Positions 1 through 64,000 of a stretch of DNA of 64,000 nt are shown in pieces. A model generated the notes under the pieces. The model did no database searches and was not told where the DNA came from. It saw only the letters and a list, made by a program, of their open reading frames with translations. Positions within the stretch are counted from its first letter, which is position 1. Each line of letters starts with the position of its first letter. Source of the stretch: Maritalea mobilis (lineage in GTDB: Bacteria > Pseudomonadota > Alphaproteobacteria > Rhodobacterales > Rhodobacteraceae); the NCBI RefSeq assembly GCF_019800885.1, contig NZ_JAHVKE010000001.1:372001-436000 (forward strand), given 5' to 3'. A program made the translations under genes and the position numbers.

Positions 1-8
1 ATGGTCAT
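1..8 (-). CDS. First codons of a gene running off the window
   Basis: On the minus strand a strong ribosome binding site GGGAGG (15-20) stands 6 nt before an ATG at 8-6, after which only ATG ACC is visible. The gene would lie downstream of the peptide transporter operon and in the same direction, beyond that operon's hairpin. Nothing can be said about its product. Confidence 0.45.
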
Positions 9-84
9 GGTTGTCCTCCCTTTGCATCAAGGTAACGCGGGCGGACACATTCAAAAAGGGGGATATTTGCAAGCGACATGCAAA

Positions 85-111
85 GACCGGCGCGGGTGGG
101 CCGCGCCGGTC
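85..111 (-). terminator. Hairpin ending the peptide transporter operon
   Basis: An 11-bp perfect stem (GACCGGCGCGG with its complement) with a 5-nt loop lies 25 nt past the ATPase stop. The following U tract on the minus strand is short (UUUG), so it may be a weak terminator. Confidence 0.55.
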
Positions 112-136
112 CGACTATTCCCGGAAATGGCCGGGA

Positions 137-2224
137 TCATTCGTCGGTGACGACGATGACCGGTTCCATGCGCTGCAGGATATCCTCGGCGAGGTGGCAC
201 TTGATCTCGTGCCCCTCGGCCAGCCGTTTCATCGGCGGCACCTCGGTTTCGCAGAGATTGCCGGGCACCTCGGATTTCCACTTGCACCGGGTCTGGAACG
301 GACAGCCCGAGGGCGGGTTCATCGCCGAGGGGATATCGCCTTCGAGTACGATGTGTTTCTTCTCGACGGATGTATCGGCAATCGGCACGGCAGACAGCAG
401 CGCCTCGGTATAGGGGTGATAGGGCGGGGCAAAGACCTGCGCCGTGTCCCCGATCTCGACCACGTGGCCCAGATACATGACCATCACCCGGTCGCTGAGA
501 TACCGCACGATCGAGAGGTCATGGCTGATGAACAGCAGCGTGGTCTTCTCACGGCGCTGGATCTCCATCAACAGGTCGGTCACGGCGGCCTGCACCGACA
601 CGTCGAGCGCCGAGACAGGCTCATCCGCCACCACGATCCGGGCGCCCCCGGCAAAGGCCCGGGCGATGCCGACACGTTGTTTCTGGCCCCCCGACAACTG
701 GCGCGGCATCCGGTCGGCAAAGGCGCGCGGCAGTTTCACGAGGTCCAGCAGGTCCAGCATCTTCTCGCGCCGCTCGGCGTCGTTTTTGCCGATCCCGAAG
801 ACCTCCAGCGCGCGCATGATCTGGCGACCCACCGTCATGGAGGGGTTCAGCGTGTCGAACGGGTTCTGGAACACCATCTGCACCGAGGAGATCGTCCGCG
901 TGTCGCGATTCTGGATCTCGGTGCCCTCGATGTTCTTGTTGTCGAGCAGCACCTGCCCGTCGGTCGCCGTTTCAAGCCCCATCAGAACCTTGGCCAATGT
1001 GGACTTGCCGCAGCCGGACTCGCCGACGATGGCCAGCGTCTCAGATTCGCGGGCCTCGAAGCTGATGGTCTCGTTGGCCTTGACCACCTTCTTGTCGCCG
1101 CCGCTGAACAGGGCGCTGGCGGCCACTTCGTAGTATTTCTTGAGGTTCTCGACTTTGAGGACGGTATTGCCGACCTCGGCCTTCTCAGTGGTCTCGCCCA
1201 CATCCGGCGGCGCGCTCCAGTCGATTTCCTGGAACCGCAGGCAGCGCGTGCTGTGCCGGTCGTTGCCTGGAACCCGGGCCATGGGGATATCGCCGGAATT
1301 GCAGCGCCCCTCTTCGAAGTAGTTGCAGCGCGGGCCGAAATTGCAGCCCGGCGGGCGTTCGTGGGGCAGGGGGAAGTTCCCGGGGATCGCCACCAAGGGG
1401 CGCGCGTTCTTGTCGGCGCCGGGCAGGGGGATCGAGCGGAACAGCGCCTGCGTGTAGGGGTGCTGCATCTCGTCGAAGACATCCTCGATCGAGCCGGTCT
1501 CGACCGCCTCGCCGGAATACATCACGCAGAGACGGTCGCAGGTTTCCAGAACCAGGCCCAGGTTGTGCGAGATGAACAGCATCGAGGTGCCGTATTTCTC
1601 GCCCAGACCCTTCACCAAGTCCACGATCCCGGCCTCGACCGTCACGTCCAGCGCGGTGGTCGGTTCGTCAAGGATCAACAGCGACGGCTTCGACATCAGC
1701 GCCATGGCGATGACGATGCGCTGCTGCTGACCGCCCGACAGCTGGTGCGGGTAGCTGCGCAGCATCCGCTCGGGGTCGGGCAGGCGTACGTCCTGCACGA
1801 CCTCAAGCGCCATCTGGTAGGCCTCGGCCTCGGATTTGCCCTCGTGGATCATGGGCACTTCCATCAGCTGCTTGCCGATGCGCATGGCCGGGTTCAGCGA
1901 CGCCATCGGTTCCTGGTAGATCATGGCGATCTCGGACCCGCGAATGGCGCGCAACTCCTCCTGGCTCATCTCGTTCAGGTCGCGGCCCTTGAACTTGATC
2001 GAGCCGCCGACGATGCGGCCGTTCACGCCAAGGTCCTGCATCACGCCAAGCGCGACAGTGGACTTGCCGCAGCCGGACTCGCCCACAAGGCCCATGGCCT
2101 CGCCGGGCATGACCTTGCAGGAAAAATCCATCACGGCGGGGATTTCGCGCAGCCGCGTGAAGAAAGAGATCGAGAGGTTCTCGATTTCCAGGATCGGGCC
2201 GTCATAGTCTTCGCGTTCAGCCAT
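137..2224 (-). CDS. Peptide-type ABC transporter, two ATPase domains in one chain
   Basis: Powers import of a peptide or related solute through the permeases encoded just upstream. The 695-residue chain is a DppD-DppF type fusion. The first ATPase has Walker A GESGCGKST at residues 48-56, signature LSGGQQQR at 162-169 and Walker B LLILDEP at 182-188. The second has its own Walker A at 401-409 and an LSGGQKQR signature. Each half ends in the Cys/Pro-rich segment typical of OppD/OppF (GCNFGPRC at 293-300; GCPFQTRC near the C terminus). It is the last gene of a five-gene minus-strand operon. Family assignment is firm; the substrate cannot be read from sequence. Confidence 0.93.
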   Translation of the reverse strand: MAEREDYDGPILEIENLSISFFTRLREIPAVMDFSCKVMPGEAMGLVGESGCGKSTVALGVMQDLGVNGRIVGGSIKFKGRDLNEMSQEELRAIRGSEIAMIYQEPMASLNPAMRIGKQLMEVPMIHEGKSEAEAYQMALEVVQDVRLPDPERMLRSYPHQLSGGQQQRIVIAMALMSKPSLLILDEPTTALDVTVEAGIVDLVKGLGEKYGTSMLFISHNLGLVLETCDRLCVMYSGEAVETGSIEDVFDEMQHPYTQALFRSIPLPGADKNARPLVAIPGNFPLPHERPPGCNFGPRCNYFEEGRCNSGDIPMARVPGNDRHSTRCLRFQEIDWSAPPDVGETTEKAEVGNTVLKVENLKKYYEVAASALFSGGDKKVVKANETISFEARESETLAIVGESGCGKSTLAKVLMGLETATDGQVLLDNKNIEGTEIQNRDTRTISSVQMVFQNPFDTLNPSMTVGRQIMRALEVFGIGKNDAERREKMLDLLDLVKLPRAFADRMPRQLSGGQKQRVGIARAFAGGARIVVADEPVSALDVSVQAAVTDLLMEIQRREKTTLLFISHDLSIVRYLSDRVMVMYLGHVVEIGDTAQVFAPPYHPYTEALLSAVPIADTSVEKKHIVLEGDIPSAMNPPSGCPFQTRCKWKSEVPGNLCETEVPPMKRLAEGHEIKCHLAEDILQRMEPVIVVTDE

Positions 2225-2272
2225 CTCTAGATCCCTGTCGGTTTATTCTGTTTCGTTATTATGCAGCGACGG

Positions 2273-2728
2273 TCAGCCATCGGGGTTCACCCATCCGCAG
2301 ATCACCTCACCATGTGCGACCATGGCCGTCAGCCGGCCAAGGTCTTGCGGTGCGACGGTGGCTTCGCAGGCGTCGACCGTGTCGTGCAGCCGGTCGAATG
2401 CCTCGACCAGGCCGATATTGGCCGCGTTGCCTGCGAACCGGCTTTGCGCGACCGGCAGGGCCGTGTTCACCTGGTCCAGCATGGTGCCGAAATCGCCCTG
2501 ACACCCCTCTGCCTCGGCGGCAGCGTAAAGCAGGACAACCATGCGACGGTTGCTTTCGGCGACCTGATCGGCACCGGCAGCCCCCATGGTACGGCGCTGG
2601 ACATTGCGAAGGGCAAGGGCCGAGGCGGCGCAGTCATAAAGGGACAGCGTCGCCTGGGCCGCGACCGGTCCCGGCGCGATCTCAACGCCGGATACGATCA
2701 GTGCCAAGGTCAGGAGGCCCTTACGCAT
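2273..2728 (-). CDS. Small secreted protein inside the peptide transporter operon
   Basis: A 151-residue protein of unknown function. It starts with a Sec signal peptide (MRKGLLTLALIVSG, then APGPVAAQ as probable cleavage region), so the mature part is periplasmic. ATG 2728 is chosen because AAGGA lies 6 nt ahead; a TTG six bases upstream would overlap the permease stop. The mature part carries four cysteines (YDCAAS, EGCQGD, DACEAT, VICGWV), compatible with two disulfides. It begins 2 nt after the permease stop and precedes the ATPase gene, so it is co-transcribed. I do not recognise a family; a periplasmic accessory of the transporter is an inference from position. Confidence 0.75.
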   Translation of the reverse strand: MRKGLLTLALIVSGVEIAPGPVAAQATLSLYDCAASALALRNVQRRTMGAAGADQVAESNRRMVVLLYAAAEAEGCQGDFGTMLDQVNTALPVAQSRFAGNAANIGLVEAFDRLHDTVDACEATVAPQDLGRLTAMVAHGEVICGWVNPDG

Positions 2729-2730
2729 CC

Positions 2731-4155
2731 TCAATCCTTCAGGCTTTCTTCGCGCAGGCCGTCGGCCAGCAGGTTCAGACCTAGCACGAGGCTCATCAGC
2801 GCAAGCGCGGGCGGAAGGGCGGGGTGCGGATAGATCGTCAGAAGCCGACGGCCCTCGTTGATCGTCGAGCCCCAGTCAGGGCTTTCCGGGCTGACGCCGA
2901 GGCCGAAGAAGCCGAGGGTTCCCAGTAGGATCGTCGTGTAGCCGATCCGCAGGCAGAAATCGACGATCAGCGGCCCGCGGGCGTTGGGCAGGATCTCCCA
3001 CAGCATGATGTACCACGGCCCCTCGCCGCGGGTCTGGCCGGCGGCCACGTAATCGCGGGTCTTGATGTCCAGCACGATGCCGCGAACGATGCGGAACACG
3101 GTCGGGCTGTTCACGAAAACCACCGAGACGAAGACGATCAGGATGTTGCCCGGCATCGAGATCAGGCCGAGCGGGTCGGCGTTGAAGGCCAGCCCCGAAT
3201 AGAGCCAGAACCCGATCACCAGCGAGATGGCGATGTAGGCCAACCTTTTCGTCGGCTGCGTGTGATAGCGCGAGTTGAACAACACCACGAAGAAGATGAT
3301 CGGGAACAGGAACAGCACCGCGGCCATGTAGGTCGGGATACCGGCATCCACGATCTCGGGGGTCACCAGCAGGTAGAACAGCAGGATCACCGGGAAGGCC
3401 AGCACGAGGTTGGCGATGAAGGTCAGGACCGTGTCCAGCTTGCCGCCGAAATATCCCGCAGGCAGGCCAAGCGTGATCCCCACCATGAAGGCGAACAGCG
3501 TCGCCGCCGGGGCGATCTTGAGCACTTCGCGCGCGCCCATGACCATGCGGCTGAACACGTCGCGGCCAAGGTTGTCGCCGCCCAGCAGGTAATACAGGTA
3601 CGCCCCGTCATCGGGGTTGGGCAGTGGCGTTCCCGGCACCTCGTTGCGCATCTGGCTGATCACGTCGATCGGGCCGAAGGTGATGATCGTCCCGGCGAAG
3701 ATCGCGGTGAACATCCAGAACATCACCAGGCCGAAGCCGATCATGCCGATCAGGCTGTCGAAGAGCTTGCCGTAAAGGCCCAGCTTGCGCTTGAAGGTGA
3801 TCGACAGGGCAAAGAGCACGATCAGCGCGATCCAGACCGGCAGGAACCGCCGCCCCATCGCGCCAAGGATGCCTTGATCCATCGGGTCCGACTGCACCAA
3901 CCCGCCGATGATGTAGGCGAGGCAACAGGCGAGAAACAGCAGCACCGCGTATTTCATGGCCATCAACGCGTAGTCGACGGGAGTGCGGTTGATGGTCAGC
4001 GTGTGGTCCGCGTTGATCTGGACTTCCCCGGCCTGTTGCCCGGCGAGGGTCAGGACGAAGTTGCCGATCAACCCAAGCAGGAACACCGCTACCGCGGCCA
4101 GCATCAGCGGGTTCAGGATGGGGCCAAGCGCGCCAGTCCATGTCAGAAGGTCCAT
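2731..4155 (-). CDS. Peptide-type ABC transporter permease, DppC-like, enlarged
   Basis: Inner-membrane permease of the same transporter. The C-terminal half contains the DppC-type region (GGDNLGRDVFSRMVMGAR, then the coupling segment with GQTRGEGPWYIMLWEILPNA and the end GLNLLADGLRE). At 474 residues it is far longer than the usual 280-310: about 150 extra N-terminal residues add roughly four membrane segments, and another hydrophobic block is inserted between the DppC-like segments. ATG 4155 is preferred over GTG 4161 because GGGAG lies 7 nt ahead. It starts 12 nt after the partner permease. Confidence 0.88.
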   Translation of the reverse strand: MDLLTWTGALGPILNPLMLAAVAVFLLGLIGNFVLTLAGQQAGEVQINADHTLTINRTPVDYALMAMKYAVLLFLACCLAYIIGGLVQSDPMDQGILGAMGRRFLPVWIALIVLFALSITFKRKLGLYGKLFDSLIGMIGFGLVMFWMFTAIFAGTIITFGPIDVISQMRNEVPGTPLPNPDDGAYLYYLLGGDNLGRDVFSRMVMGAREVLKIAPAATLFAFMVGITLGLPAGYFGGKLDTVLTFIANLVLAFPVILLFYLLVTPEIVDAGIPTYMAAVLFLFPIIFFVVLFNSRYHTQPTKRLAYIAISLVIGFWLYSGLAFNADPLGLISMPGNILIVFVSVVFVNSPTVFRIVRGIVLDIKTRDYVAAGQTRGEGPWYIMLWEILPNARGPLIVDFCLRIGYTTILLGTLGFFGLGVSPESPDWGSTINEGRRLLTIYPHPALPPALALMSLVLGLNLLADGLREESLKD

Positions 4156-4167
4156 GGGCACTCTCCC

Positions 4168-5253
4168 TTACGAAATGCGGATGCGCGGGTTGAGGAAGAC
4201 ATAGCCGATATCCGAGATCAGCTGCGTCACCAGAACCACGAAGACGGCGACGATCGAACAGGCCAGCAGCAGCTCGATATCGTTGTTCGAGGCCGCCTGC
4301 ACCAGCGTCCAGCCAAAGCCGTTGTAGTTGAACAGGGTCTCGACGATCACGACCCCGGTCAGCAGCCACGGGAATTGCAGCATGATGACCGTGAAGGGCG
4401 CGATCAACGCGTTCCTGAGCGCGTGTTTCAGCACGATGTTGCGGAAGCTGACACCCTTCAGACGCGCGGTGCGGATGTACTGGGCCGTCATCACCTCGGC
4501 CATTGAGGCGCGCGTCATCCGCGCGATATAGCCCATGCCGTAGAGCGCGATGGTCATCACCGGCAGGGTGAAGTTCCAGAACGTCACGTCGTCCATCGCC
4601 GAGCGGGCCGAGCCAAGGAATAGCGTGCGCCCCTCGATCCAGCCCATCTCGGACAGCCAGGGCGAGATGCCGGCAGTCGAGGAGGCGAGGAGCACGATGA
4701 AGATCACACCCGACACGTATTCCGGCGTCGCGGTCGAGGCGATCGAGACGGTCGAGAGGGATCGGTCGAGGCGCGAGCCTTCCTTCATTCCGGCCAGAAC
4801 CCCGATGATCAGCGCGGCCGGCACCATGACCGCGAAGGCCCAGAACATCAGCACGCCCGTCAGGGCGAGGCGTCCGCCGATGATGTTGGACACTTCGTCA
4901 TCGGACACGGTCGAGTAGCCAAGGTCGCCTTGCAGAAGGCCGCAAAAGGTTGGGGCCTCCTCGGCGGGCGTCGCGGCGTCGATGCAGCGGCCCGTGACCT
5001 CTCCGTCCGCGCCTTCGCGCGTCCAGCCCGGTACCACGCCCAGCCATTCGCCGTAGCGCACGATCAGCGGGCCGCCATAGCCGTTGCGGTCCAGCCAGCT
5101 GGCGACCTCGGCATCGGTCATCCGCGCGTTGCCTTGCGTTTTCGCGAGCTTTTCGAGGTTCGGGTAAAGGTTCGTGAGGAAGAACACCACGAAGGTGAGG
5201 CAGAGCGCCGTCAGGATCATCACGCCGAACCGGCGGAGAATGAAAAGTCCCAT
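4168..5253 (-). CDS. Peptide-type ABC transporter permease, DppB-like
   Basis: First permease of the transporter, 361 residues, with about six membrane helices beginning with the usual DppB N terminus (LFILRRFGVMILTAL). The long periplasmic loop after helix 1 (about residues 30-130) is typical of DppB/OppB. The cytoplasmic coupling motif is RTARLKGVSFRNIVLKHALR, which contacts the ATPase. The gene lies 156 nt downstream of the binding-protein gene. Confidence 0.92.
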   Translation of the reverse strand: MGLFILRRFGVMILTALCLTFVVFFLTNLYPNLEKLAKTQGNARMTDAEVASWLDRNGYGGPLIVRYGEWLGVVPGWTREGADGEVTGRCIDAATPAEEAPTFCGLLQGDLGYSTVSDDEVSNIIGGRLALTGVLMFWAFAVMVPAALIIGVLAGMKEGSRLDRSLSTVSIASTATPEYVSGVIFIVLLASSTAGISPWLSEMGWIEGRTLFLGSARSAMDDVTFWNFTLPVMTIALYGMGYIARMTRASMAEVMTAQYIRTARLKGVSFRNIVLKHALRNALIAPFTVIMLQFPWLLTGVVIVETLFNYNGFGWTLVQAASNNDIELLLACSIVAVFVVLVTQLISDIGYVFLNPRIRIS

Positions 5254-5409
5254 GTGTATCCCTGTCTGTCCGGGTGTCGCGGCCTCCGGGCCGCGGTCCC
5301 GATGGTCGGACCTCTTCTTGGCGAGGGTCCTGTTGATCTGGATCGGGTCCCGCCGGGACTGGCGGGAAAGGGGCGGCCCGGAAGGACCGCCCCGATGGTC
5401 AGGCCGAGA

Positions 5410-7053
5410 TCAGGCTTCGATGCCCAAATAGTGGATGTTGATCTCGAATTTCGGATGCATGTCGGCGTTGATGACCTCTGGCTTGTGGTGCCGGAAGAGC
5501 GACCGCCAGTAGGGCTGCAACGTGACGGCGTCCTCTTGCAGGATGCTTTCCAACTGCGCCATCACCTCGCTGCGGGCCTCGGCGTCGAGGATACCGTTGG
5601 CCTGGTCCAGAAGCGCGTCGAATTCCGGGTTCGCATAGCCGAACTCGTTCCACGCCACGCCAGAACGATAGGCGAGGTTGTAGATGATCACGCCCAGTTC
5701 GCGGTGGTTCCAGTTGGTCGAGCTGAACGGGTAGGTCGTCCAGTCGTTCCAGAAGGTCGAGCCGGGGATGACGGTTCGTTCCACGTTGAAGCCCGCATCG
5801 CGCAGCTGTGCCGCGACGGCATCGGTCGTGTTGCGGCGATAGTCGTCGTCAATCGACACGATCTCGAACACGTGGTCGGCGTGGCCGGATTCCTGCAGCA
5901 TCGCGTAGGCTGCATCCGGGTCCACGGTCAGCGGCGGCAGTTCCGCGTATTCCGGGTGGATCGGGCAGACATGGTGATGCTCGCCGAGGGTGCCCTGGCC
6001 ATTGATGCCGAGGTCGAGACAGACCTGCGGGTCGACCGCCATCTGGATCGCCTTGCGCACCATCTGGTTGTCATAGGGCTCCGAGTTCTGGTTCGGACGG
6101 ATGACCACGGTGGCCGCCGTCGTCACTTCCGACTGCGTCCAGCCGATGGCCGAGAAGAGATCGATGAATTCGCCAACCGTTTCGTAGGTCATGTCGAATT
6201 CGTCGGCTTCGGCACCGGCAAACCAGGCCGCCGGGTCCTGGCCCAGGTCGATGAAGATCACCTCGTCGAGATAGGTGTTGCCCCAGTATTCGTGATCCGG
6301 GTTCTTCTCGAGCCGCGCCTGAACGCCGACCTCGTAATCGGTGATGCGATAGGCGCCGGTGCCCACGCCATGATCCAGCGGGTTCGTCCCGATCAGGTCG
6401 CGATGCTGCACGGCAGACGGGTAGTCGGCGATGCCGGGCACGAGGGTGATGTCAGGCGCCGGGTAGGTGATGCGCACGGTCAGCGGATCGACAACCTCGA
6501 TCGCACCTTCGCGGGCGACGCCCGTGTCGGGATCGACCAGACCGCCCATCCGGGCCGCCATGGAGTTGCCCTCGACGGTCGAGTCGCACCAGCCGATGAA
6601 ATTCGCCGCCACGTCCTCGGCGGTGAAGTCGTCGCCGTTGTTCCACTTCACGCCTTCGCGCAGGCGCAGCGTATACTGGGTGGCATCCTCGTTGGCTTCC
6701 CAGCTGTCGAGAAGGACGCCGTTGAACGAGCCGTCGGCGTTGTATTCAATCAGGTATTCGAGGATGCCGCGGCTGACATTGGCCATCTGCGACCAGTCAT
6801 AGGTGCGCGGGTCCTTCAGCGCGCGCACTTCCATCTGGATGCGCAGCGTACCACCCATCGGCGGCGTCGCGCGATGCGCCTCTGCGGCAACCGGCGTTGC
6901 GCCAATCAGCGAATACGCCGCGGCGGCGCTGACGCCGAGCGCGGTCGAGCGCACGAGGAATTCACGACGGCTGAGTTTGCCGTCCTTGTATTCCTGGGCG
7001 TACATCTCCGCGACCGGATGGGTCGTGAGGCCGCGGTGCTGTGTGTCCGTCAT
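5410..7053 (-). CDS. Periplasmic peptide-type solute-binding protein, Tat signal
   Basis: Captures the transported solute in the periplasm (SBP_bac_5/DppA family, 547 residues). The N terminus has a twin-arginine motif SRREFL at residues 28-33 followed by a hydrophobic stretch, so export is probably by Tat, and the protein has about 25 residues before the motif. The body has family hallmarks such as the WNNGDDFTAEDV segment. First gene of the operon; the 265-nt gap ahead of it should hold the promoter. The ligand is unknown. Confidence 0.92.
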   Translation of the reverse strand: MTDTQHRGLTTHPVAEMYAQEYKDGKLSRREFLVRSTALGVSAAAAYSLIGATPVAAEAHRATPPMGGTLRIQMEVRALKDPRTYDWSQMANVSRGILEYLIEYNADGSFNGVLLDSWEANEDATQYTLRLREGVKWNNGDDFTAEDVAANFIGWCDSTVEGNSMAARMGGLVDPDTGVAREGAIEVVDPLTVRITYPAPDITLVPGIADYPSAVQHRDLIGTNPLDHGVGTGAYRITDYEVGVQARLEKNPDHEYWGNTYLDEVIFIDLGQDPAAWFAGAEADEFDMTYETVGEFIDLFSAIGWTQSEVTTAATVVIRPNQNSEPYDNQMVRKAIQMAVDPQVCLDLGINGQGTLGEHHHVCPIHPEYAELPPLTVDPDAAYAMLQESGHADHVFEIVSIDDDYRRNTTDAVAAQLRDAGFNVERTVIPGSTFWNDWTTYPFSSTNWNHRELGVIIYNLAYRSGVAWNEFGYANPEFDALLDQANGILDAEARSEVMAQLESILQEDAVTLQPYWRSLFRHHKPEVINADMHPKFEINIHYLGIEA

Positions 7054-7218
7054 GTATGTCGTCTCCCTGTGACGTATTGCGTGTTCTTTTTTATCGGTGG
7101 CTCGGGTGTTGTGGCTGTGGGCCGCGGCGCTCTTCGTGCTGCATCCCGATTGTCAGGTAAAACCTCCGATCCTCTGCTCCATTGGTGCGTGGACTGACCG
7201 TTGCGTCAACGGTAAGTC

Positions 7219-7267
7219 GCGACCTGAAATTGTCCAATTGCGACATCAATATCGAAGAAAAACGACA
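7219..7267. promoter_or_regulatory. Three direct repeats, candidate AraC-type operator
   Basis: Read on the minus strand, TGTCGT (7267-7262), TGTCGC (7245-7240) and GGTCGC (7224-7219) recur at 22 and 21 bp, two helical turns apart, as is common for AraC-family binding sites. The array sits 166-214 nt ahead of the binding-protein start and just past the AraC-type regulator gene. Assignment is inferred from spacing and position. Confidence 0.4.
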
Positions 7268-7318
7268 TTGGCCACCGAAGCAACCCAATTCTCTGGTCGG
7301 AAACGGTCGGTGCGCGGC

Positions 7319-8125
7319 TTACGCGCGGCGGGCCGGGGTGCGGAACTCGGACGGGGTTTGCCCGGTGGCCTGCGAGAACGCCCGCGTGAAATAGGCCGCC
7401 GAAGAAAAGCCGAGATGCTCGGCGATTTCGCGGGCGGGCATGTCGGTGTCGATCAGCAGGCGCCGGGCCTCGGACATGATCCGTTCGACCAGAAGCGCAT
7501 GGGCCGGCCGCCCCGATGCTTCGCGGCAGACGCGCGACAGATGCGTGGGCGTTACCTGCAATTGCGCCGCGTAATCCGCAACGCCCTTGCCGGTGCGAAA
7601 CTGCGCCTCCATCCGTTCGGCGAAGAGTTCCACCAGGCGGTGGCTTTTCTCGCGCAGGACGCTGCCTTCCTGACGGGTCAATTCGCGCGCGATCCAGACC
7701 GACACCAGCAGCGAATAGGCCGTCAGGGCACGGTCCATGGCCGGGGCCTGCGCCGCAAGCTCGCGTTCGATCTTTTCGAGATGGCTGGTGAGGTTGCCCT
7801 GCGCCTCGATGTTCGAGACGCGCAAGTGCAGCGGATCGTTCGGCACGCCAAGGCTGTCATCGGGTGGCAGGCACAGCTCCAGCCCCTGCGTCTGCGAGGG
7901 GAGTTCCAACGCCAGCTGGCAGCGCGCGGGCACGAAAACCGCCGTATTCGGACCATAGCCGCGCGTGATCCCGTTCACGGTGATGCGGCCTTGCCCGCGT
8001 GTGATCCAATAAAGCCGGTGACGCGGACTGGAATGCAGCAGCTCCAGCTTCCACGCGCCCTGCATCCGCAGCTTTCCAAGCGACAGGACGGAATGGACGA
8101 GGGGGCGGCGGGAGTGTTCGAACAT
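7319..8125 (-). CDS. AraC-family transcriptional regulator
   Basis: A 268-residue regulator with an N-terminal cupin-like sensing domain (about 1-150) and a C-terminal double helix-turn-helix (about 165-265). The second HTH has the signature region MPAREIAEHLGFSSAAYFTR followed by the conserved FSQATGQTPSEFR. It lies directly upstream of the peptide transporter operon in the same orientation, which suggests it controls that operon, probably responding to the imported solute. Start ATG 8125 is the only plausible one. Confidence 0.88.
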   Translation of the reverse strand: MFEHSRRPLVHSVLSLGKLRMQGAWKLELLHSSPRHRLYWITRGQGRITVNGITRGYGPNTAVFVPARCQLALELPSQTQGLELCLPPDDSLGVPNDPLHLRVSNIEAQGNLTSHLEKIERELAAQAPAMDRALTAYSLLVSVWIARELTRQEGSVLREKSHRLVELFAERMEAQFRTGKGVADYAAQLQVTPTHLSRVCREASGRPAHALLVERIMSEARRLLIDTDMPAREIAEHLGFSSAAYFTRAFSQATGQTPSEFRTPARRA

Positions 8126-8178
8126 GCGCTAACGCTACGCTTCTGCGCGGCGATGGCAAGCCGAGAAGCAAGCCCTTG

Positions 8179-9072
8179 TCACGGCAGGCGGATCTTTTCC
8201 CAATCGCCCATCCGGGCCCGGAACCACGTGCGCTGGCGCTTGGCATATTGGCGGCTGGCGATGATTGCGGCCTCCCGCGCTTCGTCCAGTGTCATCCGCC
8301 CCTGCAAATGCGCGATCAGCTCGGGCGCGCCGATCGCCTTGCGCGCGCCGCCCGCGCTGTCCCAGCGATCGAGATTGGCGCGGGCCTCATCAAGGGCACC
8401 CTGCGCCAGCATCTGGTCGAAGCGGTGCGCAATCCGGTCGGCCAGCCAGTCGCGGTCAGCGTCCAGCAGCAAGGCCCGGGCCTGCGCGCGCGGCACAAGC
8501 GGCGGGTCGGTTTTATCCTGCCATGCGCTCAAGGGCTTGCCGGTCGCGCGCCACACCTCCCAGCCGCGCTGCACCCGCGCGCGGTTGGCCCGGTCGATGC
8601 GCCCTGCAAGTACCGGGTCCACGCGGTCCAGCTCCGACAGAAGGGACTGCGCGTCCATCGCATCGGCCTCGGCGCGCACCGCCTGCGGAACCGGGGGGAT
8701 CTCGGCCAGCCCCTCGGTCAAGGCCCGGAAATAGAGGCCGGTCCCCCCCACGATGACGGGCCGCTGCGGACGGTCGAGGATCGGTTTGAGATCGCGCAGC
8801 CACGCCCCCACGGAATACTCCGCCTCGAACGGCACGTGACCATAGAGCGCGTGGGGCAGGGCGGCTTCCTCCTCGACGGAGGGGCGCGCGGTCAACACTC
8901 GCCAGCCGTCATAGACTTGCAACGCATCGGCATTCACGATCACCCCGCCGCCCTCGGAGACGATCCGGTGCGCCAGGGCCGATTTGCCCGAGGCCGTCGG
9001 CCCGGCGATCAGGACCGGCTGGTCGGAAGGGATGCTGTCAAGCGTGGTCAATGTGGTGTGCCGTTTCTTCAT
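8179..9072 (-). CDS. miaA: tRNA dimethylallyltransferase
   Basis: Transfers a dimethylallyl group to N6 of A37 in tRNAs that read codons starting with U. The P-loop GPTASGKSA near residues 23-31 and the following [17 protein letters not shown] region are diagnostic. The start MKKRHTTL at 9072 gives 297 residues, the usual size; the open frame continues 23 codons further upstream without family similarity. It is divergent from pyrH with 119 nt between starts. Confidence 0.95.
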
Positions 9073-9191
9073 CTGGCCCGCACGGCGCGCCGCAGGGCGT
9101 TGAACCGGGCCCGGTTTTAGACCATGTTGCGCCGAACTCAATCACCGCCGGCCTGACCATCGCCGAAAGGCCGCCAAAGGATGCTGCCACC

Positions 9192-9944
9192 ATGTCCGAC
9201 ACAACGCCCGCCTCGCCTGTCCAAGTTTCAGTTGATCCTCTCTACGACCGCGTGATGCTGAAGATCTCGGGTGAGGCGCTGATGGGGGATCAGGGGTTCG
9301 GCCTGCACCCGCCAACGGTCGAGCGCATCGCGCGCGAGGTGAAGTCGGTGCACGACCTCGGCGTCGAGATCTGCATGGTGATCGGCGGCGGCAACATTTT
9401 CCGCGGCCTGCAAGGCAGCGCGCAGGGGATGGAGCGCACGACGGCCGATTACATGGGGATGCTGGCCACGGTGATGAACGCGCTGGCCATGCAGTCGGCG
9501 CTGGAATCGATGGGGGTCTTCACCCGGGTCATCAGCGCCATCCCGATGGACCAGGTTTGCGAGCCCTATATCCGCCGCCGCGCCGTGCGCCACCTCGAGA
9601 AAAAGCGCGTGGTGATCTTTGCCGCCGGAACCGGCAACCCGTATTTCACGACCGACACCGCCGCCACGCTGCGCGCCAACGAGATGAAATGCGAGGCGAT
9701 CTTCAAGGGCACCAAGGTGGACGGGGTCTATGACAAGGACCCCAAGAAGCACGAAGACGCCAAGCGCTACGAGGAAATCAGCTATGACGAGGTGCTGGCC
9801 CAGCATCTCGGCGTGATGGACGCCTCGGCCATCGCGTTGGCGCGCGAAAACTCGACGCCGATCATCGTCTTCAGCCTCGATGAGCCGGGCGGGTTCCGGG
9901 GCATCCTCGCCGGGGAAGGCACGTACACCCGCGTTGGGGATTGA
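9192..9944 (+). CDS. pyrH: UMP kinase
   Basis: Phosphorylates UMP to UDP in pyrimidine nucleotide synthesis. The 250-residue protein belongs to the amino-acid kinase fold: [15 protein letters not shown] at the N terminus, the glycine-rich [10 protein letters not shown], and [16 protein letters not shown] for nucleotide binding. The start at 9192 is set by family length; the frame is open further back. First gene of the pyrH-frr-uppS-cdsA-dxr order conserved in proteobacteria. Confidence 0.97.
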
Positions 9945-10004
9945 GCCACCACGCTGCCTCACGCGGCGGTTTTGCTCTCTCGCTTTAAAGGCCTGTGACC
10001 GCCG

Positions 10005-10027
10005 CGCCCCATCGCGGGGCGTTTTCC
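10005..10027 (+). terminator. Hairpin with T tract between pyrH and frr
   Basis: CGCCCC (10005-10010) pairs with GGGGCG (10016-10021), followed by TTTTCC. A second, longer-range pairing, CGCGGCGGT (9962-9970) with ACCGCCGCG (9998-10006), shares two bases with it. The terminator implies that frr has some transcription of its own. Confidence 0.5.
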
Positions 10028-10123
10028 GTTTCCGTTCACCGAGCTACAATCGAGTTCTGGAAGTTTTTCCCGGGGCGCGCTATCACCCCGGGCAAAGAGC
10101 CTGAAGAGGAGTGGGCAGACACC

Positions 10124-10690
10124 ATGGCCGAGGATGAACTCGAGATCGACACCGATGACCTGCAGCGCCGCATGGACGGTGCATTGGCCGCGTTGCGCAC
10201 GGAATTCGCGTCCCTCAGGACGGGCCGCGCATCCTCGCAGATGCTCGACCCCGTGATGGTCGAAGCGTATGGCCAGCCGACCCCGATCAACCAGGTCGGA
10301 ACCGTGAACGTCCCGGAACCGCGCATGGTCACGATCAACGTCTGGGACAAGTCGATGGTCGGCAAGGTCGAGAAAGCCATCCGCGAAAGCGGCCTTGGCA
10401 TCAACCCGCAGCTGAATGGCACCATCATCATGCTCCCGATCCCGGAGCTGAATGAGGAACGCCGCCGCGAACTGACCAAAGTGGCCGCGCAATATGCCGA
10501 GCACGCCCGCGTGGCCATTCGCAACGTGCGGCGCGACGGCATGGACCAGGTGAAGAAGGCCAAAGCTGCCGGCATGTCGGAAGATGACCAGAAGCTCTGG
10601 GAAGCCGAGGTGCAGGAAATGACCGATGCGCATATCGCCAAGGTCGATGAGGCGCTGGAAAACAAGCAGCAAGAGATCATGCAGGTCTGA
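10124..10690 (+). CDS. frr: Ribosome recycling factor
   Basis: Splits the post-termination ribosome together with EF-G. The 188 residues cover the whole RRF family, including [20 protein letters not shown] at the N-terminal third and [22 protein letters not shown]... type sequence in the helical domain. The ATG at 10124 follows GAGGAG (10106-10111) at a slightly long spacing of 12 nt; the open frame extends upstream through the pyrH-frr gap but matches nothing. Confidence 0.97.
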
Positions 10691-10761
10691 GCGCTTGCTT
10701 TCGGCAGTCAGCCCGGCTGCCCACCACGCGCCCGAGCCCTCTCAGGACAGGATCCCAAGCC

Positions 10762-11472
10762 ATGACCGACACATCGCCCACGCATGTGGCCATCATCATG
10801 GACGGCAATGGCCGTTGGGCGCAGATGCGCAATCGCCCGCGTTTGATCGGTCATCACGCCGGCGCGCGGCGCGTCAAGGAAATCGTGCGGTCCTGTCCCG
10901 AGTTGGGGGTGGATTACCTGACCGTCTTCGCCTTCTCGACCGAGAACTGGAAGCGGACCCAGACCGAGGTCGCGGGGCTCATGCGCCTGTTCAAGCGCTA
11001 CATCCGCCGCGAGGCACAGTCGCTGTTCGAGGAAAACGTCTGCGTGCGGTTCATCGGGGATCGCGTCCGGCTGGAGCCGACACTGGTCGATCTGATGGAC
11101 GGGCTCGAACTGATGACGGCCGAGAACACCGGCACCAACCTGACAATCGCGCTGAACTACGGCGGCCGGGACGAAGTCACCCGCGCGGCGCGGCGCCTGG
11201 CCAATGACGTCAAGATGGGCAAGCTCGACCCGCGCAAGATCTGCGACGAGACCTTCCCGCGCTATCTCGATACCCATGTCCTGCCCGACCCGGACCTTGT
11301 GATCCGCACCAGCGGCGAGGCGCGCATCTCTAATTTCCTCCTGTGGCAGTCGGCCTACTCGGAATACGAGTTCATCGACACGCTCTGGCCCGACTTCACC
11401 CCCGAGGTTTTCGCCGAAGTGCTGGAACGCTTCGGCACGCGCGAGCGTCGTTTCGGCGCAGTGCCGGTCTGA
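10762..11472 (+). CDS. uppS: Undecaprenyl diphosphate synthase
   Basis: Cis-prenyltransferase that makes the C55 lipid carrier for peptidoglycan and other surface polymers. The 236-residue sequence has the substrate-binding MDGNGRWAQ near residue 14, FAFSTENWKR, and the C-terminal DLVIRTSGEARISNFLLWQ signature. It lies 72 nt after frr and 7 nt before cdsA. Confidence 0.97.
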   Translation: MTDTSPTHVAIIMDGNGRWAQMRNRPRLIGHHAGARRVKEIVRSCPELGVDYLTVFAFSTENWKRTQTEVAGLMRLFKRYIRREAQSLFEENVCVRFIGDRVRLEPTLVDLMDGLELMTAENTGTNLTIALNYGGRDEVTRAARRLANDVKMGKLDPRKICDETFPRYLDTHVLPDPDLVIRTSGEARISNFLLWQSAYSEYEFIDTLWPDFTPEVFAEVLERFGTRERRFGAVPV

Positions 11473-11479
11473 GGCGCCC

Positions 11480-12277
11480 ATGTCGCTGTCGCGCGACAGT
11501 TTCTCCGACCTTCTGACCCGTCTCGTCACAGGTGTGCTGATCGCGGCCGTCGGGTTGGCCGCGGTCTGGGCGGGGCATCCGTGGTTCAGCCTGCTGGTCG
11601 TCGGGATCGTGGCCGTTCTGATCTGGGAACTGGCGCGGATGCTGGATGCCGGCCCCAAGCGGTCGCTGATGCTTGGTGGTTTGGCGGCGGGCCTGCTTCT
11701 GGCGGCCAAGCTGCTGCCGGTGGGGCTGGGTCTTCCGCTTCTGATGCTGGCGGGGATCGCGGGGATCGGCGTGCTCGACCGCAACCGCACGCTGTTCCTG
11801 GTGCTGACGGTTCTGATCATGCTGGCCAGTTTCGGCCTGATGATCCACCGCGACGAGTTCGGCGTCACATGGATGCTCTGGCTGGTGCTCGTGGTCGCCG
11901 TGACGGATATTTTTGGCTATTTCGCCGGGCGCATTTTCGGCGGCCCCAAGTTCTGGCCCCGCGTCAGCCCCAAGAAAACCTGGTCGGGAACGACGGCGGG
12001 CTGGATCGGCGCGGCTGTTGTAGGCTGGGCCTTCATGGCGGTCACGAACTCGGGCATCGAGTTGATCGGCGTCTCGGTGGCGCTGTCGATGGCCAGCCAG
12101 ATGGGGGATATTGCGGAATCGGCGGTCAAGCGCCGCGCCGGGGTCAAGGACAGCTCGGCCCTTCTGCCCGGACATGGCGGTCTTTGGGACCGCTTCGACG
12201 GAATGTTGGGGGCGGCGCTGGTGCTGTTGATCGTGGAAAGCCTGACGCAGTTTCCGCCCGTTCCCGGAGGGATGTAG
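11480..12277 (+). CDS. cdsA: Phosphatidate cytidylyltransferase
   Basis: Integral membrane enzyme that makes CDP-diacylglycerol, precursor of all phospholipids. It has 265 residues with about seven hydrophobic segments. The C-terminal half carries the catalytic signature: D-x-FGYFAGRIFGGPKFWPR, SPKKTWSGT, and the cytoplasmic KRRAGVKDSSALLPGHGG-x-WDRFD element with its metal-binding aspartate. It is followed 2 nt later by dxr. Confidence 0.96.
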   Translation: MSLSRDSFSDLLTRLVTGVLIAAVGLAAVWAGHPWFSLLVVGIVAVLIWELARMLDAGPKRSLMLGGLAAGLLLAAKLLPVGLGLPLLMLAGIAGIGVLDRNRTLFLVLTVLIMLASFGLMIHRDEFGVTWMLWLVLVVAVTDIFGYFAGRIFGGPKFWPRVSPKKTWSGTTAGWIGAAVVGWAFMAVTNSGIELIGVSVALSMASQMGDIAESAVKRRAGVKDSSALLPGHGGLWDRFDGMLGAALVLLIVESLTQFPPVPGGM

Positions 12278-12279
12278 TC

Positions 12280-13458
12280 ATGGTGCGTCGGGTCAGTATT
12301 TTCGGGGCCACCGGCTCGATCGGGCAGAACACGGTCGATCTAATCGCGCGCGACCCGGATGCCTATGACGTCGTCGCTCTGACCGGCGGCGCGAATATCG
12401 CGCAACTGGCCGAGGATGCGAAACGGCTGGGCGCCGATCTCGCCGTCACCTGTTTCGAGGATCGCCTCGAAGACCTGCGCGCCGCGTTGGACGGATCGGG
12501 CGTCGAGGCCGCAGCCGGGCAGGGGGCCTTGATCGAGGCCGCAGACCGGCCCGCCGATTGGATCATGTCGGCCATCGTCGGCGCGGCGGGCCTGGCACCG
12601 GGGTTTCGCGCCTTGCGTCACGGAACGACGCTGGCCCTGGCAAACAAGGAAAGCCTTGTCACTGCAGGCCCGCTTCTTCTGGCCGAGGCGCGCGCGCATG
12701 GCGCCACGATCCTGCCGGTCGACAGTGAACATTCCGCCGTCTTCCAGGCGCTGGTGGGCGAGGAGATGGACGCCGTCGAGCGGATCATCATCACCGCCTC
12801 TGGCGGGGGCTTGCGCGATTGGCCGCTGGAGGCGCTGGCCCAGGCCACCGTGGCCGATGCCGGCGCCCATCCGAATTGGGACATGGGGCAGCGCATCACC
12901 ATCGACAGCGCGTCGATGTTCAACAAGGCGATGGAACTGATTGAAACCAAGGAATTCTTTGGCGTCGGCCCCGAGAAGATCGAGGCCGTGGTGCATCCTC
13001 AATCCATCGTCCACGCCCTTGTCGGCTTCACCGACGGCGCGCTCATGGCGCATCTGGGCGCGCCCGACATGCGCCACGCCATCGGCTACGCCTTGAACTG
13101 GCCCGAGCGGCGCGAGCTGCCCGTCAACCGCATCGACCTTGCGCAGATCGCGACACTGGAATTCCGCGCCCCGGATTTGCGGCGCTACCCCGCCCTCGGC
13201 ATTGCGCAGGCTGTCATGGAAACCGGCGGGCGTGCGGGCTGCATCTTCAACGCCGCCAAGGAAATCGCGCTCGATGGCTTCATCGCGGGCCGGATCGGGT
13301 TCATGGACATGTCCGGCATCGTCGAGGCCACCCTTGACGCGATGTCGACGGAATTCAGCCTCACAATTCCCCCATCTACCCTTGAGGAGGTGCTGGAAGT
13401 GGACCACATGGCACGAGACCGTGCGTGGTCCTGCATCAGACAGAAGGAGACAGCCTGA
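12280..13458 (+). CDS. dxr: 1-deoxy-D-xylulose 5-phosphate reductoisomerase
   Basis: Second step of the methylerythritol phosphate route to isoprenoids, NADPH-dependent. NADPH-binding GATGSIGQN is at about residues 8-16, and LANKESLVTAG, PVDSEHSAVFQ and TASGGGLRDWP contain the conserved metal and substrate ligands. The start at 12280 gives 392 residues, the family norm, although the frame is open through cdsA. Its product pathway feeds the neighbouring uppS. Confidence 0.97.
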   Translation: MVRRVSIFGATGSIGQNTVDLIARDPDAYDVVALTGGANIAQLAEDAKRLGADLAVTCFEDRLEDLRAALDGSGVEAAAGQGALIEAADRPADWIMSAIVGAAGLAPGFRALRHGTTLALANKESLVTAGPLLLAEARAHGATILPVDSEHSAVFQALVGEEMDAVERIIITASGGGLRDWPLEALAQATVADAGAHPNWDMGQRITIDSASMFNKAMELIETKEFFGVGPEKIEAVVHPQSIVHALVGFTDGALMAHLGAPDMRHAIGYALNWPERRELPVNRIDLAQIATLEFRAPDLRRYPALGIAQAVMETGGRAGCIFNAAKEIALDGFIAGRIGFMDMSGIVEATLDAMSTEFSLTIPPSTLEEVLEVDHMARDRAWSCIRQKETA

Positions 13459-13461
13459 GTC

Positions 13462-14790
13462 ATGGAGTTCATTCCCGATTTCGGCGGGTTCGCCTTCACC
13501 CTGATCGCGTTCATCGCGGCGCTTTCGATCATCGTGGCGATCCATGAATACGGCCACTACATCGTCGGGCGCTGGTCGGGCATCCATGCAGAGGTGTTCT
13601 CGCTTGGCTTCGGGCCGGTCCTGTTCAGCCGTGTCGACAGGCGCGGAACGAAGTGGCAGGTCGCGGCGCTTCCTTTCGGCGGATACGTGAAATTCCTGGG
13701 CGATTCCGACGCAGCCAGCGGCAAGGACGCGGCGGCCATCGACGCACTGGATGTCGACGAACGGCGCAGGTCCATGCACGGGGCGCCGCTGTGGGCGCGG
13801 GCCGCGACCGTCGCGGCCGGGCCGGTCTTCAACTTCATCCTGTCCATCGCGATTTTCGCCAGTGTCCTGATGATTGCCGGGCGGCCCGTCGAGGCACCCA
13901 TCGTGGGGACACCCGCCGCACTGCCCGCCGAGATGGTCACCCTGGACGAGGGCGATCGCATCCTGTCGATCGAAGGTGAGCCGGTGGAAACGCTGGCCGA
14001 TGTCTACACGGTCGCCCGCGCCCTGGAGCCGACCCCGACCGTCGGCTACATCGTCGAAAGGGGCGGAGACGAAGTGGCCGTGACCGCCTCCTTCCCGCTG
14101 CTGCCCATCGTGCAGTCGGTCACGCCGCAATCCGCCGCCATAGCCGCGGGGATCGAGGAAGGTGACGTGATCCAGGCGATTGACGGGGTGGCCGTCCACG
14201 CCTTTTCCCAGCTGCGCGAAGCGGTGGATGCCTCGGCCGGCGATCCGCTGGACCTGACCGTGTGGCGCGCGGGGAACACGCTCGACATCACCCTGTCACC
14301 GCGCCGCACCGATCTGCCGCTGGCCGATGGCGGGTTCGAAACCCGCTGGTTGATCGGCATCACCGGCGGCCTGATCTTCGATCCGGTGACCGAACGCGTC
14401 GGGCCGGGAAGCGCGCTCATGGCCGGCGCCGAGCAGACGATCTTTGTCATCCGCTCGTCTCTGTCCGGGCTTTGGCACATGATCACCGGCGCGATTTCGT
14501 CGTGCAATCTGCAAGGTCCCATCGGCATCGCCGAGACCAGCGGCGCGGCGGCGAGCCAGGGCCTCGACGATTTCATCTGGTTCATTGCCGTGTTGTCGAC
14601 GGCAGTGGGCTTGTTGAACCTGTTTCCCATCCCCGTGCTCGATGGTGGCCACCTGGTCTTCCACGCTTACGAGGCCGTGGCGGGCAAGCCGCCGTCGGAC
14701 AAGGCGTTGCGCATCTTCATGACGGCGGGTCTTACCCTGCTTCTGTCCCTGATGCTGTTCGCGTTGACCAACGATCTGTTCTGTCCGTAA
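13462..14790 (+). CDS. rseP: Site-2 protease RseP
   Basis: Intramembrane zinc metalloprotease that cleaves anti-sigma factors and leftover signal peptides within the inner membrane. HEYGH at residues 28-32 supplies two zinc ligands and the catalytic glutamate, and NLFPIPVLDGGH near the C terminus supplies the third ligand. PDZ-like sequence in the middle contains QSVTPQSAAIAAGIEEGDVI. Length 442 fits. It starts 3 nt after dxr and lies upstream of bamA as in many proteobacteria. Confidence 0.96.
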   Translation: MEFIPDFGGFAFTLIAFIAALSIIVAIHEYGHYIVGRWSGIHAEVFSLGFGPVLFSRVDRRGTKWQVAALPFGGYVKFLGDSDAASGKDAAAIDALDVDERRRSMHGAPLWARAATVAAGPVFNFILSIAIFASVLMIAGRPVEAPIVGTPAALPAEMVTLDEGDRILSIEGEPVETLADVYTVARALEPTPTVGYIVERGGDEVAVTASFPLLPIVQSVTPQSAAIAAGIEEGDVIQAIDGVAVHAFSQLREAVDASAGDPLDLTVWRAGNTLDITLSPRRTDLPLADGGFETRWLIGITGGLIFDPVTERVGPGSALMAGAEQTIFVIRSSLSGLWHMITGAISSCNLQGPIGIAETSGAAASQGLDDFIWFIAVLSTAVGLLNLFPIPVLDGGHLVFHAYEAVAGKPPSDKALRIFMTAGLTLLLSLMLFALTNDLFCP

Positions 14791-14861
14791 GCGTCGGGGA
14801 CCCGCCCGCCATTCGCTAAATCGTCGTCGCGAGGCCACAATCGTGCCACGTTCGGAGACCA

Positions 14862-14876
14862 TTAACCCTCTGTAAA
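14862..14876 (+). promoter_or_regulatory. CtrA-like box ahead of the small membrane protein gene
   Basis: TTAA-CCCTCTG-TAAA matches the CtrA consensus TTAA-N7-TTAA with one mismatch, 23 nt before the ATG at 14900. A single short near-match can arise by chance. Confidence 0.25.
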
Positions 14877-14899
14877 CGCATCGTCAGAAGGAGGGCGTC

Positions 14900-15037
14900 A
14901 TGAAACTCATGAGCGAAAGCTATCGCGGGCTGTCCCTGTTCGTTCGTCTCAACACGGACCGGCTGCTTGTGCCCGTTCTGATCGTCGCCGCGTTGACCCT
15001 CGCCGGCTGGGCGGTGTCCCTCCTTCAGGTCATCTGA
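14900..15037 (+). CDS. 45-residue single-pass membrane protein
   Basis: A small gene between rseP and bamA. It is preceded by a near-ideal ribosome binding site AAGGAGGG (14887-14894) 5 nt before ATG 14900 and is followed by a strong terminator. The protein has a polar N terminus (MKLMSESYRGLSLFVRLNTD) and one membrane helix (about residues 22-44, LLVPVLIVAALTLAGWAVSL). No family is recognised. It may be a small envelope regulator or an accessory of RseP or the Bam machinery, but only its position suggests this. Confidence 0.7.
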   Translation: MKLMSESYRGLSLFVRLNTDRLLVPVLIVAALTLAGWAVSLLQVI

Positions 15038-15096
15038 TCGAGGTCGGGCGACTCGCCCGGTTTCAGCGCCGAAGTTTCTGAAAACACGTCAAGTCC

Positions 15097-15130
15097 CCCC
15101 GTTCGGACACGTCCGTGCGGGGCTGTTTTC
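15097..15130 (+). terminator. Rho-independent terminator after the rseP segment
   Basis: Stem CCCCG-tt-CGGAC / GTCCG-tg-CGGGG (15097-15122) with a two-base internal loop, then CTGTTTTC. It separates the rseP-small gene transcript from bamA, so bamA needs its own promoter. Confidence 0.75.
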
Positions 15131-15194
15131 GTGCCGCTACGGCCACAGGTTGTGATAAAGACACGCCCAGACCCAATCCCTGCTCACCATCGTT

Positions 15195-15223
15195 TTGACA
15201 AGCCTTCGCCTAGTAGCTAGGCA
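15195..15223 (+). promoter_or_regulatory. Putative bamA promoter with inverted repeat
   Basis: A consensus -35 TTGACA (15195-15200) is followed at 17 nt by a poor -10 (TAGGCA, 15218-15223). The inverted repeat GCCTAG-TAG-CTAGGC (15208-15222) overlaps that -10, so it could be an operator. The gene start is 36 nt further on. Confidence 0.4.
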
Positions 15224-15258
15224 ATTCGTGTCTGCAAGAATTCTAGGGGTTGGATTCG

Positions 15259-17622
15259 ATGATCCGGCATGTCCGCGTTTTGATCGCCGTCTTGGTTTCC
15301 CGACTTTTCGTCGAGAAGGATGCCTCTCCTCGAATCCCAGCCTTCTCGATCGGGGCCACGGCCATTGCGATGGCGGTTGCCCTCGCTCCTGTGACGGCGC
15401 AGGCACAGAATTTCCGGTTCTCGAATTTCCTTGTCGAAGGGAACCAGCGGATCCAGTCGGATACGATACTCGCCTATGCAGGGATCGAGCCCGGCACCGC
15501 GGTTAGCGCCGCACAGGTCAACGACGCGTTGCAGCGGTTGCAGACGACGGGCCTCTTCGAGGAGGTCGAGATCCTGCCGCGTGGGAACACGCTCGTCATC
15601 CAGGTGCGCGAATACCCGGCGATCAACCGGATCGCGATCGAGGGGAACCGTCGTCTCGATGACGAAGATCTGCTGGCCCAGATCGAGTCGGCGCCGCGCC
15701 GTGTCTACTCGCCCGCCGTGGCCGAGGCGGATGCCGCGATCATTGCAGACGCTTACCGTCAGTCCGGTCGCCTGACCGCGACGGTGAACCCCGTTATTAT
15801 CCGCCGCGAGGACAATCGCGTCGATCTGGTGTTCGAGGTCAGCGAAGGCCGCGTCGTGGAAACCGAGCGGATCGCCTTCGTCGGCAATCGCGAATATTCC
15901 GACCGCCGCTTGCGCCAGGTGCTCGAAAGCACGCAGGCCGGGATCTTCCGTGCCATCATCCGGTCGGACACGTTCATCGACGACCGCATCGCGCTGGACC
16001 GCGAGCTTCTGACGAATTTCTACCTTGATCGCGGCTATGTCGATTTCGAGATCCTGTCCGTGACGCCGGAACTTTCGCGTGATCGCGGTGCCTATTTCGT
16101 CACCTTCAACATCCGCGAAGGGCAGAGCTTCGATATCGGGCGTGTCTCGGTCGTGTCCGAGATCCCCGAGGCCGACGCCAACGAGTATCGCTCTGTGATC
16201 CGGACGCGCGAAGGGGCGACCTACAGCCCGCGCACCATCGACAACGCGATCAGCCGGATGGAGAACCTTGCGACGCAACAGGGCCTGCGCTTCGTCCGCA
16301 TCGAGCCGCGCATCACGCGCAACCCCGCCAGCCTGACACTGGATGTCGAGTTCGTGATCTCGCGCGGTGAACGCGTGTTCGTCGAGCGCATCGACATCGA
16401 AGGTAACGCCACAACGCTTGACCGGGTGATCCGCCGCCAGTTCGATACGGTGGAAGGCGACCCGTTCGACCCCCGCGCGATCCGCCAGGCCGCCGAACGC
16501 ATCCGCGCCACGGGCTTCTTTTCCGACGTGCAGGTTGAGGGGCGCCAGGGCAGCTCGCCGCAACAGGTCGTGGTGGATGTCGATGTCGAGGAACAGCCGA
16601 CCGGGTCGCTTGGCTTCACAGCCAACTACTCCACCGATAGCGGGCCGGGCCTTGCCGTGAACTTCGCGGAAAGCAATTTCCTCGGGCGGGGACAGCGCCT
16701 GGCCTTCGGGTTCAGTACGGTCGCGGATTCCCAAAGCGTGAACTTCTCCTTCATCGAGCCGAATTTCATGGCGCGCGATGTGGGGCTTGGTCTGTCCGCC
16801 GGCTACACGGTCACCGATGACGACGATCTGACCTATGACACCGAGCGGGTCTCGCTGGGAACCTCCGTCAGCTTCCCGGTGAGCGAGATGGGACGTCTGC
16901 GCCTGTCTTATGATCTTGAGTGGGACGATATCTCGATCAACGATGTGACTGAGACCTCGGCTATCATTCAGGCCGACGAGGGCGATCGTCTCGCGTCGAT
17001 CATCGGCCTGAGCTACACCTATGACAGCCGTGACGTGGGTCTGAACCCCAATGCCGGCGTCTTGCTGCGGGTAGGGGCAGAATACGCGGGCCTCGGCGGT
17101 GATGCCGAATTCCTGCGCGCCACCGCCCTGGCCATCGCCGAGACATCCGTGATGCGCGAAGAGGTGAACCTGCGGGCCAGCTTTGAAACAGGCGCGTTGT
17201 TCTCTCTCGACGGTGACAGCCGCCTGACCGACCGGTTCTTCCTCAGTTCGCGTCAGATGCGCGGTTACGAGTCCCGCAGCATCGGACCATACGATACCGA
17301 AACTGAAGAGGCGCTTGGCGGCAACTACATGGCTGTGGCCCGGTTCGAGGCTGGCTTCCCGATCGGGCTACCCGATGAATACGGCATCACCGGGGGCGTG
17401 TTCTACGATATCGGGACCGTCTGGGGCCTTGACAACACCGGTGGCGGTATTGATGGCAACACCCCTGTCGATGACGATCTGTATTGGCGCCAGGCCGTCG
17501 GTGTGTCGCTGTTCTGGGACAGCATCCTTGGTCCGCTGCGCTTCAACTTCAGCCACGCCTTCGGCGAGCAAAACACCGACGAAACGCAAGCCTTCGATTT
17601 CTCGGTCGAAGCGCGGTTCTGA
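15259..17622 (+). CDS. bamA: Outer membrane protein assembly factor BamA
   Basis: Central component of the machine that folds beta-barrel proteins into the outer membrane. The 787-residue protein has a signal region ending at VTAQAQ (about residue 46), POTRA repeats up to roughly residue 430 (for example FRFSNFLVEGNQRI opening POTRA1), then the barrel ending with a C-terminal aromatic residue (SVEARF). ATG 15259 is preferred over TTG 15250 because AGGGG (15244-15248) is 10 nt ahead. The signal peptide has an unusually long, charged N region. Confidence 0.96.
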   Translation: MIRHVRVLIAVLVSRLFVEKDASPRIPAFSIGATAIAMAVALAPVTAQAQNFRFSNFLVEGNQRIQSDTILAYAGIEPGTAVSAAQVNDALQRLQTTGLFEEVEILPRGNTLVIQVREYPAINRIAIEGNRRLDDEDLLAQIESAPRRVYSPAVAEADAAIIADAYRQSGRLTATVNPVIIRREDNRVDLVFEVSEGRVVETERIAFVGNREYSDRRLRQVLESTQAGIFRAIIRSDTFIDDRIALDRELLTNFYLDRGYVDFEILSVTPELSRDRGAYFVTFNIREGQSFDIGRVSVVSEIPEADANEYRSVIRTREGATYSPRTIDNAISRMENLATQQGLRFVRIEPRITRNPASLTLDVEFVISRGERVFVERIDIEGNATTLDRVIRRQFDTVEGDPFDPRAIRQAAERIRATGFFSDVQVEGRQGSSPQQVVVDVDVEEQPTGSLGFTANYSTDSGPGLAVNFAESNFLGRGQRLAFGFSTVADSQSVNFSFIEPNFMARDVGLGLSAGYTVTDDDDLTYDTERVSLGTSVSFPVSEMGRLRLSYDLEWDDISINDVTETSAIIQADEGDRLASIIGLSYTYDSRDVGLNPNAGVLLRVGAEYAGLGGDAEFLRATALAIAETSVMREEVNLRASFETGALFSLDGDSRLTDRFFLSSRQMRGYESRSIGPYDTETEEALGGNYMAVARFEAGFPIGLPDEYGITGGVFYDIGTVWGLDNTGGGIDGNTPVDDDLYWRQAVGVSLFWDSILGPLRFNFSHAFGEQNTDETQAFDFSVEARF

Positions 17623-17632
17623 CCGGCACGAC

Positions 17633-18325
17633 ATGGGGCCTATTGCGAAAACAGCCTCGGCCGCCATCTTGGCGGCCGCTGCTTTCTGGGCCGCCCCGCT
17701 GGCGGCCCAGGAAAGCGCAGCACCCGCCCCGCAAGGTGGGGTGGTGGTCCTGAATCAGGAACAACTGGTGTCAGGCACGCGCTTCGGGCAGCGCATCCAG
17801 CGCGAGTTGGAGGCGGCGTCTTCGGCCCTGTCCGCGCAAAACCGGCGCATCGAAGCACAGTTGACCGAAGAGGAACTCGACCTCACGGAGTTGCGCGACA
17901 CCATGGCCCCCGAGGAATTCCGGGCCCTGGCCGATGAATTCGACACCCGTGTCGAAGAAATTCGCGCCGCACAGGCCGCCAAGGCACGGGATCTGCAGGC
18001 TCAAGCCGAAGCGGCGCAAAGCCGCTTTTTCGAGCTGAGCTTTCCGATCCTGCTGGAACTGGTCCGTGACCGCGGCGCCGCCGTCCTGATGGACAGCCGC
18101 GCGGTGCTCCTGTCTGCCGAAAGCGTGGATATCACCGCCGCAGCCATCGTGCGGATTGACAGCGAACTCGGGGAAGGCGGGGACGCACCGTTGATCTCGG
18201 TAGATGGCGTGTATCCGGTGGCGCCGGACAGCCCGGTACTCCCGCAGGAGGACACCGACGTGCCGCCGCCGGTCGAACTGGAAACCGACCCTGACGCCCC
18301 GTCGGGCGCAGAGGGGACCGACTAG
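17633..18325 (+). CDS. OmpH/Skp-family periplasmic chaperone
   Basis: Holds unfolded outer-membrane proteins during their passage to BamA. The 230-residue protein begins with a signal peptide (AAAFWAAPLAAQE), followed by the OmpH opening VVVLNQEQLVSGTRFGQRI and a long charged coiled coil (about residues 60-150) that forms Skp's tentacles. A proline- and acid-rich tail of about 35 residues is added at the C terminus. Position between bamA and fabZ is the classic one. The start at 17633, 10 nt after bamA, is set by the signal peptide. Confidence 0.9.
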   Translation: MGPIAKTASAAILAAAAFWAAPLAAQESAAPAPQGGVVVLNQEQLVSGTRFGQRIQRELEAASSALSAQNRRIEAQLTEEELDLTELRDTMAPEEFRALADEFDTRVEEIRAAQAAKARDLQAQAEAAQSRFFELSFPILLELVRDRGAAVLMDSRAVLLSAESVDITAAAIVRIDSELGEGGDAPLISVDGVYPVAPDSPVLPQEDTDVPPPVELETDPDAPSGAEGTD

Positions 18326-18441
18326 GCGCAGCCGTGCTTGTCGTGGCCCATCCAAGTTGCTAAGCCCCGGCTGACATTGGCCTTGATGCGCGCCACCCGG
18401 CGCCGCTGCGGCCCGAGACCCGAGTTTGAGGAGAGCCGCCG

Positions 18442-18921
18442 ATGACGAGCACGGCCGAGACCCCGACCATCGCTGATATCGAAATGATCCAGCGGATCCT
18501 GCCGCATCGCTATCCGTTCCTGCTGATCGACAAGGTGCGCGATATCGTGCCCTTCGAATCCGCCGTCGGGATCAAGAACGTCACCTATAACGAGCCGCAC
18601 TTCCAAGGCCATTTCCCCGGCGTGCCGATCATGCCCGGCGTGACGATCGTCGAAGCGATGGCCCAGACGGCCGCGGTGATGGTGGGGGTCAGCTCGAACC
18701 TCGCCGACCAGGATCTGCTCGTTTATTTCATGGGCATCGACAAGTGCAAGTTCCGCCGCAAGGTCGGCCCCGGCGACGTGCTGGAACTGGCCATCGAGGT
18801 CACGCGCGGCAAGCCCGGCGGCAAGGTCTGGAAATTCGCGGCGCGCGGCACGGTCGAGGGCGAGGTGGCCGCGGAATGCGAGTTTACCGCGATGATGGAT
18901 CTTCCGACCGAGGCGGCGTGA
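18442..18921 (+). CDS. fabZ: 3-hydroxyacyl-ACP dehydratase FabZ
   Basis: Dehydrates 3-hydroxyacyl-ACP in fatty acid synthesis. The hot-dog fold protein of 159 residues has [13 protein letters not shown] and the catalytic His in [11 protein letters not shown], with the catalytic Glu in VEAMAQ. GAGGAGAG stands about 8 nt ahead of the start. Its stop overlaps the lpxA start (TGATG), so translation is probably coupled; both enzymes compete for or use 3-hydroxyacyl-ACP. Confidence 0.97.
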
Positions 18922-19721
18922 TGGCCGTCGACCCCAGCGCAGAAATCCACCCCTCGGCGGTTGTCGAGGAGGGCGCAACGATCGGGGCAGGGTGCCGCAT
19001 CGGCCCCTTCTGCGTTGTCGGTCCCGAAGTGACGCTGCATGCGCAGGTCACGCTGAAATCCCATGCCGTCGTCACGGGCTGGACCGAGATCGGCGAAGGC
19101 AGCACGATCTTTCCCTTCGCAAACATAGGTGACATCCCGCAGGACCTGAAATACGCGGGCGAGCGCACGCGCCTGGTCGTCGGCAAGCGCAACCGCATCC
19201 GCGAAGGCGTGACGATGAACACCGGCACCGAGGGCGGTGGCGGCGAGACGCGGATCGGCGATGACGGCCTGTTCATGGCGGGCGCCCATGTCGCCCATGA
19301 TGCACGGATTGGCGACCGCGTGATCCTTGTGAACAATGCCTCGGTGGCGGGGCATTGCGTGATCGACGATGACGTGATCATCGGCGGCCTGTCGGGCGTG
19401 CACCAATGGGTGCGCATCGGGCGCGGCGCGATCATCGGCGCGGTTACGATGGTGACCAATGACGTGATCCCCTATGGCCTCGTGCAGGGGCCGCGCGGGG
19501 GGCTCGATGGGCTCAACCTCGTCGGTCTCAAGCGGCGCGGCGTAGACCGCGCCGACATCACCGCGCTGCGCGCTGCGTTTCAGGCGCTGGCCCAAGGCGA
19601 GGGGGCGTTTCAGGACCGCGCGCGGCGCTTGGGCGAAAGCGAGTTGGGTGACAGCGCCTATGTCCGCGAGATCATGGATTTCGTGCTGGGTGACAGCGAC
19701 CGTTCGTATTTGACGCCGTAG
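18921..19721 (+). CDS. lpxA: UDP-N-acetylglucosamine acyltransferase
   Basis: First step of lipid A synthesis: adds 3-hydroxyacyl from ACP to UDP-GlcNAc. The 266-residue sequence consists of left-handed beta-helix hexapeptide repeats over residues 1-190 (IHPSAVVEEGATIGAGCRIG and onward) with the catalytic His in HVAHDARIG, followed by a helical C-terminal domain. The start at 18921 overlaps the fabZ stop; the longer open frame inside fabZ is not the gene. Confidence 0.96.
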   Translation: MAVDPSAEIHPSAVVEEGATIGAGCRIGPFCVVGPEVTLHAQVTLKSHAVVTGWTEIGEGSTIFPFANIGDIPQDLKYAGERTRLVVGKRNRIREGVTMNTGTEGGGGETRIGDDGLFMAGAHVAHDARIGDRVILVNNASVAGHCVIDDDVIIGGLSGVHQWVRIGRGAIIGAVTMVTNDVIPYGLVQGPRGGLDGLNLVGLKRRGVDRADITALRAAFQALAQGEGAFQDRARRLGESELGDSAYVREIMDFVLGDSDRSYLTP

Positions 19722-19733
19722 GCCGGGGGCTGA

Positions 19734-20516
19734 ATGACGAAGCGGGCCATCATCGCGGGATCTGGATCGCTGCCGGCTCTGCTCTTGGCCGGTGGTCCGG
19801 CCAAGATCGTGACCTTCAGCGAGGACGCCCCCGACCTGCCCGGCGCGGCGGGGCATATCCCGGCCCGGTTCGAGAAGCTGGGCAAGCTTTTCTACGATCT
19901 GTCCGTGGCCGGCGTGCGTGAGGTGACCTTCGCGGGCGCGATGAGCCGCCCGAGCCTGGACCCGGCCCAGCTTGACGCCGCCACCGCGGCGCTGATGCCG
20001 CGCCTCATGGCCGCGATGGGGCAAGGCGATGATGCGCTGCTGCGCGATGTCATGGCGCTGTTTCAAGAACGCGGTTTCAGGATCCTCGGCGCGCATGACC
20101 TGCGCCCCGACCTCGTGGCCGAGCCGGGTTGCCTCGCCGGAGAGGCCTTGCCCGAGGCGGATGTCGCGCGCGCCCGCGCGGTCCTCGACGCGCTCGGGCC
20201 GCTCGATGTCGGGCAGGCGGCGGCAGCGGCCAAGGGGCAGGTCATCGGCATCGAGACGTTGCAAGGAACCGACGCGATGCTGCGCTTCATCATCGGCAGC
20301 GCCCCTGGGTCTGGCGGTGTAATGGTCAAGCGGCCGAAAGCGGGCCAGGACCTGCGCGTGGACATGCCGGCGATCGGGCCGGAGACGATCCACCTTGCCG
20401 CCGAGGCGGGGCTAGCGGGGATCGAGATCGCCGCCGGGGCCGTTCTGATGCTGGACCGGGACGCTGTCCTGGACGCCTGCGCCGAAACCGGCTTGTCTCT
20501 CTGGGCCGCGCAGTGA
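19734..20516 (+). CDS. lpxI: UDP-2,3-diacylglucosamine diphosphatase LpxI
   Basis: Hydrolyses UDP-2,3-diacylglucosamine to lipid X in lipid A synthesis. It replaces LpxH, which is absent here, as usual in alphaproteobacteria. The 260 residues match the former DUF1009 family: KRAIIAGSGSLPALL at the start, FEKLGKLFYDLSVAGVREVTFAGAM, and the C-terminal DMPAIGPETIHLAAEAGLAGI. It overlaps the lpxB start by 4 nt (GTGA), and its position between lpxA and lpxB confirms the role. Confidence 0.94.
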   Translation: MTKRAIIAGSGSLPALLLAGGPAKIVTFSEDAPDLPGAAGHIPARFEKLGKLFYDLSVAGVREVTFAGAMSRPSLDPAQLDAATAALMPRLMAAMGQGDDALLRDVMALFQERGFRILGAHDLRPDLVAEPGCLAGEALPEADVARARAVLDALGPLDVGQAAAAAKGQVIGIETLQGTDAMLRFIIGSAPGSGGVMVKRPKAGQDLRVDMPAIGPETIHLAAEAGLAGIEIAAGAVLMLDRDAVLDACAETGLSLWAAQ

Positions 20517-21688
20517 CCCTCCGGCTTTTCATGGTCGCGGGCGAACCCTCCGGCGACCGGCTGGGCGCGGCGCTGATCCGTGGCCTGAAAGAACTCGCCG
20601 GTGAGCCGCTGGAGCTTCATGGGATCGGCGGCCCGCTGATGCAGGCCGAGGGGCTGCAAAGCCTGTTCCCGATGGAGGAACTGTCGGTCATGGGCCTGAC
20701 CGAGATCCTGCCGCGCCTGCGCAGCTTGCTGGCCCGCGTCAACCAGACCGCAGACGAGGTCGTGGCGCAACGGCCCCACGCGCTGATCACTATCGACAGC
20801 CCCGAGTTTTCCCTGCGCGTCGCCGCCAAGGTCAAGGCGCGCCTCGAACACATGCCGACGATCCACTATGTCGCGCCCACGGTCTGGGCGTGGCGGCCCA
20901 AGCGTGCGGCGAAGATGGCCAAGTCCATCGACCACGTTCTGGCGCTCTTGCCGTTCGAGCCGCCCTATATGCAGGCCGTCGGCATGAGCTGCGATTTCGT
21001 GGGACACCCCGTGACGACCGAACCCGTCGCCAGCGAGCATGCGGCGGCGGCTTTCCGCGCCCGATACGGCATCGCCGACCTCGCACCGCTGATCCTTGCC
21101 CTGCCGGGGTCGCGCCGGTCCGAGGTGGATCGCCTCGCCCCCGTTTTCGGAGACACCCTCCGCAAGGTGAAGGCCGAGCATCCCGGCGCCCGCGTGGTGG
21201 TGCCGACGACCGAGGCCGTGGCCGCAACCCTGTCCGACAGGCTGGCCGATTGGCCGGGCGATCCGTTGATCCTCGATCCGCGCGGGCAATCGGGCGAGGC
21301 GTTTCTTGCCGAAAAACGCGCGGCCTTCGCGGCGGCGGATGCGGCGCTGGCGGCCTCGGGCACGGTCAGCCTTGAACTGGCGGCCAACGCGGTTCCCATG
21401 GTGATCGCCTATGATTTCAGCTGGCTCACCCGCAAGATGATCGGGGCGATGTTGCGCGTGGACACCGTGACGCTGGTCAACCTGGTCTCGGACACGCGCG
21501 CGGTCCCGGAATTTCTCGGGCCCAACTGCCGGGCCGATCTGATCGCACCGTCCCTGTCCCGCATTCTCGACGAGTCGCAGGCGCGCACCGACCAGCTCGA
21601 CGCGATGGCGGCGACCATGTTGCGCCTCGGGCGCGGTGGCGAAGACCCGGGCCTGCGCGCGGCGCGCTCGGTCCTGTCGGTTCTGTGA
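20513..21688 (+). CDS. lpxB: Lipid-A-disaccharide synthase
   Basis: Joins lipid X and UDP-diacylglucosamine to form the lipid A disaccharide; peripheral inner-membrane glycosyltransferase. The 391-residue sequence has FMVAGEPSGDRLGA at residues 5-18, HYVAPTVWAWRPKRA and the donor-site region ALAASGTVSLELA. The GTG start at 20513 overlaps the lpxI stop. Last gene of the envelope cluster; no terminator is visible before the convergent gene 4 nt away. Confidence 0.96.
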   Translation: MTLRLFMVAGEPSGDRLGAALIRGLKELAGEPLELHGIGGPLMQAEGLQSLFPMEELSVMGLTEILPRLRSLLARVNQTADEVVAQRPHALITIDSPEFSLRVAAKVKARLEHMPTIHYVAPTVWAWRPKRAAKMAKSIDHVLALLPFEPPYMQAVGMSCDFVGHPVTTEPVASEHAAAAFRARYGIADLAPLILALPGSRRSEVDRLAPVFGDTLRKVKAEHPGARVVVPTTEAVAATLSDRLADWPGDPLILDPRGQSGEAFLAEKRAAFAAADAALAASGTVSLELAANAVPMVIAYDFSWLTRKMIGAMLRVDTVTLVNLVSDTRAVPEFLGPNCRADLIAPSLSRILDESQARTDQLDAMAATMLRLGRGGEDPGLRAARSVLSVL

Positions 21689-21692
21689 CCCG

Positions 21693-22163
21693 TCAGGCGG
21701 TGAAATCCGCCTCGGTTGCGCCCGATAGGCGCAGCAGGTCCTGCGGGGCAATCGCGAAGATGTGGCGCGGGGTGCCGGCGGCGGCGTAGACGGTATCGAA
21801 GGCCAAGAGGCGCGGGTCGAACCACGCCCGGATCGGCGACAGGTGCCCGACGGGGGACACGCCGCCAATCACGAAGCCGGTCTGCGCCCGGATCAGCGCG
21901 GCATCGGCCTTGCCCAACGCCTCGCCCGCCAAGGCGCTGGCCTTGGCGTCATCCACGCGGTTGCCACCGGCGGTGACGAACAGCACGGCCGTGCCATGTT
22001 CTTCGGCGCGGAAGATGATGGATTTCGCGATCTGGTCGATCTCGCACCCGGCGGCGCGGGCGGCCTCTTCGGCGGTGCGGGTGCCTTCGGCCATTTCCAG
22101 CACCTCGGCAGGCACGCCGCCGTCTTCGAGGGCGCGTTTCACCCGCTTGAGACTTTTCGACAT
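21693..22163 (-). CDS. YbaK/EbsC-type aminoacyl-tRNA deacylase
   Basis: A 156-residue member of the YbaK/ProX editing family, which removes mischarged amino acids from tRNA in trans. Typical sequence: EIDQIAKSIIFRAEEHGTAVLFVTAGGNRVD, with the conserved lysine in IAKSI, and IGGVSPVGHLSPIRAW. Start MSKSLKRVKRAL at 22163 is chosen; 19 further codons upstream carry no similarity. Convergent with lpxB (4 nt between stops). The exact tRNA substrate cannot be told. Confidence 0.85.
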   Translation of the reverse strand: MSKSLKRVKRALEDGGVPAEVLEMAEGTRTAEEAARAAGCEIDQIAKSIIFRAEEHGTAVLFVTAGGNRVDDAKASALAGEALGKADAALIRAQTGFVIGGVSPVGHLSPIRAWFDPRLLAFDTVYAAAGTPRHIFAIAPQDLLRLSGATEADFTA

Positions 22164-22237
22164 GTCACGCCCCCTTGTCGTTGCCGCCAGACACTTGCAA
22201 GGTCGCAGCGAGAGTTGCAAGGGCCGGGGAGGGGCGT

Positions 22238-22615
22238 GTGGACGAGGCGACGAAGAACGCGATCCGCGGGGCCGAGCGCGCCGTGTGGGAGGCGCTGAGG
22301 CGCGGGGATGCGGCCGCCGATCAGGCGATGCTGTCGCGCGATTTCCTCGGTGTTTACCCCGACGGCTTCGCCGGGCGCGAGGCCCATGCCGAGCAACTGT
22401 CCTTCGGCCCGTCCGTTCTGGCCTATGAAATCGGCGAAGATCATGTCCGCAGCCTGGGGCCGGGACATTTCCTCTATGCCTACCAGGTGCGCTACGCCCG
22501 CCCCGGCCATACGCCCGAGACCATGCTGGTCAGTTCGATCTGGCGCATCGAGAACGGGCATCTTGTCAACATCTTCAGCCAGGACACGCCGTTGACCGGC
22601 CAGCAGGTTCCATGA
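22238..22615 (+). CDS. SnoaL/NTF2-like fold protein (DUF4440 type)
   Basis: A 125-residue protein with the cone-like alpha+beta fold of DUF4440/SnoaL proteins: helix (ATKNAIRGAERAVWEALRRGD), FLGVYPDGFAGREAHAE, and beta strands ending in ILVSSIWRIENGHLVN-like sequence. GTG 22238 is chosen because GGGGAGGGG lies directly ahead; an ATG at 22175 would lie over the start of the divergent deacylase gene. Its stop overlaps the glnE start (ATGA), so the two are translationally coupled. Function unknown. Confidence 0.75.
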   Translation: MDEATKNAIRGAERAVWEALRRGDAAADQAMLSRDFLGVYPDGFAGREAHAEQLSFGPSVLAYEIGEDHVRSLGPGHFLYAYQVRYARPGHTPETMLVSSIWRIENGHLVNIFSQDTPLTGQQVP

Positions 22616-25416
22616 GTTTCGCCTCCCGTATCACGCGCCACCCGATTCCCTACGCGCCCGAGCGCGGCGCCGAGGCCTTGGCCCATCTGCATCATCTTCC
22701 GCCCGAGCTGCGCCCGTTGATCGAGGGCACGGCGGGATGCTCACCCTATCTCGCGGGGCTCATGGCCAAGGAGGGCCATTGGCTGTCGCACGCGCTCGAA
22801 GAGCCGCCCGAGGACATGATCGCCGCGCTGATCAAGGAGGCGGGGGAACTGACCCTCAAGGATCTCGGCCCCGGTTTGCGGCAGCTCAAGCGGCGCGCGG
22901 CCCTGATCGTCGCCTTGGCTGATCTGGGCGGTGTCTGGGGGCTTTCCACCGTCACGCAGGCCTGGACCGATTTCGCGGATGCTTGCGTGGAGGTCGCCTT
23001 GCACACCCATGTCGCCAACGAGGCCAGGCGCGGCAAGATCCCCGGCGTGACCGAGGAGGAGGCGCTAAAGGACGCGGGCGGCATGGTGGCACTGGCGATG
23101 GGCAAGATGGGGGCAGGGGAGTTGAACTACTCCTCCGACATCGACCTGATCTGCCTGTTCGACGAGACCCGCTTCGACGATGCCGACGAGATGGAGGCGC
23201 GTGCCGGCTTCATCCGTGCCACGCGCCGAATGGCGGCGACCCTTTCGGAAACCACCGCCGAGGGCTACGTCTTTCGCACGGATCTGCGGCTGCGCCCCGA
23301 TGCCTCGGTCACGCCGGTCTGCATCTCGATGGCGGCGGCGGAACGCTATTACGAGGCCGAGGGGCGCAGTTGGGAACGCTCGGCCTATATCAAGGCGCGC
23401 GCGGCGGCGGGCGATGTCGCGGCGGGCGAGCGGTTTCTCCACACGCTCACGCCCTTTGTCTGGCGGCGGCACCTGGATTTCGCGATGGTGCAGGACACGA
23501 TGGACATGCGCCGCCGCATTCGCGAGCACAAGGGGTTGCATCGCGGCACGGGCGATATCGTCCTCGAAGGGCACAACATGAAACTCGGCGCGGGCGGTAT
23601 CCGCGAGATCGAGTTCTTCGCCCAGACCCGGCAACTGGTGGCCGGTGGGCGCGACGACAGCTTGCGACAGCGGCGAACGGTCAAGGCGCTTCAGGCGCTG
23701 GCGCGCGCGGGCTGGATCGACCGGGGGGCGGCCAGCGACCTGGCCGAGCTTTACGCACAGCACCGCGAGGTCGAGCATCGGCTGCAAATGATCGACGATG
23801 CGCAAACCCACGCGCTGCCCAAATCCGCCGAGGGGTTCGACCGGCTGGCGCGTTTCTGTGGCGAAGGCGACACGCAGGCGTTCCGCAAGGCGCTGTCCGA
23901 GCGGCTGGAGCGCACGGAACGCATCTGCGGGGAGTTCTTTGCCCCGATGGGCAGCGAGGTCGCCGAGGGTCCGTCCGACATCTCCGAGGAAGCCGCCGAG
24001 ATCGTCGCGCGCTGGCCCGGCTATGCCGCGCTCCGCTCGGTGCGCGGGCAGGAGATTTTCGAACGGCTGAAACCCGGCTTCCTTGCCCGCTTCGAGAAAG
24101 CCGCCAAGCCGTTGGAAGCGCTTCAGAATTTCGACGGATTCCTGCGTGGCCTTCCCGCCGGGGTGCAGTTGTTCTCGCTGTTCGAGGCGAACCCGCAACT
24201 CGTGGACCTGATCGTCGATATCTGCGCCACGGCACCGGGCCTGTCGCGCTACCTGTCGCGCCATTCCGCCGTGCTGGACGCGGTGCTGGACGGACGCTTC
24301 TTCGCGCCCTGGCCCGGGCGCGACGCGCTCGTGGCCGACCTGCAAGAGGCGCTGGATGGTCTCGATTACGAGGACCGGCTGGACGAGACGCGGCGCTGGC
24401 AGAAGGAATGGCATTTCCGCACCGGCGTCCACCAGCTGCGCGGCATGATTGATGCCGAGACGGCGGGGGCCCATTACACCGATCTTGCGGATGCGGTGCT
24501 GATCGCTCTCTGGCCTGCCGTCTGCGAGGACATTGCGCGCCGACATGGTCCCGCGCCGGGACGGGGCGGGGCCGTCGTGGCGATGGGCAGCCTTGGCTCG
24601 GGGCGGATGACGGCGGCCTCGGATCTCGACCTGATCGTGATTTACGATGCCGGTGGCGTCGAGATGACCGAGGGGCGCCGCCCGCTCGATCCGCGCGGCT
24701 GGTTCGCCAAGGCCACCAAGGCGCTGGTCACGGCCCTGTCCGCGCCGACGGCAGCGGGCAAGCTTTACGACGTGGACATGCGCCTGCGTCCCTCGGGGCG
24801 GCAGGGGCCGGTGGCCACCGCGCTATCGGCCTTCGACCGCTACCAGCGCGAGGAGGCGTGGACGTGGGAGCATATGGCCCTGACGCGCGCCCGCGCGCTG
24901 GCGGGCGAGGCGACGCTTCTGTCAGATATAGAGGCGATCCGTTGCGCGGTGATCGAGGCCAAGGCCGACCCCGCCAAGGTCATTCCCGATGCCGCCGAGA
25001 TGCGCGACCGCCTGGCCGCCGCGGGCCGCAGCGGGGGCACATGGGCGGTGAAGGAAGGGCCGGGCGGCATGCAGGACATTGAACTGGTCGCGCAGGCCGC
25101 TGCCCTGATCGCCGGCGTGCCGCTGCGCCCCGTGTCCGAACAGATCAAGGCCGGGGCGGCCATCGGCTGGCTCGGCCGGGACGAGGCCGAAACACTCTGC
25201 GCCGCGCACAAGCTCTTTGCCACGATCAACCAATCCGGCCGTCTTCTGACCGACGAGGCGCTGGACCCCGAGGCCATCGGCCTGGGCGGACGCCGTTTCT
25301 TGTCGGAACAGGCGGAGCAAGCGGACGCGGATGCTTTGGCTGACGCGCTGGACAAGACGCGTGCACAGGCCAGATCGGTGATCGAGGCGGCCTTGACGCG
25401 CCGGATGAACACGTGA
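22612..25416 (+). CDS. glnE: Bifunctional glutamine synthetase adenylyltransferase/deadenylase
   Basis: Switches glutamine synthetase activity by adding or removing AMP according to PII signals. The 934-residue chain has two nucleotidyltransferase domains: the N-terminal adenylyl-removing domain with GKMGAGELNYSSDIDLICLFD-like motif near residue 165 and the C-terminal adenylating domain with GSLGSGRMTAASDLDLIVIYD-like motif near residue 662. Both keep the G-x-G and D-x-D residues, so both activities are expected. Confidence 0.95.
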   Translation: MSFASRITRHPIPYAPERGAEALAHLHHLPPELRPLIEGTAGCSPYLAGLMAKEGHWLSHALEEPPEDMIAALIKEAGELTLKDLGPGLRQLKRRAALIVALADLGGVWGLSTVTQAWTDFADACVEVALHTHVANEARRGKIPGVTEEEALKDAGGMVALAMGKMGAGELNYSSDIDLICLFDETRFDDADEMEARAGFIRATRRMAATLSETTAEGYVFRTDLRLRPDASVTPVCISMAAAERYYEAEGRSWERSAYIKARAAAGDVAAGERFLHTLTPFVWRRHLDFAMVQDTMDMRRRIREHKGLHRGTGDIVLEGHNMKLGAGGIREIEFFAQTRQLVAGGRDDSLRQRRTVKALQALARAGWIDRGAASDLAELYAQHREVEHRLQMIDDAQTHALPKSAEGFDRLARFCGEGDTQAFRKALSERLERTERICGEFFAPMGSEVAEGPSDISEEAAEIVARWPGYAALRSVRGQEIFERLKPGFLARFEKAAKPLEALQNFDGFLRGLPAGVQLFSLFEANPQLVDLIVDICATAPGLSRYLSRHSAVLDAVLDGRFFAPWPGRDALVADLQEALDGLDYEDRLDETRRWQKEWHFRTGVHQLRGMIDAETAGAHYTDLADAVLIALWPAVCEDIARRHGPAPGRGGAVVAMGSLGSGRMTAASDLDLIVIYDAGGVEMTEGRRPLDPRGWFAKATKALVTALSAPTAAGKLYDVDMRLRPSGRQGPVATALSAFDRYQREEAWTWEHMALTRARALAGEATLLSDIEAIRCAVIEAKADPAKVIPDAAEMRDRLAAAGRSGGTWAVKEGPGGMQDIELVAQAAALIAGVPLRPVSEQIKAGAAIGWLGRDEAETLCAAHKLFATINQSGRLLTDEALDPEAIGLGGRRFLSEQAEQADADALADALDKTRAQARSVIEAALTRRMNT

Positions 25417-25425
25417 GGTGCCTTT

Positions 25426-25704
25426 ATGCCCCTTCGACCCAATGACCCCGCCGACCCCAAGGGCCTGATCCACGAGGCGTTTCGCATCGACGGCATCACC
25501 GAACCCGAATGCCGGTCGATCTTCGTCGACTGGGCCCTCTCCATCGGGGACAGCCCGCCGCGCGACCTGATCAGGACGTTGATCGCGCGCCATGCCGCCG
25601 CACCCGCGGACCATCCGATGCGCAAGGTGCTTGAGGAGGGGTTGGGCAAACCGCCCAAGGCCCGGCGTCGCGGGGGGCGGGGCGCGCGCGTGACCGACGG
25701 CTGA
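25426..25704 (+). CDS. Small conserved-looking protein of unknown function
   Basis: A 92-residue soluble protein starting 9 nt after glnE. Two predicted helices (about residues 12-35 and 45-75) are followed by a basic tail (KARRRGGRGARVTDG). Ribosome binding site GAGG is 6 nt ahead. No domain is recognised; the basic tail hints at RNA or protein contact. It ends 7 nt from the convergent GlxA-type regulator. Confidence 0.7.
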   Translation: MPLRPNDPADPKGLIHEAFRIDGITEPECRSIFVDWALSIGDSPPRDLIRTLIARHAAAPADHPMRKVLEEGLGKPPKARRRGGRGARVTDG

Positions 25705-25711
25705 GAGCGGC

Positions 25712-26716
25712 TCAGGCCTCGGTGGCCTTGACGCGCCCGGCTTGCGATCCGCGCTCGCGATAGGGCGTCGTGTCGTAATGCGCGCGGTAGCATTTCGAGA
25801 AATGCGACGGGCTGGCAAAGCCGCAGGCCATGGCGACGTTGATGACGCTCATGTCGGTCTGCATCAGCAGGTTGCGCGCCTTGGCCAGGCGAAGTTCCAT
25901 GTAATACCGCTTGGGGGAGCGGTTGAGATAGCGCCGGAACAGGCGTTCCAACTGCCGGGTGGACATGCCCACCTCGGCGGCCAGTTGCGCCGGGCTGATC
26001 GGGTCCTCGATATTCTGCTCCATCATCCGGATCACCTGACCCAGTTTCGGGTGGCGCACGCCGATGCGGGTGGGGATCGACAGGCGCTGCGTGTCCTGGT
26101 CGGTCCGGATCGAGGTATAGATCAGCTGGTCGGCCACGAGATTGGCGAGGTCCTCGCCATGATCCTCGGCAATGATCTTGAGCATCAGGTCGATCGAGGC
26201 CGTCCCGCCCGCCGTGGTGATGCGCTTGCCGTCGATCACGAAGACCGACTTGGTCAGCGTCACCTCTTCGAATTCCTCGGTGAAGCTGTCCTGGTTTTCC
26301 CAGTGGATCGTGGCGCGCTTGCCGTCCAGCAAACCGGCCTTGGCCAGCGTGTAGCCCGCCGTGCACAGCCCGCCGATGACCGGCCCTTTTCGCGCCTCGC
26401 GGCGCAGCCAGCTGACCACGCGCTTGGTGGTGGCGCCTTGCACGTCGATCCCGCCACACACCAGGATGGTATCGTCGCGGTTGACCTCGTCCAGGTCGCA
26501 GTCGAGCTGGAACCTGATCCCCGCGCTGCATTGGGCGAAATCGCCGCCTTCTCCAGCCAGCAGCCAACTGTAAAGCGGACGGCCGGACATGCGGTTGGCG
26601 ATCCGCAGCGCCTCGACCGCGCTGGAAAAGCAGAGCATCGTGAACTGATCGAGCAGGACGAAAACGAAACGTTTGGTCGGCAGCGCCGAGTGCAATGGCT
26701 CGTTCCGTGTCGTCAT
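25712..26716 (-). CDS. GlxA-family transcriptional regulator (DJ-1 like + AraC HTH)
   Basis: A 334-residue regulator with an N-terminal class-I glutamine amidotransferase-like domain (about 12-185, [20 protein letters not shown] at the start) and a C-terminal AraC double HTH (about 220-320, [19 protein letters not shown]). Relatives include CdhR and GbdR, which control carnitine and betaine catabolism, but no such genes are near. Start ATG 26716 fits the family; the open frame reaches 73 codons further. Divergent from the DAHP synthase gene with 178 nt between starts. Confidence 0.88.
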
Positions 26717-26894
26717 GGCCTGGTTGCGCCTCCTGTCGTGGGGACCGTTCGCCCCGCGCTTGTCCTTTGCCCGTTCAAACAGCGAAAGCACCATTTTTCG
26801 GCGGGCGCAATCCCCGCGAAACGCCAAATGCGGGATTGGCCCCGTGGTCCACGTCGCGTATAGACGGCCCTCGAAGAGAGATGTGGAGGCCACG

Positions 26895-28265
26895 ATGACC
26901 ACCCAAGCCTGGACCAAATCGACCTGGCGCGACAAGCCCCGGATCCAGATGCCCGACTATCCGGATGCCGCTGCCCTCGACGGCGTGGAAGCGAAGTTGC
27001 GCCAGTATCCGCCGCTGGTCTTCGCCGGTGAGGCGCGTCGCCTTCGCGACGAGTTGGCCGCGGCCAGCCGGGGCGAAGCCTTCCTTCTGCAGGGCGGCGA
27101 TTGCGCCGAAAGCTTCTCGGAGTTTTCCGCCGACACGATCCGCGACACCTTCAAGGTCATGCTGCAAATGGCGATGGTGCTGACCTATGGCGCCAAGGTG
27201 CCCGTGGTCAAAGTCGGCCGCATGGCCGGTCAGTTCGCCAAGCCCCGCAGCGCGCCGACCGAGGTGATCGGTGGCGTCGAGATGCCGTCCTACAAGGGCG
27301 ATATCATCAACGATATCGCGCCCACGCCCGAGGCGCGCATCCCGGACCCGACCCGCATGTTGCAGGCCTACACGCAGGCGGCTGCCTCGCTGAACCTGCT
27401 GCGCGCCTTCTCGACGGGTGGTTTCGCCGATATCCATCGCGTTCACAGCTGGACGCTGGGGTTCATCGGCGGCGACGGGGCCGAACGCTACCGGGACATG
27501 GCCAACCGTATCCAGGACAGCCTCGACTTCATGTCGGCGGCGGGCCTGACGGGCGAAACCAACCACGAGCTCAGCACGGTCGATTTCTACACCAGCCACG
27601 AGGCGCTGCTGCTGGAATACGAAGAGGCGCTGTGCCGTCTCGACAGCACCTCGGGCAAATGGCTGGCGGGCTCTGGCCACATGATCTGGATCGGCGACCG
27701 GACGCGCCAGCCCGACGGCGCGCATGTGGAGTTCTGCCGCGGCGTGCAGAACCCGATCGGCCTGAAATGCGGCCCGACCACCACGGCGGAGGACCTCAAG
27801 GTCCTTATGGCCAAGCTGAACCCGAATAACGAGGCCGGCCGCCTGACCCTGATCGCGCGGTTCGGCGCGGGCAAGGTCGGCGACAACCTTCCGCGTCTGA
27901 TCCAGACGGTGCGCGAAGAAGGTGCCAACGTCCTGTGGTGCTGCGACCCGATGCACGGCAACGTCATCAAGTCCTCCACCGGCTACAAGACGCGCCCCTT
28001 CGACTCGATCCTGCGCGAGGTGCAGGAGTTCTTCCAGATCCACCGCGCCGAGGGCACCGTTCCCGGCGGCGTGCATTTCGAGATGACCGGCAAGGACGTG
28101 ACCGAGTGCACCGGCGGCATGCATGCGCTCAGCGACGAGGACCTGTCCTCGCGCTACCACACCGCCTGCGATCCGCGCCTGAACGCGAACCAGTCGCTGG
28201 AACTGGCCTTCCTCGTGGCCGAGGAACTGCAGAAAAGCCGCGAAGGGATGCGTGCCGTCAGCTGA
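26895..28265 (+). CDS. Class II DAHP synthase
   Basis: Condenses phosphoenolpyruvate and erythrose 4-phosphate, the entry to aromatic amino acid synthesis. The 456-residue protein is of the plant-like type II family ([15 protein letters not shown] start, [25 protein letters not shown], and [11 protein letters not shown] with metal ligands). The start at 26895 is given by family length. It is monocistronic with a terminator after it. Confidence 0.95.
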
Positions 28266-28288
28266 CGCATAGCCCATAGCCCGGAATG

Positions 28289-28320
28289 AAACCGCCGCGT
28301 CCGAAAGGGCGCGGCGGTTT
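28289..28320. terminator. Bidirectional terminator
   Basis: An 11-bp stem AAACCGCCGCG / CGCGGCGGTTT with a 10-nt loop lies between the convergent DAHP synthase and PAS genes. T-rich sequence follows on both strands (TTTGCTGTT and TTTCATTCC). Confidence 0.8.
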
Positions 28321-28325
28321 GCTGT

Positions 28326-28958
28326 TCAGGCCAGCCCGCCCTGGATAACGCGGAACTGGCGTGCGGTCGGGGGCAGGGGCGCGGGGCGCCCGGGCATCAC
28401 CGACACCCCGGGCCGCAAGGGAACGTGCAGGGTGTGTGTCACACGCCAGCGGCAGGGCACCGACGGCACGGTGCGACAGGCCCCCTCGCCAAGCAGAAAC
28501 AGGGCCCGCGTCACGGCGCCCGACGTATCGCTCAAGGGCATCAGCACCATGTGGGTTTCGGGGCGTTCACCCGGCGGCGCGTCGCGCGGGATCAGTGACC
28601 CGAACAAGAGCGATACGGTGTCAAAACTCGCCTCCACCTCCTTGGTCACACGCGGGCGCTGATCCAGGTCGAAAAGCGTGCGAAACGGCATGCCCCGCGC
28701 CTCCAGCCCCATCAGGGCCGAGATGCGCCCGCCTGCCAGGCGAAACCGGATCGTGCCGGGGCGGGGGCGTTCCAGCATGGCCGCGTGACCAAGCAGATCG
28801 GACAAGGCCCCGGGGTCGATCTCGGACCGCGCCGGCACGAGGCGGCCTTGCCGCAGCCCATTCCAATACACCACCGCGTCGCGCAGCATGGCATCGCCGT
28901 GAAGGGCCGCGATGGCGGGGTGCGCTCCGAGATCGGCGATCGTGCTGTCCTGTCCCAT
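28326..28958 (-). CDS. PAS-domain protein of the alphaproteobacterial PAS_5 type
   Basis: A 210-residue protein resembling the PAS_5 family common in this order: the helical lead-in AVVYWNGLRQGRLVPARSEIDP and the core IRFRLAGGRISALMGLEARGMPF, followed by VLMPLSDTSGAVTRALF. No output domain is present, so it may act by protein contact. Start MGQDSTIADLG at 28958. It is divergent from yicC. Sensory function is inferred from the domain only. Confidence 0.75.
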   Translation of the reverse strand: MGQDSTIADLGAHPAIAALHGDAMLRDAVVYWNGLRQGRLVPARSEIDPGALSDLLGHAAMLERPRPGTIRFRLAGGRISALMGLEARGMPFRTLFDLDQRPRVTKEVEASFDTVSLLFGSLIPRDAPPGERPETHMVLMPLSDTSGAVTRALFLLGEGACRTVPSVPCRWRVTHTLHVPLRPGVSVMPGRPAPLPPTARQFRVIQGGLA

Positions 28959-29087
28959 GTCGCTTGGCCTCCATCCCCGGCTTGGCTGCGGTGCGCGGCT
29001 TGTGGGCCGGTTGACGCAGGCGGGCTTTTCCGGTCCCATCCAAGGATAGCCCGGAGTGCTTAACCGGGGCAGAGGGAGAGTTTACCA

Positions 29088-29993
29088 TTGGTTAACGATG
29101 TATCGGCTGGCGCGATCGCGTCGATGACCGGCTATGCCGCGCGCGAGGGCGCGTCGGCCGAGGCGGCCTGGTCTTGGGAATTGCGCAGCGTGAATGCCCG
29201 CGGCCTGGACCTGCGCCTGCGCCTGCCCGATGGGTTGGGCGCGCTGGAAGCGCCCTTGCGCAAGGAATTGTCCCGGCGGCTCGCCCGCGGGTCGGTCACG
29301 TTGAACCTGCGCCTTGCCAAAACGGCGACCGGGAGTGGCGCCGGGTTGAACATCGACGCGCTGGAGACCGTGCTGCACGCCATAGCGCAGGTGCGCGCCG
29401 CCGCCGAAGCGCAGGGCATGGTGCTGACCGATCCCAGCCCCGCCGATATCCTATCGCTGCGCGGCGTTGCCGATGCGGGGGAGGGGCCCAACCTGCCGTC
29501 GCCGGAGGTCCTTTTGGCCGATGCTGGCCCACTTATCGATGCGTTTCAGGCGATGCGCGCATCCGAAGGGGCCGCCTTGGCCAAGGTGTTGACTGCCCAG
29601 ATCGACCAGATCGCCGCCCTGACCGACGCCGCCGAGGAGGCCGCCAAATCCCGCGCCGAGGCGCAGAAGGACACCTTTCGCGCGAACCTTGCGAAATTGA
29701 TCGAGGAAAGCGATCTCGACGAGGCAAGGCTGGCCCAGGAGCTCGCGCTGCTCGCCGTGAAATCGGACGTGACCGAGGAACTCGACCGCCTCCGCGCCCA
29801 TGTCGAGGCTGCGCGCGCGTTGATCGCCAAGGGCGGGCCGGTGGGCCGCAAGCTCGATTTCCTGATGCAGGAGTTCAACCGCGAGGCCAACACGCTCTGC
29901 TCCAAATCGGGCGATGCCGCGCTGACGGCCATCGGCCTTGACCTCAAACTCGCCATCGACCAGACCCGCGAGCAGGTTCAGAACGTGGAGTGA
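29088..29993 (+). CDS. yicC: YicC-family endoribonuclease
   Basis: Member of the YicC/YloC family, some members of which have been reported to cleave RNA. The 301-residue protein has [10 protein letters not shown] at residues 12-21, the diagnostic [18 protein letters not shown] and the C-terminal [20 protein letters not shown]. The TTG at 29088 is chosen because AGAGGGAGAG lies about 8 nt ahead; ATG 29124 has no ribosome binding site. It sits 2 nt ahead of gmk, a frequent pairing. Confidence 0.9.
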
Positions 29994-29995
29994 CC

Positions 29996-30652
29996 ATGCC
30001 CGCCGACCCCGTGGCCCGACGCGGCCTGCTCATCATCCTGTCCTCGCCCTCGGGCGCCGGGAAGTCCACCCTGGCCAAGCGCTTGATGGGCTGGGACCCG
30101 ACGCTCAGCTTCTCGGTCTCGGCCACGACGCGCGAACCGCGCCCCGGCGAGGTGGACGGCAAGGATTACCGCTTCCTCAGCGAGGCGGAGTTCAAGGCCA
30201 TGGTCGCGGGTGGGGCAATGCTGGAACACGCCCATGTCTTCGGCAATTTCTACGGCTCGCCCATGGCGCCGGTGTCGGATGCGATCGAGTCGGGGCGCGA
30301 CGTGCTCTTCGACATCGATTGGCAGGGCGCGCAGCAGATCCGCAATTCCGCACTGGGCCGTCACACGCTGTCGATCTTCATCCTGCCGCCCTCGATCCCC
30401 GAGTTGAAGCGGCGGCTGATCTCGCGCGGGCAGGACGGCCCTGACGTGATCGCCAAGCGGATGCAGAAAAGCTGGGACGAGATCAGCCATTGGGACGGCT
30501 ACGACTACGTTCTGGTCAATGACGATCTGGACGCGACCTTCGAGCGTCTGACAACCATCGTCACCGCCGAGCGTTTGCGTCGCGAACAGCAGCCGGGTCT
30601 TGCGGGCCATGTGCGCCGGTTGCACGAAGAATTCGAGGAGGGAGAAGCATGA
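29996..30652 (+). CDS. gmk: Guanylate kinase
   Basis: Phosphorylates GMP to GDP. The 218-residue sequence has the P-loop [10 protein letters not shown] at about residues 16-25, [21 protein letters not shown] for GMP binding and [16 protein letters not shown] 29996 follows GGAG by 5 nt; a GTG at 29990 is possible but overlaps the yicC stop. Its stop overlaps the next start (ATGA). Confidence 0.96.
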
Positions 30653-31170
30653 TCTACGCGCTGGACGGGGTTGCCCCCGAGATTGCCGAGGACAGCTGGG
30701 TGGCGCCCGATGCCAACCTGATCGGCCGCATCGTGCTGGAGACGGGCGCATCCGTCTGGTTCGGCTCGACCCTGCGCGGCGACAACGAGGAAATCCGCGT
30801 GGGCGCCGGGTCGAACGTGCAGGAAAACTGCGTGTTCCATACCGATATGGGCTATCCGCTGACCATCGGCGCGAACTGCACCATCGGGCACAAGGCGATG
30901 CTGCACGGGTGCGCCATCGGCGACGGGTCCCTCATCGGGATGGGCGCGACGGTTCTGAACGGCGCGAAGATCGGCAAGGGCTGCCTGATCGGCGCCGGTG
31001 CGCTGATCCCGGAAGGCAAGGAAATCCCTGATGGATCCCTCGTCATGGGGATGCCGGGCAAGGTCGTGCGCGACCTGGATGCCGCCGCGCAGGAAAAACT
31101 TTTGGCCTCGGCCGAGCATTACCGCCAGCGCATGCGCCGGTTCCGCGAGGGGATGCGTCCCGTGTCCTGA
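30649..31170 (+). CDS. Gamma carbonic anhydrase-like protein
   Basis: A 173-residue left-handed beta-helix protein of the gamma carbonic anhydrase/YrdA group. Hexapeptide repeats run from residue 15 to 140, and the three histidine zinc ligands are present in [13 protein letters not shown] and following. It is coupled to gmk by a 4-nt overlap. YrdA-type members often lack proven anhydrase activity, so the enzymatic role is tentative. Confidence 0.88.
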
Positions 31171-31175
31171 TCGGC

Positions 31176-31808
31176 CTAAGTCGTCGACATCCTGAGCCCG
31201 CCGTCGTCAGCCACGTAATTGATCGTCACGCCAAGGGTTTCTGCCAGTACGTGCAGCGCGAGAAACTGCGCCTCGGCGGGGCGCAAGGCGCGGCCCGCGG
31301 CGGAGGGGCCAAAGCGCAGGACAGACCACAAGGCCTCGTCCATGGCGACGCGCGGAGCCTCGGCCCGCACCTGCCATTGGCCCGATGCGGTATGGCTGAC
31401 CTCCAGCTCGGCCCCCATCGGCAGGGCGGACTCGGCGCACAGGACCATCAGGAACGCCAGTTTCACATCGCGACGCGCCAGATCCGGGGCAACGTTCCAA
31501 CTGGAATTGATGCGTCCGGCGCGGTGATAACCGGTCAAGGCCGCCGCCGCCTCGCGCGTGCTGGTCACCTGGTCCGGGCCGGCCGCGCCGAAGGCGAGGC
31601 GAAAGAACCGCACTCGCGCTTGCGCATCGGCCACGGCATCGCGGATCAACTCCATCTCGGGCCCGTCTGCCGCGCCCGTCATCTCGATCAACTCGACCCC
31701 GTTGCCGATCGCCCCCAAAGGGTTACTTAGATCGTGGCAGAGCCGCGAACCAATCAATTCGGCAAGCGTCTGCGTCGGATGCACGGTATGGCTGTGGTCA
31801 TCCATCAT
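31176..31808 (-). CDS. chpT: Histidine phosphotransferase ChpT
   Basis: Relays phosphate from the kinase CckA to CtrA and CpdR in alphaproteobacterial cell-cycle and motility control. The 210-residue protein has the phosphorylatable His in LIGSRLCHDLSNPLGAIGNG (about residues 16-35), a four-helix dimerisation part, and a degenerate ATPase-like C-terminal domain. Start ATGATG at 31808 (two adjacent ATGs) stands only 12 nt from the divergent DUF3553 gene. A CtrA box occurs 240 nt away, ahead of olsB. Confidence 0.88.
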   Translation of the reverse strand: MMDDHSHTVHPTQTLAELIGSRLCHDLSNPLGAIGNGVELIEMTGAADGPEMELIRDAVADAQARVRFFRLAFGAAGPDQVTSTREAAAALTGYHRAGRINSSWNVAPDLARRDVKLAFLMVLCAESALPMGAELEVSHTASGQWQVRAEAPRVAMDEALWSVLRFGPSAAGRALRPAEAQFLALHVLAETLGVTINYVADDGGLRMSTT

Positions 31809-31820
31809 GAAAGGGATCCC

Positions 31821-32006
31821 ATGTCTGATGCGCTGAACGCGATGCTGGAACCGGGGATGTTCGTGCGCCACCCCGATCGCCCCGATTGGGGGCTGGGGCA
31901 GGTGCAGTCCAACATCGACGGCCGCATCACGGTGAATTTCGAGCATGAGGGCAAGGTTGTCATCGACGGTCGGCGCGTGACGCTGATCATGGAATTCCTC
32001 CCCTAA
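31821..32006 (+). CDS. DUF3553 small protein
   Basis: A 61-residue protein whose core (LEPGMFVRHPDRPDWGLGQV to VVIDGRRVTL) matches DUF3553, a small SH3-like barrel related to the C-terminal part of CarD/UvrD-associated domains. AAAGGG lies about 5 nt ahead of ATG 31821. The longer open frame upstream runs antisense to chpT and is not used. Function unknown; a nucleic-acid or RNA polymerase contact is suggested only by the fold. Confidence 0.8.
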   Translation: MSDALNAMLEPGMFVRHPDRPDWGLGQVQSNIDGRITVNFEHEGKVVIDGRRVTLIMEFLP

Positions 32007-32029
32007 AGCCGGTTTATTCCTGTGTCTGA

Positions 32030-32116
32030 ACCTATCCTACGCGCCGGCGGTTAACACGGGCTTAACGCCGCCCCTGCCGCGCGTCGCTTGCGCGCGGTGG
32101 CATCGGTAGGATAGGT
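32030..32116. repeat. 11-bp inverted repeat flanking a CtrA box
   Basis: ACCTATCCTAC (32030-32040) and its exact complement GTAGGATAGGT (32106-32116) are separated by 65 nt in the gap before olsB. The arms enclose the CtrA box at 32051-32065. Confidence 0.7.
32051..32065 (+). promoter_or_regulatory. Full CtrA-type box upstream of olsB
   Basis: TTAACACGGGCTTAA is an exact match to TTAA-N7-TTAA and is set in a larger near-palindrome (GGCGGTTAAC ... CTTAACGCCGCC). It lies 108 nt ahead of olsB and 44 nt past the DUF3553 stop. Confidence 0.55.
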
Positions 32117-32173
32117 CCTGAACAACGCCGCGCGCCGGACGCGCCCATGCACGAAGTGACCTGACGACCCCGG

Positions 32174-32953
32174 ATGCAGATCGACGATCCCCATTTCGAA
32201 CTGCGCCTGGCCAACACCGAGGCCGAGCGCAGGGCCGCGCAGCGGCTGCGCTACGAGGTGTTCGTCGCGGAACTGGGCGGTGACGGCCCGCTGGTCGATC
32301 ACGACGCCAGGCTGGAGGCCGACCGGTTCGACCCGTTCTTCGATCACCTGCTTCTCCTCGATCACCGGCGCGCGCCCGAGGACGAGGTCGTGGGCGTCTA
32401 CCGTGTCATGCGCTGCGACCAGGCCGAAGCGGCGGGCCAATTCTATTCCGAGGATGAATATGACCTGACGCCGCTGCGCGCCTCGGGGCGGCCCTTGCTG
32501 GAGCTCGGGCGGTCCTGCCTGCATCGCGACTATCGCGGCGGCACCGCGATGATGCATCTCTGGAACGGGCTGGCCGAGTATATCGCCGATCACGGGATCG
32601 AGGTGATGTTCGGCGTGGCGAGTTTCCACGGCACCGATCCGGCGCCGCTGGCCGCGCCCCTGTCGCTCCTGCATCATCGCCACCTGGCCCCGCCCGATAT
32701 TCGCCCGCGCGCCAAGCCGCCCGGCGCGTCCCGCATGGACCTGATCGCGGAACAGGCGCTGGATCGTCCGGTCGCCGTCCGCCAGATGCCGGCGCTGATC
32801 AAGGCGTATCTGCGATTGGGCGGCTTCGTGGGCGAGGGGGCCTTCATCGACCATCCCTTCAACTGCATCGACGTCTGCCTCGTCATGGACGTGGCGCGCA
32901 TGTCGGAAAAACACCGCGCGATCTATCAACGCGGTGCGGAGATCCGTTCATGA
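32174..32953 (+). CDS. olsB: Ornithine N-acyltransferase, first step of ornithine lipid
   Basis: Transfers a 3-hydroxyacyl group from ACP to ornithine giving lyso-ornithine lipid. The 259-residue GNAT-type sequence matches OlsB: FELRLANTEAERRAAQRLRY, VFVAELGGDGP, LELGRSCLHRDYRGG and FGVASFHGTDP. It overlaps olsA by 4 nt, forming the two-gene ornithine-lipid operon. Ornithine lipids replace phospholipids under phosphate limitation in marine bacteria. No Pho box was seen; the CtrA box upstream is the only clear signal. Confidence 0.93.
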   Translation: MQIDDPHFELRLANTEAERRAAQRLRYEVFVAELGGDGPLVDHDARLEADRFDPFFDHLLLLDHRRAPEDEVVGVYRVMRCDQAEAAGQFYSEDEYDLTPLRASGRPLLELGRSCLHRDYRGGTAMMHLWNGLAEYIADHGIEVMFGVASFHGTDPAPLAAPLSLLHHRHLAPPDIRPRAKPPGASRMDLIAEQALDRPVAVRQMPALIKAYLRLGGFVGEGAFIDHPFNCIDVCLVMDVARMSEKHRAIYQRGAEIRS

Positions 32954-33786
32954 GCGTGACCTGGGAGGGCGATGCCCCGCCGCCGCCGCCCCGCAAGCTG
33001 GGGCTGGGCGACTGGTTGCGCGTGATCCGGCGCGGTGGGCCGATACTGCTCTTGCTGACGATCTGTTTTCCTCTGCTCCTTCTTCTGCGGCTGCCGGAGC
33101 GTTTGGTTTTCGGTCTGAACCGGCCGGTCACGCCCTTCATCACGCAATTCGTCTGCATCTGGTCGTGCAGGGCCATGGGGCTTCGCCGGCGCGTGATCGG
33201 CGCCCCGATGGCGCAACGCGGGGCCTTCGTCGCCAATCACTCCAGCTGGCTCGACATCTTCACGCTGAACGCGTCGAAACGGCTGTATTTCGTGTCCAAG
33301 GCCGAGGTGCGTGGCTGGGCGGGCATCGGCTGGCTTGCGCGCGGGACGGGCACGGTGTTCATCCGCCGCGACCGGGCCGAGGCGGCGGCGCAGACGCGGC
33401 TCTTCGAAGACCGCCTGCGCGCGGGCCACAAGCTCCTGTTCTTTCCCGAAGGCACCTCGACGGATTCGCGCCGCGTGCTGCCGTTCAAGACGACGCTCTT
33501 CGCGGCCTTCTTCTCGGATCGCCTGCGCGACATCCTGTGGGTGCAGCCGATCACCTTGCGCTACCACGCGCCCGAGGGGGCGGATCCGCGTTTCTATGGC
33601 TGGTGGGGCGAGATGGAGTTCGGTGCAAGCCTGCTGCAAATCCTTGCCGCCCCGCGCCAGGGGGCGGTCGATGTGATCTATCACGCGCCGCTGAAGGTCT
33701 CGGAGTTCGCCGACCGCAAATCGCTTGCCCGCGCGGCGGAGGCCAAGGTCAGGGCTGGCTTCGACAGTGGTCAAAGCCAAGGCTGA
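32950..33786 (+). CDS. olsA: Lyso-ornithine lipid O-acyltransferase
   Basis: Adds the second acyl chain to lyso-ornithine lipid. It has 278 residues with a membrane helix near residues 28-50 (GPILLLLTICFPLLLLL), acyltransferase block I NHSSWLDIF (H-x4-D), and FFPEGTSTDSRRVLPFK as block III. ATG 32950 overlaps the olsB stop. The protein is of the PlsC superfamily, and the pairing with olsB decides the call. Confidence 0.92.
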   Translation: MSVTWEGDAPPPPPRKLGLGDWLRVIRRGGPILLLLTICFPLLLLLRLPERLVFGLNRPVTPFITQFVCIWSCRAMGLRRRVIGAPMAQRGAFVANHSSWLDIFTLNASKRLYFVSKAEVRGWAGIGWLARGTGTVFIRRDRAEAAAQTRLFEDRLRAGHKLLFFPEGTSTDSRRVLPFKTTLFAAFFSDRLRDILWVQPITLRYHAPEGADPRFYGWWGEMEFGASLLQILAAPRQGAVDVIYHAPLKVSEFADRKSLARAAEAKVRAGFDSGQSQG

Positions 33787-33809
33787 GGCCCGTTCGCCCA
33801 CCCTGGTTG

Positions 33810-33902
33810 CATCTTTATCCCGAAAATATGCCCGCCGGAGGCGCAGAGGCGCGTGACGCGCCGACCGGGGCGCGCGACGGCCGCTGGCGGCCCGAGCGTG
33901 GC
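33810..33902. repeat. Dispersed intergenic repeat, copy 1
   Basis: CATCTTTATCC-CGAAAATATGC (33810-33831) followed by CCGCCGGAGG and GC-rich hairpin sequence (GGCGCGTGACGCGCC). The complement of the first part matches 49424-49445 at most positions, and the overall build resembles 35402-35463. It fills the gap between convergent olsA and the ThiE-like gene. Confidence 0.55.
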
Positions 33903-33918
33903 CCGATTGCCTCGCGGC

Positions 33919-34539
33919 TCACCCCAGCGGCTTGAGCAGGTCGTTCAAGGCTGTGACCGGATCGTCGGCGCGCCAGATCTCTGCGCCAAGTGCGAAGAAA
34001 TCCACGACCGGGGCAAACTCGGCGATCAGCTCCACATCGAGCGCCCCTTCGGCCACGACCGGCAATTCGATCATCTGCGACCACCATGCGAAGAGATCCC
34101 GCTCGGCGCGCGTCCCGTCCCCAAGGCCGGTTTCCCCGACAGGGCCGAAGCTGATGTAATCGGCGCCCGCTTCGCCCGCGACCAGACCGTCATGGCGCGA
34201 GGCCGCACAATAGCTGCCGAGGATCGCATCGCCGCCCAGGGCCTTGCGCGTCGCGCGCACCGAGCGCGCGCCATCGGCCAGGTGCACGCCATCGAGGCCA
34301 AGCCGCTCGACCAGCGCGATATGGCGTTCGATCACAAGCGGCACGTCGCGGGCATGGGCCACCTCGCGGCAGGCATCGGCGGCACGGGCCACCTCGCTTT
34401 CATCCTCGCTGGTCGAGGCCAGCCGGACACAGGCGATCTCGACTGAATCGAGAATGCGCGCAAGCTCCGGCGCAAAGGCCTCGGGGTCGAAGCTGTGGGG
34501 CGTCACGAGGTAGATCTGCGGGCGCTCGGTCTCGGCCAT
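33919..34539 (-). CDS. ThiE-like (thiamine phosphate synthase fold) protein, degenerate active site
   Basis: A 206-residue TIM-barrel protein of the ThiE/TenI family (YLVTP at residues 10-14, LGLDGVHLADG, and GADYISFGPVGETG for phosphate binding). Key ThiE residues are not conserved: the pyrophosphate/Mg motif NDR is ERH (VIERHIALV), the second Asp motif after GVHL is ADGA, and the R-x-K substrate motif reads CVRLAS. It is therefore unlikely to be a standard thiamine phosphate synthase. Start MAETERPQ at 34539; divergent from trmJ. No other thiamine gene is nearby. Confidence 0.75.
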   Translation of the reverse strand: MAETERPQIYLVTPHSFDPEAFAPELARILDSVEIACVRLASTSEDESEVARAADACREVAHARDVPLVIERHIALVERLGLDGVHLADGARSVRATRKALGGDAILGSYCAASRHDGLVAGEAGADYISFGPVGETGLGDGTRAERDLFAWWSQMIELPVVAEGALDVELIAEFAPVVDFFALGAEIWRADDPVTALNDLLKPLG

Positions 34540-34643
34540 GATGCGGGGTTCCTTCACGTTGCGCCCGCGTCGATACGCGCCCCGGGGCGTCCTCGCAAGG
34601 GGGACGCTTGCGCCTATGCAGCCTGCGCGGTATCGCCGGCCCC

Positions 34644-35402
34644 ATGGAACCACGTGATCCCGGCGGCCAGCCCGCCTTTGTCCTTGTTCGCCCGCAGATG
34701 GGTGAGAATATCGGCGCCGCCGCGCGCGCGATGTGGAATTTCGGCCTCGACCGGATGCGGGTCGTGGGCCCGCGTGACGGCTGGCCGAACGAACGCGCCG
34801 TTGCGCTGGCCAGCGGGGCGGGGCGGTTGCTGGACGAGGCGGGCCTCTTCGACCGCGTGGAGGAAGCGGTGGCCGATTGCACCTACGTCTTCGCGACCAC
34901 CGCCCGCGAGCGCGGCCTGACCAAACCCGTCGTCACGCCCGAGCGCGCCATGCAGCAGGCCCGCGCGATCACCGCCGAGGGCGGCAAGGTGGCTGTCCTC
35001 TTCGGTCCGGAACGCGCGGGGCTGGAAAACGCCGATATCGCGCTCGCCAATGCCATCGTGTCGGTGCCGGTGAACCCGGCTTTCCCCTCCCTGAACCTCG
35101 CGCAATGCGTGCTCCTGACCGCCTATGAATGGCGACGTGAGACGGTCGAGGCGCCGCCCGAGGTGATGGAAATGGCGAAGACCGAATTCGCGACGGGCCT
35201 CGAGATCGAGAAGCTGGGCGATCATTTCGAGGAGCGGCTGGAGGAGGCGGGTTTCTTCTTTCCCGAGTTGAAGGCCGAGGGGATGAAGCTGAACCTGCGC
35301 AACATGTGGTCGCGCCTGCCCCTGACGCGGGCCGATGTTCAGGTGCTTCACGGGATGCTGCGCCAGATGGTCCGCTGGGCCGAGAAGCGCCGTGACGGGT
35401 AG
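34644..35402 (+). CDS. trmJ: tRNA/rRNA 2'-O-methyltransferase, TrmJ type
   Basis: SPOUT-family methyltransferase expected to methylate the 2'-OH at position 32 of tRNA. The 252-residue protein has FVLVRPQMGENIGAAARAMW at the N terminus, VLFGPERAGLENADI, and the knot motif VPVNPAFPSLNLAQ. Start MEPRDPGGQ at 34644 gives the typical length. The C-terminal helical extension is typical of TrmJ. Specific target not provable from sequence. Confidence 0.88.
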   Translation: MEPRDPGGQPAFVLVRPQMGENIGAAARAMWNFGLDRMRVVGPRDGWPNERAVALASGAGRLLDEAGLFDRVEEAVADCTYVFATTARERGLTKPVVTPERAMQQARAITAEGGKVAVLFGPERAGLENADIALANAIVSVPVNPAFPSLNLAQCVLLTAYEWRRETVEAPPEVMEMAKTEFATGLEIEKLGDHFEERLEEAGFFFPELKAEGMKLNLRNMWSRLPLTRADVQVLHGMLRQMVRWAEKRRDG

Positions 35403-35463
35403 GGGGCTCTGCCCCCGCGCGCGGGCCGCGCGCTCCCCCGGAGGTTTTTTGCCAAGATGAAGG
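35402..35463. repeat. Dispersed intergenic repeat, copy 2, with hairpins
   Basis: GGGGGC-TCT-GCCCCC (35402-35416), a second GC palindrome (GCGCGC-GGGCC-GCGCGC), then CCCCCGGAGG-TTTTTT-GCCAAGATGAAGG. The order hairpin, CCGGAGG, T-rich block, AAGATG parallels copy 1 and copy 3. It begins at the trmJ stop and probably terminates it. Confidence 0.55.
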
Positions 35464-35555
35464 GTCGGGCCGGGCGTGGTCAGGCCGTCGCAGGCGCTTG
35501 AAGGCCGCGCGGGCGCGGGATAGGTCTGACCCCGAGATGTGAGGGGAGACGGGCC

Positions 35556-36689
35556 ATGGCCGAGCGTCGCAGCATTTTCGAAGAGGTCACCGAAACACAG
35601 AAGCCCGCCGCCACGCCGGGCGGCGTCAGTCGCGACCGGTCACGCGCGCGGCGGCTGGTGCGGGGCTGGCTGATGATCCTGTTCGCGCTGGTCGTCGTGA
35701 TGATCGCCGTCGGAGGTCTGACGCGCCTGACGGATTCGGGCCTGTCGATCACCGAATGGGCGCCGCTCTCGGGCGCCATCCCGCCCCTGTCCGAGGCCGA
35801 CTGGCAGGCCGAGTTCGACGCCTACCGCGCGATCCCGGAATACCAGTTGCAAAACCGTGGCATGAGCATGGCGGAGTTCCAGTTCATCTACTGGTGGGAA
35901 TGGGGCCACCGCCAGCTTGGCCGGTTCATCGGTCTGGTCTGGGCGGTGGGCTTCCTCGGTTTGCTGGCGACGCGCAATATCCCGAAGGGCTGGACGGGAC
36001 GCTTGCTGTTTCTTGGCGCGCTTGGCGGCGCGCAGGGCGCGATCGGTTGGTGGATGGTGCATTCGGGCCTGCAGGAGGGGATGCTCGATGTCGCCTCCTA
36101 CCGGTTGGCGACGCATCTGGGGCTGGCTTTCCTGATCCTGTCGCTGATCGCGTGGTATGTCATGCGCCTTGGCCGCGAACAGGCCGAGTTGTTCTCGGCC
36201 CGGCGCGAGGGGGACCGCAAGCTCAAGGGCATGTCGACCGGCGTGATGCACCTGGCCTTCCTGCAGATCATCGTGGGCGCGCTGGTGGCCGGGATCGACG
36301 CGGGCCGCAACTACACCGATTGGCCCTTGATGGCCGGTGGCCTGACCCCGCCGGGCATGTGGGCGATCGAACCGGTCTGGCGGAACCTGTTCGAGAATGA
36401 CGGCACGGTGCAGTTCATCCACCGCATGCTGGGCTACCTGCTGGTGCTTGTGGCGCTCGGGGCCTGGATCGCGAGCCTGAGATCGGCGCGCAAGGCGACG
36501 CGCACGGCCTTCAACGACATGATGGCGATGATGGTCGTTCAGATCTTTCTTGGCGTGGTGACGGTCATGACCTCGGCCACGTGGTACCTCGCCATCCTGC
36601 ACCAGTTCGGGGCGGTGGTGCTGATGGTGCTGATCCTGCGCGCGCGGTTCCTGTCGATGTATCCCCTGAAACAATCTGTCCGAGGCTGA
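35556..36689 (+). CDS. ctaA: Heme A synthase
   Basis: Converts heme O to heme A for cytochrome aa3-type oxidases. The COX15/CtaA protein has 377 residues and about eight membrane helices. GGLTRLTDSGLSITEWAPLSG, FIYWWEWGHRQLGR and FIHRMLGYLLV contain the conserved heme-ligand histidines; the typical alphaproteobacterial ending has a further His (LAILHQFGA). GAGGGGAG precedes the start by 9 nt. It lies 4 nt ahead of the M32 peptidase gene. Confidence 0.95.
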   Translation: MAERRSIFEEVTETQKPAATPGGVSRDRSRARRLVRGWLMILFALVVVMIAVGGLTRLTDSGLSITEWAPLSGAIPPLSEADWQAEFDAYRAIPEYQLQNRGMSMAEFQFIYWWEWGHRQLGRFIGLVWAVGFLGLLATRNIPKGWTGRLLFLGALGGAQGAIGWWMVHSGLQEGMLDVASYRLATHLGLAFLILSLIAWYVMRLGREQAELFSARREGDRKLKGMSTGVMHLAFLQIIVGALVAGIDAGRNYTDWPLMAGGLTPPGMWAIEPVWRNLFENDGTVQFIHRMLGYLLVLVALGAWIASLRSARKATRTAFNDMMAMMVVQIFLGVVTVMTSATWYLAILHQFGAVVLMVLILRARFLSMYPLKQSVRG

Positions 36690-36693
36690 GCTT

Positions 36694-38169
36694 ATGAGTG
36701 CACTGACCGATCTTCTCGCCTTTCAACGCGAGACCGAAGCGCTGGCGCAGGTCATGGGCCGTCTCGGCTGGGACCAGGAAACGGTCATGCCTAAGGGCGC
36801 GGCCGAGCAGCGCTCGGACGAGATGGCGGCACTGGAATCGGTTTTGCACGCCCGCCGCACCGACCCGAGGGTCGGGGAGTGGCTGGAAAAGGCCGAGGCG
36901 ACGACCGAAGCCGAGGCGGCACAGCTTCGCCTGATCCGGCGCGGATACGAGCGGGCGATGAAGGTTCCCGCAGATCTGGCCACGGCCTTGGCGCGGACCA
37001 CCTCGCTGGCGCAGGGCATCTGGGCGCGGGCCCGCGCGGCCGATGACGTGGCGCATTTCCTGCCCACCCTGGAAGAGGTCGTGAACCTGCGCAGACAGGA
37101 AGCTGCGGCGCTGGCCGGATCCGACGGCACTCTCTACGACGCGCTTCTCGACGATTACGAGCCGGGCATGAGCGGCGACGAGATCGCGGCGCTGTTCGAT
37201 CGGATGCGCCCGCGCCTTGTCGCGTTGCGTGAACGGGTGCTGGGGCAGGGCACGCCGCCCAAGGGCCTGACCGGCGCCTTCCCTGAAGACAGGCAACTGG
37301 CGCTCGCCCACGAGGTCGCGGGGGCCTTTGGCTACGATTTCCTGCATGGCCGGATCGACCAGGCGGTGCACCCGTTCTCTTCGGGGTCGGGCAAGGACGT
37401 GCGCATCACCACCCGCGTGGACGAAGGCGAACCGCTCGGCTGCCTCTACTCCACGATCCACGAGGTCGGCCACGCCACCTACGAACAGAATATCGATGAG
37501 GCCTATGGCCTGACCGCGCTGGGGCAGGGCGTGTCGATGGGGGTGCATGAAAGCCAAAGCCGCATCTACGAGAACCAGCTGGGCCGGTCGGCCCCTTTCA
37601 CCAGCTGGCTATTCAACCGCATGCGGGCGCATTTCGACGATATCGGCCTGCACGATCAGGCGGCCTTCCACGCTGCGGTCAACCGCGTGAACGCGGGCTT
37701 CATCCGGACCGAGGCCGACGAGGTGCATTACAACCTGCACATCATGCTGCGCTTCGATCTGGAACGTGCGCTGATCTCGGGCGATCTGGCGGTGGCGGAC
37801 CTGGAGGCGGCCTGGAACGACCGGTTCGAGGCCGATTTCGGCGTCAAGGTCGACCGGCCCAGCCATGGCATGTTGCAGGACGTGCACTGGTCGGTAGGCC
37901 TGTTCGGGTATTTCCCGACCTACAGCCTCGGAAACGTTTACGCAGGCTGCCTGAACGAGGCGATGCGCCGCGACATTCCCGATCTCGACGCACATCTGGC
38001 CGAGGGCGACCCGTCGCCGGCGACCTTCTGGCTGCGCGAACGGCTGCAACGCCATGGCGGGCTACGCCCGCCGCGCGAGACGATCATGGAAGCCACGGGA
38101 GGCGAGATCAGCGAAGCGCCGCTGCTCGACTATCTCGACGCGAAATTCGCCGCGATCTACGGGGTGTAA
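36694..38169 (+). CDS. Carboxypeptidase M32 (Taq type)
   Basis: Zinc metallocarboxypeptidase that trims C-terminal residues from peptides in the cytoplasm. At 491 residues it has the expected length, with HEVGH at residues 256-260 (zinc ligands and catalytic Glu), the downstream MGVHESQSRIYENQLGRS with the third ligand, and TRVDEGEPLGCLYSTIHE ahead of it. It starts 4 nt after ctaA, probably co-transcribed without known functional link. Confidence 0.95.
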   Translation: MSALTDLLAFQRETEALAQVMGRLGWDQETVMPKGAAEQRSDEMAALESVLHARRTDPRVGEWLEKAEATTEAEAAQLRLIRRGYERAMKVPADLATALARTTSLAQGIWARARAADDVAHFLPTLEEVVNLRRQEAAALAGSDGTLYDALLDDYEPGMSGDEIAALFDRMRPRLVALRERVLGQGTPPKGLTGAFPEDRQLALAHEVAGAFGYDFLHGRIDQAVHPFSSGSGKDVRITTRVDEGEPLGCLYSTIHEVGHATYEQNIDEAYGLTALGQGVSMGVHESQSRIYENQLGRSAPFTSWLFNRMRAHFDDIGLHDQAAFHAAVNRVNAGFIRTEADEVHYNLHIMLRFDLERALISGDLAVADLEAAWNDRFEADFGVKVDRPSHGMLQDVHWSVGLFGYFPTYSLGNVYAGCLNEAMRRDIPDLDAHLAEGDPSPATFWLRERLQRHGGLRPPRETIMEATGGEISEAPLLDYLDAKFAAIYGV

Positions 38170-38199
38170 GGGCCCAAGGATCGCGGCGCGGGGTTTCGC

Positions 38200-38994
38200 T
38201 CAGCCGGGCTGGTTCCAGTCGGGTTTGCGCTTTTCGATGAAGGCATCCACCCCTTCGGCCGTGCCCTTGTCGAGCATGTTCTCGACCATCACCGCGCCGG
38301 TCAGCTCATAGGCCTTGTCCAGCGGCAGGTCGATCTGGTCGTAGAAGGCGCGCTTGCCGATCCGCACTGCGCTGCCCAGCTTGCTGGCGACAAGCGCGGC
38401 GAGCGCCTCGGTTTCCTCGTCCAGCGCATTGTCGGGAACAACGCGGTTCACAAGGCCCAACTCCCGCGCGCGGTGGGCGTCGATGAACTCGCCCGTGGTC
38501 AGCATCTCGAACACCTGCTTGCGCGGGGCGTTGCGGCTGAGCGCCACCATCGGCGTCGAGCAGAAGAGGCCGATATTCACGCCGTTCACCCCGAAGCGGC
38601 AGCTCTCGGCGCTGACCGCCATGTCGCAGGAGGCGACAAGCTGGCACCCGGCGGCCGTTGCGATGCCGTGGGTCTGCGCGATGACCGGCTGGGGCAGGCG
38701 GGGGATCAACTGCATCATGCGCGCGCAGCGGTCGAAAAGGTCGCGCAACTCGGCCGCGCCATTGCCGCCCTCGCGCTTGGCCTTCATCTCTTTCAGGTCA
38801 TGGCCCGCGCAAAACGCCTTGCCCACGCCCTTCAGCACGATCACGCGCTGTGTCCTGGATTGGATCAGGTCCGTGAAGGTTTCGGTCAGCCGCGCCAGCA
38901 TGGCGTCAGACAGCGCGTTCAGGCTGCCCGGTGCGTTCAGCGTCAGGTGCGTGATCGCGCCCCGGTCCTCGCGCAGAAGAATATCGTCCGTCAT
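38200..38994 (-). CDS. Enoyl-CoA hydratase/isomerase family protein
   Basis: A 264-residue crotonase-fold protein. CoA/oxyanion motifs are present (KAFCAGHDLKEMKAKR and HGIATAAGCQLVASCDMAVS), while the second catalytic Glu position reads NIGLFCSTP instead of the usual G-x-x-P with E, close to the ECHDC3-type subgroup (GLFCSTPMVAL). Hydration activity is therefore uncertain. The start at 38994 is set by the family; the open frame runs on upstream without similarity. It stands alone, convergent with the M32 gene. Confidence 0.88.
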   Translation of the reverse strand: MTDDILLREDRGAITHLTLNAPGSLNALSDAMLARLTETFTDLIQSRTQRVIVLKGVGKAFCAGHDLKEMKAKREGGNGAAELRDLFDRCARMMQLIPRLPQPVIAQTHGIATAAGCQLVASCDMAVSAESCRFGVNGVNIGLFCSTPMVALSRNAPRKQVFEMLTTGEFIDAHRARELGLVNRVVPDNALDEETEALAALVASKLGSAVRIGKRAFYDQIDLPLDKAYELTGAVMVENMLDKGTAEGVDAFIEKRKPDWNQPG

Positions 38995-39078
38995 GGTGGA
39001 TGCCTCCCTTGCCACCGTCCCATCCCGGCGGCACGTTAGCGGCAATCGAGGGTGGGGGAAACAGGAAGGGAGCCATTC

Positions 39079-39501
39079 ATGCCAGTCGTGATGACCGAGG
39101 CCGATCTGCACGCGTTTCTGGAGCGGGAGTTTCCGCAGACCGCCGGAGATTTCATCATCGAAGAGGTTGGCGAGAAGGCGATCCGTGTCCGCCTGCCCGT
39201 GGCCGAGCGGCACCTGCGCCCCGGCGGCACCGTTTCGGGGCCCTCGATGTTCGCGCTGGCCGATGTGTCGGTCTACCTTGCCGTGCTGGCGATGATCGGG
39301 CCCAAGGCCTTGGCCGTGACGACCAATTGCTCGATCGATTTCATGCGCAAACCGGCGGCGGGGGCCGACCTGATCTGCGTGTGCCGCCTGCTGAAGCTGG
39401 GCCGCGTGCTGGCGGTGGGCGAATGCCTGATGTTCTCGGAAGGCTCGGACGCGCCGGTCGCGCGCGCCTCCCTGACCTATTCGATTCCGCCCGAACGCTG
39501 A
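39079..39501 (+). CDS. PaaI-family acyl-CoA thioesterase
   Basis: A 140-residue hot-dog fold thioesterase. The HLRPGGTVSGPSMFALADVSVY segment carries the family's H-G-G/D catalytic pattern, followed by TTNCSIDFMRKPAAGADL. ATG 39079 is preceded by GGAAGGGAG; ATG 39091 is an alternative. Divergent from the enoyl-CoA hydratase-like gene. Substrate unknown; by family, aromatic or medium-chain acyl-CoA. Confidence 0.85.
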   Translation: MPVVMTEADLHAFLEREFPQTAGDFIIEEVGEKAIRVRLPVAERHLRPGGTVSGPSMFALADVSVYLAVLAMIGPKALAVTTNCSIDFMRKPAAGADLICVCRLLKLGRVLAVGECLMFSEGSDAPVARASLTYSIPPER

Positions 39502-39601
39502 GCCGTCCTGGCTGCGACACCCTGTGACGCTGCACCCGTGGTACAATCCCGCTAGAAGATCTAGTTGACACCTGCAATCGAATTGCCGGGAAGGGACCGA
39601 C

Positions 39602-40579
39602 ATGACCGACACCACCGCCCCCGCCGCCAGCCATAGCCGGCTGGAGCATCTGCCCGTGACATTCCACGCCATCCTGATGGGCCTTTTCGGCCTGACGCTG
39701 GCCTTGCGCGCGGCCTCGCACGCACACAGCTGGGCCGAGCCGCTGGCGCAAGGGATGCTCTGGGTCGGGATCGCGGCCTTTGCCGCCATAGCGCTGGTCT
39801 ACCTGACCAAGGTCCTGCGCTACCCAAGCGCGGTGGTGGCCGAATGGCATCACCCGGTGAAACTGGCCTTCTTCCCCACGATCTCGATCTCGCTGCTTCT
39901 GATGGCGACGGCGATGAACACCGATTTCCCCGCGATCGCGCGGATCTTCTGGGTGATCGGGACGGTCCTGCAGGGCGTTCTGACGCTGTCGGTCATCCAT
40001 AGCTGGATCAGCCACCGCGCTTTCGAGGTCGGGCACCTGAACCCCGCGTGGTTCATCCCGGCGGTGGGCAACATCATCGTGCCGGTGGCCGGTGCGCAGA
40101 TGGGCTATACCGACATCAGCTGGCTGTTCTTTTCCGCCGGTCTGATCTTCTGGATCGTGCTGCTGGTTCTGGTCTTCAACCGGCTGATCTTTCACAATCC
40201 GCTGCCGGGCAAGCTGTTGCCGACCATGCTGATCCTGATTGCGCCGCCCGCCGTGGGCTTCGTCTCCTATTTCCGGCTGGTGGGTGAGGTCGATACGTTC
40301 GGCATCCTGCTGGTGAACATGGGCTATGTCTTTGCCGCGCTGGTGTTCATGGAACTGCCCAAACTTGCCAAACTGCCGTTCGCGCTCAGCTGGTGGGCGC
40401 TGAGCTTTCCCCTGGCGGCGCTGTCCATCTCGTCCTTCCTTTACGGCGCGCAAACCGGGAGCACGGTGCATGACGCCATCGGTCTGATCGTTCTGGGCGT
40501 GCTGGTGCTTGTCGTGGCGGGCCTGATCCTGCGCACGGCGCTGGCGATCGGGCGGGGCGAGATCTGCGTTCCGGAATGA
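39602..40579 (+). CDS. SLAC1/TehA-family anion channel protein
   Basis: Integral inner-membrane protein of 325 residues with about ten helices in tandem helical hairpins. Family marks include LPVTFHAILMGLFGLTLALR in helix 1, WHHPVKLAFFPTISISLLLM and NPAWFIPAVGNIIVPVAG with the pore-lining phenylalanine region. Relatives carry tellurite resistance (TehA), sulfite or dicarboxylate export functions. GGGAAGGGA lies about 8 nt ahead. Transported anion not determinable. Confidence 0.9.
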   Translation: MTDTTAPAASHSRLEHLPVTFHAILMGLFGLTLALRAASHAHSWAEPLAQGMLWVGIAAFAAIALVYLTKVLRYPSAVVAEWHHPVKLAFFPTISISLLLMATAMNTDFPAIARIFWVIGTVLQGVLTLSVIHSWISHRAFEVGHLNPAWFIPAVGNIIVPVAGAQMGYTDISWLFFSAGLIFWIVLLVLVFNRLIFHNPLPGKLLPTMLILIAPPAVGFVSYFRLVGEVDTFGILLVNMGYVFAALVFMELPKLAKLPFALSWWALSFPLAALSISSFLYGAQTGSTVHDAIGLIVLGVLVLVVAGLILRTALAIGRGEICVPE

Positions 40580-40585
40580 CTGAAC

Positions 40586-40613
40586 GGGGCGGAGACCTCC
40601 CGGTCTCCGCCCC
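40586..40613. terminator. Strong hairpin after the TehA-like gene
   Basis: A 12-bp perfect stem GGGGCGGAGACC / GGTCTCCGCCCC with loop TCCC, 6 nt past the stop codon. It is followed by two further palindromes rather than a T tract. Confidence 0.65.
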
Positions 40614-40615
40614 GC

Positions 40616-40657
40616 CGAAAATCTCGAGATTTTCGTCCGTTTTCCTCGAGGAAAACG
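40616..40657. repeat. Pair of perfect 20-bp palindromes
   Basis: 40616-40635 is a perfect palindrome with half CGAAAATCTC, and 40638-40657 is another with half CGTTTTCCTC; both have a CTCGAG centre and no loop. They are 2 nt apart and occupy the gap between convergent genes. A small CCCG-TTTA-CGGG hairpin follows over the speE stop. The arrangement recurs at 53255-53322. Confidence 0.85.
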
Positions 40658-40663
40658 CCCCGT

Positions 40664-41530
40664 TTACGGGATAAGCCGCGCCACGTAGGGGGGCAGGGCA
40701 AAGGCGCCCTGGTGCACTTCGGGCGTGTAGTAGTCGGTCGACAGTCCCGCCGCCTCGAACCGTGCGCGCAAGGTGGCGAGGTCCGTCTGACGCGCCGTGC
40801 CGTTGGTGCCCCAGCCGAAGGCCATCGGCCCACCCGCATAGGTCGGGATCGTGGCGAGGTAGCAGGTGGCATCCGAGAACAACGCGCGGAAGGCGCGCAT
40901 CGTGTTGGTCAGCTCTTCGCCCTGCAGGAAGGGCACCCCGTTCTGGGTCACGAGGATGCCGCCCTCGGCCAGGCGGGCGCGGGCGTGGCCATAGAAGGTG
41001 TCGGTGAACAGAACCTCGCCGGGGCCGACCGGATCGGTGGAATCGACGATGATGACGTCGTAGAAATCGGCGTTCTCCTTCATGAAGCCCGCGCCGTCCG
41101 CGATCACGAGATCAAGGCGCGGGTCGTCGAAGGCCCCCGCCGAGATGCCGGGCAGGTATTGCTTGCAGAAGTCCACCACGCCGCCGTCGATCTCGACCAT
41201 GGTGACCTGCTCGACCCCGTCATGCTTCAGCACCTCGCGGGCCATGCCACCATCGCCGCCGCCGACGATCAGTACGCGCTTGACGTTGCCATGGGCGAGG
41301 ATCGGCACATGGGTCAGCATCTCGTGATAGATGAAATTGTCGGCCTCGGTGACCTGCACCACACCATCGAGCGTCATGATCCGGCCAAAGGTCGGGTTCT
41401 CGAAGACGCGGATACGCTGGTGCTCGGTCGCGCTGTCGTAGAACTCGGTCGTGATGCGCAGACCCTGCAGGTGATCGTCGTGCAGACGCTCGATGTTCCA
41501 GTCGGCGGGCCAGTCGGTGCGATCGGTCAT
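40664..41530 (-). CDS. speE: Spermidine synthase
   Basis: Transfers aminopropyl from decarboxylated SAM to putrescine. The 288-residue enzyme has ENPTFGRIMTLDGVVQVTEAD, the SAM-binding VLIVGGGDGGMAREVLKH and catalytic VDSTDPVGPGEVLF. It starts at 41530, 89 nt after speD, with which it forms a two-gene pathway unit. Upstream open-frame codons are not part of the gene. Confidence 0.96.
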   Translation of the reverse strand: MTDRTDWPADWNIERLHDDHLQGLRITTEFYDSATEHQRIRVFENPTFGRIMTLDGVVQVTEADNFIYHEMLTHVPILAHGNVKRVLIVGGGDGGMAREVLKHDGVEQVTMVEIDGGVVDFCKQYLPGISAGAFDDPRLDLVIADGAGFMKENADFYDVIIVDSTDPVGPGEVLFTDTFYGHARARLAEGGILVTQNGVPFLQGEELTNTMRAFRALFSDATCYLATIPTYAGGPMAFGWGTNGTARQTDLATLRARFEAAGLSTDYYTPEVHQGAFALPPYVARLIP

Positions 41531-41619
41531 GATGTGTCCCCCGGATGTTATGGCTTGAAACGGATGCGGGCCGCGGCGGGGTGCGCGCGGCCCGGTTCTT
41601 TCGAGGATGACAGCCGCGA

Positions 41620-42117
41620 TCAGGCGGCCACGACCTCGCTCACGAGGCCTTCGCCGCGGCGCAGTTCCTTGACGTGCACGGTCTCGGTGCCGAAGGCCCG
41701 GCGCAGCACGTCCACGGCTTTCCACGGTTGCGCGTCGCCGCACATGAACACGTCGAAGGCGCCGTAGCCGATCTCGGGCCAAGTGTGCACCGAGATATGG
41801 CTTTCGGCCAGAACGGCGACGCCGCTCACGCCCTGGGGCGAGAACTTGTGCGTGTGGATGTGCAGCAGCGTGGCGCCGCATTCATCCACGCAGTCACGGA
41901 ACGCCTGCTGGATGCGATCCTCGTCATCCAGCCCGTGGCCGTTCTCGACTTCGATGATCAGGTGCGTGCCGGCAAACACCGCGCCATCACGGCGGATGAA
42001 GTGATCGTCACGGGTGTCGTCAAAAATATCGCGTGCAGCCGTTTGGCTGCGGGATTCTTCCGCATGGGCGCCTGTCTCCAGACCAGTCCCCAGTTGGAAG
42101 AGGTCGGCGCTGTCCAT
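41620..42117 (-). CDS. speD: S-adenosylmethionine decarboxylase proenzyme
   Basis: Provides decarboxylated SAM for SpeE. It is a 165-residue bacterial class SpeD that self-cleaves to form a pyruvoyl group: the processing serine is S106 in LAESHISVHTWPE, with H111 and C126 (FDVFMCGD) at the same spacing as His68 and Cys83 of the Thermotoga enzyme. GGGGGAG lies close ahead of ATG 42117. An N-terminal extension of about 40 residues is present compared with short homologues. Confidence 0.95.
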   Translation of the reverse strand: MDSADLFQLGTGLETGAHAEESRSQTAARDIFDDTRDDHFIRRDGAVFAGTHLIIEVENGHGLDDEDRIQQAFRDCVDECGATLLHIHTHKFSPQGVSGVAVLAESHISVHTWPEIGYGAFDVFMCGDAQPWKAVDVLRRAFGTETVHVKELRRGEGLVSEVVAA

Positions 42118-42182
42118 GGCGCTCCCCCTTCTTACCAGTAGAGTGATGTGGTGGGTCCTTAGCGCCCCCCCGGCAGCTGCCG
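42118..42182 (-). promoter_or_regulatory. speD leader with start-adjacent stem
   Basis: On the minus strand GGCGCT (42166-42161) can pair with AGCGCC (42123-42118), which lies between the ribosome binding site and the ATG. Just upstream is a 12-bp palindrome (42171-42182, half CGGCAG). Such a stem could limit initiation; control by polyamines is speculation. Confidence 0.3.
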
Positions 42183-42290
42183 AAGTTGGGATCGGTCCCG
42201 GTTCGTGAGGGGGCACCTAAGGCCGCGCCTGAGTCGGATCAAGAGGGAATTTTCACAGGTCGCGACAAATTCGCCCTGAAGGCGAGTGAT

Positions 42291-42304
42291 TTGATATATG
42301 TCAA
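42291..42304. promoter_or_regulatory. FNR/CRP-type box upstream of the sulfide oxidoreductase gene
   Basis: TTGATATATGTCAA fits TTGAT-N4-GTCAA, the pattern bound by FNR-family regulators such as FnrL in Rhodobacter. It lies 71 nt ahead of ATG 42376 and 173 nt ahead of divergent speD, so the sulfide oxidoreductase gene is the likelier target. Confidence 0.5.
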
Positions 42305-42375
42305 AGTCGTAATTTAACCTTGCACACTATTGCATGCCAAATCAGAGACGCGTCACGGACTCGGGAGACATGCGA

Positions 42376-43689
42376 ATGACAGAGAATTTCAACACCAGCC
42401 GCCGGGCCTTTCTGGCCATGGCCGCTGCGGGGGGCGCTGCCGCCACCCTGCCGGGCGCCGAGGCGCGGGCGCAAACCGTGCAGACCACTGCCCGCATCGT
42501 GATCATCGGGGCAGGGGCCGCCGGCACGGCGCTGGTCAACCGGCTGGTCGACCGCCTGGACGGGGCTCAGATCACGCTGATCGACCCGCGGGTGCGCCAC
42601 CTGTATCAACCGGGCCTGTCGCTTGTCGCGGCGGGCTTGAAACCGGCGGACTACGTCGTCAGCACGACGACCGAATGGTTGCCCGATGGCGTGACCCTTG
42701 TCGAGGACGCGGTTTCGGCCGTGGACCCGGAAGTGCAGCGCGTGGACACCGAAGGTGGCGAAAGCGTCGAGTATGATTTCCTTGTGCTCGCGCCGGGCCT
42801 GATGCTCGACCATGAGGCCATCGAGGGGTTCTCGCGCGACATGATCGGCACCAACGGCATCGGCGCGCTCTATGGCGGGCCCGAAGATGCCGCGGCAACC
42901 TGGGAAGCGGCGTCGCGTTTCGTCGAGGAAGGGGGCAGGGGGCTCTTCACCCGTCCGGAAACCGAGATGAAATGTGCCGGCGCGCCGCTCAAGCACACGT
43001 TCCTGATCGACGACCGCCTGCGCCGGGCCGACAATCGCGGCGCGGCCGAGATCCTCTATGCAGCCCCGCAGACCAGCCTGTTCGGCGTGCCGATCGTGTC
43101 CGAACGCGTGCGCATGCTGTTTGGCGACCGTGATATCGACTACAGCTACCAGCGCACGCTGCGCGCCATCGACGCTGAGCGAAAGATTGCGACCTTCGAG
43201 ACGCCCGACGGCACCGAAGAGCAGGATTACGACTACATCCACATCATCCCGCCTCAGCGCGCGCCGCAGTTCATCCGCGATTCGGGCCTCAGCTGGGCCG
43301 ATCGCTGGACGGACCAGGGCTGGGTCGATTGCGACCAATATACGATGCGCCACAATCGCTATGACAATATCTGGGCGGTGGGCGATGTAGCGGGTGTGCC
43401 CAAGGGCAAGACCGCAGCCAGCGTCAAGTTCCAGGTGCCGGTGGTCGAGGATCACCTCGTCGCTGCCATCCAGGGCGAGGACGGCACGGAAACCTATGAC
43501 GGCTACACCTCCTGCCCGCTGATCACGCGGATCGGGCGCGCCATGCTGATCGAGTTCGACTACAACAACAACCTGACCCCGTCCTTCCCCGGCGTGATCG
43601 CCCCGCTGGAAGAGCTGTGGATCAGCTGGCTGATGAAGGAAGTCGCCCTGAAAGCCACCTATAACGCCATGCTGCGCGGCCAGGCCTGA
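42376..43689 (+). CDS. Type II sulfide:quinone oxidoreductase-like flavoprotein with Tat signal
   Basis: FAD enzyme expected to oxidise sulfide and pass electrons to quinone. The 437-residue protein has a twin-arginine signal (SRRAFLAMAAAGG, residues 8-20), the FAD-binding IVIIGAGAAGTALV, and the two redox cysteines of SQOR-type enzymes: C200 in KCAGAP and C380 in TSCPL, with the following IEFDYNNN. The start at 42376 has GGGAG 8 nt ahead. The export signal implies a periplasmic location, unlike mitochondrial SQOR. The next gene (12 nt on) is a membrane protein that may anchor it. Flavocytochrome c-type sulfide dehydrogenase is the alternative. Confidence 0.85.
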   Translation: MTENFNTSRRAFLAMAAAGGAAATLPGAEARAQTVQTTARIVIIGAGAAGTALVNRLVDRLDGAQITLIDPRVRHLYQPGLSLVAAGLKPADYVVSTTTEWLPDGVTLVEDAVSAVDPEVQRVDTEGGESVEYDFLVLAPGLMLDHEAIEGFSRDMIGTNGIGALYGGPEDAAATWEAASRFVEEGGRGLFTRPETEMKCAGAPLKHTFLIDDRLRRADNRGAAEILYAAPQTSLFGVPIVSERVRMLFGDRDIDYSYQRTLRAIDAERKIATFETPDGTEEQDYDYIHIIPPQRAPQFIRDSGLSWADRWTDQGWVDCDQYTMRHNRYDNIWAVGDVAGVPKGKTAASVKFQVPVVEDHLVAAIQGEDGTETYDGYTSCPLITRIGRAMLIEFDYNNNLTPSFPGVIAPLEELWISWLMKEVALKATYNAMLRGQA

Positions 43690-43701
43690 GGAGACCGGAA
43701 C

Positions 43702-44058
43702 ATGGAAGAACTAACCCTTGAGACAATGATCGCCGTGTTCGAAGAGATCTTCGGAACTGGCCTGTTCTGGAGCATGGTGGCTGTCGCCGCCATCATCACG
43801 GTCGGATATCTGTACGTGCTGATCCGGGATCATAACCTTGGCATGCGGCGCTTTTTGATCGCGCAACTCTTCATGCCGGTGGGGGCAGTCCTTGCCGTTT
43901 GGTTCGTGATGTTCATGACAAGCTCGAACCTCAGCGATATCGGTGGGCCAGTGGACGTCATCGTCTTTCTCGGCATCGCTGTCATGGGGGCGATCGGGAT
44001 GTCGATCCTCGTCTACACCGTGGAATCGCTGTTTTTCCGCGACAAACTGGGCGACTGA
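43702..44058 (+). CDS. Small membrane protein, DUF5368-like
   Basis: A 118-residue protein with three predicted membrane helices (about residues 18-40, 50-72 and 82-110) and a polar N terminus (MEELTLETMIAVFEEIFGTG). It starts 12 nt after the sulfide oxidoreductase gene and shares its terminator, so the two form an operon. I recall the family as DUF5368 but cannot verify it. A quinone-side membrane partner is an inference from linkage. Confidence 0.75.
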   Translation: MEELTLETMIAVFEEIFGTGLFWSMVAVAAIITVGYLYVLIRDHNLGMRRFLIAQLFMPVGAVLAVWFVMFMTSSNLSDIGGPVDVIVFLGIAVMGAIGMSILVYTVESLFFRDKLGD

Positions 44059-44088
44059 GCCCCGGCCTGATTTGGACGTGACTGCAGC

Positions 44089-44124
44089 GCACCGCCCCGA
44101 AACCGGGGCGGTGCTTTGCTTTTG
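44089..44124 (+). terminator. Rho-independent terminator
   Basis: Stem GCACCGCCCCG / CGGGGCGGTGC with loop AAAC (44089-44114), followed by TTTGCTTTT. It ends the sulfide oxidoreductase operon. Confidence 0.85.
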
Positions 44125-44214
44125 GGAGGCAAAAAGGGCTGCGATGATATGGGGTAAAATAGTACCGTAATCATAAGCCACGGAAATTGCGTGATTTTAG
44201 GCAAAAAGTGCCGC

Positions 44215-44242
44215 TTGACGGGGCGCGGGAAATGCTTAGAAC
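44215..44242 (+). promoter_or_regulatory. Promoter of the rplM-rpsI operon
   Basis: -35 TTGACG (44215-44220) and -10 TAGAAC (44237-44242) at 16 nt. The 5' leader of about 80 nt contains the hairpin GCCGG-ATC-CCGGC just before the ribosome binding site. Confidence 0.5.
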
Positions 44243-44328
44243 ACCGCCATCCACCCAAGGGGCGCGTATTTGCATGCGTGCCCCCATGTGTTTCCGGCCG
44301 GATCCCGGCCCCCGAAAGGACTGACCCG

Positions 44329-44790
44329 ATGAAAACCTTCACCGCTACCCCGGCGGATATCGAGAAGGAATGGATCGTGATCGACGCCGAAGGCGTCGTA
44401 CTCGGCCGTCTCGCCTCGATCATCGCCATGCGGCTGCGCGGCAAGCACAAGCCGACCTTCACGCCGTCCATGGACATGGGCGACAACGTCATCGTCATCA
44501 ACGCCGACAAGGTGCAGCTGACGGGCAACAAGCGCAACAAGCCGAACTACTGGCACACCGGCTATCCGGGCGGCATCAAGTCCCGCACCACCGGCCAGAT
44601 CCTTGAAGGGGCGCATCCCGAGCGCGTCGTCATGCAGGCCGTCAAGCGCATGCTGCCGGGCGGTAAGCTGTCGCGCCAGCAGATGACCAACCTGCGTGTC
44701 TATGCCGGTGCCGAGCACCCGCACGAGGCCCAGCAGCCCAAAGTGCTCGACGTCAAGTCGATGAACCCCAAGAACACCCGGAGCGCATGA
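44329..44790 (+). CDS. rplM: 50S ribosomal protein L13
   Basis: Large-subunit assembly protein, 153 residues. [40 protein letters not shown] and [11 protein letters not shown] are family signatures. AAAGGA lies 8 nt ahead of ATG 44329; the upstream open frame is the leader. It overlaps the rpsI region (ATGACAATG). Confidence 0.98.
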
Positions 44791-44792
44791 CA

Positions 44793-45290
44793 ATGGCCGA
44801 GACTCTCTCTTCGCTCGATGCGCTGAAAGGCGCCGTGGACGGGGCGGATGCCCCCGCCGCCGTCACCATGGACGAAACCCCGCGGGAGCCGCAGCGCGAC
44901 GCGCTTGGCCGCTCCTACGCCACCGGCAAGCGGAAAGACGCGGTTGCCCGCGTCTGGATCAAGCCCGGTTCCGGCAAGGTCGTGGTCAATGGCAAGCCGA
45001 TGGACGCGTATTTCGCACGTCCCGTGCTGCAGATGATCCTGCGCCAGCCCTTCACCGTCGCCGGTGTCGAGGACCAGTTCGATGTCATGGCCACCGTCAA
45101 GGGCGGCGGCCTGTCCGGTCAGGCCGGTGCGGTCAAGCACGGCATCTCGAAGGCGCTGCAGCTCTATGAACCGTCCCTGCGGGGCGCGCTCAAAGCCGCT
45201 GGCTTCCTGACCCGTGACAGCCGCGTCGTGGAACGCAAGAAGTTCGGCCGCCGCAAGGCTCGCCGCAGCTTCCAGTTCTCCAAGCGCTGA
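44793..45290 (+). CDS. rpsI: 30S ribosomal protein S9
   Basis: Small-subunit protein whose C-terminal tail ([17 protein letters not shown]) reaches the decoding centre. The core begins at [14 protein letters not shown]; before it is an acidic N-terminal extension of about 42 residues ([20 protein letters not shown] and on), so total length is 165 against about 130 in E. coli. ATG 44793 has CGGAG at 9 nt; ATG 44787 is closer than usual. Confidence 0.97.
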
Positions 45291-45312
45291 TCCGGCGTCA
45301 GACAGATTTCGG

Positions 45313-45346
45313 AAAGGGCCGCTCGTTTGGGCGGCCTTTTTTCTTT
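45313..45346 (+). terminator. Terminator of the rplM-rpsI operon
   Basis: GGCCGC (45317-45322) pairs with GCGGCC (45331-45336), with AAAG and CTTT extending the stem, followed by TTTTTTCTTTT. Confidence 0.85.
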
Positions 45347-45405
45347 TGAAAAACAAACGCTTCGGGATATGCGTGAACAGCGATTACTTGAGTGTATCGG
45401 GAGGG

Positions 45406-45684
45406 CTAGCGCGCGATTGCGGTCAAGATGAAGGGCAGCGTGATCACCAAGATGAGATACGGCGGAAAAAACGCCAGGATCATCTGCCAAGTCCTTGGAT
45501 CTTCACCAGGTCTGGGTGCCCGGACGAACAGGTAAAGGCCACTGCCCAGAAAAAGCAGGCCGGGTGCGAGGAACATCACGATGTCGACCCGCGCGGCGAG
45601 GGCGGGGTCGAGCGCCGGCAACAGCAGCATCGCGCTGATCAGCCATTGCAGAAGGGCGGCACCGACGGCGATAGGGCTTTTCAT
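45406..45684 (-). CDS. Small three-helix membrane protein
   Basis: A 92-residue hydrophobic protein with helices at about 5-25, 33-53 and 68-90, linked by a short charged loop (VRAPRPGEDPRTWQ). Start ATG 45682-45684 is followed by MKSPIAVGAALL. No domain is recognised and neighbours give no hint; it is convergent with rpsI. Confidence 0.65.
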   Translation of the reverse strand: MKSPIAVGAALLQWLISAMLLLPALDPALAARVDIVMFLAPGLLFLGSGLYLFVRAPRPGEDPRTWQMILAFFPPYLILVITLPFILTAIAR

Positions 45685-46006
45685 CCCTCGTTCTGACCCT
45701 GTGCGACCCGCGCAGTCAACGGGTACGCTTGCTCATTGGGATCACAGGGAGCCGCCGGCTGCGGCGGCCCCCATGACATACCCTTTCAATCCCCGCGTGG
45801 AGGAGGCACAGGCCGTGCTGTGCGTCACCGAACGCCTGTCGTGAGCGGCCTTTTGCCCGGCAGCCGGATGCTCACTCACAGATGCGTGAGCGGGTCTTCA
45901 ACCCGGGGCACTGTTTTCCAAATCTTTCGGCGTGCGGGGCAGCAGGCCGATGTGCCATCGCTCCGCCGGTTCAACACCACCACCTCTGGACCTTGGAGAC
46001 ATGATC
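45685..46006. other. 322-nt gap without a supported gene
   Basis: The stretch holds a GC hairpin GCCGCC-GGCT-GCGGCGGC (about 45751-45769) and a weak inverted repeat GCTCAC/GTGAGC (45870-45891). A 23-codon frame at 45773-45844 has no ribosome binding site. Promoters for the divergent flanking genes should lie here but none is convincing. Confidence 0.5.
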
Positions 46007-46270
46007 ATGAAACGCATGGTTCTTTCTTCTCTGTTCATCCTTGCCGCGCCCGGCCTGGCGCTGGCTACCACGTCGGCGATGCCGGACGGCCAGCAGGGCA
46101 ACCTGGCAAAACCCGCGCAAGCCGTCGAGACCCTTCCCACGGACGCGGCCGAGGCTCTGCAAGGCAAGAAGGGCCTTTTCGACAACGCCCTGTTGACCGA
46201 CGCAGACAGCGATCTGCCGAAGCCGAACGCGTCGATGGCAAATCCGACCCGGGTCGAGACCAGCCTCTGA
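46007..46270 (+). CDS. Small secreted protein of unknown function
   Basis: An 87-residue protein with a clear signal peptide (MKRMVLSSLFILAAPGLALA, cleavage likely after ALA at 18-20). The mature 67 residues are polar and look disordered (MPDGQQGNLAKPAQAVETLP, TDADSDLPKPNASMANPTRV). ATG 46007 is chosen because TGGAG lies 8 nt ahead; ATG 46001 is too close. No family recognised. A hairpin follows and the Pot-type transporter operon begins 269 nt on. Confidence 0.6.
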   Translation: MKRMVLSSLFILAAPGLALATTSAMPDGQQGNLAKPAQAVETLPTDAAEALQGKKGLFDNALLTDADSDLPKPNASMANPTRVETSL

Positions 46271-46288
46271 TACCGCGTTGCCATGCTC

Positions 46289-46320
46289 GTGGCGCGCACC
46301 GGCCCGTCCGGGCGCGCCAC
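46289..46320. terminator. GC hairpin after the small secreted protein
   Basis: GTGGCGCG (46289-46296) pairs with CGCGCCAC (46313-46320), with an inner CCGG/CCGG pairing. There is no T tract, so it may be a weak or Rho-assisted terminator. Confidence 0.4.
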
Positions 46321-46539
46321 GGCACCCACGAAAAGCCCCCCGTCCACGACGTTGCAACCTGCCGGGGTGGAGCCCTTTTCGAGACGCTCAAAAAGTGATC
46401 CTTTCGCGCCGGTCCCTCCGAAAAACGCCGTCGAAGAAAGCCTGCACCGCAAGCTTCCTCTTGCAGCTTCGCCAGCATGTCGCCATCGTCGGGAACCGGG
46501 GATGCGAACAGGCCCCGTGCGGAAAGGGACACCCGCAAC

Positions 46540-47430
46540 ATGGGCGAGAGCCATTCGGGGCTGAGACGAGCATTGCGCAGCGAAGCGGGAAAGGGCCTGA
46601 CCATCGTCAGCCCGCCCTTGGTCTATTCCCTGCTTCTGCTGGCGGCGCCGCTGGCGACCATCGTGCTGTTGAGCTTCTGGACGCAGCAATTCCTGACCAT
46701 CGACCGCACCTTCACCTTCGCAAATTACGAAGAGGCGCTGAGCGACCCGCTATATCGAGAGCTGATGTTCCGCTCGCTGCGGATCTCGGGGATGGTGACC
46801 CTGGTCACGGTGGTGACGGCCTTTCCCATCGCCTATTTCATCAGCTTTCGCGTGGCGCCGAACCGCAAGTCGCTGTGGCTGTTCCTGATCACGATCCCGT
46901 TCTGGACCAGCTACCTGATCCGCGTCTTCCTGTGGCGGGTGATCCTGGCCTATGACGGGCCGGTAAACGGCACGCTTCTGGGCCTCGGCATCATCGACGA
47001 GCCACTTGGCTTCATCCTCTACAACGCCAATGCCGTGGTCGTGACACTGGCCCATGCCTTCGCGCCTTTCGCGATCCTGCCGATCTTCGTCAGCCTCGAA
47101 CGCATTGACCGCAGCCTGCTGGAGGCCGCGCGCGACCTTGGCGAAAGCCATGCCATGACCTTCTTCCGCGTGACCCTGCCGCTGGCCATGCCGGGGGTGC
47201 TGGCGGCCGCCCTTATCGTCTTCATCCCGACCGTGGGCGATTACGTCACCCCGCGCCTTGTCGGCGGGTCGGGCGGCACGATGATCGCCAACATGATCTA
47301 CGCGCAGATCTTCGACCTGAACAACCGGCCCATGGGCGCCACGCTGGCCGTGCTCGCCATGGGTACGGTGGCCGTCATTTCCATCGGGTTGATCCTGCTG
47401 ACTCGCCTCTGGACGGGGCCGAAACGATGA
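46540..47430 (+). CDS. Spermidine/putrescine-type ABC permease, PotB-like
   Basis: Inner-membrane permease, 296 residues, six helices. PotB-type features: LLLAAPLATIVLLSFW in helix 1, TIPFWTSYLIRVFLWRVIL, and the coupling motif EAARDLGESHAMTFFRVTLP. ATG 46540 is preferred over 46477 because GGAAAGGGA lies 10 nt ahead. It overlaps the next permease by 4 nt. No binding-protein gene is in this operon. Confidence 0.9.
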   Translation: MGESHSGLRRALRSEAGKGLTIVSPPLVYSLLLLAAPLATIVLLSFWTQQFLTIDRTFTFANYEEALSDPLYRELMFRSLRISGMVTLVTVVTAFPIAYFISFRVAPNRKSLWLFLITIPFWTSYLIRVFLWRVILAYDGPVNGTLLGLGIIDEPLGFILYNANAVVVTLAHAFAPFAILPIFVSLERIDRSLLEAARDLGESHAMTFFRVTLPLAMPGVLAAALIVFIPTVGDYVTPRLVGGSGGTMIANMIYAQIFDLNNRPMGATLAVLAMGTVAVISIGLILLTRLWTGPKR

Positions 47431-48233
47431 GGGGCGGGGGGCTCAAGGTCTACGCGATCCTGTATCTGGCGTTCCTTTATGCGCCGATCGTGCTGCTGCC
47501 GCTCTTTGCCTTCAACGACGGGACGGTCATCGCCTTTCCGCTGCAGGGCTTCACGCTGGAATGGTTCGCGGCCCTGCTGGACACGCCCGCGTTGCACGAG
47601 GCGACGCTGAACTCGCTGATCATCGCGGTCTCGGTCGCGATCCTGGCCACGTCGCTCGGGCTGTTCGCCGCCCGTGCCGCGACGCGCTACAAGTTTCCCG
47701 GCAAGCCCGGCATCCTTGGCTTCATCATGCTGCCGCTGGTCCTGCCCGAGGTGATCGTCGCCATCTCGCTTCTGGCGGTGCTGATGCAGCTTGGCCTCGA
47801 CAGCGGGCTGTGGACCATCATCCTTGGCCATTCGCTTTTGTGCATGCCGTTTTCCATCGCGATCCTGCAGGGCAGTTTTGCCAACATGGACCAGAGCCTG
47901 GAAGAGGCCGCGATCGACCTGGGCGAGACGCCGCTCTCGACCTTTCGCCTCGTGACCTTCCCGCTGGTATTGCCGGGCATCATCGCCTCGCTTCTGATCT
48001 GTTTCACCATCTCGCTGGACGAGTTCATCATCGCCTTCTTCCTGTCGGGCAACGAGCCGACGCTGCCCGTCTATCTCTGGGGGCAGTTGCGCTTCCCGGC
48101 GCGGCTGCCGGTGGTGATGGCGCTTGGCACGATCCTCGTGACGCTGTCGGTCCTGCTGCTGGTGGTGGCCGAGTTTTTCCGCCGCCGCGGCCTGAAGCGC
48201 GCGGGGCTTGAAGATACCGGAGGGTTCCTGTGA
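47427..48233 (+). CDS. Spermidine/putrescine-type ABC permease, PotC-like
   Basis: Second permease, 268 residues, six helices. PotC marks: YLAFLYAPIVLLPLFAFND at the N terminus, VLPEVIVAISLLAVL, coupling motif EEAAIDLGETPLSTFRLVTF, and CFTISLDEFIIAFFLSG, which is typical of polyamine permeases. It overlaps both neighbours by 4 nt. Confidence 0.9.
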   Translation: MRGGGLKVYAILYLAFLYAPIVLLPLFAFNDGTVIAFPLQGFTLEWFAALLDTPALHEATLNSLIIAVSVAILATSLGLFAARAATRYKFPGKPGILGFIMLPLVLPEVIVAISLLAVLMQLGLDSGLWTIILGHSLLCMPFSIAILQGSFANMDQSLEEAAIDLGETPLSTFRLVTFPLVLPGIIASLLICFTISLDEFIIAFFLSGNEPTLPVYLWGQLRFPARLPVVMALGTILVTLSVLLLVVAEFFRRRGLKRAGLEDTGGFL

Positions 48234-49336
48234 AGGACACGACACCGCCGCCTGCCATCATCACGCTGGACGATGTGCACAAGTATTACGGCGACTACCA
48301 CGCGCTGCGCGGCATCTCGGCCGAGATCCGGCAGGGCGAGTTCTTTTCGCTGCTGGGGCCGTCGGGCTGCGGCAAGACCACGCTTCTGCGCGCCATCGCG
48401 GGGTTCGAGGATATCTCCTCGGGGCATATCCAGTTGAACGGCCGCAACATGGAGGGGGTGCCGCCCAACAAGCGCCCGACCAACATGGTGTTCCAGTCCT
48501 ACGCCATCTTCCCGCATCTGAGCGTGGCCCAGAACGTGGCCTTCGGCCTGCGCCGGACATCCATGTCCGGCGACGAGAAGAAACGCGCCGTGGCCGAGGC
48601 GTTGGAGATGGTGGGGCTGAAGGATTACGGGCGGCGCGCGGCCCATGCCCTGTCCGGGGGCCAAAGGCAGCGCGTGGCGCTGGCCCGCGCCCTGATCCTG
48701 AAGCCCAAGGTGCTGCTGTTGGACGAGCCGCTGTCCGCGCTCGACAAGAAGATGCGCGAGCAGATGCAGGTGGAGCTGATCAAACTGCAGCGCGAGGTGG
48801 GCATCACCTTCATCCTGGTGACCCACGACCAGGAAGAAGCGTTGGTGATGTCGGACCGCATCGCGGTGATGTTCGAGGGCGAGATCGCGCAGCTTGATGA
48901 TCCGGAATTGCTGTACCGGCGCCCGAACTCACGCCGCGTGGCCGAGTTCATCGGGATGATGAATTTCCTGCCCGCCGATGTCATCTCTGTCTCGGATGGT
49001 AGGGCCGAGGTGGAGGTCGCGGGCCTGGGCCGGGCCGAGCTTGACGCGGCGCAATGCCCGGGCGGTGCCATCGTCGGGGCGGCCCGGATCGGTCTGCGCC
49101 CCGAAAGCCTGACCATTCTGTTCGAAGGCCAGAGCCCAGAGGGCGGGCGCAGCGCGGAAGGCGTGGTCGAAGAGGTCGTATATTACGGGGACATGACCTA
49201 TTACGACGTGCTGATCGATGGCGCGCCGAACAAGGTGTCGGTCTCGATGCGCAACATGCCGGGGCGGCGGGTTCTCGAACGGGGCGCGCCGGCGCACCTG
49301 GCCTGGGATCCCCGGGCGATGGTTCTGTTTTCCTGA
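48230..49336 (+). CDS. Spermidine/putrescine-type ABC ATPase, PotA-like
   Basis: ATPase of the same importer, 368 residues, GTG start at 48230 overlapping the permease stop. Walker A GPSGCGKTT is at residues 43-51, signature LSGGQRQR near 141, Walker B VLLLDEPLSALD. The C-terminal TOBE domain (about 280-365) is typical of regulated MalK/PotA-type subunits. Substrate is a polyamine or related amine by family; the speD-speE genes at 40.7-42.1 kb fit but do not prove it. Confidence 0.9.
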   Translation: MKDTTPPPAIITLDDVHKYYGDYHALRGISAEIRQGEFFSLLGPSGCGKTTLLRAIAGFEDISSGHIQLNGRNMEGVPPNKRPTNMVFQSYAIFPHLSVAQNVAFGLRRTSMSGDEKKRAVAEALEMVGLKDYGRRAAHALSGGQRQRVALARALILKPKVLLLDEPLSALDKKMREQMQVELIKLQREVGITFILVTHDQEEALVMSDRIAVMFEGEIAQLDDPELLYRRPNSRRVAEFIGMMNFLPADVISVSDGRAEVEVAGLGRAELDAAQCPGGAIVGAARIGLRPESLTILFEGQSPEGGRSAEGVVEEVVYYGDMTYYDVLIDGAPNKVSVSMRNMPGRRVLERGAPAHLAWDPRAMVLFS

Positions 49337-49368
49337 AGGATTGCGCCGGCGTTGCCGTCGCCCGGTGT

Positions 49369-49403
49369 CGCGGGGCAAGGGGTCTTGACCCCCTTGCCCC
49401 GCG
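49369..49403 (+). terminator. Long hairpin after the Pot-type operon
   Basis: A 14-bp stem CGCGGGGCAAGGGG / CCCCTTGCCCCGCG with loop TCTTGAC, followed by a second small hairpin (GCGCGT-TTC-ACGCGC). Together with 49424-49445 it forms copy 3 of the dispersed repeat. Confidence 0.7.
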
Positions 49404-49423
49404 TGCGCGTTTCACGCGCGTTT

Positions 49424-49445
49424 GCATATTTGCAGGATAAAGATG
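49424..49445. repeat. Dispersed intergenic repeat, copy 3
   Basis: GCATATTT-GCAGGATAAAGATG is the reverse-complement counterpart of 33810-33831, sharing GCATATTT and GGATAAAGATG. It lies between convergent genes next to GC hairpins, as do the other copies. Confidence 0.55.
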
Positions 49446-49464
49446 GGGGCGGGGATCGTGCCGG

Positions 49465-49695
49465 TCAGGCCCGCTTGCGCACGAGGTAAGCCGGGCAGGG
49501 GCCGCTTGTGTCGGAGCCGAGGAAGTCATGGCCTTCTTCGGTGCAGAAATGGGGCACGTCGATCGCGGCCATCGGATCCGTCGCGCGCAGGCAGGCCACC
49601 TGACCGGGGGAGAGGCCCCGAAGCCGCTGTTTCAGGCGCAATACCGGTAGCGGGCATTTCAACCCTTCGGCATCAATTTCGACATCCCACTCCAT
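49465..49695 (-). CDS. TusA/SirA-family sulfur carrier
   Basis: A 76-residue protein with the sulfur-accepting cysteine in EGLKCPLPVLRLKQRL (C12). TusA-like proteins pass persulfide sulfur for tRNA thiolation or other sulfur transfer. Start MEWDVEID at 49695. Unlike typical TusA it has two further cysteines in the C-terminal half (HFCTEEGHDF, GPCPAY). Divergent from ccdA, 94 nt apart. Confidence 0.9.
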   Translation of the reverse strand: MEWDVEIDAEGLKCPLPVLRLKQRLRGLSPGQVACLRATDPMAAIDVPHFCTEEGHDFLGSDTSGPCPAYLVRKRA

Positions 49696-49789
49696 GAGGG
49701 GTCGATTAGCCCCGGGCGCGACGCCCTGTCCACGCCAATGTGAGCGTTGGCGACGTGACGCCGCGCCGAATCCCGCGTATGTCAGGGCC

Positions 49790-50560
49790 ATGTTCGGGAT
49801 CGATCTGTTCGATGCGTCGCTTTTGCCGGCGATGCTGGTGGCCTTGACCGCCGGTGTGCTGAGTTTCCTCAGCCCCTGTGTCCTGCCGATCGTACCGCCC
49901 TACCTCGCCTATATGAGCGGGATCACCATGGCCGACATGGCCGAGGATGCCGCCGAGGACGCGCGCCGCGCGGCCCGGAAAAAGGCGCTTCTGGCTGCGC
50001 TGTTCTTCGTGCTGGGCCTGTCGACCGTGTTCATCTTCCTTGGTTTCACCGCGTCCATCTTCGGGCAGTTTTTCTTGCAGAACCAGATCCTGCTGGCGCG
50101 GATCGCGGGGGCGGTGATCATCGTTTTCGGGCTGCATTTCCTCGGCGTGATCAACATCCCTCTTCTCAACCGGGAGGCGCGGTTGGATGCGGGTGACCAG
50201 GGGGGCACGGCCTTTGGCGCCTATGTGCTGGGCCTTGCCTTCGCTTTTGGCTGGACGCCCTGCATCGGCCCGCAACTGGGCGCGATCCTGTCCATCGCGG
50301 CGACGGAGGCCAGCGTGACCCGTGGGACGGTCCTGTTGGCGGTCTATGCCGTGGGCCTTGGCATTCCCTTCCTCCTGGCGGCCGGGTTCATCGACAAGGC
50401 CATGGGGGTGATGGCCCGGTTGAAGCGGCATATGCGGATGATCGAACGCGCCATGGGCCTGCTTCTGGTCGCTGTCGGGCTTGCCCTGATGACCGGGGCG
50501 TTCTCGGCCATGTCGTTTTGGCTGCTCGAAACATTCCCCTCGCTTGGCAACCTGGGCTGA
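49790..50560 (+). CDS. ccdA: Thiol-disulfide membrane transporter CcdA
   Basis: Moves reducing equivalents across the inner membrane to keep apocytochrome c thiols reduced. The 256-residue protein has six helices with the two redox cysteines in helix 1 (LSPCVLPIVPPYLAYMSG) and helix 4 (GWTPCIGPQLGAIL). ATG 49790 gives the family N terminus. Monocistronic-looking; the next gene starts 43 nt later. Confidence 0.94.
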   Translation: MFGIDLFDASLLPAMLVALTAGVLSFLSPCVLPIVPPYLAYMSGITMADMAEDAAEDARRAARKKALLAALFFVLGLSTVFIFLGFTASIFGQFFLQNQILLARIAGAVIIVFGLHFLGVINIPLLNREARLDAGDQGGTAFGAYVLGLAFAFGWTPCIGPQLGAILSIAATEASVTRGTVLLAVYAVGLGIPFLLAAGFIDKAMGVMARLKRHMRMIERAMGLLLVAVGLALMTGAFSAMSFWLLETFPSLGNLG

Positions 50561-50603
50561 TTTGCGCCCTAGGCTTGCCGGATTTCGCGGCTAACCTGCG
50601 CCC

Positions 50604-51902
50604 ATGAGCAGGGTTGAGGCAGACCAGCCGCGCCGCCGCGTGGCCCGCCGCCGGGTGATCTACATCCCCGGATATGACCCCGTGCCGCCCCGCAAGTACC
50701 GCGAACGCTACCGCCGCGAGGCCGCGAAACAGGCTGCTTTGTCGGGCTACCGGATCGAGATGGGCAAGGCGCGGGGCGATGCGCGCTTTGGCTGGCATGT
50801 CAGCGCCCGGATCGAGGGGGCGGCGGTCGAGACCCAGGTTGAGGTGGCCTACTGGGCCGATATCGTGCGCGACTCGATGGACCAGGGTGTGTTGGCAACC
50901 TATGGCCAACTGGCGCGGACGGCCTGGGCCTATATTGGATCGGGGGCCCTGTTCCGGCTGATGCGGCTGCGCAAGGGGCCGGTGATCGCGGCGCTCTACC
51001 CGGTTGTTCTGTTGCTCTTGGAACTGCTTTTGGCCCTTGGACTGGGCTATGCGGCCGCCTGGGGGTTCATGGTGGCCACGGACTGGGCGCTGACGCAGGT
51101 TGAAGGGGCGCAGGGCGGCTCCATCGTCCGGGCGGCGTTCGCCGTGCTGGTCCTTCTGCCCGCGGTGGCGTGGCTGGTGTTGCGCGGGTTCAAGCGCCGA
51201 GACGCCTTTTACGAATGGTATCTCATGCATGATTACGCCTTTTCCGCGCGATACGGCGGGGCGTTTCCGGCCGAGCAGGAGGTGCGGATGGCCGAGGTCG
51301 GTGACCGGATCGCCGGGGCGCTGCAGGGCGGGGCTGACGAGGTGCTGGTCGTCGGCCATTCCTCGGGCGCCTATATCGCGGTGTCGATCCTGGCCGACCT
51401 GATCCGGGCGGGGCGCGTGCCGGCGGACGGCCCGTGCCTGTCGCTGCTGACACTCGGGCATGTCGTGCCGATGGTCTCGTTCCTGCCGCAGGCTGGTCGG
51501 TTGCGCGCTGACCTCGCCTATCTTGCCGTGCGGGAGGAGCTGTCCTGGGTGGATGTCAGCGCACCGGGCGACGGGTGCGCCTTTGCGCTGTGCGACCCGG
51601 TGGCGGTCAGCGGGATGGCGGCCGAGGGCAAACGCTGGCCGCTGGTGATTTCGGCGGCCTATACGCAGACCCTCCGCCCCGAGACATGGGCGGCCCTGCG
51701 CTGGCGCCTGTTCGAGCTGCATTTCCAGTATCTGAATGCCTTCGACAACCTGTCGGGGCGTGAGGACGAGTATGACTACTTCCGCGTGACGGCGGGGCCG
51801 CTGACCCTGTGGGACCGGTTCGGGGCGCGCGCGCCCTCGGCCAGCCGGATCGAACGACCGGTGAACCGTCATACGGACCAGGTGGTGAGGGCCAAGGCAT
51901 GA
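50604..51902 (+). CDS. Membrane-anchored alpha/beta hydrolase-like protein
   Basis: A 432-residue protein of unknown substrate. It begins with a basic stretch and VIYIPGYDPVPPRKY, has two strong membrane helices at about 130-160 and 172-192, and then a lipase-type nucleophile elbow GHSSG with S253 (VLVVGHSSGAYIAVSIL). An aspartate or histidine to complete the triad cannot be assigned. It overlaps the P450 gene by 4 nt (ATGA), so the two are translationally coupled and probably act on the same lipophilic compound. Conserved-hypothetical in character. Confidence 0.8.
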   Translation: MSRVEADQPRRRVARRRVIYIPGYDPVPPRKYRERYRREAAKQAALSGYRIEMGKARGDARFGWHVSARIEGAAVETQVEVAYWADIVRDSMDQGVLATYGQLARTAWAYIGSGALFRLMRLRKGPVIAALYPVVLLLLELLLALGLGYAAAWGFMVATDWALTQVEGAQGGSIVRAAFAVLVLLPAVAWLVLRGFKRRDAFYEWYLMHDYAFSARYGGAFPAEQEVRMAEVGDRIAGALQGGADEVLVVGHSSGAYIAVSILADLIRAGRVPADGPCLSLLTLGHVVPMVSFLPQAGRLRADLAYLAVREELSWVDVSAPGDGCAFALCDPVAVSGMAAEGKRWPLVISAAYTQTLRPETWAALRWRLFELHFQYLNAFDNLSGREDEYDYFRVTAGPLTLWDRFGARAPSASRIERPVNRHTDQVVRAKA

Positions 51903-53251
51903 CCATGATGCCGCCGAAACCCAAGGCAAGGCCCGAGCGCGTCTCGCTTTGGCGCTACATGAAGCTGTTTCGGCAGGATATCCTGTCTGCGCAGCCCGCG
52001 CGGCTCTATCGCGCGTGGATGGCGGAGTTCCGGACGCCGTTTTTCCGCAGTTTCATGGTGAACCAGCCAAGCCTCGTGGACGAGGTCCTGCGCGCCCGCC
52101 CGCTCGATTTCCCGAAATCGGATCGCGTGGGCGAGGGACTGCGCCCGTTGCTTGGCAACTCGGTCTTCCTGACCAATGGCGAGGCATGGCTGCGGCAGCG
52201 CCGGATCATCGACCCGGCCTTCGAGGGCGGGCGGCTGCGCGACACGTTTCCCGCCATTTGGGCGGCGGGGGAGGCCGCCGTGGCCCGCATGGAGACCGGA
52301 GAGGTCGAGATCGAGGCGGAGATGAGCCACGCGGCCGCTGACGTCATCTTCCGTACGCTCTTTTCCATCCCGATCGAGAACGAGGTCGCCGCCGAGACCT
52401 TTCACCAGTTTCGCGCCTACCAGCGCACGCAGCCGATCCTGAATGCCGCGGCCTTCGTGCCCTTGCCGCGCTGGATGCCGCGCGGGTTTTCGGCCGAGAC
52501 CAAGCGCACCGCGCGCGCGATCCGAGGGCTGATCGCGCAGTTGACGGTCGAGCGGATGGCGTTGATCGAGGCCGGTGACGCGCCGGACGACCTGGCGACG
52601 AAGATCATGACGACGACCGATCCCGAAACGGGCGAGAAATTCTCGACCGAAGAGATGGTGGACCAGGTCGCGATCTTTTTCCTGGCCGGGCACGAGACCA
52701 GTGCCAGCGCGCTTGGCTGGGCGCTGTACCTTCTGGCGCTGCATCCCGACTGGCAAGACAAGCTCTCGGCGGAGGCAGAGGCCGCGCTGGCGGGCGGGAT
52801 GGAGTTCGGCGTCATGTCGAAGCTGAAACTGGCCCGCGACGTGTTCCGCGAGGCCCTGCGGCTTTATCCGCCGGTCCCGATGATGGTGCGCGAGACGGTC
52901 AAGCCGGAATGCTTCCGCGACCGCGATCTGCCGGTGGGAAGCCAGGTGGTGCTGTCGCCCTGGCACCTGCATCGCCATGAACGCTTGTGGGAGAACCCCG
53001 ACGGGTTCGATCCCGACCGGTGGGCGACGGAGAACGGCAAACAATGCCTGCGCGAGGCGTGGATCCCGTTCTCGGTTGGGGCGCGGGTCTGCACCGGGGC
53101 GGGCTTTGCGATGGTCGAGGGGCCGTTGTTGCTGGCGATGCTGTTGCGCGCGTTTCGGTTCGAGCGGGTCGAGGGCAAGGACCCGGTGCCGGTGGCCTAC
53201 CTGACGGTGCGCGCGAAGGACGGGATCTGGTTGAAACTGACTCGACGGTAG
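51899..53251 (+). CDS. Cytochrome P450
   Basis: Heme monooxygenase, 450 residues. It has the I-helix FFLAGHETSASALGW, the K-helix EALRLYPP (E-x-x-R) and the heme loop FSVGARVCTGAG with ligand C398. The sequence resembles the CYP4/CYP102-like fatty-acid-type group rather than CYP51 or camphor-type enzymes. No ferredoxin or reductase gene is beside it. Start ATG 51899 overlaps the hydrolase stop. Substrate unknown. Confidence 0.93.
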   Translation: MTMMPPKPKARPERVSLWRYMKLFRQDILSAQPARLYRAWMAEFRTPFFRSFMVNQPSLVDEVLRARPLDFPKSDRVGEGLRPLLGNSVFLTNGEAWLRQRRIIDPAFEGGRLRDTFPAIWAAGEAAVARMETGEVEIEAEMSHAAADVIFRTLFSIPIENEVAAETFHQFRAYQRTQPILNAAAFVPLPRWMPRGFSAETKRTARAIRGLIAQLTVERMALIEAGDAPDDLATKIMTTTDPETGEKFSTEEMVDQVAIFFLAGHETSASALGWALYLLALHPDWQDKLSAEAEAALAGGMEFGVMSKLKLARDVFREALRLYPPVPMMVRETVKPECFRDRDLPVGSQVVLSPWHLHRHERLWENPDGFDPDRWATENGKQCLREAWIPFSVGARVCTGAGFAMVEGPLLLAMLLRAFRFERVEGKDPVPVAYLTVRAKDGIWLKLTRR

Positions 53252-53254
53252 GGA

Positions 53255-53322
53255 ACGGAAATCTCGAGATTTCCGTGCGGAAAACTGCAGTTTTCCGGGC
53301 AGAAAAACTCGAGTTTTTCTGC
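53255..53322. repeat. Array of three perfect palindromes (22, 20 and 24 bp)
   Basis: 53255-53276 (half ACGGAAATCTC), 53278-53297 (half CGGAAAACTG) and 53299-53322 (half GCAGAAAAACTC) are each perfect, loopless palindromes, 1 nt apart. They exactly fill the space between the convergent P450 gene and the 87-residue protein gene. The design matches 40616-40657. Probably a bidirectional terminator or a protein-binding array. Confidence 0.88.
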
Positions 53323-53324
53323 AC

Positions 53325-53588
53325 CTAAGCTTCATGTCGGGTTTTCGATGCTTCCTTCGGGCGCAGGATGCGCACCGGTTCGCGGTTGCAGAAGATGATG
53401 ATCTGACCGGCATTCTCGATGGCGCGAAAGCCACGGCGATACACCTCTTCGACGAAGGCCTCCTTGCCGAAATAGCGCTCGATATCCCGCGCGCTGCGCC
53501 GCAGGACCTTGCCGTCGCGGACAAGGCGCGTGCCGAAAACGTCGGCAAGAAAGGCCTCGGGCGAATGGTTCGGTGGCAGCTTTTCCAT
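53325..53588 (-). CDS. 87-residue protein of unknown function
   Basis: A soluble basic/acidic mixed protein (MEKLPPNHSPEAFLADVFGT, RRSARDIERYFGKEAFVEEV, IIIFCNREPVRIL). Its size and style are those of a small conserved Rhodobacteraceae protein, but no domain is recognised. A CtrA-like box lies 24-38 nt ahead of the start. It is convergent with the P450 gene. Confidence 0.7.
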   Translation of the reverse strand: MEKLPPNHSPEAFLADVFGTRLVRDGKVLRRSARDIERYFGKEAFVEEVYRRGFRAIENAGQIIIFCNREPVRILRPKEASKTRHEA

Positions 53589-53611
53589 GCCGTCACCCTG
53601 CCAGAGAAAGG

Positions 53612-53626
53612 TTAAGGTCCGGTTAG
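53612..53626. promoter_or_regulatory. CtrA-like box ahead of the 87-residue protein gene
   Basis: TTAA-GGTCCGG-TTAG matches TTAA-N7-TTAA with one mismatch, in the 34-nt gap before ATG 53588 and overlapping the stop of the upstream gene. One of three such boxes in the window. Confidence 0.3.
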
Positions 53627-53844
53627 CGGCCGGCCTTTATTTCTTCGAGAACGAAAATCCGGATCGCCGAGGCCAGGCCCGAACTCAGGCCGCGCGCCGC
53701 GTCCACCTCGGCTGCGAGGTCATTCACCGACTGCCCGCGCGCCGCCGCGATCCGCTGGAACTCGGCCCAGAACGCATCTTCGAGTGAGACGCTGGTGCGA
53801 TGCCCCTTCAACGTCAGCGAGCGTTTCTGCGGACGTTCGCTCAT
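53623..53844 (-). CDS. Ribbon-helix-helix DNA-binding protein
   Basis: A 73-residue protein with the RHH_4-type pattern: beta strand HRTSVSLEDAFWAEF followed by helices IAAARGQSVNDLAAEVDAAR and SSGLASAIRIFVLEEI. Such proteins bind DNA as dimers. It overlaps the DUF4169 gene by 4 nt and is third in the fumC-DUF4169-RHH operon; target unknown. Confidence 0.85.
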   Translation of the reverse strand: MSERPQKRSLTLKGHRTSVSLEDAFWAEFQRIAAARGQSVNDLAAEVDAARGLSSGLASAIRIFVLEEIKAGR

Positions 53845-54032
53845 TCCTGGTCGGCCCCGTCGCGCTTGTGGGCATCGAGATGCGCGCTGTCCTTTTCCGC
53901 GCGCGCGTCCTGCATGGCACGCTCGGCCTTGCTACGGCCGAATTTCGCGGCGTTCTCGTCCCCGCGGCGCCGCTTGTCCTCCCGCGCGCGGGTTTTCCGC
54001 ACGCGGGAGAGGTTGACGATCTTCCCGCTCAC
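53841..54032 (-). CDS. DUF4169 small basic protein
   Basis: A 63-residue highly charged protein ([39 protein letters not shown]) matching DUF4169. GTG start at 54032 overlaps the fumC stop. The sequence is predicted to be helical and positively charged. Function unknown; linked to fumC and an RHH protein in this window. Confidence 0.8.
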
Positions 54033-55420
54033 TTGGGCCCGATCATGTCTTCGGGACGCACGACACGGTCGAAGGTTTCTTCGTCGACGAAGCCGAGGCG
54101 GATCGCCTCTTCCTTCAAGGTGGTGCCGTTCTTGTGCGCCGTCTTGGCGACGGTGGTGGCGTTGTCATAGCCGATGGTGGGCGCCAACGCGGTCACCAGC
54201 ATCAGGCTTTCCTTCATCAGCCGATCGATCCGCTCGACATTGGCCTGCGTGCCCATCAGCATCCGCTCGGTGAAGCTGTCGGCGGCGTCACCCAGAAGCT
54301 GCATGGATTGCAGCAGGTTATAGGCCATCATCGGGTTGTAGACGTTGAGCTCGAAATGACCCTGGCTGCCGGCAAAGCCGATGGCCGCGTCATTGCCCAG
54401 CACATGGGCGCAGACCTGTGTCATGGCTTCGGCCTGGGTCGGGTTCACCTTGCCCGGCATGATCGAGGAGCCGGGTTCGTTCTCCGGCAGGATCAACTCG
54501 CCAAGGCCCGAGCGCGGGCCGGAGCCGAGGAAGCGCATGTCATTGGCGATCTTGTAGCAGGCCATGGCCGCGGTCTTGATGGCGCCCGACATGAAGACCA
54601 TCGCGTCATGGGCGGCCAGCGCCTCGAACTTGTTGGGCGCGGTCACGAAGGGCAGGCCGGTGATCGTCGCGATGTGGCTGGCCACGGTGGTGTCCCAGCC
54701 TTTCGACGTGTTCAGACCCGTGCCCACGGCGGTGCCGCCCTGCGCCAGTTCGTAGATGCCGGGCAGGGCCAGCTTGATCCGCTCGATCCCGTTGCGGACC
54801 TGCTTGGCATAGCCCGAGAATTCCTGGCCCAGCGTCAGCGGGGTCGCATCCTGCGTATGGGTGCGGCCGATCTTGATGATGTCCTTGAATTCCTCGGATT
54901 TGGCCTCCAGCCCCGCGGCCAGTTTTTCCAGCCCGGGGATCAGGACCTCATGCGCGGTGGTGGCCGCCGCGATATGCATCGCCGTGGGGAAGGTGTCGTT
55001 CGACGACTGGCCCATGTTGCAGTGATCGTTCGGGTGCACCGGGTCCTTGGAGCCGATCACGCCGCCCAGGATCTCGATCGCGCGGTTCGAAATCACCTCG
55101 TTGGCGTTCATGTTCGACTGCGTGCCCGAGCCGGTCTGCCAGACGACGAGCGGGAAATGGTCGTCGAGCTTGCCCTCGATCACTTCGCCTGCCGCCTCGA
55201 TCATGGCGTCGGCCAGCTTGGCATCCAGCTTGCCACTTTCCTTGTTGGCCAGGGCGCAGGCCTTCTTGATGACGCCGAGCGCGCGGACGATGGCCACGGG
55301 CTGCTTTTCCCAGCCGATGGGAAAGTTCATCAGGCTGCGCTGGGTCTGGGCGCCCCAGTAGCGGTCAAAGGGAACTTCGAGCGGGCCGAAACTGTCGGAT
55401 TCTGTACGGGTCGCGGTCAT
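54029..55420 (-). CDS. fumC: Class II fumarate hydratase
   Basis: Interconverts fumarate and malate in the TCA cycle, iron-independent. The 463-residue protein has [32 protein letters not shown], the catalytic-loop signature [17 protein letters not shown], and TAVGTGLN. First gene of a three-gene overlapping operon. Length and motifs are canonical. Confidence 0.97.
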
Positions 55421-55504
55421 GATCTCTCTCCGGTATGCGGTTGCATGCCGTTTAGCCTGACGTTGGGTCCAAGCGCAACGGCATCAAATGGCGCAGGCCG
55501 CGCC

Positions 55505-56065
55505 TCAGGATGGTTGAAAGAAGCGATAGACGCGGGCAGGGGGCATGTTCCACCAGATCTTGCCGCTGACGCGCCAGTCGAGGCCAAGTTCCGCGCGCAC
55601 GGTGCGGGTGACGGGTGGTTTCGGGCCGTAGGTGAACTGCACATAGGTGCCGCCCGGTTTCACGCGCTGGAAGGTGCCGGTCAGGATATCGCGCTGCAAC
55701 GGCACCGGCATGGACAGAAGCGGCAGGCCCGAGACTACGGCTTGCGCGCTGTCGACCGGCAGCGTGCCGACGTCGCCCGCGCTCATCTGGTGGACGTTCA
55801 GCCCCGGAAAACGGTTGCGCAGTCGGTCGCAGAATTCCGGGTTCATCTCGATGGAATGGAGGTTTTCGGGCGCAACGCCCCGGTCCAGAATGGCCTTGGT
55901 GATGTTGCCCGTGCCCGCGCCCAGCTCGATCACCGGGCCGGCCTCGGGGTCGATCTCGGCCACCATTTCGGCGCAGAGAAATCGCGACGAGGGGGCAAGC
56001 GCCACGACCTGGTGCGGTTTGCGGAAAAGCTGCCCCATGAACAGCGCGAAATCGGAAGAGGCCAT
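55505..56065 (-). CDS. SAM-dependent methyltransferase, phospholipid N-methyltransferase-like
   Basis: A 186-residue class I methyltransferase. VVALAPSSRFLCAEMV precedes the SAM motif VIELGAGTGNITKAILDRG, then MNPEFCDRLRNRFPG and VVSGLPLLSMPVPLQRDIL; this layout resembles PmtA, which methylates phosphatidylethanolamine to phosphatidylcholine. Start MASSDFALFMGQ at 56065 is typical; upstream codons are antisense noise. rRNA adenine dimethylase-like proteins are a weaker alternative. Confidence 0.78.
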   Translation of the reverse strand: MASSDFALFMGQLFRKPHQVVALAPSSRFLCAEMVAEIDPEAGPVIELGAGTGNITKAILDRGVAPENLHSIEMNPEFCDRLRNRFPGLNVHQMSAGDVGTLPVDSAQAVVSGLPLLSMPVPLQRDILTGTFQRVKPGGTYVQFTYGPKPPVTRTVRAELGLDWRVSGKIWWNMPPARVYRFFQPS

Positions 56066-56171
56066 GTGGAAATCCGCCTGTGCCGCGTCGAAAAACCTTT
56101 GACGGTGAAAGGCCACGGGTCGCGGCGCAAGGCAAGCCCCCAATCGCGGCGCTGCGGCGTTTCGGGTGCGA

Positions 56172-56669
56172 TCAGTGGTTGCGGCGGAAGGTGTCGAGGC
56201 TGACCACCTCGGCATCCTTGTGCTCGGCGCGCTCTTCGGTGTCCTCGTCGCGGTCGTCCGGCCCATCATCGGGGGCGGGCGGCTCGTCTTCGGGGTCATC
56301 CTCGGCGCTGATGCTTTCAAAGCGCAGACCAAATTCCACCGAGGGATCGACGAAGGTCAGGATCGCGTCGAAGGGAATCGACAAACGCTCGGGGCTGTCG
56401 CCGAAATTCAACGTGATCGCGAAGCCGTCATCATCCACCTCCAGCGCGTCGTACCAATGCTGGATGACGATGGTCATCTCGTCCGGATAGCGCTCGGTCA
56501 GCCACGGCGCGATGTCCACGCCCTCGGCCCGCGTGTCGAAGGTGATGAAGAAATGGTGATCCCCCGGCAGGCCATGCGCGGCCACGTCCGACAACACCGT
56601 CTGGATCAGCCCCCGCATCGCGTGATGCATGAGGCGGCCATAGGCGATGGATTGGGATTTGTCGGACAT
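56172..56669 (-). CDS. sspB: ClpXP adaptor SspB, alphaproteobacterial type
   Basis: Tethers ssrA-tagged proteins to ClpXP for degradation. The 165-residue protein has the alpha-SspB core (YGRLMHHAMRGLIQTVLSDV, HHFFITFDTRAEGVDIAPWL, NFGDSPERLSIPFDAILTFVD) and an acidic disordered linker (EDDPEDEPPAPDDGPDDRDE) ending in the ClpX-binding tail VVSLDTFRRNH. Start at 56669. It lies about 650 nt downstream of the ssrA gene on the same strand. Confidence 0.9.
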   Translation of the reverse strand: MSDKSQSIAYGRLMHHAMRGLIQTVLSDVAAHGLPGDHHFFITFDTRAEGVDIAPWLTERYPDEMTIVIQHWYDALEVDDDGFAITLNFGDSPERLSIPFDAILTFVDPSVEFGLRFESISAEDDPEDEPPAPDDGPDDRDEDTEERAEHKDAEVVSLDTFRRNH

Positions 56670-56792
56670 GTCTGAGAGCATCCTTGGAACAGATGCCCCC
56701 ACCATAGAGATTTGGTTCCGATTCGAAAGACGCCCCGGACGGCGGAAGGGCCGAACCGAGGCGTGCGGGGGATCGGGGCGTGTTATGTCGCG

Positions 56793-57161
56793 TCAGATAT
56801 TGGCCAGGATCAGCCAGGAGGCGAGCGCCGCCTCGGCGCCGAAAAAGGTCCAGCTTTGGCGCGAGGCCGCGTTGTCGCGGAAGATCGAGGTTACGCGCCC
56901 CACGGCCGCGCCGCCATAGGCAAGGCCCATCACCACCCAGCCGAGCGGTTCGTTCAGGACCATCGCACCCAGGCCCATGCCGACGAACAGCGCGCCCGAG
57001 ACGGCGGACACCTCGGTATAGGCCATGTGGGTCGGCCCGGCGACCATGTCGAGTTGCTCCATCGTCCAGCGCGGCGCCAGCCAGCCGAGCAGGCCCAGCC
57101 CGATGGTCAAAAGGCCCACGGCCATGTTGATGAAATCGATCGCGGTGAGTGCGCTTAGCAT
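56793..57161 (-). CDS. DUF4345-like four-helix membrane protein
   Basis: A 122-residue protein with four hydrophobic helices (FINMAVGLLTIGLGLLGWLA, SGALFVGMGLGAMVL, WVVMGLAYGGAAVGRVTSIF, FFGAEAALASWLILANI), matching DUF4345. Start MLSALTAIDF at 57161 with GAGAG ahead. It lies between ssrA and sspB but has no known link to trans-translation. Confidence 0.8.
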   Translation of the reverse strand: MLSALTAIDFINMAVGLLTIGLGLLGWLAPRWTMEQLDMVAGPTHMAYTEVSAVSGALFVGMGLGAMVLNEPLGWVVMGLAYGGAAVGRVTSIFRDNAASRQSWTFFGAEAALASWLILANI

Positions 57162-57214
57162 GGGGTACTCTCTCAAAGCCTGTTTCCCCTTAAACGCGCG
57201 GCGGGCCGGACCGG

Positions 57215-57236
57215 ATCACTCAACCGTGATTTTTTT
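57215..57236 (+). terminator. Hairpin with T6 tract, plus orientation, no gene upstream
   Basis: ATCAC-TCAACC-GTGAT followed by TTTTTT. It has the form of a terminator for rightward transcription, but the nearest plus-strand gene is over 3 kb upstream. It may instead be an operator for the gene starting at 57161. Confidence 0.35.
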
Positions 57237-57319
57237 GCGCGTGAAACCAATGCGGGAGGGCTGCGACGGATCAGAGGCGCGATCGTCGTAACGGCCGGAC
57301 AGAGCAGAGAGGGGGGGGG

Positions 57320-57655
57320 AAGTGCAGGCTTCTGTTGCCAGGTGCCTGCGAACCCCGCCTTACGCGGCTAGGCGCAAGGGCTTAAATTTCGATTCCTCGA
57401 ACTGCTTACGCAGCCAGAGCAACCGGAGCACGATTGTCGTTGGCAATTATGCTTTACGGACCGATAACGGTGGTACCTCACCGGGACAAAGCCACGTCTT
57501 TACACGCTCGTCGATCCTGTTTCGGCCCCATGATCCCCCAACGACGGGATGTTTGGTGGAGCCGCCGGGTACCGCCCCCGGGTCCGAACCGCTTATTTCA
57601 CGCACGTTTATGCCCATAGTTCCCGAAGGAACATGCCAAATATGGGCGTATTGCG
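57320..57655 (-). ncRNA. ssrA: tmRNA, circularly permuted two-piece form
   Basis: Rescues stalled ribosomes and tags the peptide. Read on the minus strand, the acceptor piece comes first: a UUCG hairpin (GTTCC-TTCG-GGAAC), a T-arm with GGTTCGGACCC, and a 3' end GGCTCCACCA at 57554. A 24-nt spacer follows, then the coding piece beginning GGGGCCGAAACAGGATCGACG at 57529. GGGGCCG pairs with CGGCTCC as a 7-bp acceptor stem. The tag frame lies at 57444-57406. Outer ends are approximate; the 3' part has a GCAGGC/GCCTGC hairpin (57324-57349). The permuted arrangement is that known for alphaproteobacteria. Confidence 0.93.
57406..57444 (-). CDS. tmRNA proteolysis-tag reading frame
   Basis: Twelve codons and TAA encode ANDNRAPVALAA, starting at the resume codon GCC. 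The ALAA end is the ClpX recognition element and the ANDN start matches the SspB-binding part of other tags. This is the internal frame of the ssrA coding piece, not an independent gene. Confidence 0.93.
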   Translation of the reverse strand, partial: ANDNRAPVALAA

Positions 57656-57718
57656 GGGCAGGTTCAAGGGCCAAGGCAAGCCCCGGCCTGGCCGCTCGCC
57701 GCGACGGATGCGCATGAA

Positions 57719-57744
57719 AAAGGGCGCCGCGACGGGCGCCCTTT
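57719..57744 (-). terminator. Terminator of the binding-protein gene
   Basis: On the minus strand AAAGGGCGCC pairs with GGCGCCCTTT across a 6-nt loop, followed by TTCATGC. It separates the binding-protein gene from ssrA. Confidence 0.8.
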
Positions 57745-57763
57745 CCGTTGCAGGTTGCTTGGA

Positions 57764-58801
57764 TCAGAAGCCGGCCTTGATCCGTTCGAAAGCCTCGGCC
57801 TGACGCTCGCGCTGTTCGTTGGAGATCGGCAACTGGGCCAGAACCGGGACGGTCACTTCGCCAAGCCCCGATGCTTCCAGCGCCTCGGCGCCAAGCGCCT
57901 GAAGGGCCGCGTCATTGGCCGAGCCAAAGCCGTTTTCCAAAAGCGGGCCTGCCGATGCCTCGGACAGGAGCGCGTTGACATAGTCGTAGGCGAGGTCTTC
58001 GGAGCCTTCGCCTTCGGTCATGTTCACGTAACCGCAGAGCCACACACTCGTGCCTTCCTCGGTGTTGCGGGCGAAGCCGACGGGGAAATCTTCCTCGGCC
58101 AGCGCGACCGGCACCTCGTTCCAGACCCAGGCGGCCAGCACCTGGCCCGAGGCCATGAGCTGCTGGATCTCGGCCGGGTCCACCCAGTAGGTCAGCAGGT
58201 TCTCGTGGATGCCGCGCAGCCACGCGGTGGCGGCCTCGAACTGTTCGTCGGTCACGTCGGACCAATCGCTGACGCCGGTGGCCAGGTAGGCCAGCGCATA
58301 GGCGTCATCGACGTTGTCGGGGATCGACAGGCGGCCGGCGAACTCGGGGTTGTTGAAAATCTCCAGCGAGGCCACGGCGTCGTCGGCCACTTCATCGCTG
58401 TTGTAGATCAGCGCGGTGGAACCGTAATCGGTCGGCAGGAAGTAGAGGTCGGACGACCCGGCCAGAACATCGGCCCCGACGAGATCGGAGTTCAGGTCGG
58501 CGAAGGCCGCGATGCGGGACGTGTCCCAAGGTTCGATGATGCCCGACTCCTGCCAGCGCGGCACGGAGCCTGCGCAGATATGCGTCACGTCCGAACGGAA
58601 GCCCGCCAGCAGACGCTGGAACGCCTCGTCCTCGTCGCCGAAGAAGACGAATTCGGGGGCGCTGCCGTGCTGGTCGATATAGGGCTGGTGGAAGGACGGA
58701 TCCTCGAAGCCCGAGTAGTCGAAAACAAGCAGGTCCTGCGCGAAGGCGGGGGCGGCCAGCGCGAGCGTGATCGCCGTGCCGAGGGTGAAGGTCTTTTTCA
58801 T
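57764..58801 (-). CDS. Polyamine-type periplasmic binding protein, orphan
   Basis: A 345-residue PotD-like solute-binding protein with a Sec signal (TLGTAITLALAAPAFAQ, residues 4-20). The mature part opens LLVFDYSGFEDPSFHQPYID and contains YFLPTDYGSTALIYNSDEV and VWLCGYVNMTEGEGSEDLAY, typical of the extracellular binding protein family 1 group to which PotD belongs. No permease or ATPase is adjacent. The Pot-type operon at 46.5-49.3 kb lacks a binding protein, so they could be partners. Start at 58801. Confidence 0.88.
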   Translation of the reverse strand: MKKTFTLGTAITLALAAPAFAQDLLVFDYSGFEDPSFHQPYIDQHGSAPEFVFFGDEDEAFQRLLAGFRSDVTHICAGSVPRWQESGIIEPWDTSRIAAFADLNSDLVGADVLAGSSDLYFLPTDYGSTALIYNSDEVADDAVASLEIFNNPEFAGRLSIPDNVDDAYALAYLATGVSDWSDVTDEQFEAATAWLRGIHENLLTYWVDPAEIQQLMASGQVLAAWVWNEVPVALAEEDFPVGFARNTEEGTSVWLCGYVNMTEGEGSEDLAYDYVNALLSEASAGPLLENGFGSANDAALQALGAEALEASGLGEVTVPVLAQLPISNEQRERQAEAFERIKAGF

Positions 58802-58891
58802 GTCTGCAAGATGTCCCTGTTGGTGTTGCGGTGACAGACTGGCGGGGACGTTAGGAAACGCCCCGGCGCCTCGCAAGGGAAATCGCCGTGA

Positions 58892-59632
58892 TCAGCGCGT
58901 CTCGGCCCTTGCAGCGCGGGCTGCGCGCACGGATTGGCCCAGCTCCAGCGTATAGGCCTCCAGTGCGCTCAGGATTTGGGCGGCCTGTGCGCCGTCCTGC
59001 GCCTCGATCGCGTCGGCCAGCCGGGTATGGAGCGCGCCGATCCGCTCGCGCGAGCGGGCGGTGAAGGTGATCATGTTCATCAGGGGCTGCATCGCCTCGA
59101 CCGCACCGGCCAACTGGTAGGACAGGACCGGATTGCCCGCCGCATCCACCAGCGCCCGGTGAAAGGCCACGTCCGAGGCGCAAAAGGCCTCGTCCGTCAG
59201 GCCGGGCTGGCCCTGGCGGTGAATCTCGGCGCGCATCGTGGCCAGTTGGTCGGGGGTGCGCCGCTCGGCCGCCAAGGGCGCGCAGGCGCGTTCGAGGGCA
59301 TAGCGCGCCTCGCAGGCGGTCTCGAAGGCGACGCCGTTCATCGACAGAAGCAGCGTCGCGGTGGTGATCTGCTGGGCGTAGGCCTCTTCATAGGACAGGC
59401 GGTTGACGAAGGCCCCGCCGAAAGCCCCGCGCGTGGTGCGGATCAGCGATTGCGCGGCCAGCCGCTTGAGCGCTTCGCGGATCGTGGGGCGGGATACGTC
59501 GAACTGCTCGGCGAGTTCCGCCTCGGAGGGCAGGCGTTCATCTACGATCAACCGCCCCTCGACGATCGAGTCGCGGATCGCATCGGCGATCTGGGCGGGC
59601 AGGCCGCGGGGGCTGGATGGGTCGATTTTCAT
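58892..59632 (-). CDS. GntR-family (FadR subfamily) regulator
   Basis: A 246-residue repressor-type protein with an N-terminal winged helix (about 10-75: LPSEAELAEQFDVSRPTIRE is the recognition region) and a C-terminal FCD ligand-binding domain (about 95-235, with the metal-binding pattern D-x3-H in FCASDVAFHRAL). It is divergent from the DUF2182-DUF1326-dmdA-acuI genes, with an operator-like repeat between. It probably represses both directions and responds to a small carboxylate such as acrylate; that ligand is inference. Confidence 0.9.
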   Translation of the reverse strand: MKIDPSSPRGLPAQIADAIRDSIVEGRLIVDERLPSEAELAEQFDVSRPTIREALKRLAAQSLIRTTRGAFGGAFVNRLSYEEAYAQQITTATLLLSMNGVAFETACEARYALERACAPLAAERRTPDQLATMRAEIHRQGQPGLTDEAFCASDVAFHRALVDAAGNPVLSYQLAGAVEAMQPLMNMITFTARSRERIGALHTRLADAIEAQDGAQAAQILSALEAYTLELGQSVRAARAARAETR

Positions 59633-59633
59633 T

Positions 59634-59657
59634 TGTCAGACATTTAAAGGTCTGACA
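59634..59657. promoter_or_regulatory. Inverted-repeat operator for the GntR regulator
   Basis: TGTCAGAC-N8-GTCTGACA is a perfect 8-bp inverted repeat beginning 1 nt upstream of the regulator's ATG and 49 nt before the divergent DUF2182 gene. Position indicates autoregulation and control of the rightward genes. Confidence 0.65.
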
Positions 59658-59706
59658 TTTTGACTGGCAAGGGAAAACGACTCGCGGTGTGGAAGGGAGG
59701 GCCACG

Positions 59707-60465
59707 ATGATCGCCATGCGCATCCGTGCCATGACCGCGCCGCATTGGCTGGTGCTTTATGGCGGCATCCTCCTGTGCTGGTCGCTTTTGTGGCTGATGG
59801 CGGTGCCTGCCGATCTGCGGGACGCCGCGGGCCTCTACGGGGCCGAGTTGATCGCCGCGCTTTGCGCCACAGGGCCGGACGGCGCGGGGTATCCGGGCCT
59901 GGTGCTGATGTGGGCGCTGATGGCAGGGGGCATGATGGCGCCCACGGCCTTGCCGGCCTTCGCCACCTATGACGATCTGCGCCATGCGGGACGTACGAAT
60001 TTCGGCGCGCTGGTCGGCGGCTACCTCGTGGTTTGGGTGGGCTTTGCGGCGGTGGCGGCCTTGGCGCAACTTGGGCTCACGCGGGCTGGCCTGTTGGGCG
60101 TGCTGGGCGAGAGCCGCTCGATGGCCTTCTCCGGCGCGTTGCTGGTCGTGGCCGGCGCCTACCAGTTCAGCAACCTCAAGGAGGCCTGCCTCAGCCGCTG
60201 TCGCGCGCCGCTGACCTTTTTCATGCAGCATTGGGAGGAGGGCGCGTTCCGCCAGGGCTTGCGCCTTGGGGCCGATTGCCTCGGCTGCTGCGCCGCCTTG
60301 ATGGCGCTGGCCTTTGTCGGCGGGGTGATGAGCCTTGGGTTCATGGCGCTCGGCATGGCGTTGATGGCGCTGGAAAAGCTGCCGTCCATTGGGCGCTACG
60401 TGACCGCGCCCCTTGGCGTCGGGTTGATCGGGGGCGGGCTGGTGATGCTGGCCGCCGGGTTCTGA
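59707..60465 (+). CDS. DUF2182 membrane protein
   Basis: A 252-residue protein with about six membrane helices. Family features are LMWALMAGGMMAPTALPAF, YQFSNLKEACLSRCRAPL with two cysteines, and GADCLGCCAALMAL with a C-x2-CC group followed by EKLPSIGR. The family has been described as predicted metal-binding. ATG 59707 has GGGAGGG 6 nt ahead; GTG 59689 lacks one. It precedes the DUF1326 gene by 16 nt and lies between the regulator and the dmdA-like gene. Confidence 0.88.
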   Translation: MIAMRIRAMTAPHWLVLYGGILLCWSLLWLMAVPADLRDAAGLYGAELIAALCATGPDGAGYPGLVLMWALMAGGMMAPTALPAFATYDDLRHAGRTNFGALVGGYLVVWVGFAAVAALAQLGLTRAGLLGVLGESRSMAFSGALLVVAGAYQFSNLKEACLSRCRAPLTFFMQHWEEGAFRQGLRLGADCLGCCAALMALAFVGGVMSLGFMALGMALMALEKLPSIGRYVTAPLGVGLIGGGLVMLAAGF

Positions 60466-60481
60466 GAGGGAGGAGAAAGAC

Positions 60482-61147
60482 ATGCACGATCAAATGGAAG
60501 CCGAGGCTGCTCCGCGCACCGAGCCGGGCAAGACGCCCTGGGCGATCAAGGGGGAGTTGATCCTGAACTGCAACTGCACCGTGTTCTGCCCCTGCGTCGT
60601 CAGCCTTGGGAAGCACCCGCCGACCGAGGGTTACTGCCAGGCCTGGGCCGGGGTGCGCATCGACGAGGGGTTTTACGGCGACGAAGACCTTGGCGGGCTG
60701 AACGTGGGGCTGCTGCTGGAAATCCCCGGCCTGATGGCGCGCGGAAACTGGCAAGCGGCGGCCTTCATCGACGAGCGCGCGAGCGAGGCCGCCTATGACG
60801 GCTTGGTCGCGATCTTTTCCGGCGCGGCGCGCGGCACGACGGGGCTGTTCAGCCTGCTGGTCAGCGAGTTTCTGGGGGCCGAGCGCGCGCCGGTCCTGTT
60901 CGAGACCGAGGGCAAGGCCCGCCGTCTGATGGTGGGCAAGAAGATCCAGGGCGAGGTCGTGCCGGTCGGCGGCAGCGATCCCGACAGCGATATCGTGGTG
61001 ACGAACACGCAATACTGGATGGGCCCCGACATCACCGTCGCCACCGCCACCAAGGGCCGTGTGCGCGCCTTTGGCCGGGTCTGGGATTTCGATGGCCGCT
61101 CGGCCGAGATTTGCCAGATCGACTGGGTGGGACCACAGGGGCACTAG
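60482..61147 (+). CDS. DUF1326 protein with cysteine cluster
   Basis: A 221-residue soluble protein. The N-terminal motif CNCTVFCPC (residues 31-39) gives four closely spaced cysteines suited to a soft metal such as copper or to thiol chemistry; GYCQAW adds another. The rest is a beta-rich domain (FSLLVSEFLGAERAPVLFET, VVTNTQYWMGPDITVATA). GGGAGGAG precedes ATG 60482. It pairs with the DUF2182 gene and ends 28 nt before the dmdA-like gene. Confidence 0.88.
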   Translation: MHDQMEAEAAPRTEPGKTPWAIKGELILNCNCTVFCPCVVSLGKHPPTEGYCQAWAGVRIDEGFYGDEDLGGLNVGLLLEIPGLMARGNWQAAAFIDERASEAAYDGLVAIFSGAARGTTGLFSLLVSEFLGAERAPVLFETEGKARRLMVGKKIQGEVVPVGGSDPDSDIVVTNTQYWMGPDITVATATKGRVRAFGRVWDFDGRSAEICQIDWVGPQGH

Positions 61148-61175
61148 GGCCCCGTCAGCCGAAAAGGGGCCCGCC

Positions 61176-62279
61176 ATGGCTCAACTCTCGCTGTCGCGCC
61201 GCCTGCGCCGCACCCCCTTTACCGAGGGCGTGCTGGCCGCTGGCGTCACCGGCTACACCGTCTACAACCACATGCTGTTGCCGACCGTGTTCCGCTCGGT
61301 CGAGGAGGACTACCACCACCTGAAATCCGCCGTGCAGGTCTGGGACGTATCCTGCCAGCGGCAGGTCGAGGTGCGGGGACCGGATGCCGGGCGGCTGGTG
61401 CAGATGCTGACCCCGCGCGACCTGCGCGGGATGCTGCCCGGGCAGTGCTACTACATGCCCATCGTCGACGAGACGGGCGGCATGCTCAACGATCCGGTCG
61501 TGGTCAAACTGGCCGAGGATCGGTGGTGGATCTCCATCGCCGACAGTGATCTGCTCTACTGGGTCAAGGGCATCGCCCATGGCTATCGCCTCGACGTGCT
61601 GGTCGACGAGCCTGACGTGTCGCCGCTGGCGGTGCAGGGGCCGCGCGCCGATGACCTGATGGCCGAGGTCTTCGGCGACGCCGTGTGCGATCTGCGGTTT
61701 TTCCGCTTTGGCCTGTTCGGCTTCGGCGGGCGGCAAATGGTCGTCGCGCGGTCGGGGTATTCCAAGCAGGGCGGCTTCGAGATCTATCTCGAAGGTGGTG
61801 ATCTGGGCATGCCGCTGTGGAATGCCCTGATGGAGGCGGGACGGTCGCTCGATGTGCGGGCCGGGTGCCCCAACCTGATCGAACGGATCGAGAGCGGGTT
61901 GCTGAGCTACGGCAACGACATGACGGATGACAACACGCCCCATGAATGCGGGCTTGGGCGCTTTTGCAACACGGCGACGGCCATCGGCTGTATCGGGCGA
62001 GATGCGTTGCTGCGCGTGGCAAAGGAAGGCCCGGTGCAGCAGATCCGACCGCTGGCCATCTCCGGCGCAGCGGTGCCCGCGGTCGAGGAATTCTGGCCTG
62101 TCATGGCCGGTCATCGCCGGGTTGGGCGCGTGTCCTCGGCGGCCTTCTCGCCCGATTTCGACGTCAACGTGGCCATTGCCATGATCCGCATGACCCATTG
62201 GGATCCAGAAACCGCCTTGACGGTCATGGCCCCCGATGGACCGAGGGAGGCGCAGGTTCAAGAGCGCTTCTGGAATTGA
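61176..62279 (+). CDS. dmdA: DMSP demethylase-like (DmdA/GcvT family) protein
   Basis: Expected to move a methyl group from dimethylsulfoniopropionate to tetrahydrofolate, giving methylmercaptopropionate. The 367-residue protein has the DmdA-type N terminus (RRTPFTEGVLAAGVTGYTVY, HMLLPTVF), VWDVSCQRQVEVRGPDA, GQCYYMPIVDETGGMLNDPV and SGYSKQGGFEIYLEGGDLGM, all fitting the folate-binding aminomethyltransferase fold. Start MAQLSLSRRLRR at 61176. acuI follows, as in Ruegeria pomeroyi. A related GcvT-like demethylase of another substrate remains possible. Confidence 0.78.
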   Translation: MAQLSLSRRLRRTPFTEGVLAAGVTGYTVYNHMLLPTVFRSVEEDYHHLKSAVQVWDVSCQRQVEVRGPDAGRLVQMLTPRDLRGMLPGQCYYMPIVDETGGMLNDPVVVKLAEDRWWISIADSDLLYWVKGIAHGYRLDVLVDEPDVSPLAVQGPRADDLMAEVFGDAVCDLRFFRFGLFGFGGRQMVVARSGYSKQGGFEIYLEGGDLGMPLWNALMEAGRSLDVRAGCPNLIERIESGLLSYGNDMTDDNTPHECGLGRFCNTATAIGCIGRDALLRVAKEGPVQQIRPLAISGAAVPAVEEFWPVMAGHRRVGRVSSAAFSPDFDVNVAIAMIRMTHWDPETALTVMAPDGPREAQVQERFWN

Positions 62280-62334
62280 TATCATATGGTTGGGCGACGA
62301 GGCTCAGCCATGAAATGAACGAGGAGATGCAAAG

Positions 62335-63327
62335 ATGACATTCCGCGCGCTGGTGGTGGAGAAGGACGACGAGGGCAAGACGACGGCCTCGGTTCAGGAG
62401 CTGGGCGAAGATTGTCTGCCCGAGGGCGATGTCACTGTCGCGGTCGAATACTCGACGCTCAACTACAAGGACGGGCTGTGTGTCGGGCCCGGTGGCGGGT
62501 TGGTGCGCGTCTATCCGCATGTGCCCGGCATCGATTTCGCCGGCACGGTCGAGGCCAGCGAAGATGATCGCTACAAGCCCGGCGACAAGGTGGTGCTGAC
62601 CGGCTGGCGCGTCGGCGAGGTGCATTGGGGCGGCTATGCCGAGAAGGCGCGGGTCAAGGCCGACTGGCTTGTGCCGCTGCCCGAGGGTCTGACCACCCGG
62701 CAGGCCATGGCCGTGGGAACCGCGGGCTTCACCGCGATGCTGGCTGTCATGGCGCTTGAAGATCATGGCCTAACACCGGAGAAAGGCGAAGTTCTTGTCA
62801 CTGGCGCTGCCGGTGGCGTCGGCTCGGTCGCGACCGCCATCCTGGCCAATCTCGGCTACGAGGTTGCCGCCGTCACTGGCCGCCCCGAGCAGGAGGGGTA
62901 CCTGAAAGGGCTTGGCGCGTCGCGCATCGTGCCGCGCGCTGAGCTGGCGGAGACCACCAAGCGCCCGCTCGAGGCCGAGACATGGGCGGGCTGTGTCGAT
63001 GCGGTCGGCGGTGACATGCTGGCGCGGGTCCTTGGCCAGATGAAATACGGGGCGTCGGTCGCGGCGGTGGGTCTTGCCGGCGGCGCGCAACTGCCCGCAA
63101 CGGTCATCCCCTTCCTTCTGCGCGGCGTGAACCTGCTGGGCATCGACAGCGTCATGCAACCCTATGACAACCGTCTGAGGGCGTGGGACCGGATCGCGTG
63201 CGACCTGCCTATGGACAAGCTGGAGGCGATGATCGAACCGGCGGGCCTGGCCGATCTGCCCGATCTGGGTCGCGCCATCCTGAAAGGCGGGGTGCGTGGC
63301 CGGGTGGTGGTCGACGTCACCGCCTGA
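62335..63327 (+). CDS. acuI: Acryloyl-CoA reductase (YhdH/AcuI)
   Basis: NADPH-dependent reduction of acryloyl-CoA to propionyl-CoA, which detoxifies acrylate from DMSP breakdown. The 330-residue medium-chain reductase has STLNYKDGL, VPGIDFAGTVEAS, the nucleotide-binding VTGAAGGVGSVATAILANLG and LRGVNLLGIDSVMQP, typical of YhdH/AcuI. GAGGAG lies 8 nt ahead of ATG 62335. It sits 55 nt after the dmdA-like gene on the same strand. Confidence 0.93.
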   Translation: MTFRALVVEKDDEGKTTASVQELGEDCLPEGDVTVAVEYSTLNYKDGLCVGPGGGLVRVYPHVPGIDFAGTVEASEDDRYKPGDKVVLTGWRVGEVHWGGYAEKARVKADWLVPLPEGLTTRQAMAVGTAGFTAMLAVMALEDHGLTPEKGEVLVTGAAGGVGSVATAILANLGYEVAAVTGRPEQEGYLKGLGASRIVPRAELAETTKRPLEAETWAGCVDAVGGDMLARVLGQMKYGASVAAVGLAGGAQLPATVIPFLLRGVNLLGIDSVMQPYDNRLRAWDRIACDLPMDKLEAMIEPAGLADLPDLGRAILKGGVRGRVVVDVTA

Positions 63328-63348
63328 TTGATATCACGCGACAAAGAG

Positions 63349-63374
63349 GTGCCGGGCGGCTTGATCGCCCGCAC
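63349..63374 (+). terminator. Hairpin after acuI
   Basis: GTGC-c-GGGCG / CGCCC-GCAC with loop GCTTGAT, 21 nt past the stop; one bulged base and no T tract, so termination is uncertain. Confidence 0.35.
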
Positions 63375-63426
63375 CGAGCGCTAGATAGCGGGGAACCGAA
63401 AAGGAAACGGACCTGTTCACCCCGCC

Positions 63427-64000
63427 ATGAGCCAAGCCCCCGTCCTCTACTGGACCCGCCGCGATTTCCGCCTGTCCGACAATCCCGCCCTCGTGGCCGC
63501 CTGCGAAAGCGGCGCGCCGGTCATCCCGGTGTTCATCTGCGACGAGGTGGTCGAAACCCACGGGGCGGCCCCGAAATGGCGCTTGGGGCTGGGGGCCGAG
63601 GCGTTCGGCGAGGCGCTGAGCGACGCCGGATCGCGCCTGATCTTTCGCCGCGGCAAGGCTTTGGACGTTCTGCGCGCCCTGATCGAGGAAACGGGCGCTG
63701 TCGCGGTGCATTGGAACCGTCTTTATGATCCCGACAGCCGCACCCGCGACGAGGCGGTCAAATCCGCGCTGAAAGCCGACGGGATCGAGGCGGTCAGCCA
63801 CGCGGGCCACATCCTGTTCGAGCCCTGGACGGTCGAGACGGGATCGGGCGGGTTCTACAAGGTCTACACGCCGTTCTGGAAAGCCGTGCGGGGCCGCGAT
63901 CCCGGCGCGGTGCTGTCCCCCCCTGATATTCCCGCCCCCCAAAGCTGGCCCGAGAGCGATGATCCCGCTGACTGGGCGCTTGCTGCCGACATGCGGCGCG
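63427..64000 (+). CDS. phrB: Deoxyribodipyrimidine photo-lyase, N-terminal part
   Basis: Light-driven repair of cyclobutane pyrimidine dimers. The visible 191 codons give the N-terminal antenna domain: VLYWTRRDFRLSDNPALVAA at residues 6-25, PVIPVFICDEVVET, VHWNRLYDPDSRTRDEAVK and FEPWTVETGSGGFYKVYTPF. The window ends before the FAD-binding domain, so photolyase cannot be fully separated from related cryptochromes. Confidence 0.9.
   Translation, partial: MSQAPVLYWTRRDFRLSDNPALVAACESGAPVIPVFICDEVVETHGAAPKWRLGLGAEAFGEALSDAGSRLIFRRGKALDVLRALIEETGAVAVHWNRLYDPDSRTRDEAVKSALKADGIEAVSHAGHILFEPWTVETGSGGFYKVYTPFWKAVRGRDPGAVLSPPDIPAPQSWPESDDPADWALAADMRR

Follow-up and report, generated by a model that had tools for sequence, protein, structure and literature searches.

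In Maritalea mobilis, a cytochrome P450 gene (51899 to 53251, plus strand; PF00067, E 8e-72) and an 87-amino-acid open reading frame (53325 to 53588, minus strand), the latter without a Pfam or NCBIfam match, are the upstream genes of two converging transcripts; positions refer to the window, that is, the whole stretch of 64,000 nucleotides that was analysed. The 73-nt gap between them is filled by three perfect palindromes. The first, of 22 bp (halves ACGGAAATCTC and GAGATTTCCGT; 53255 to 53276), corresponds to a 9-bp stem with a UCGA loop, the second, of 20 bp (CGGAAAACTG and CAGTTTTCCG; 53278 to 53297), to an 8-bp stem with a UGCA loop, and the third, of 24 bp (GCAGAAAAACTC and GAGTTTTTCTGC; 53299 to 53322), to a 10-bp stem with a UCGA loop. 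All three are exact and separated by 1-nt spacers, and the array starts 3 nt past the P450 stop codon and ends 2 nt short of the convergent stop codon of the 87-amino-acid frame. The first-pass annotation had the lengths, spacing and position of these palindromes in a convergent gap exactly right, and the arm pattern that it described recurs: a unit of about 20 nt with an outer C-G/G-C cap, an A-run or T-run, a C and a 4-nt centre.

The same annotation judged the array to be far beyond chance and suggested hairpins in the transcripts of either direction, and both statements agree with our results. The window holds five palindromes of at least 20 bp against about 0.3 expected from Markov-shuffled copies of it, and shuffles of seven stretches contained no tandem arrays with A/T-run arms. 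Transcripts of either strand are predicted to fold into consecutive 8- to 10-bp hairpins with tetraloops, at -36.1 kcal/mol for the plus strand and -34.0 kcal/mol for the minus strand (z -6.1 for each).

The remaining two of the five palindromes form a tandem pair at 40616 to 40657, where two tetraloop hairpins follow a GC-rich hairpin with a 13-bp stem and a 4-nt loop (40585 to 40614). This second array lies between a TehA/TDT-type transporter gene (39602 to 40579, plus strand) and a spermidine synthase gene (40664 to 41530, minus strand). The window also carries a tmRNA gene (57315 to 57649) with the tag peptide ANDNRAPVALAA.

Copies, placement and unit architecture

Further copies, for which the first-pass annotation had proposed a genome search, are present. 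The 3.67-Mb genome contains 19 copies of AAACTCGAGTTT and 10 of TTTCCTCGAGGAAA, and 0 of the reversed control of either. A covariance model gave 70 strand-wise matches in the whole genome, which we tallied by hand as 34 places, so most genes do without an array; the copy number extrapolated from sampled stretches is an overestimate compared with this count. The sample of the genome itself covers 856 kb, and since some of its stretches were picked around hits, the array density that it gives is biased. The arrays in this sample have two or three units each and were found 6 times in convergent and 9 times in codirectional gaps, with no divergent or intragenic cases, so the initial picture of a convergent-gap feature is too narrow. 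An array scored as inside a gene at C1:594948 has a low-scoring predicted frame as its host, which is probably spurious, and one array in Leisingera was labelled divergent by a simple gene finder. Single 30-bp perfect palindromes at C2:501175-501204 and C2:512361-512390, with centres CTAG and CCGG, stand outside the tandem family.

The arrays sit close behind genes, with a median distance of 7 nt from the stop codon (34 distinct arrays, drawn from this genome and its relatives) and the first hairpin mostly 2 to 16 nt past the stop codon in the sampled DNA. The codirectional gaps with an array (n = 9 in the samples) are 103 to 351 nt long compared to a median of 54.5 nt for the others (p = 5e-4), and because of this length most of them look like ends of transcription units. 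The upstream genes supported by NCBIfam or Pfam encode the P450, the TehA-type transporter, spermidine synthase and DnaN, and reading of translations added others, such as leuA-, gltX-, SulP- and Fur-like genes; by inspection, this appears to be a diverse set, as would suit a general punctuation.

An array consists of two to four hairpins, each with a stem of about 8 to 10 bp that contains an A/U run and a tetraloop that is usually UCGA or UGCA. The centre-to-centre pitch is 22 to 24 nt in 37 of 39 cases, across several genera with quite different arm sequences. Of 67 units, 53 have a self-complementary loop, with six different tetramers among them; free loops would give fewer, and a simple RNA hairpin does not account for the excess. 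It could stem from the use of both strands, from a preference for UCGA/UGCA or from exchange among copies. Along the sense strand, A-run and U-run hairpins follow one another with no consistent pattern by eye, and G-U versus A-C mismatches as a test of strand gave a mixed outcome with few cases.

Conservation of stems and distribution in relatives

That selection acts on the hairpin is seen between this genome (G000) and a congener (G304), where 24 hairpins at 10 alignable loci with flanks of 75 to 94% identity could be compared. Changes affected 12 of 384 stem positions and 20 of 96 positions in the central four nucleotides (Fisher p = 5e-8), 13 of the 24 hairpins had a changed loop, and 3 of the 8 changed stem pairs were compensatory replacements of one Watson-Crick pair by another. 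The aligned arrays were found by similarity and with intact stems required, which under-counts broken copies and may overstate the conservation of the stems, but the excess of loop changes within the aligned copies stands despite this filter. Since the stems are almost frozen while the central four nucleotides change freely, each unit is a stem with a tetraloop, and the palindromes are not functionally loopless, as they had been called at first. Conserved stems, compensatory changes and a variable loop are the features expected of a structured RNA, and all three were found here. Pair covariation over 43 arrays was strong, with a score of 0.786 compared to 0.174 for shuffled and at most 0.427 for slid pairings, with the stems preselected as paired.

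The P450 site itself follows the same course. In G304, hairpin 1 is unchanged, hairpin 2 has the loop UGCC and has lost its outermost pair with the other stem pairs the same, and hairpin 3 has the loop UCGC on the same stem; in a more distant congener (G013), the site has three hairpins with new stems. At the second array in the window, the GC-rich hairpin and its G304 orthologue differ in their stems, where two pairs show compensatory changes. An identical T-to-C stem change occurs at two unlinked G304 arrays (C1:1289468 and C1:2464994) and, within the genus sample, only in G304, which hints at exchange between copies.

The arrays are restricted to one lineage, the Rhodobacteraceae. Model matches were found in 40 of 246 genomes of the order, representing 27 of 101 genera that all belong to this family, and in none of 141 other alphaproteobacterial genomes sampled from the class. 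Downstream of the P450 gene, tandem hairpins with other centres are present in Roseicyclus, Roseibacterium (CTTGCAAG), Rhodophyticola, Leisingera (TTCGAA), Pseudohalocynthiibacter and metagenome-assembled genomes labelled Rhodobacter, and many other genomes have no tandem hairpins at this site. At offset 19026 of a Roseibacterium persicicum stretch, the palindromes of a tandem set are centred on CTTCTAGAAG, which appears to be a further dialect of the array architecture. No Rfam family reached its gathering score, the best hits falling far under the cut-off, and searches of the open-access literature found no description of repeats of this type in Rhodobacter or Roseobacter.

A candidate element for mRNA 3' ends

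To our knowledge, how mRNAs end without U-tract terminators in GC-rich alphaproteobacteria is poorly defined. Based on the placement at gene ends, the folding on the sense strand and the free loops, we think that the arrays are probably a lineage-restricted cluster of 3'-untranslated-region hairpins that define and protect mRNA 3' ends. In the transcript, the hairpins would fold successively and fix the mRNA 3' end by stopping 3'-to-5' exonucleases that trim from a nearby termination site, which would probably be Rho dependent; an additional effect may be pausing or termination of RNA polymerase. The first hairpin is usually so close to the stop codon that a terminating ribosome would sit over it, and the second, outside the ribosome footprint, would keep the end protected, which is perhaps why the unit is tandem. 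At a convergent gap, one DNA element would serve both transcripts. It speaks for this reading that, for the Escherichia coli gal mRNA, one report attributes the full-length 3' end to exonucleolytic processing of terminated transcripts (PMC11925234).

Three observations count against such a role at mRNA 3' ends: the excess of self-complementary loops, the presence of only 34 arrays in the genome, and the position of some arrays right against the start of the next gene in the same direction. An example of the last is the dnaN-recF gap (C2:361888-361953), where 5 nt separate the end of the array from the recF start and the recF ribosome-binding site may lie under a hairpin arm; in another genus (G124), the gap is likewise filled, by an array of four hairpins (C1:2735-2825) that also ends about 5 nt ahead of recF. 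This placement argues against complete termination there, since it would silence recF unless there is an internal promoter, and partial termination, or a block to exonucleases working from the 3' end, would fit better.

The closest competitor is a clustered intrinsic terminator without U residues, in which the release of RNA polymerase is the work of the tandem hairpins themselves; we regard this as possible though doubtful. It matches the hairpin-cluster termination units of Gupta and Pal (PMC8355165), in which hairpins lie less than 15 nt apart, mostly no more than 20 nt from the stop codon and often without poly-U, and the arrays, in which at least two hairpins with spacers under 15 nt lie no further than about 80 nt from the stop codon, have that form and stand at gene ends, mostly ahead of long gaps. 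However, the U-tract is missing, the stems are A/U-rich with G-C pairs at their ends only, A-run and U-run hairpins on the sense strand show no consistent pattern by eye, and the dnaN-recF arrays of both genera lie directly ahead of a gene. The canonical bidirectional intrinsic terminator is hardly credible and is already contradicted by the sequence: the position at a gene end and the symmetry in both directions would suit it, but neither a GC-rich stem with a U-tract nor a terminator-like match is present in the array, which the first-pass annotation had also called unlike a normal terminator, and palindromes that resemble ordinary terminators (AAAGGCCGGGG...TTT) do occur in this genome at convergent gaps elsewhere. 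Canonical terminators were found at 1 of 21 array-bearing ends compared to 17% of other convergent and 9% of distant codirectional ends, although these numbers are small. Two palindromes that resemble ordinary bidirectional terminators (AAA-GC stem-TTT; C1:165556-165581 and C1:265721-265744) are 20 to 22 nt from both stop codons, as opposed to 2 to 16 nt for the arrays.

Copying around the genome as a mobile extragenic repeat of the REP/BIME type would account for the many extragenic tandem palindromes, for a centre typical of each genome (CTCGAG here, CTGCAG common in R. persicicum) and for the same substitution at two unlinked G304 loci. We give it little credence, because the stems differ among copies with no apparent conserved flank, orthologous sites were kept over genera while their sequences changed, and the Y1 transposase of such systems (RAYT, PF01797) had 0 matches in the genome, with five control genomes positive. 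Very improbable, in our judgment, is an array of double-stranded DNA sites for a nucleoid protein or gyrase, or a cruciform, which the first-pass annotation had listed among its options. The perfect symmetry of most units, which extends through the centre, and the regular pitch would suit it, but about 23 bp does not make a whole number of helical turns, loop symmetry is lost between close orthologues, and divergent or intragenic copies were absent from the samples of this genome. A protein-binding site would have its bases and symmetry under selection, centre included, which is not what we see; as the arm sequences diverge widely while pairing persists, this option is left unsupported.

A more specific version of the 3'-end role, in which a dedicated protein or end-forming apparatus of the Rhodobacteraceae reads the 22- to 24-nt pitch and the UCGA/UGCA loops as a 3'-end signal that exchange between copies keeps uniform in each genome, seems unlikely to us. 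In the broader form that we prefer, the arrays are a recognisable and evolutionarily conserved candidate end element with a clear anatomy, so that the question can be tested at named loci. They could sharpen the annotation of transcription units across the Rhodobacteraceae, and they supply short modular hairpin cassettes for the engineering of these bacteria.

Relation to known systems

Canonical intrinsic (L-shaped) terminators also place hairpins 3' of stop codons, but the arrays differ from them in their two to four units, their A/U-rich stems with terminal G-C pairs and their lack of a U-tract. With REP and BIME elements they share short extragenic palindromes that are often tandem and present in many copies per genome. 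In contrast to those elements, they come without a match to the IS200-type transposase (PF01797) in the genome and without an apparent GTAG/CGTC-type tag (array flanks read by eye gave no shared tag, and the stems are variable), and their arms vary with compensatory change at retained orthologous positions. The closest likeness is to the units of Gupta and Pal from 2021 (PMC8355165), which also have at least two closely spaced hairpins near the stop codon and often no poly-U. Those units are generic and defined by structure only, whereas the arrays have a fixed pitch of 22 to 24 nt, a recurrent tetraloop and an A/U-run stem, can be found genome-wide by a model and occur in one family only, with termination being a candidate function here. 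The arrays may be a sharply defined, family-specific form of the hairpin-cluster termination unit (PMC8355165).
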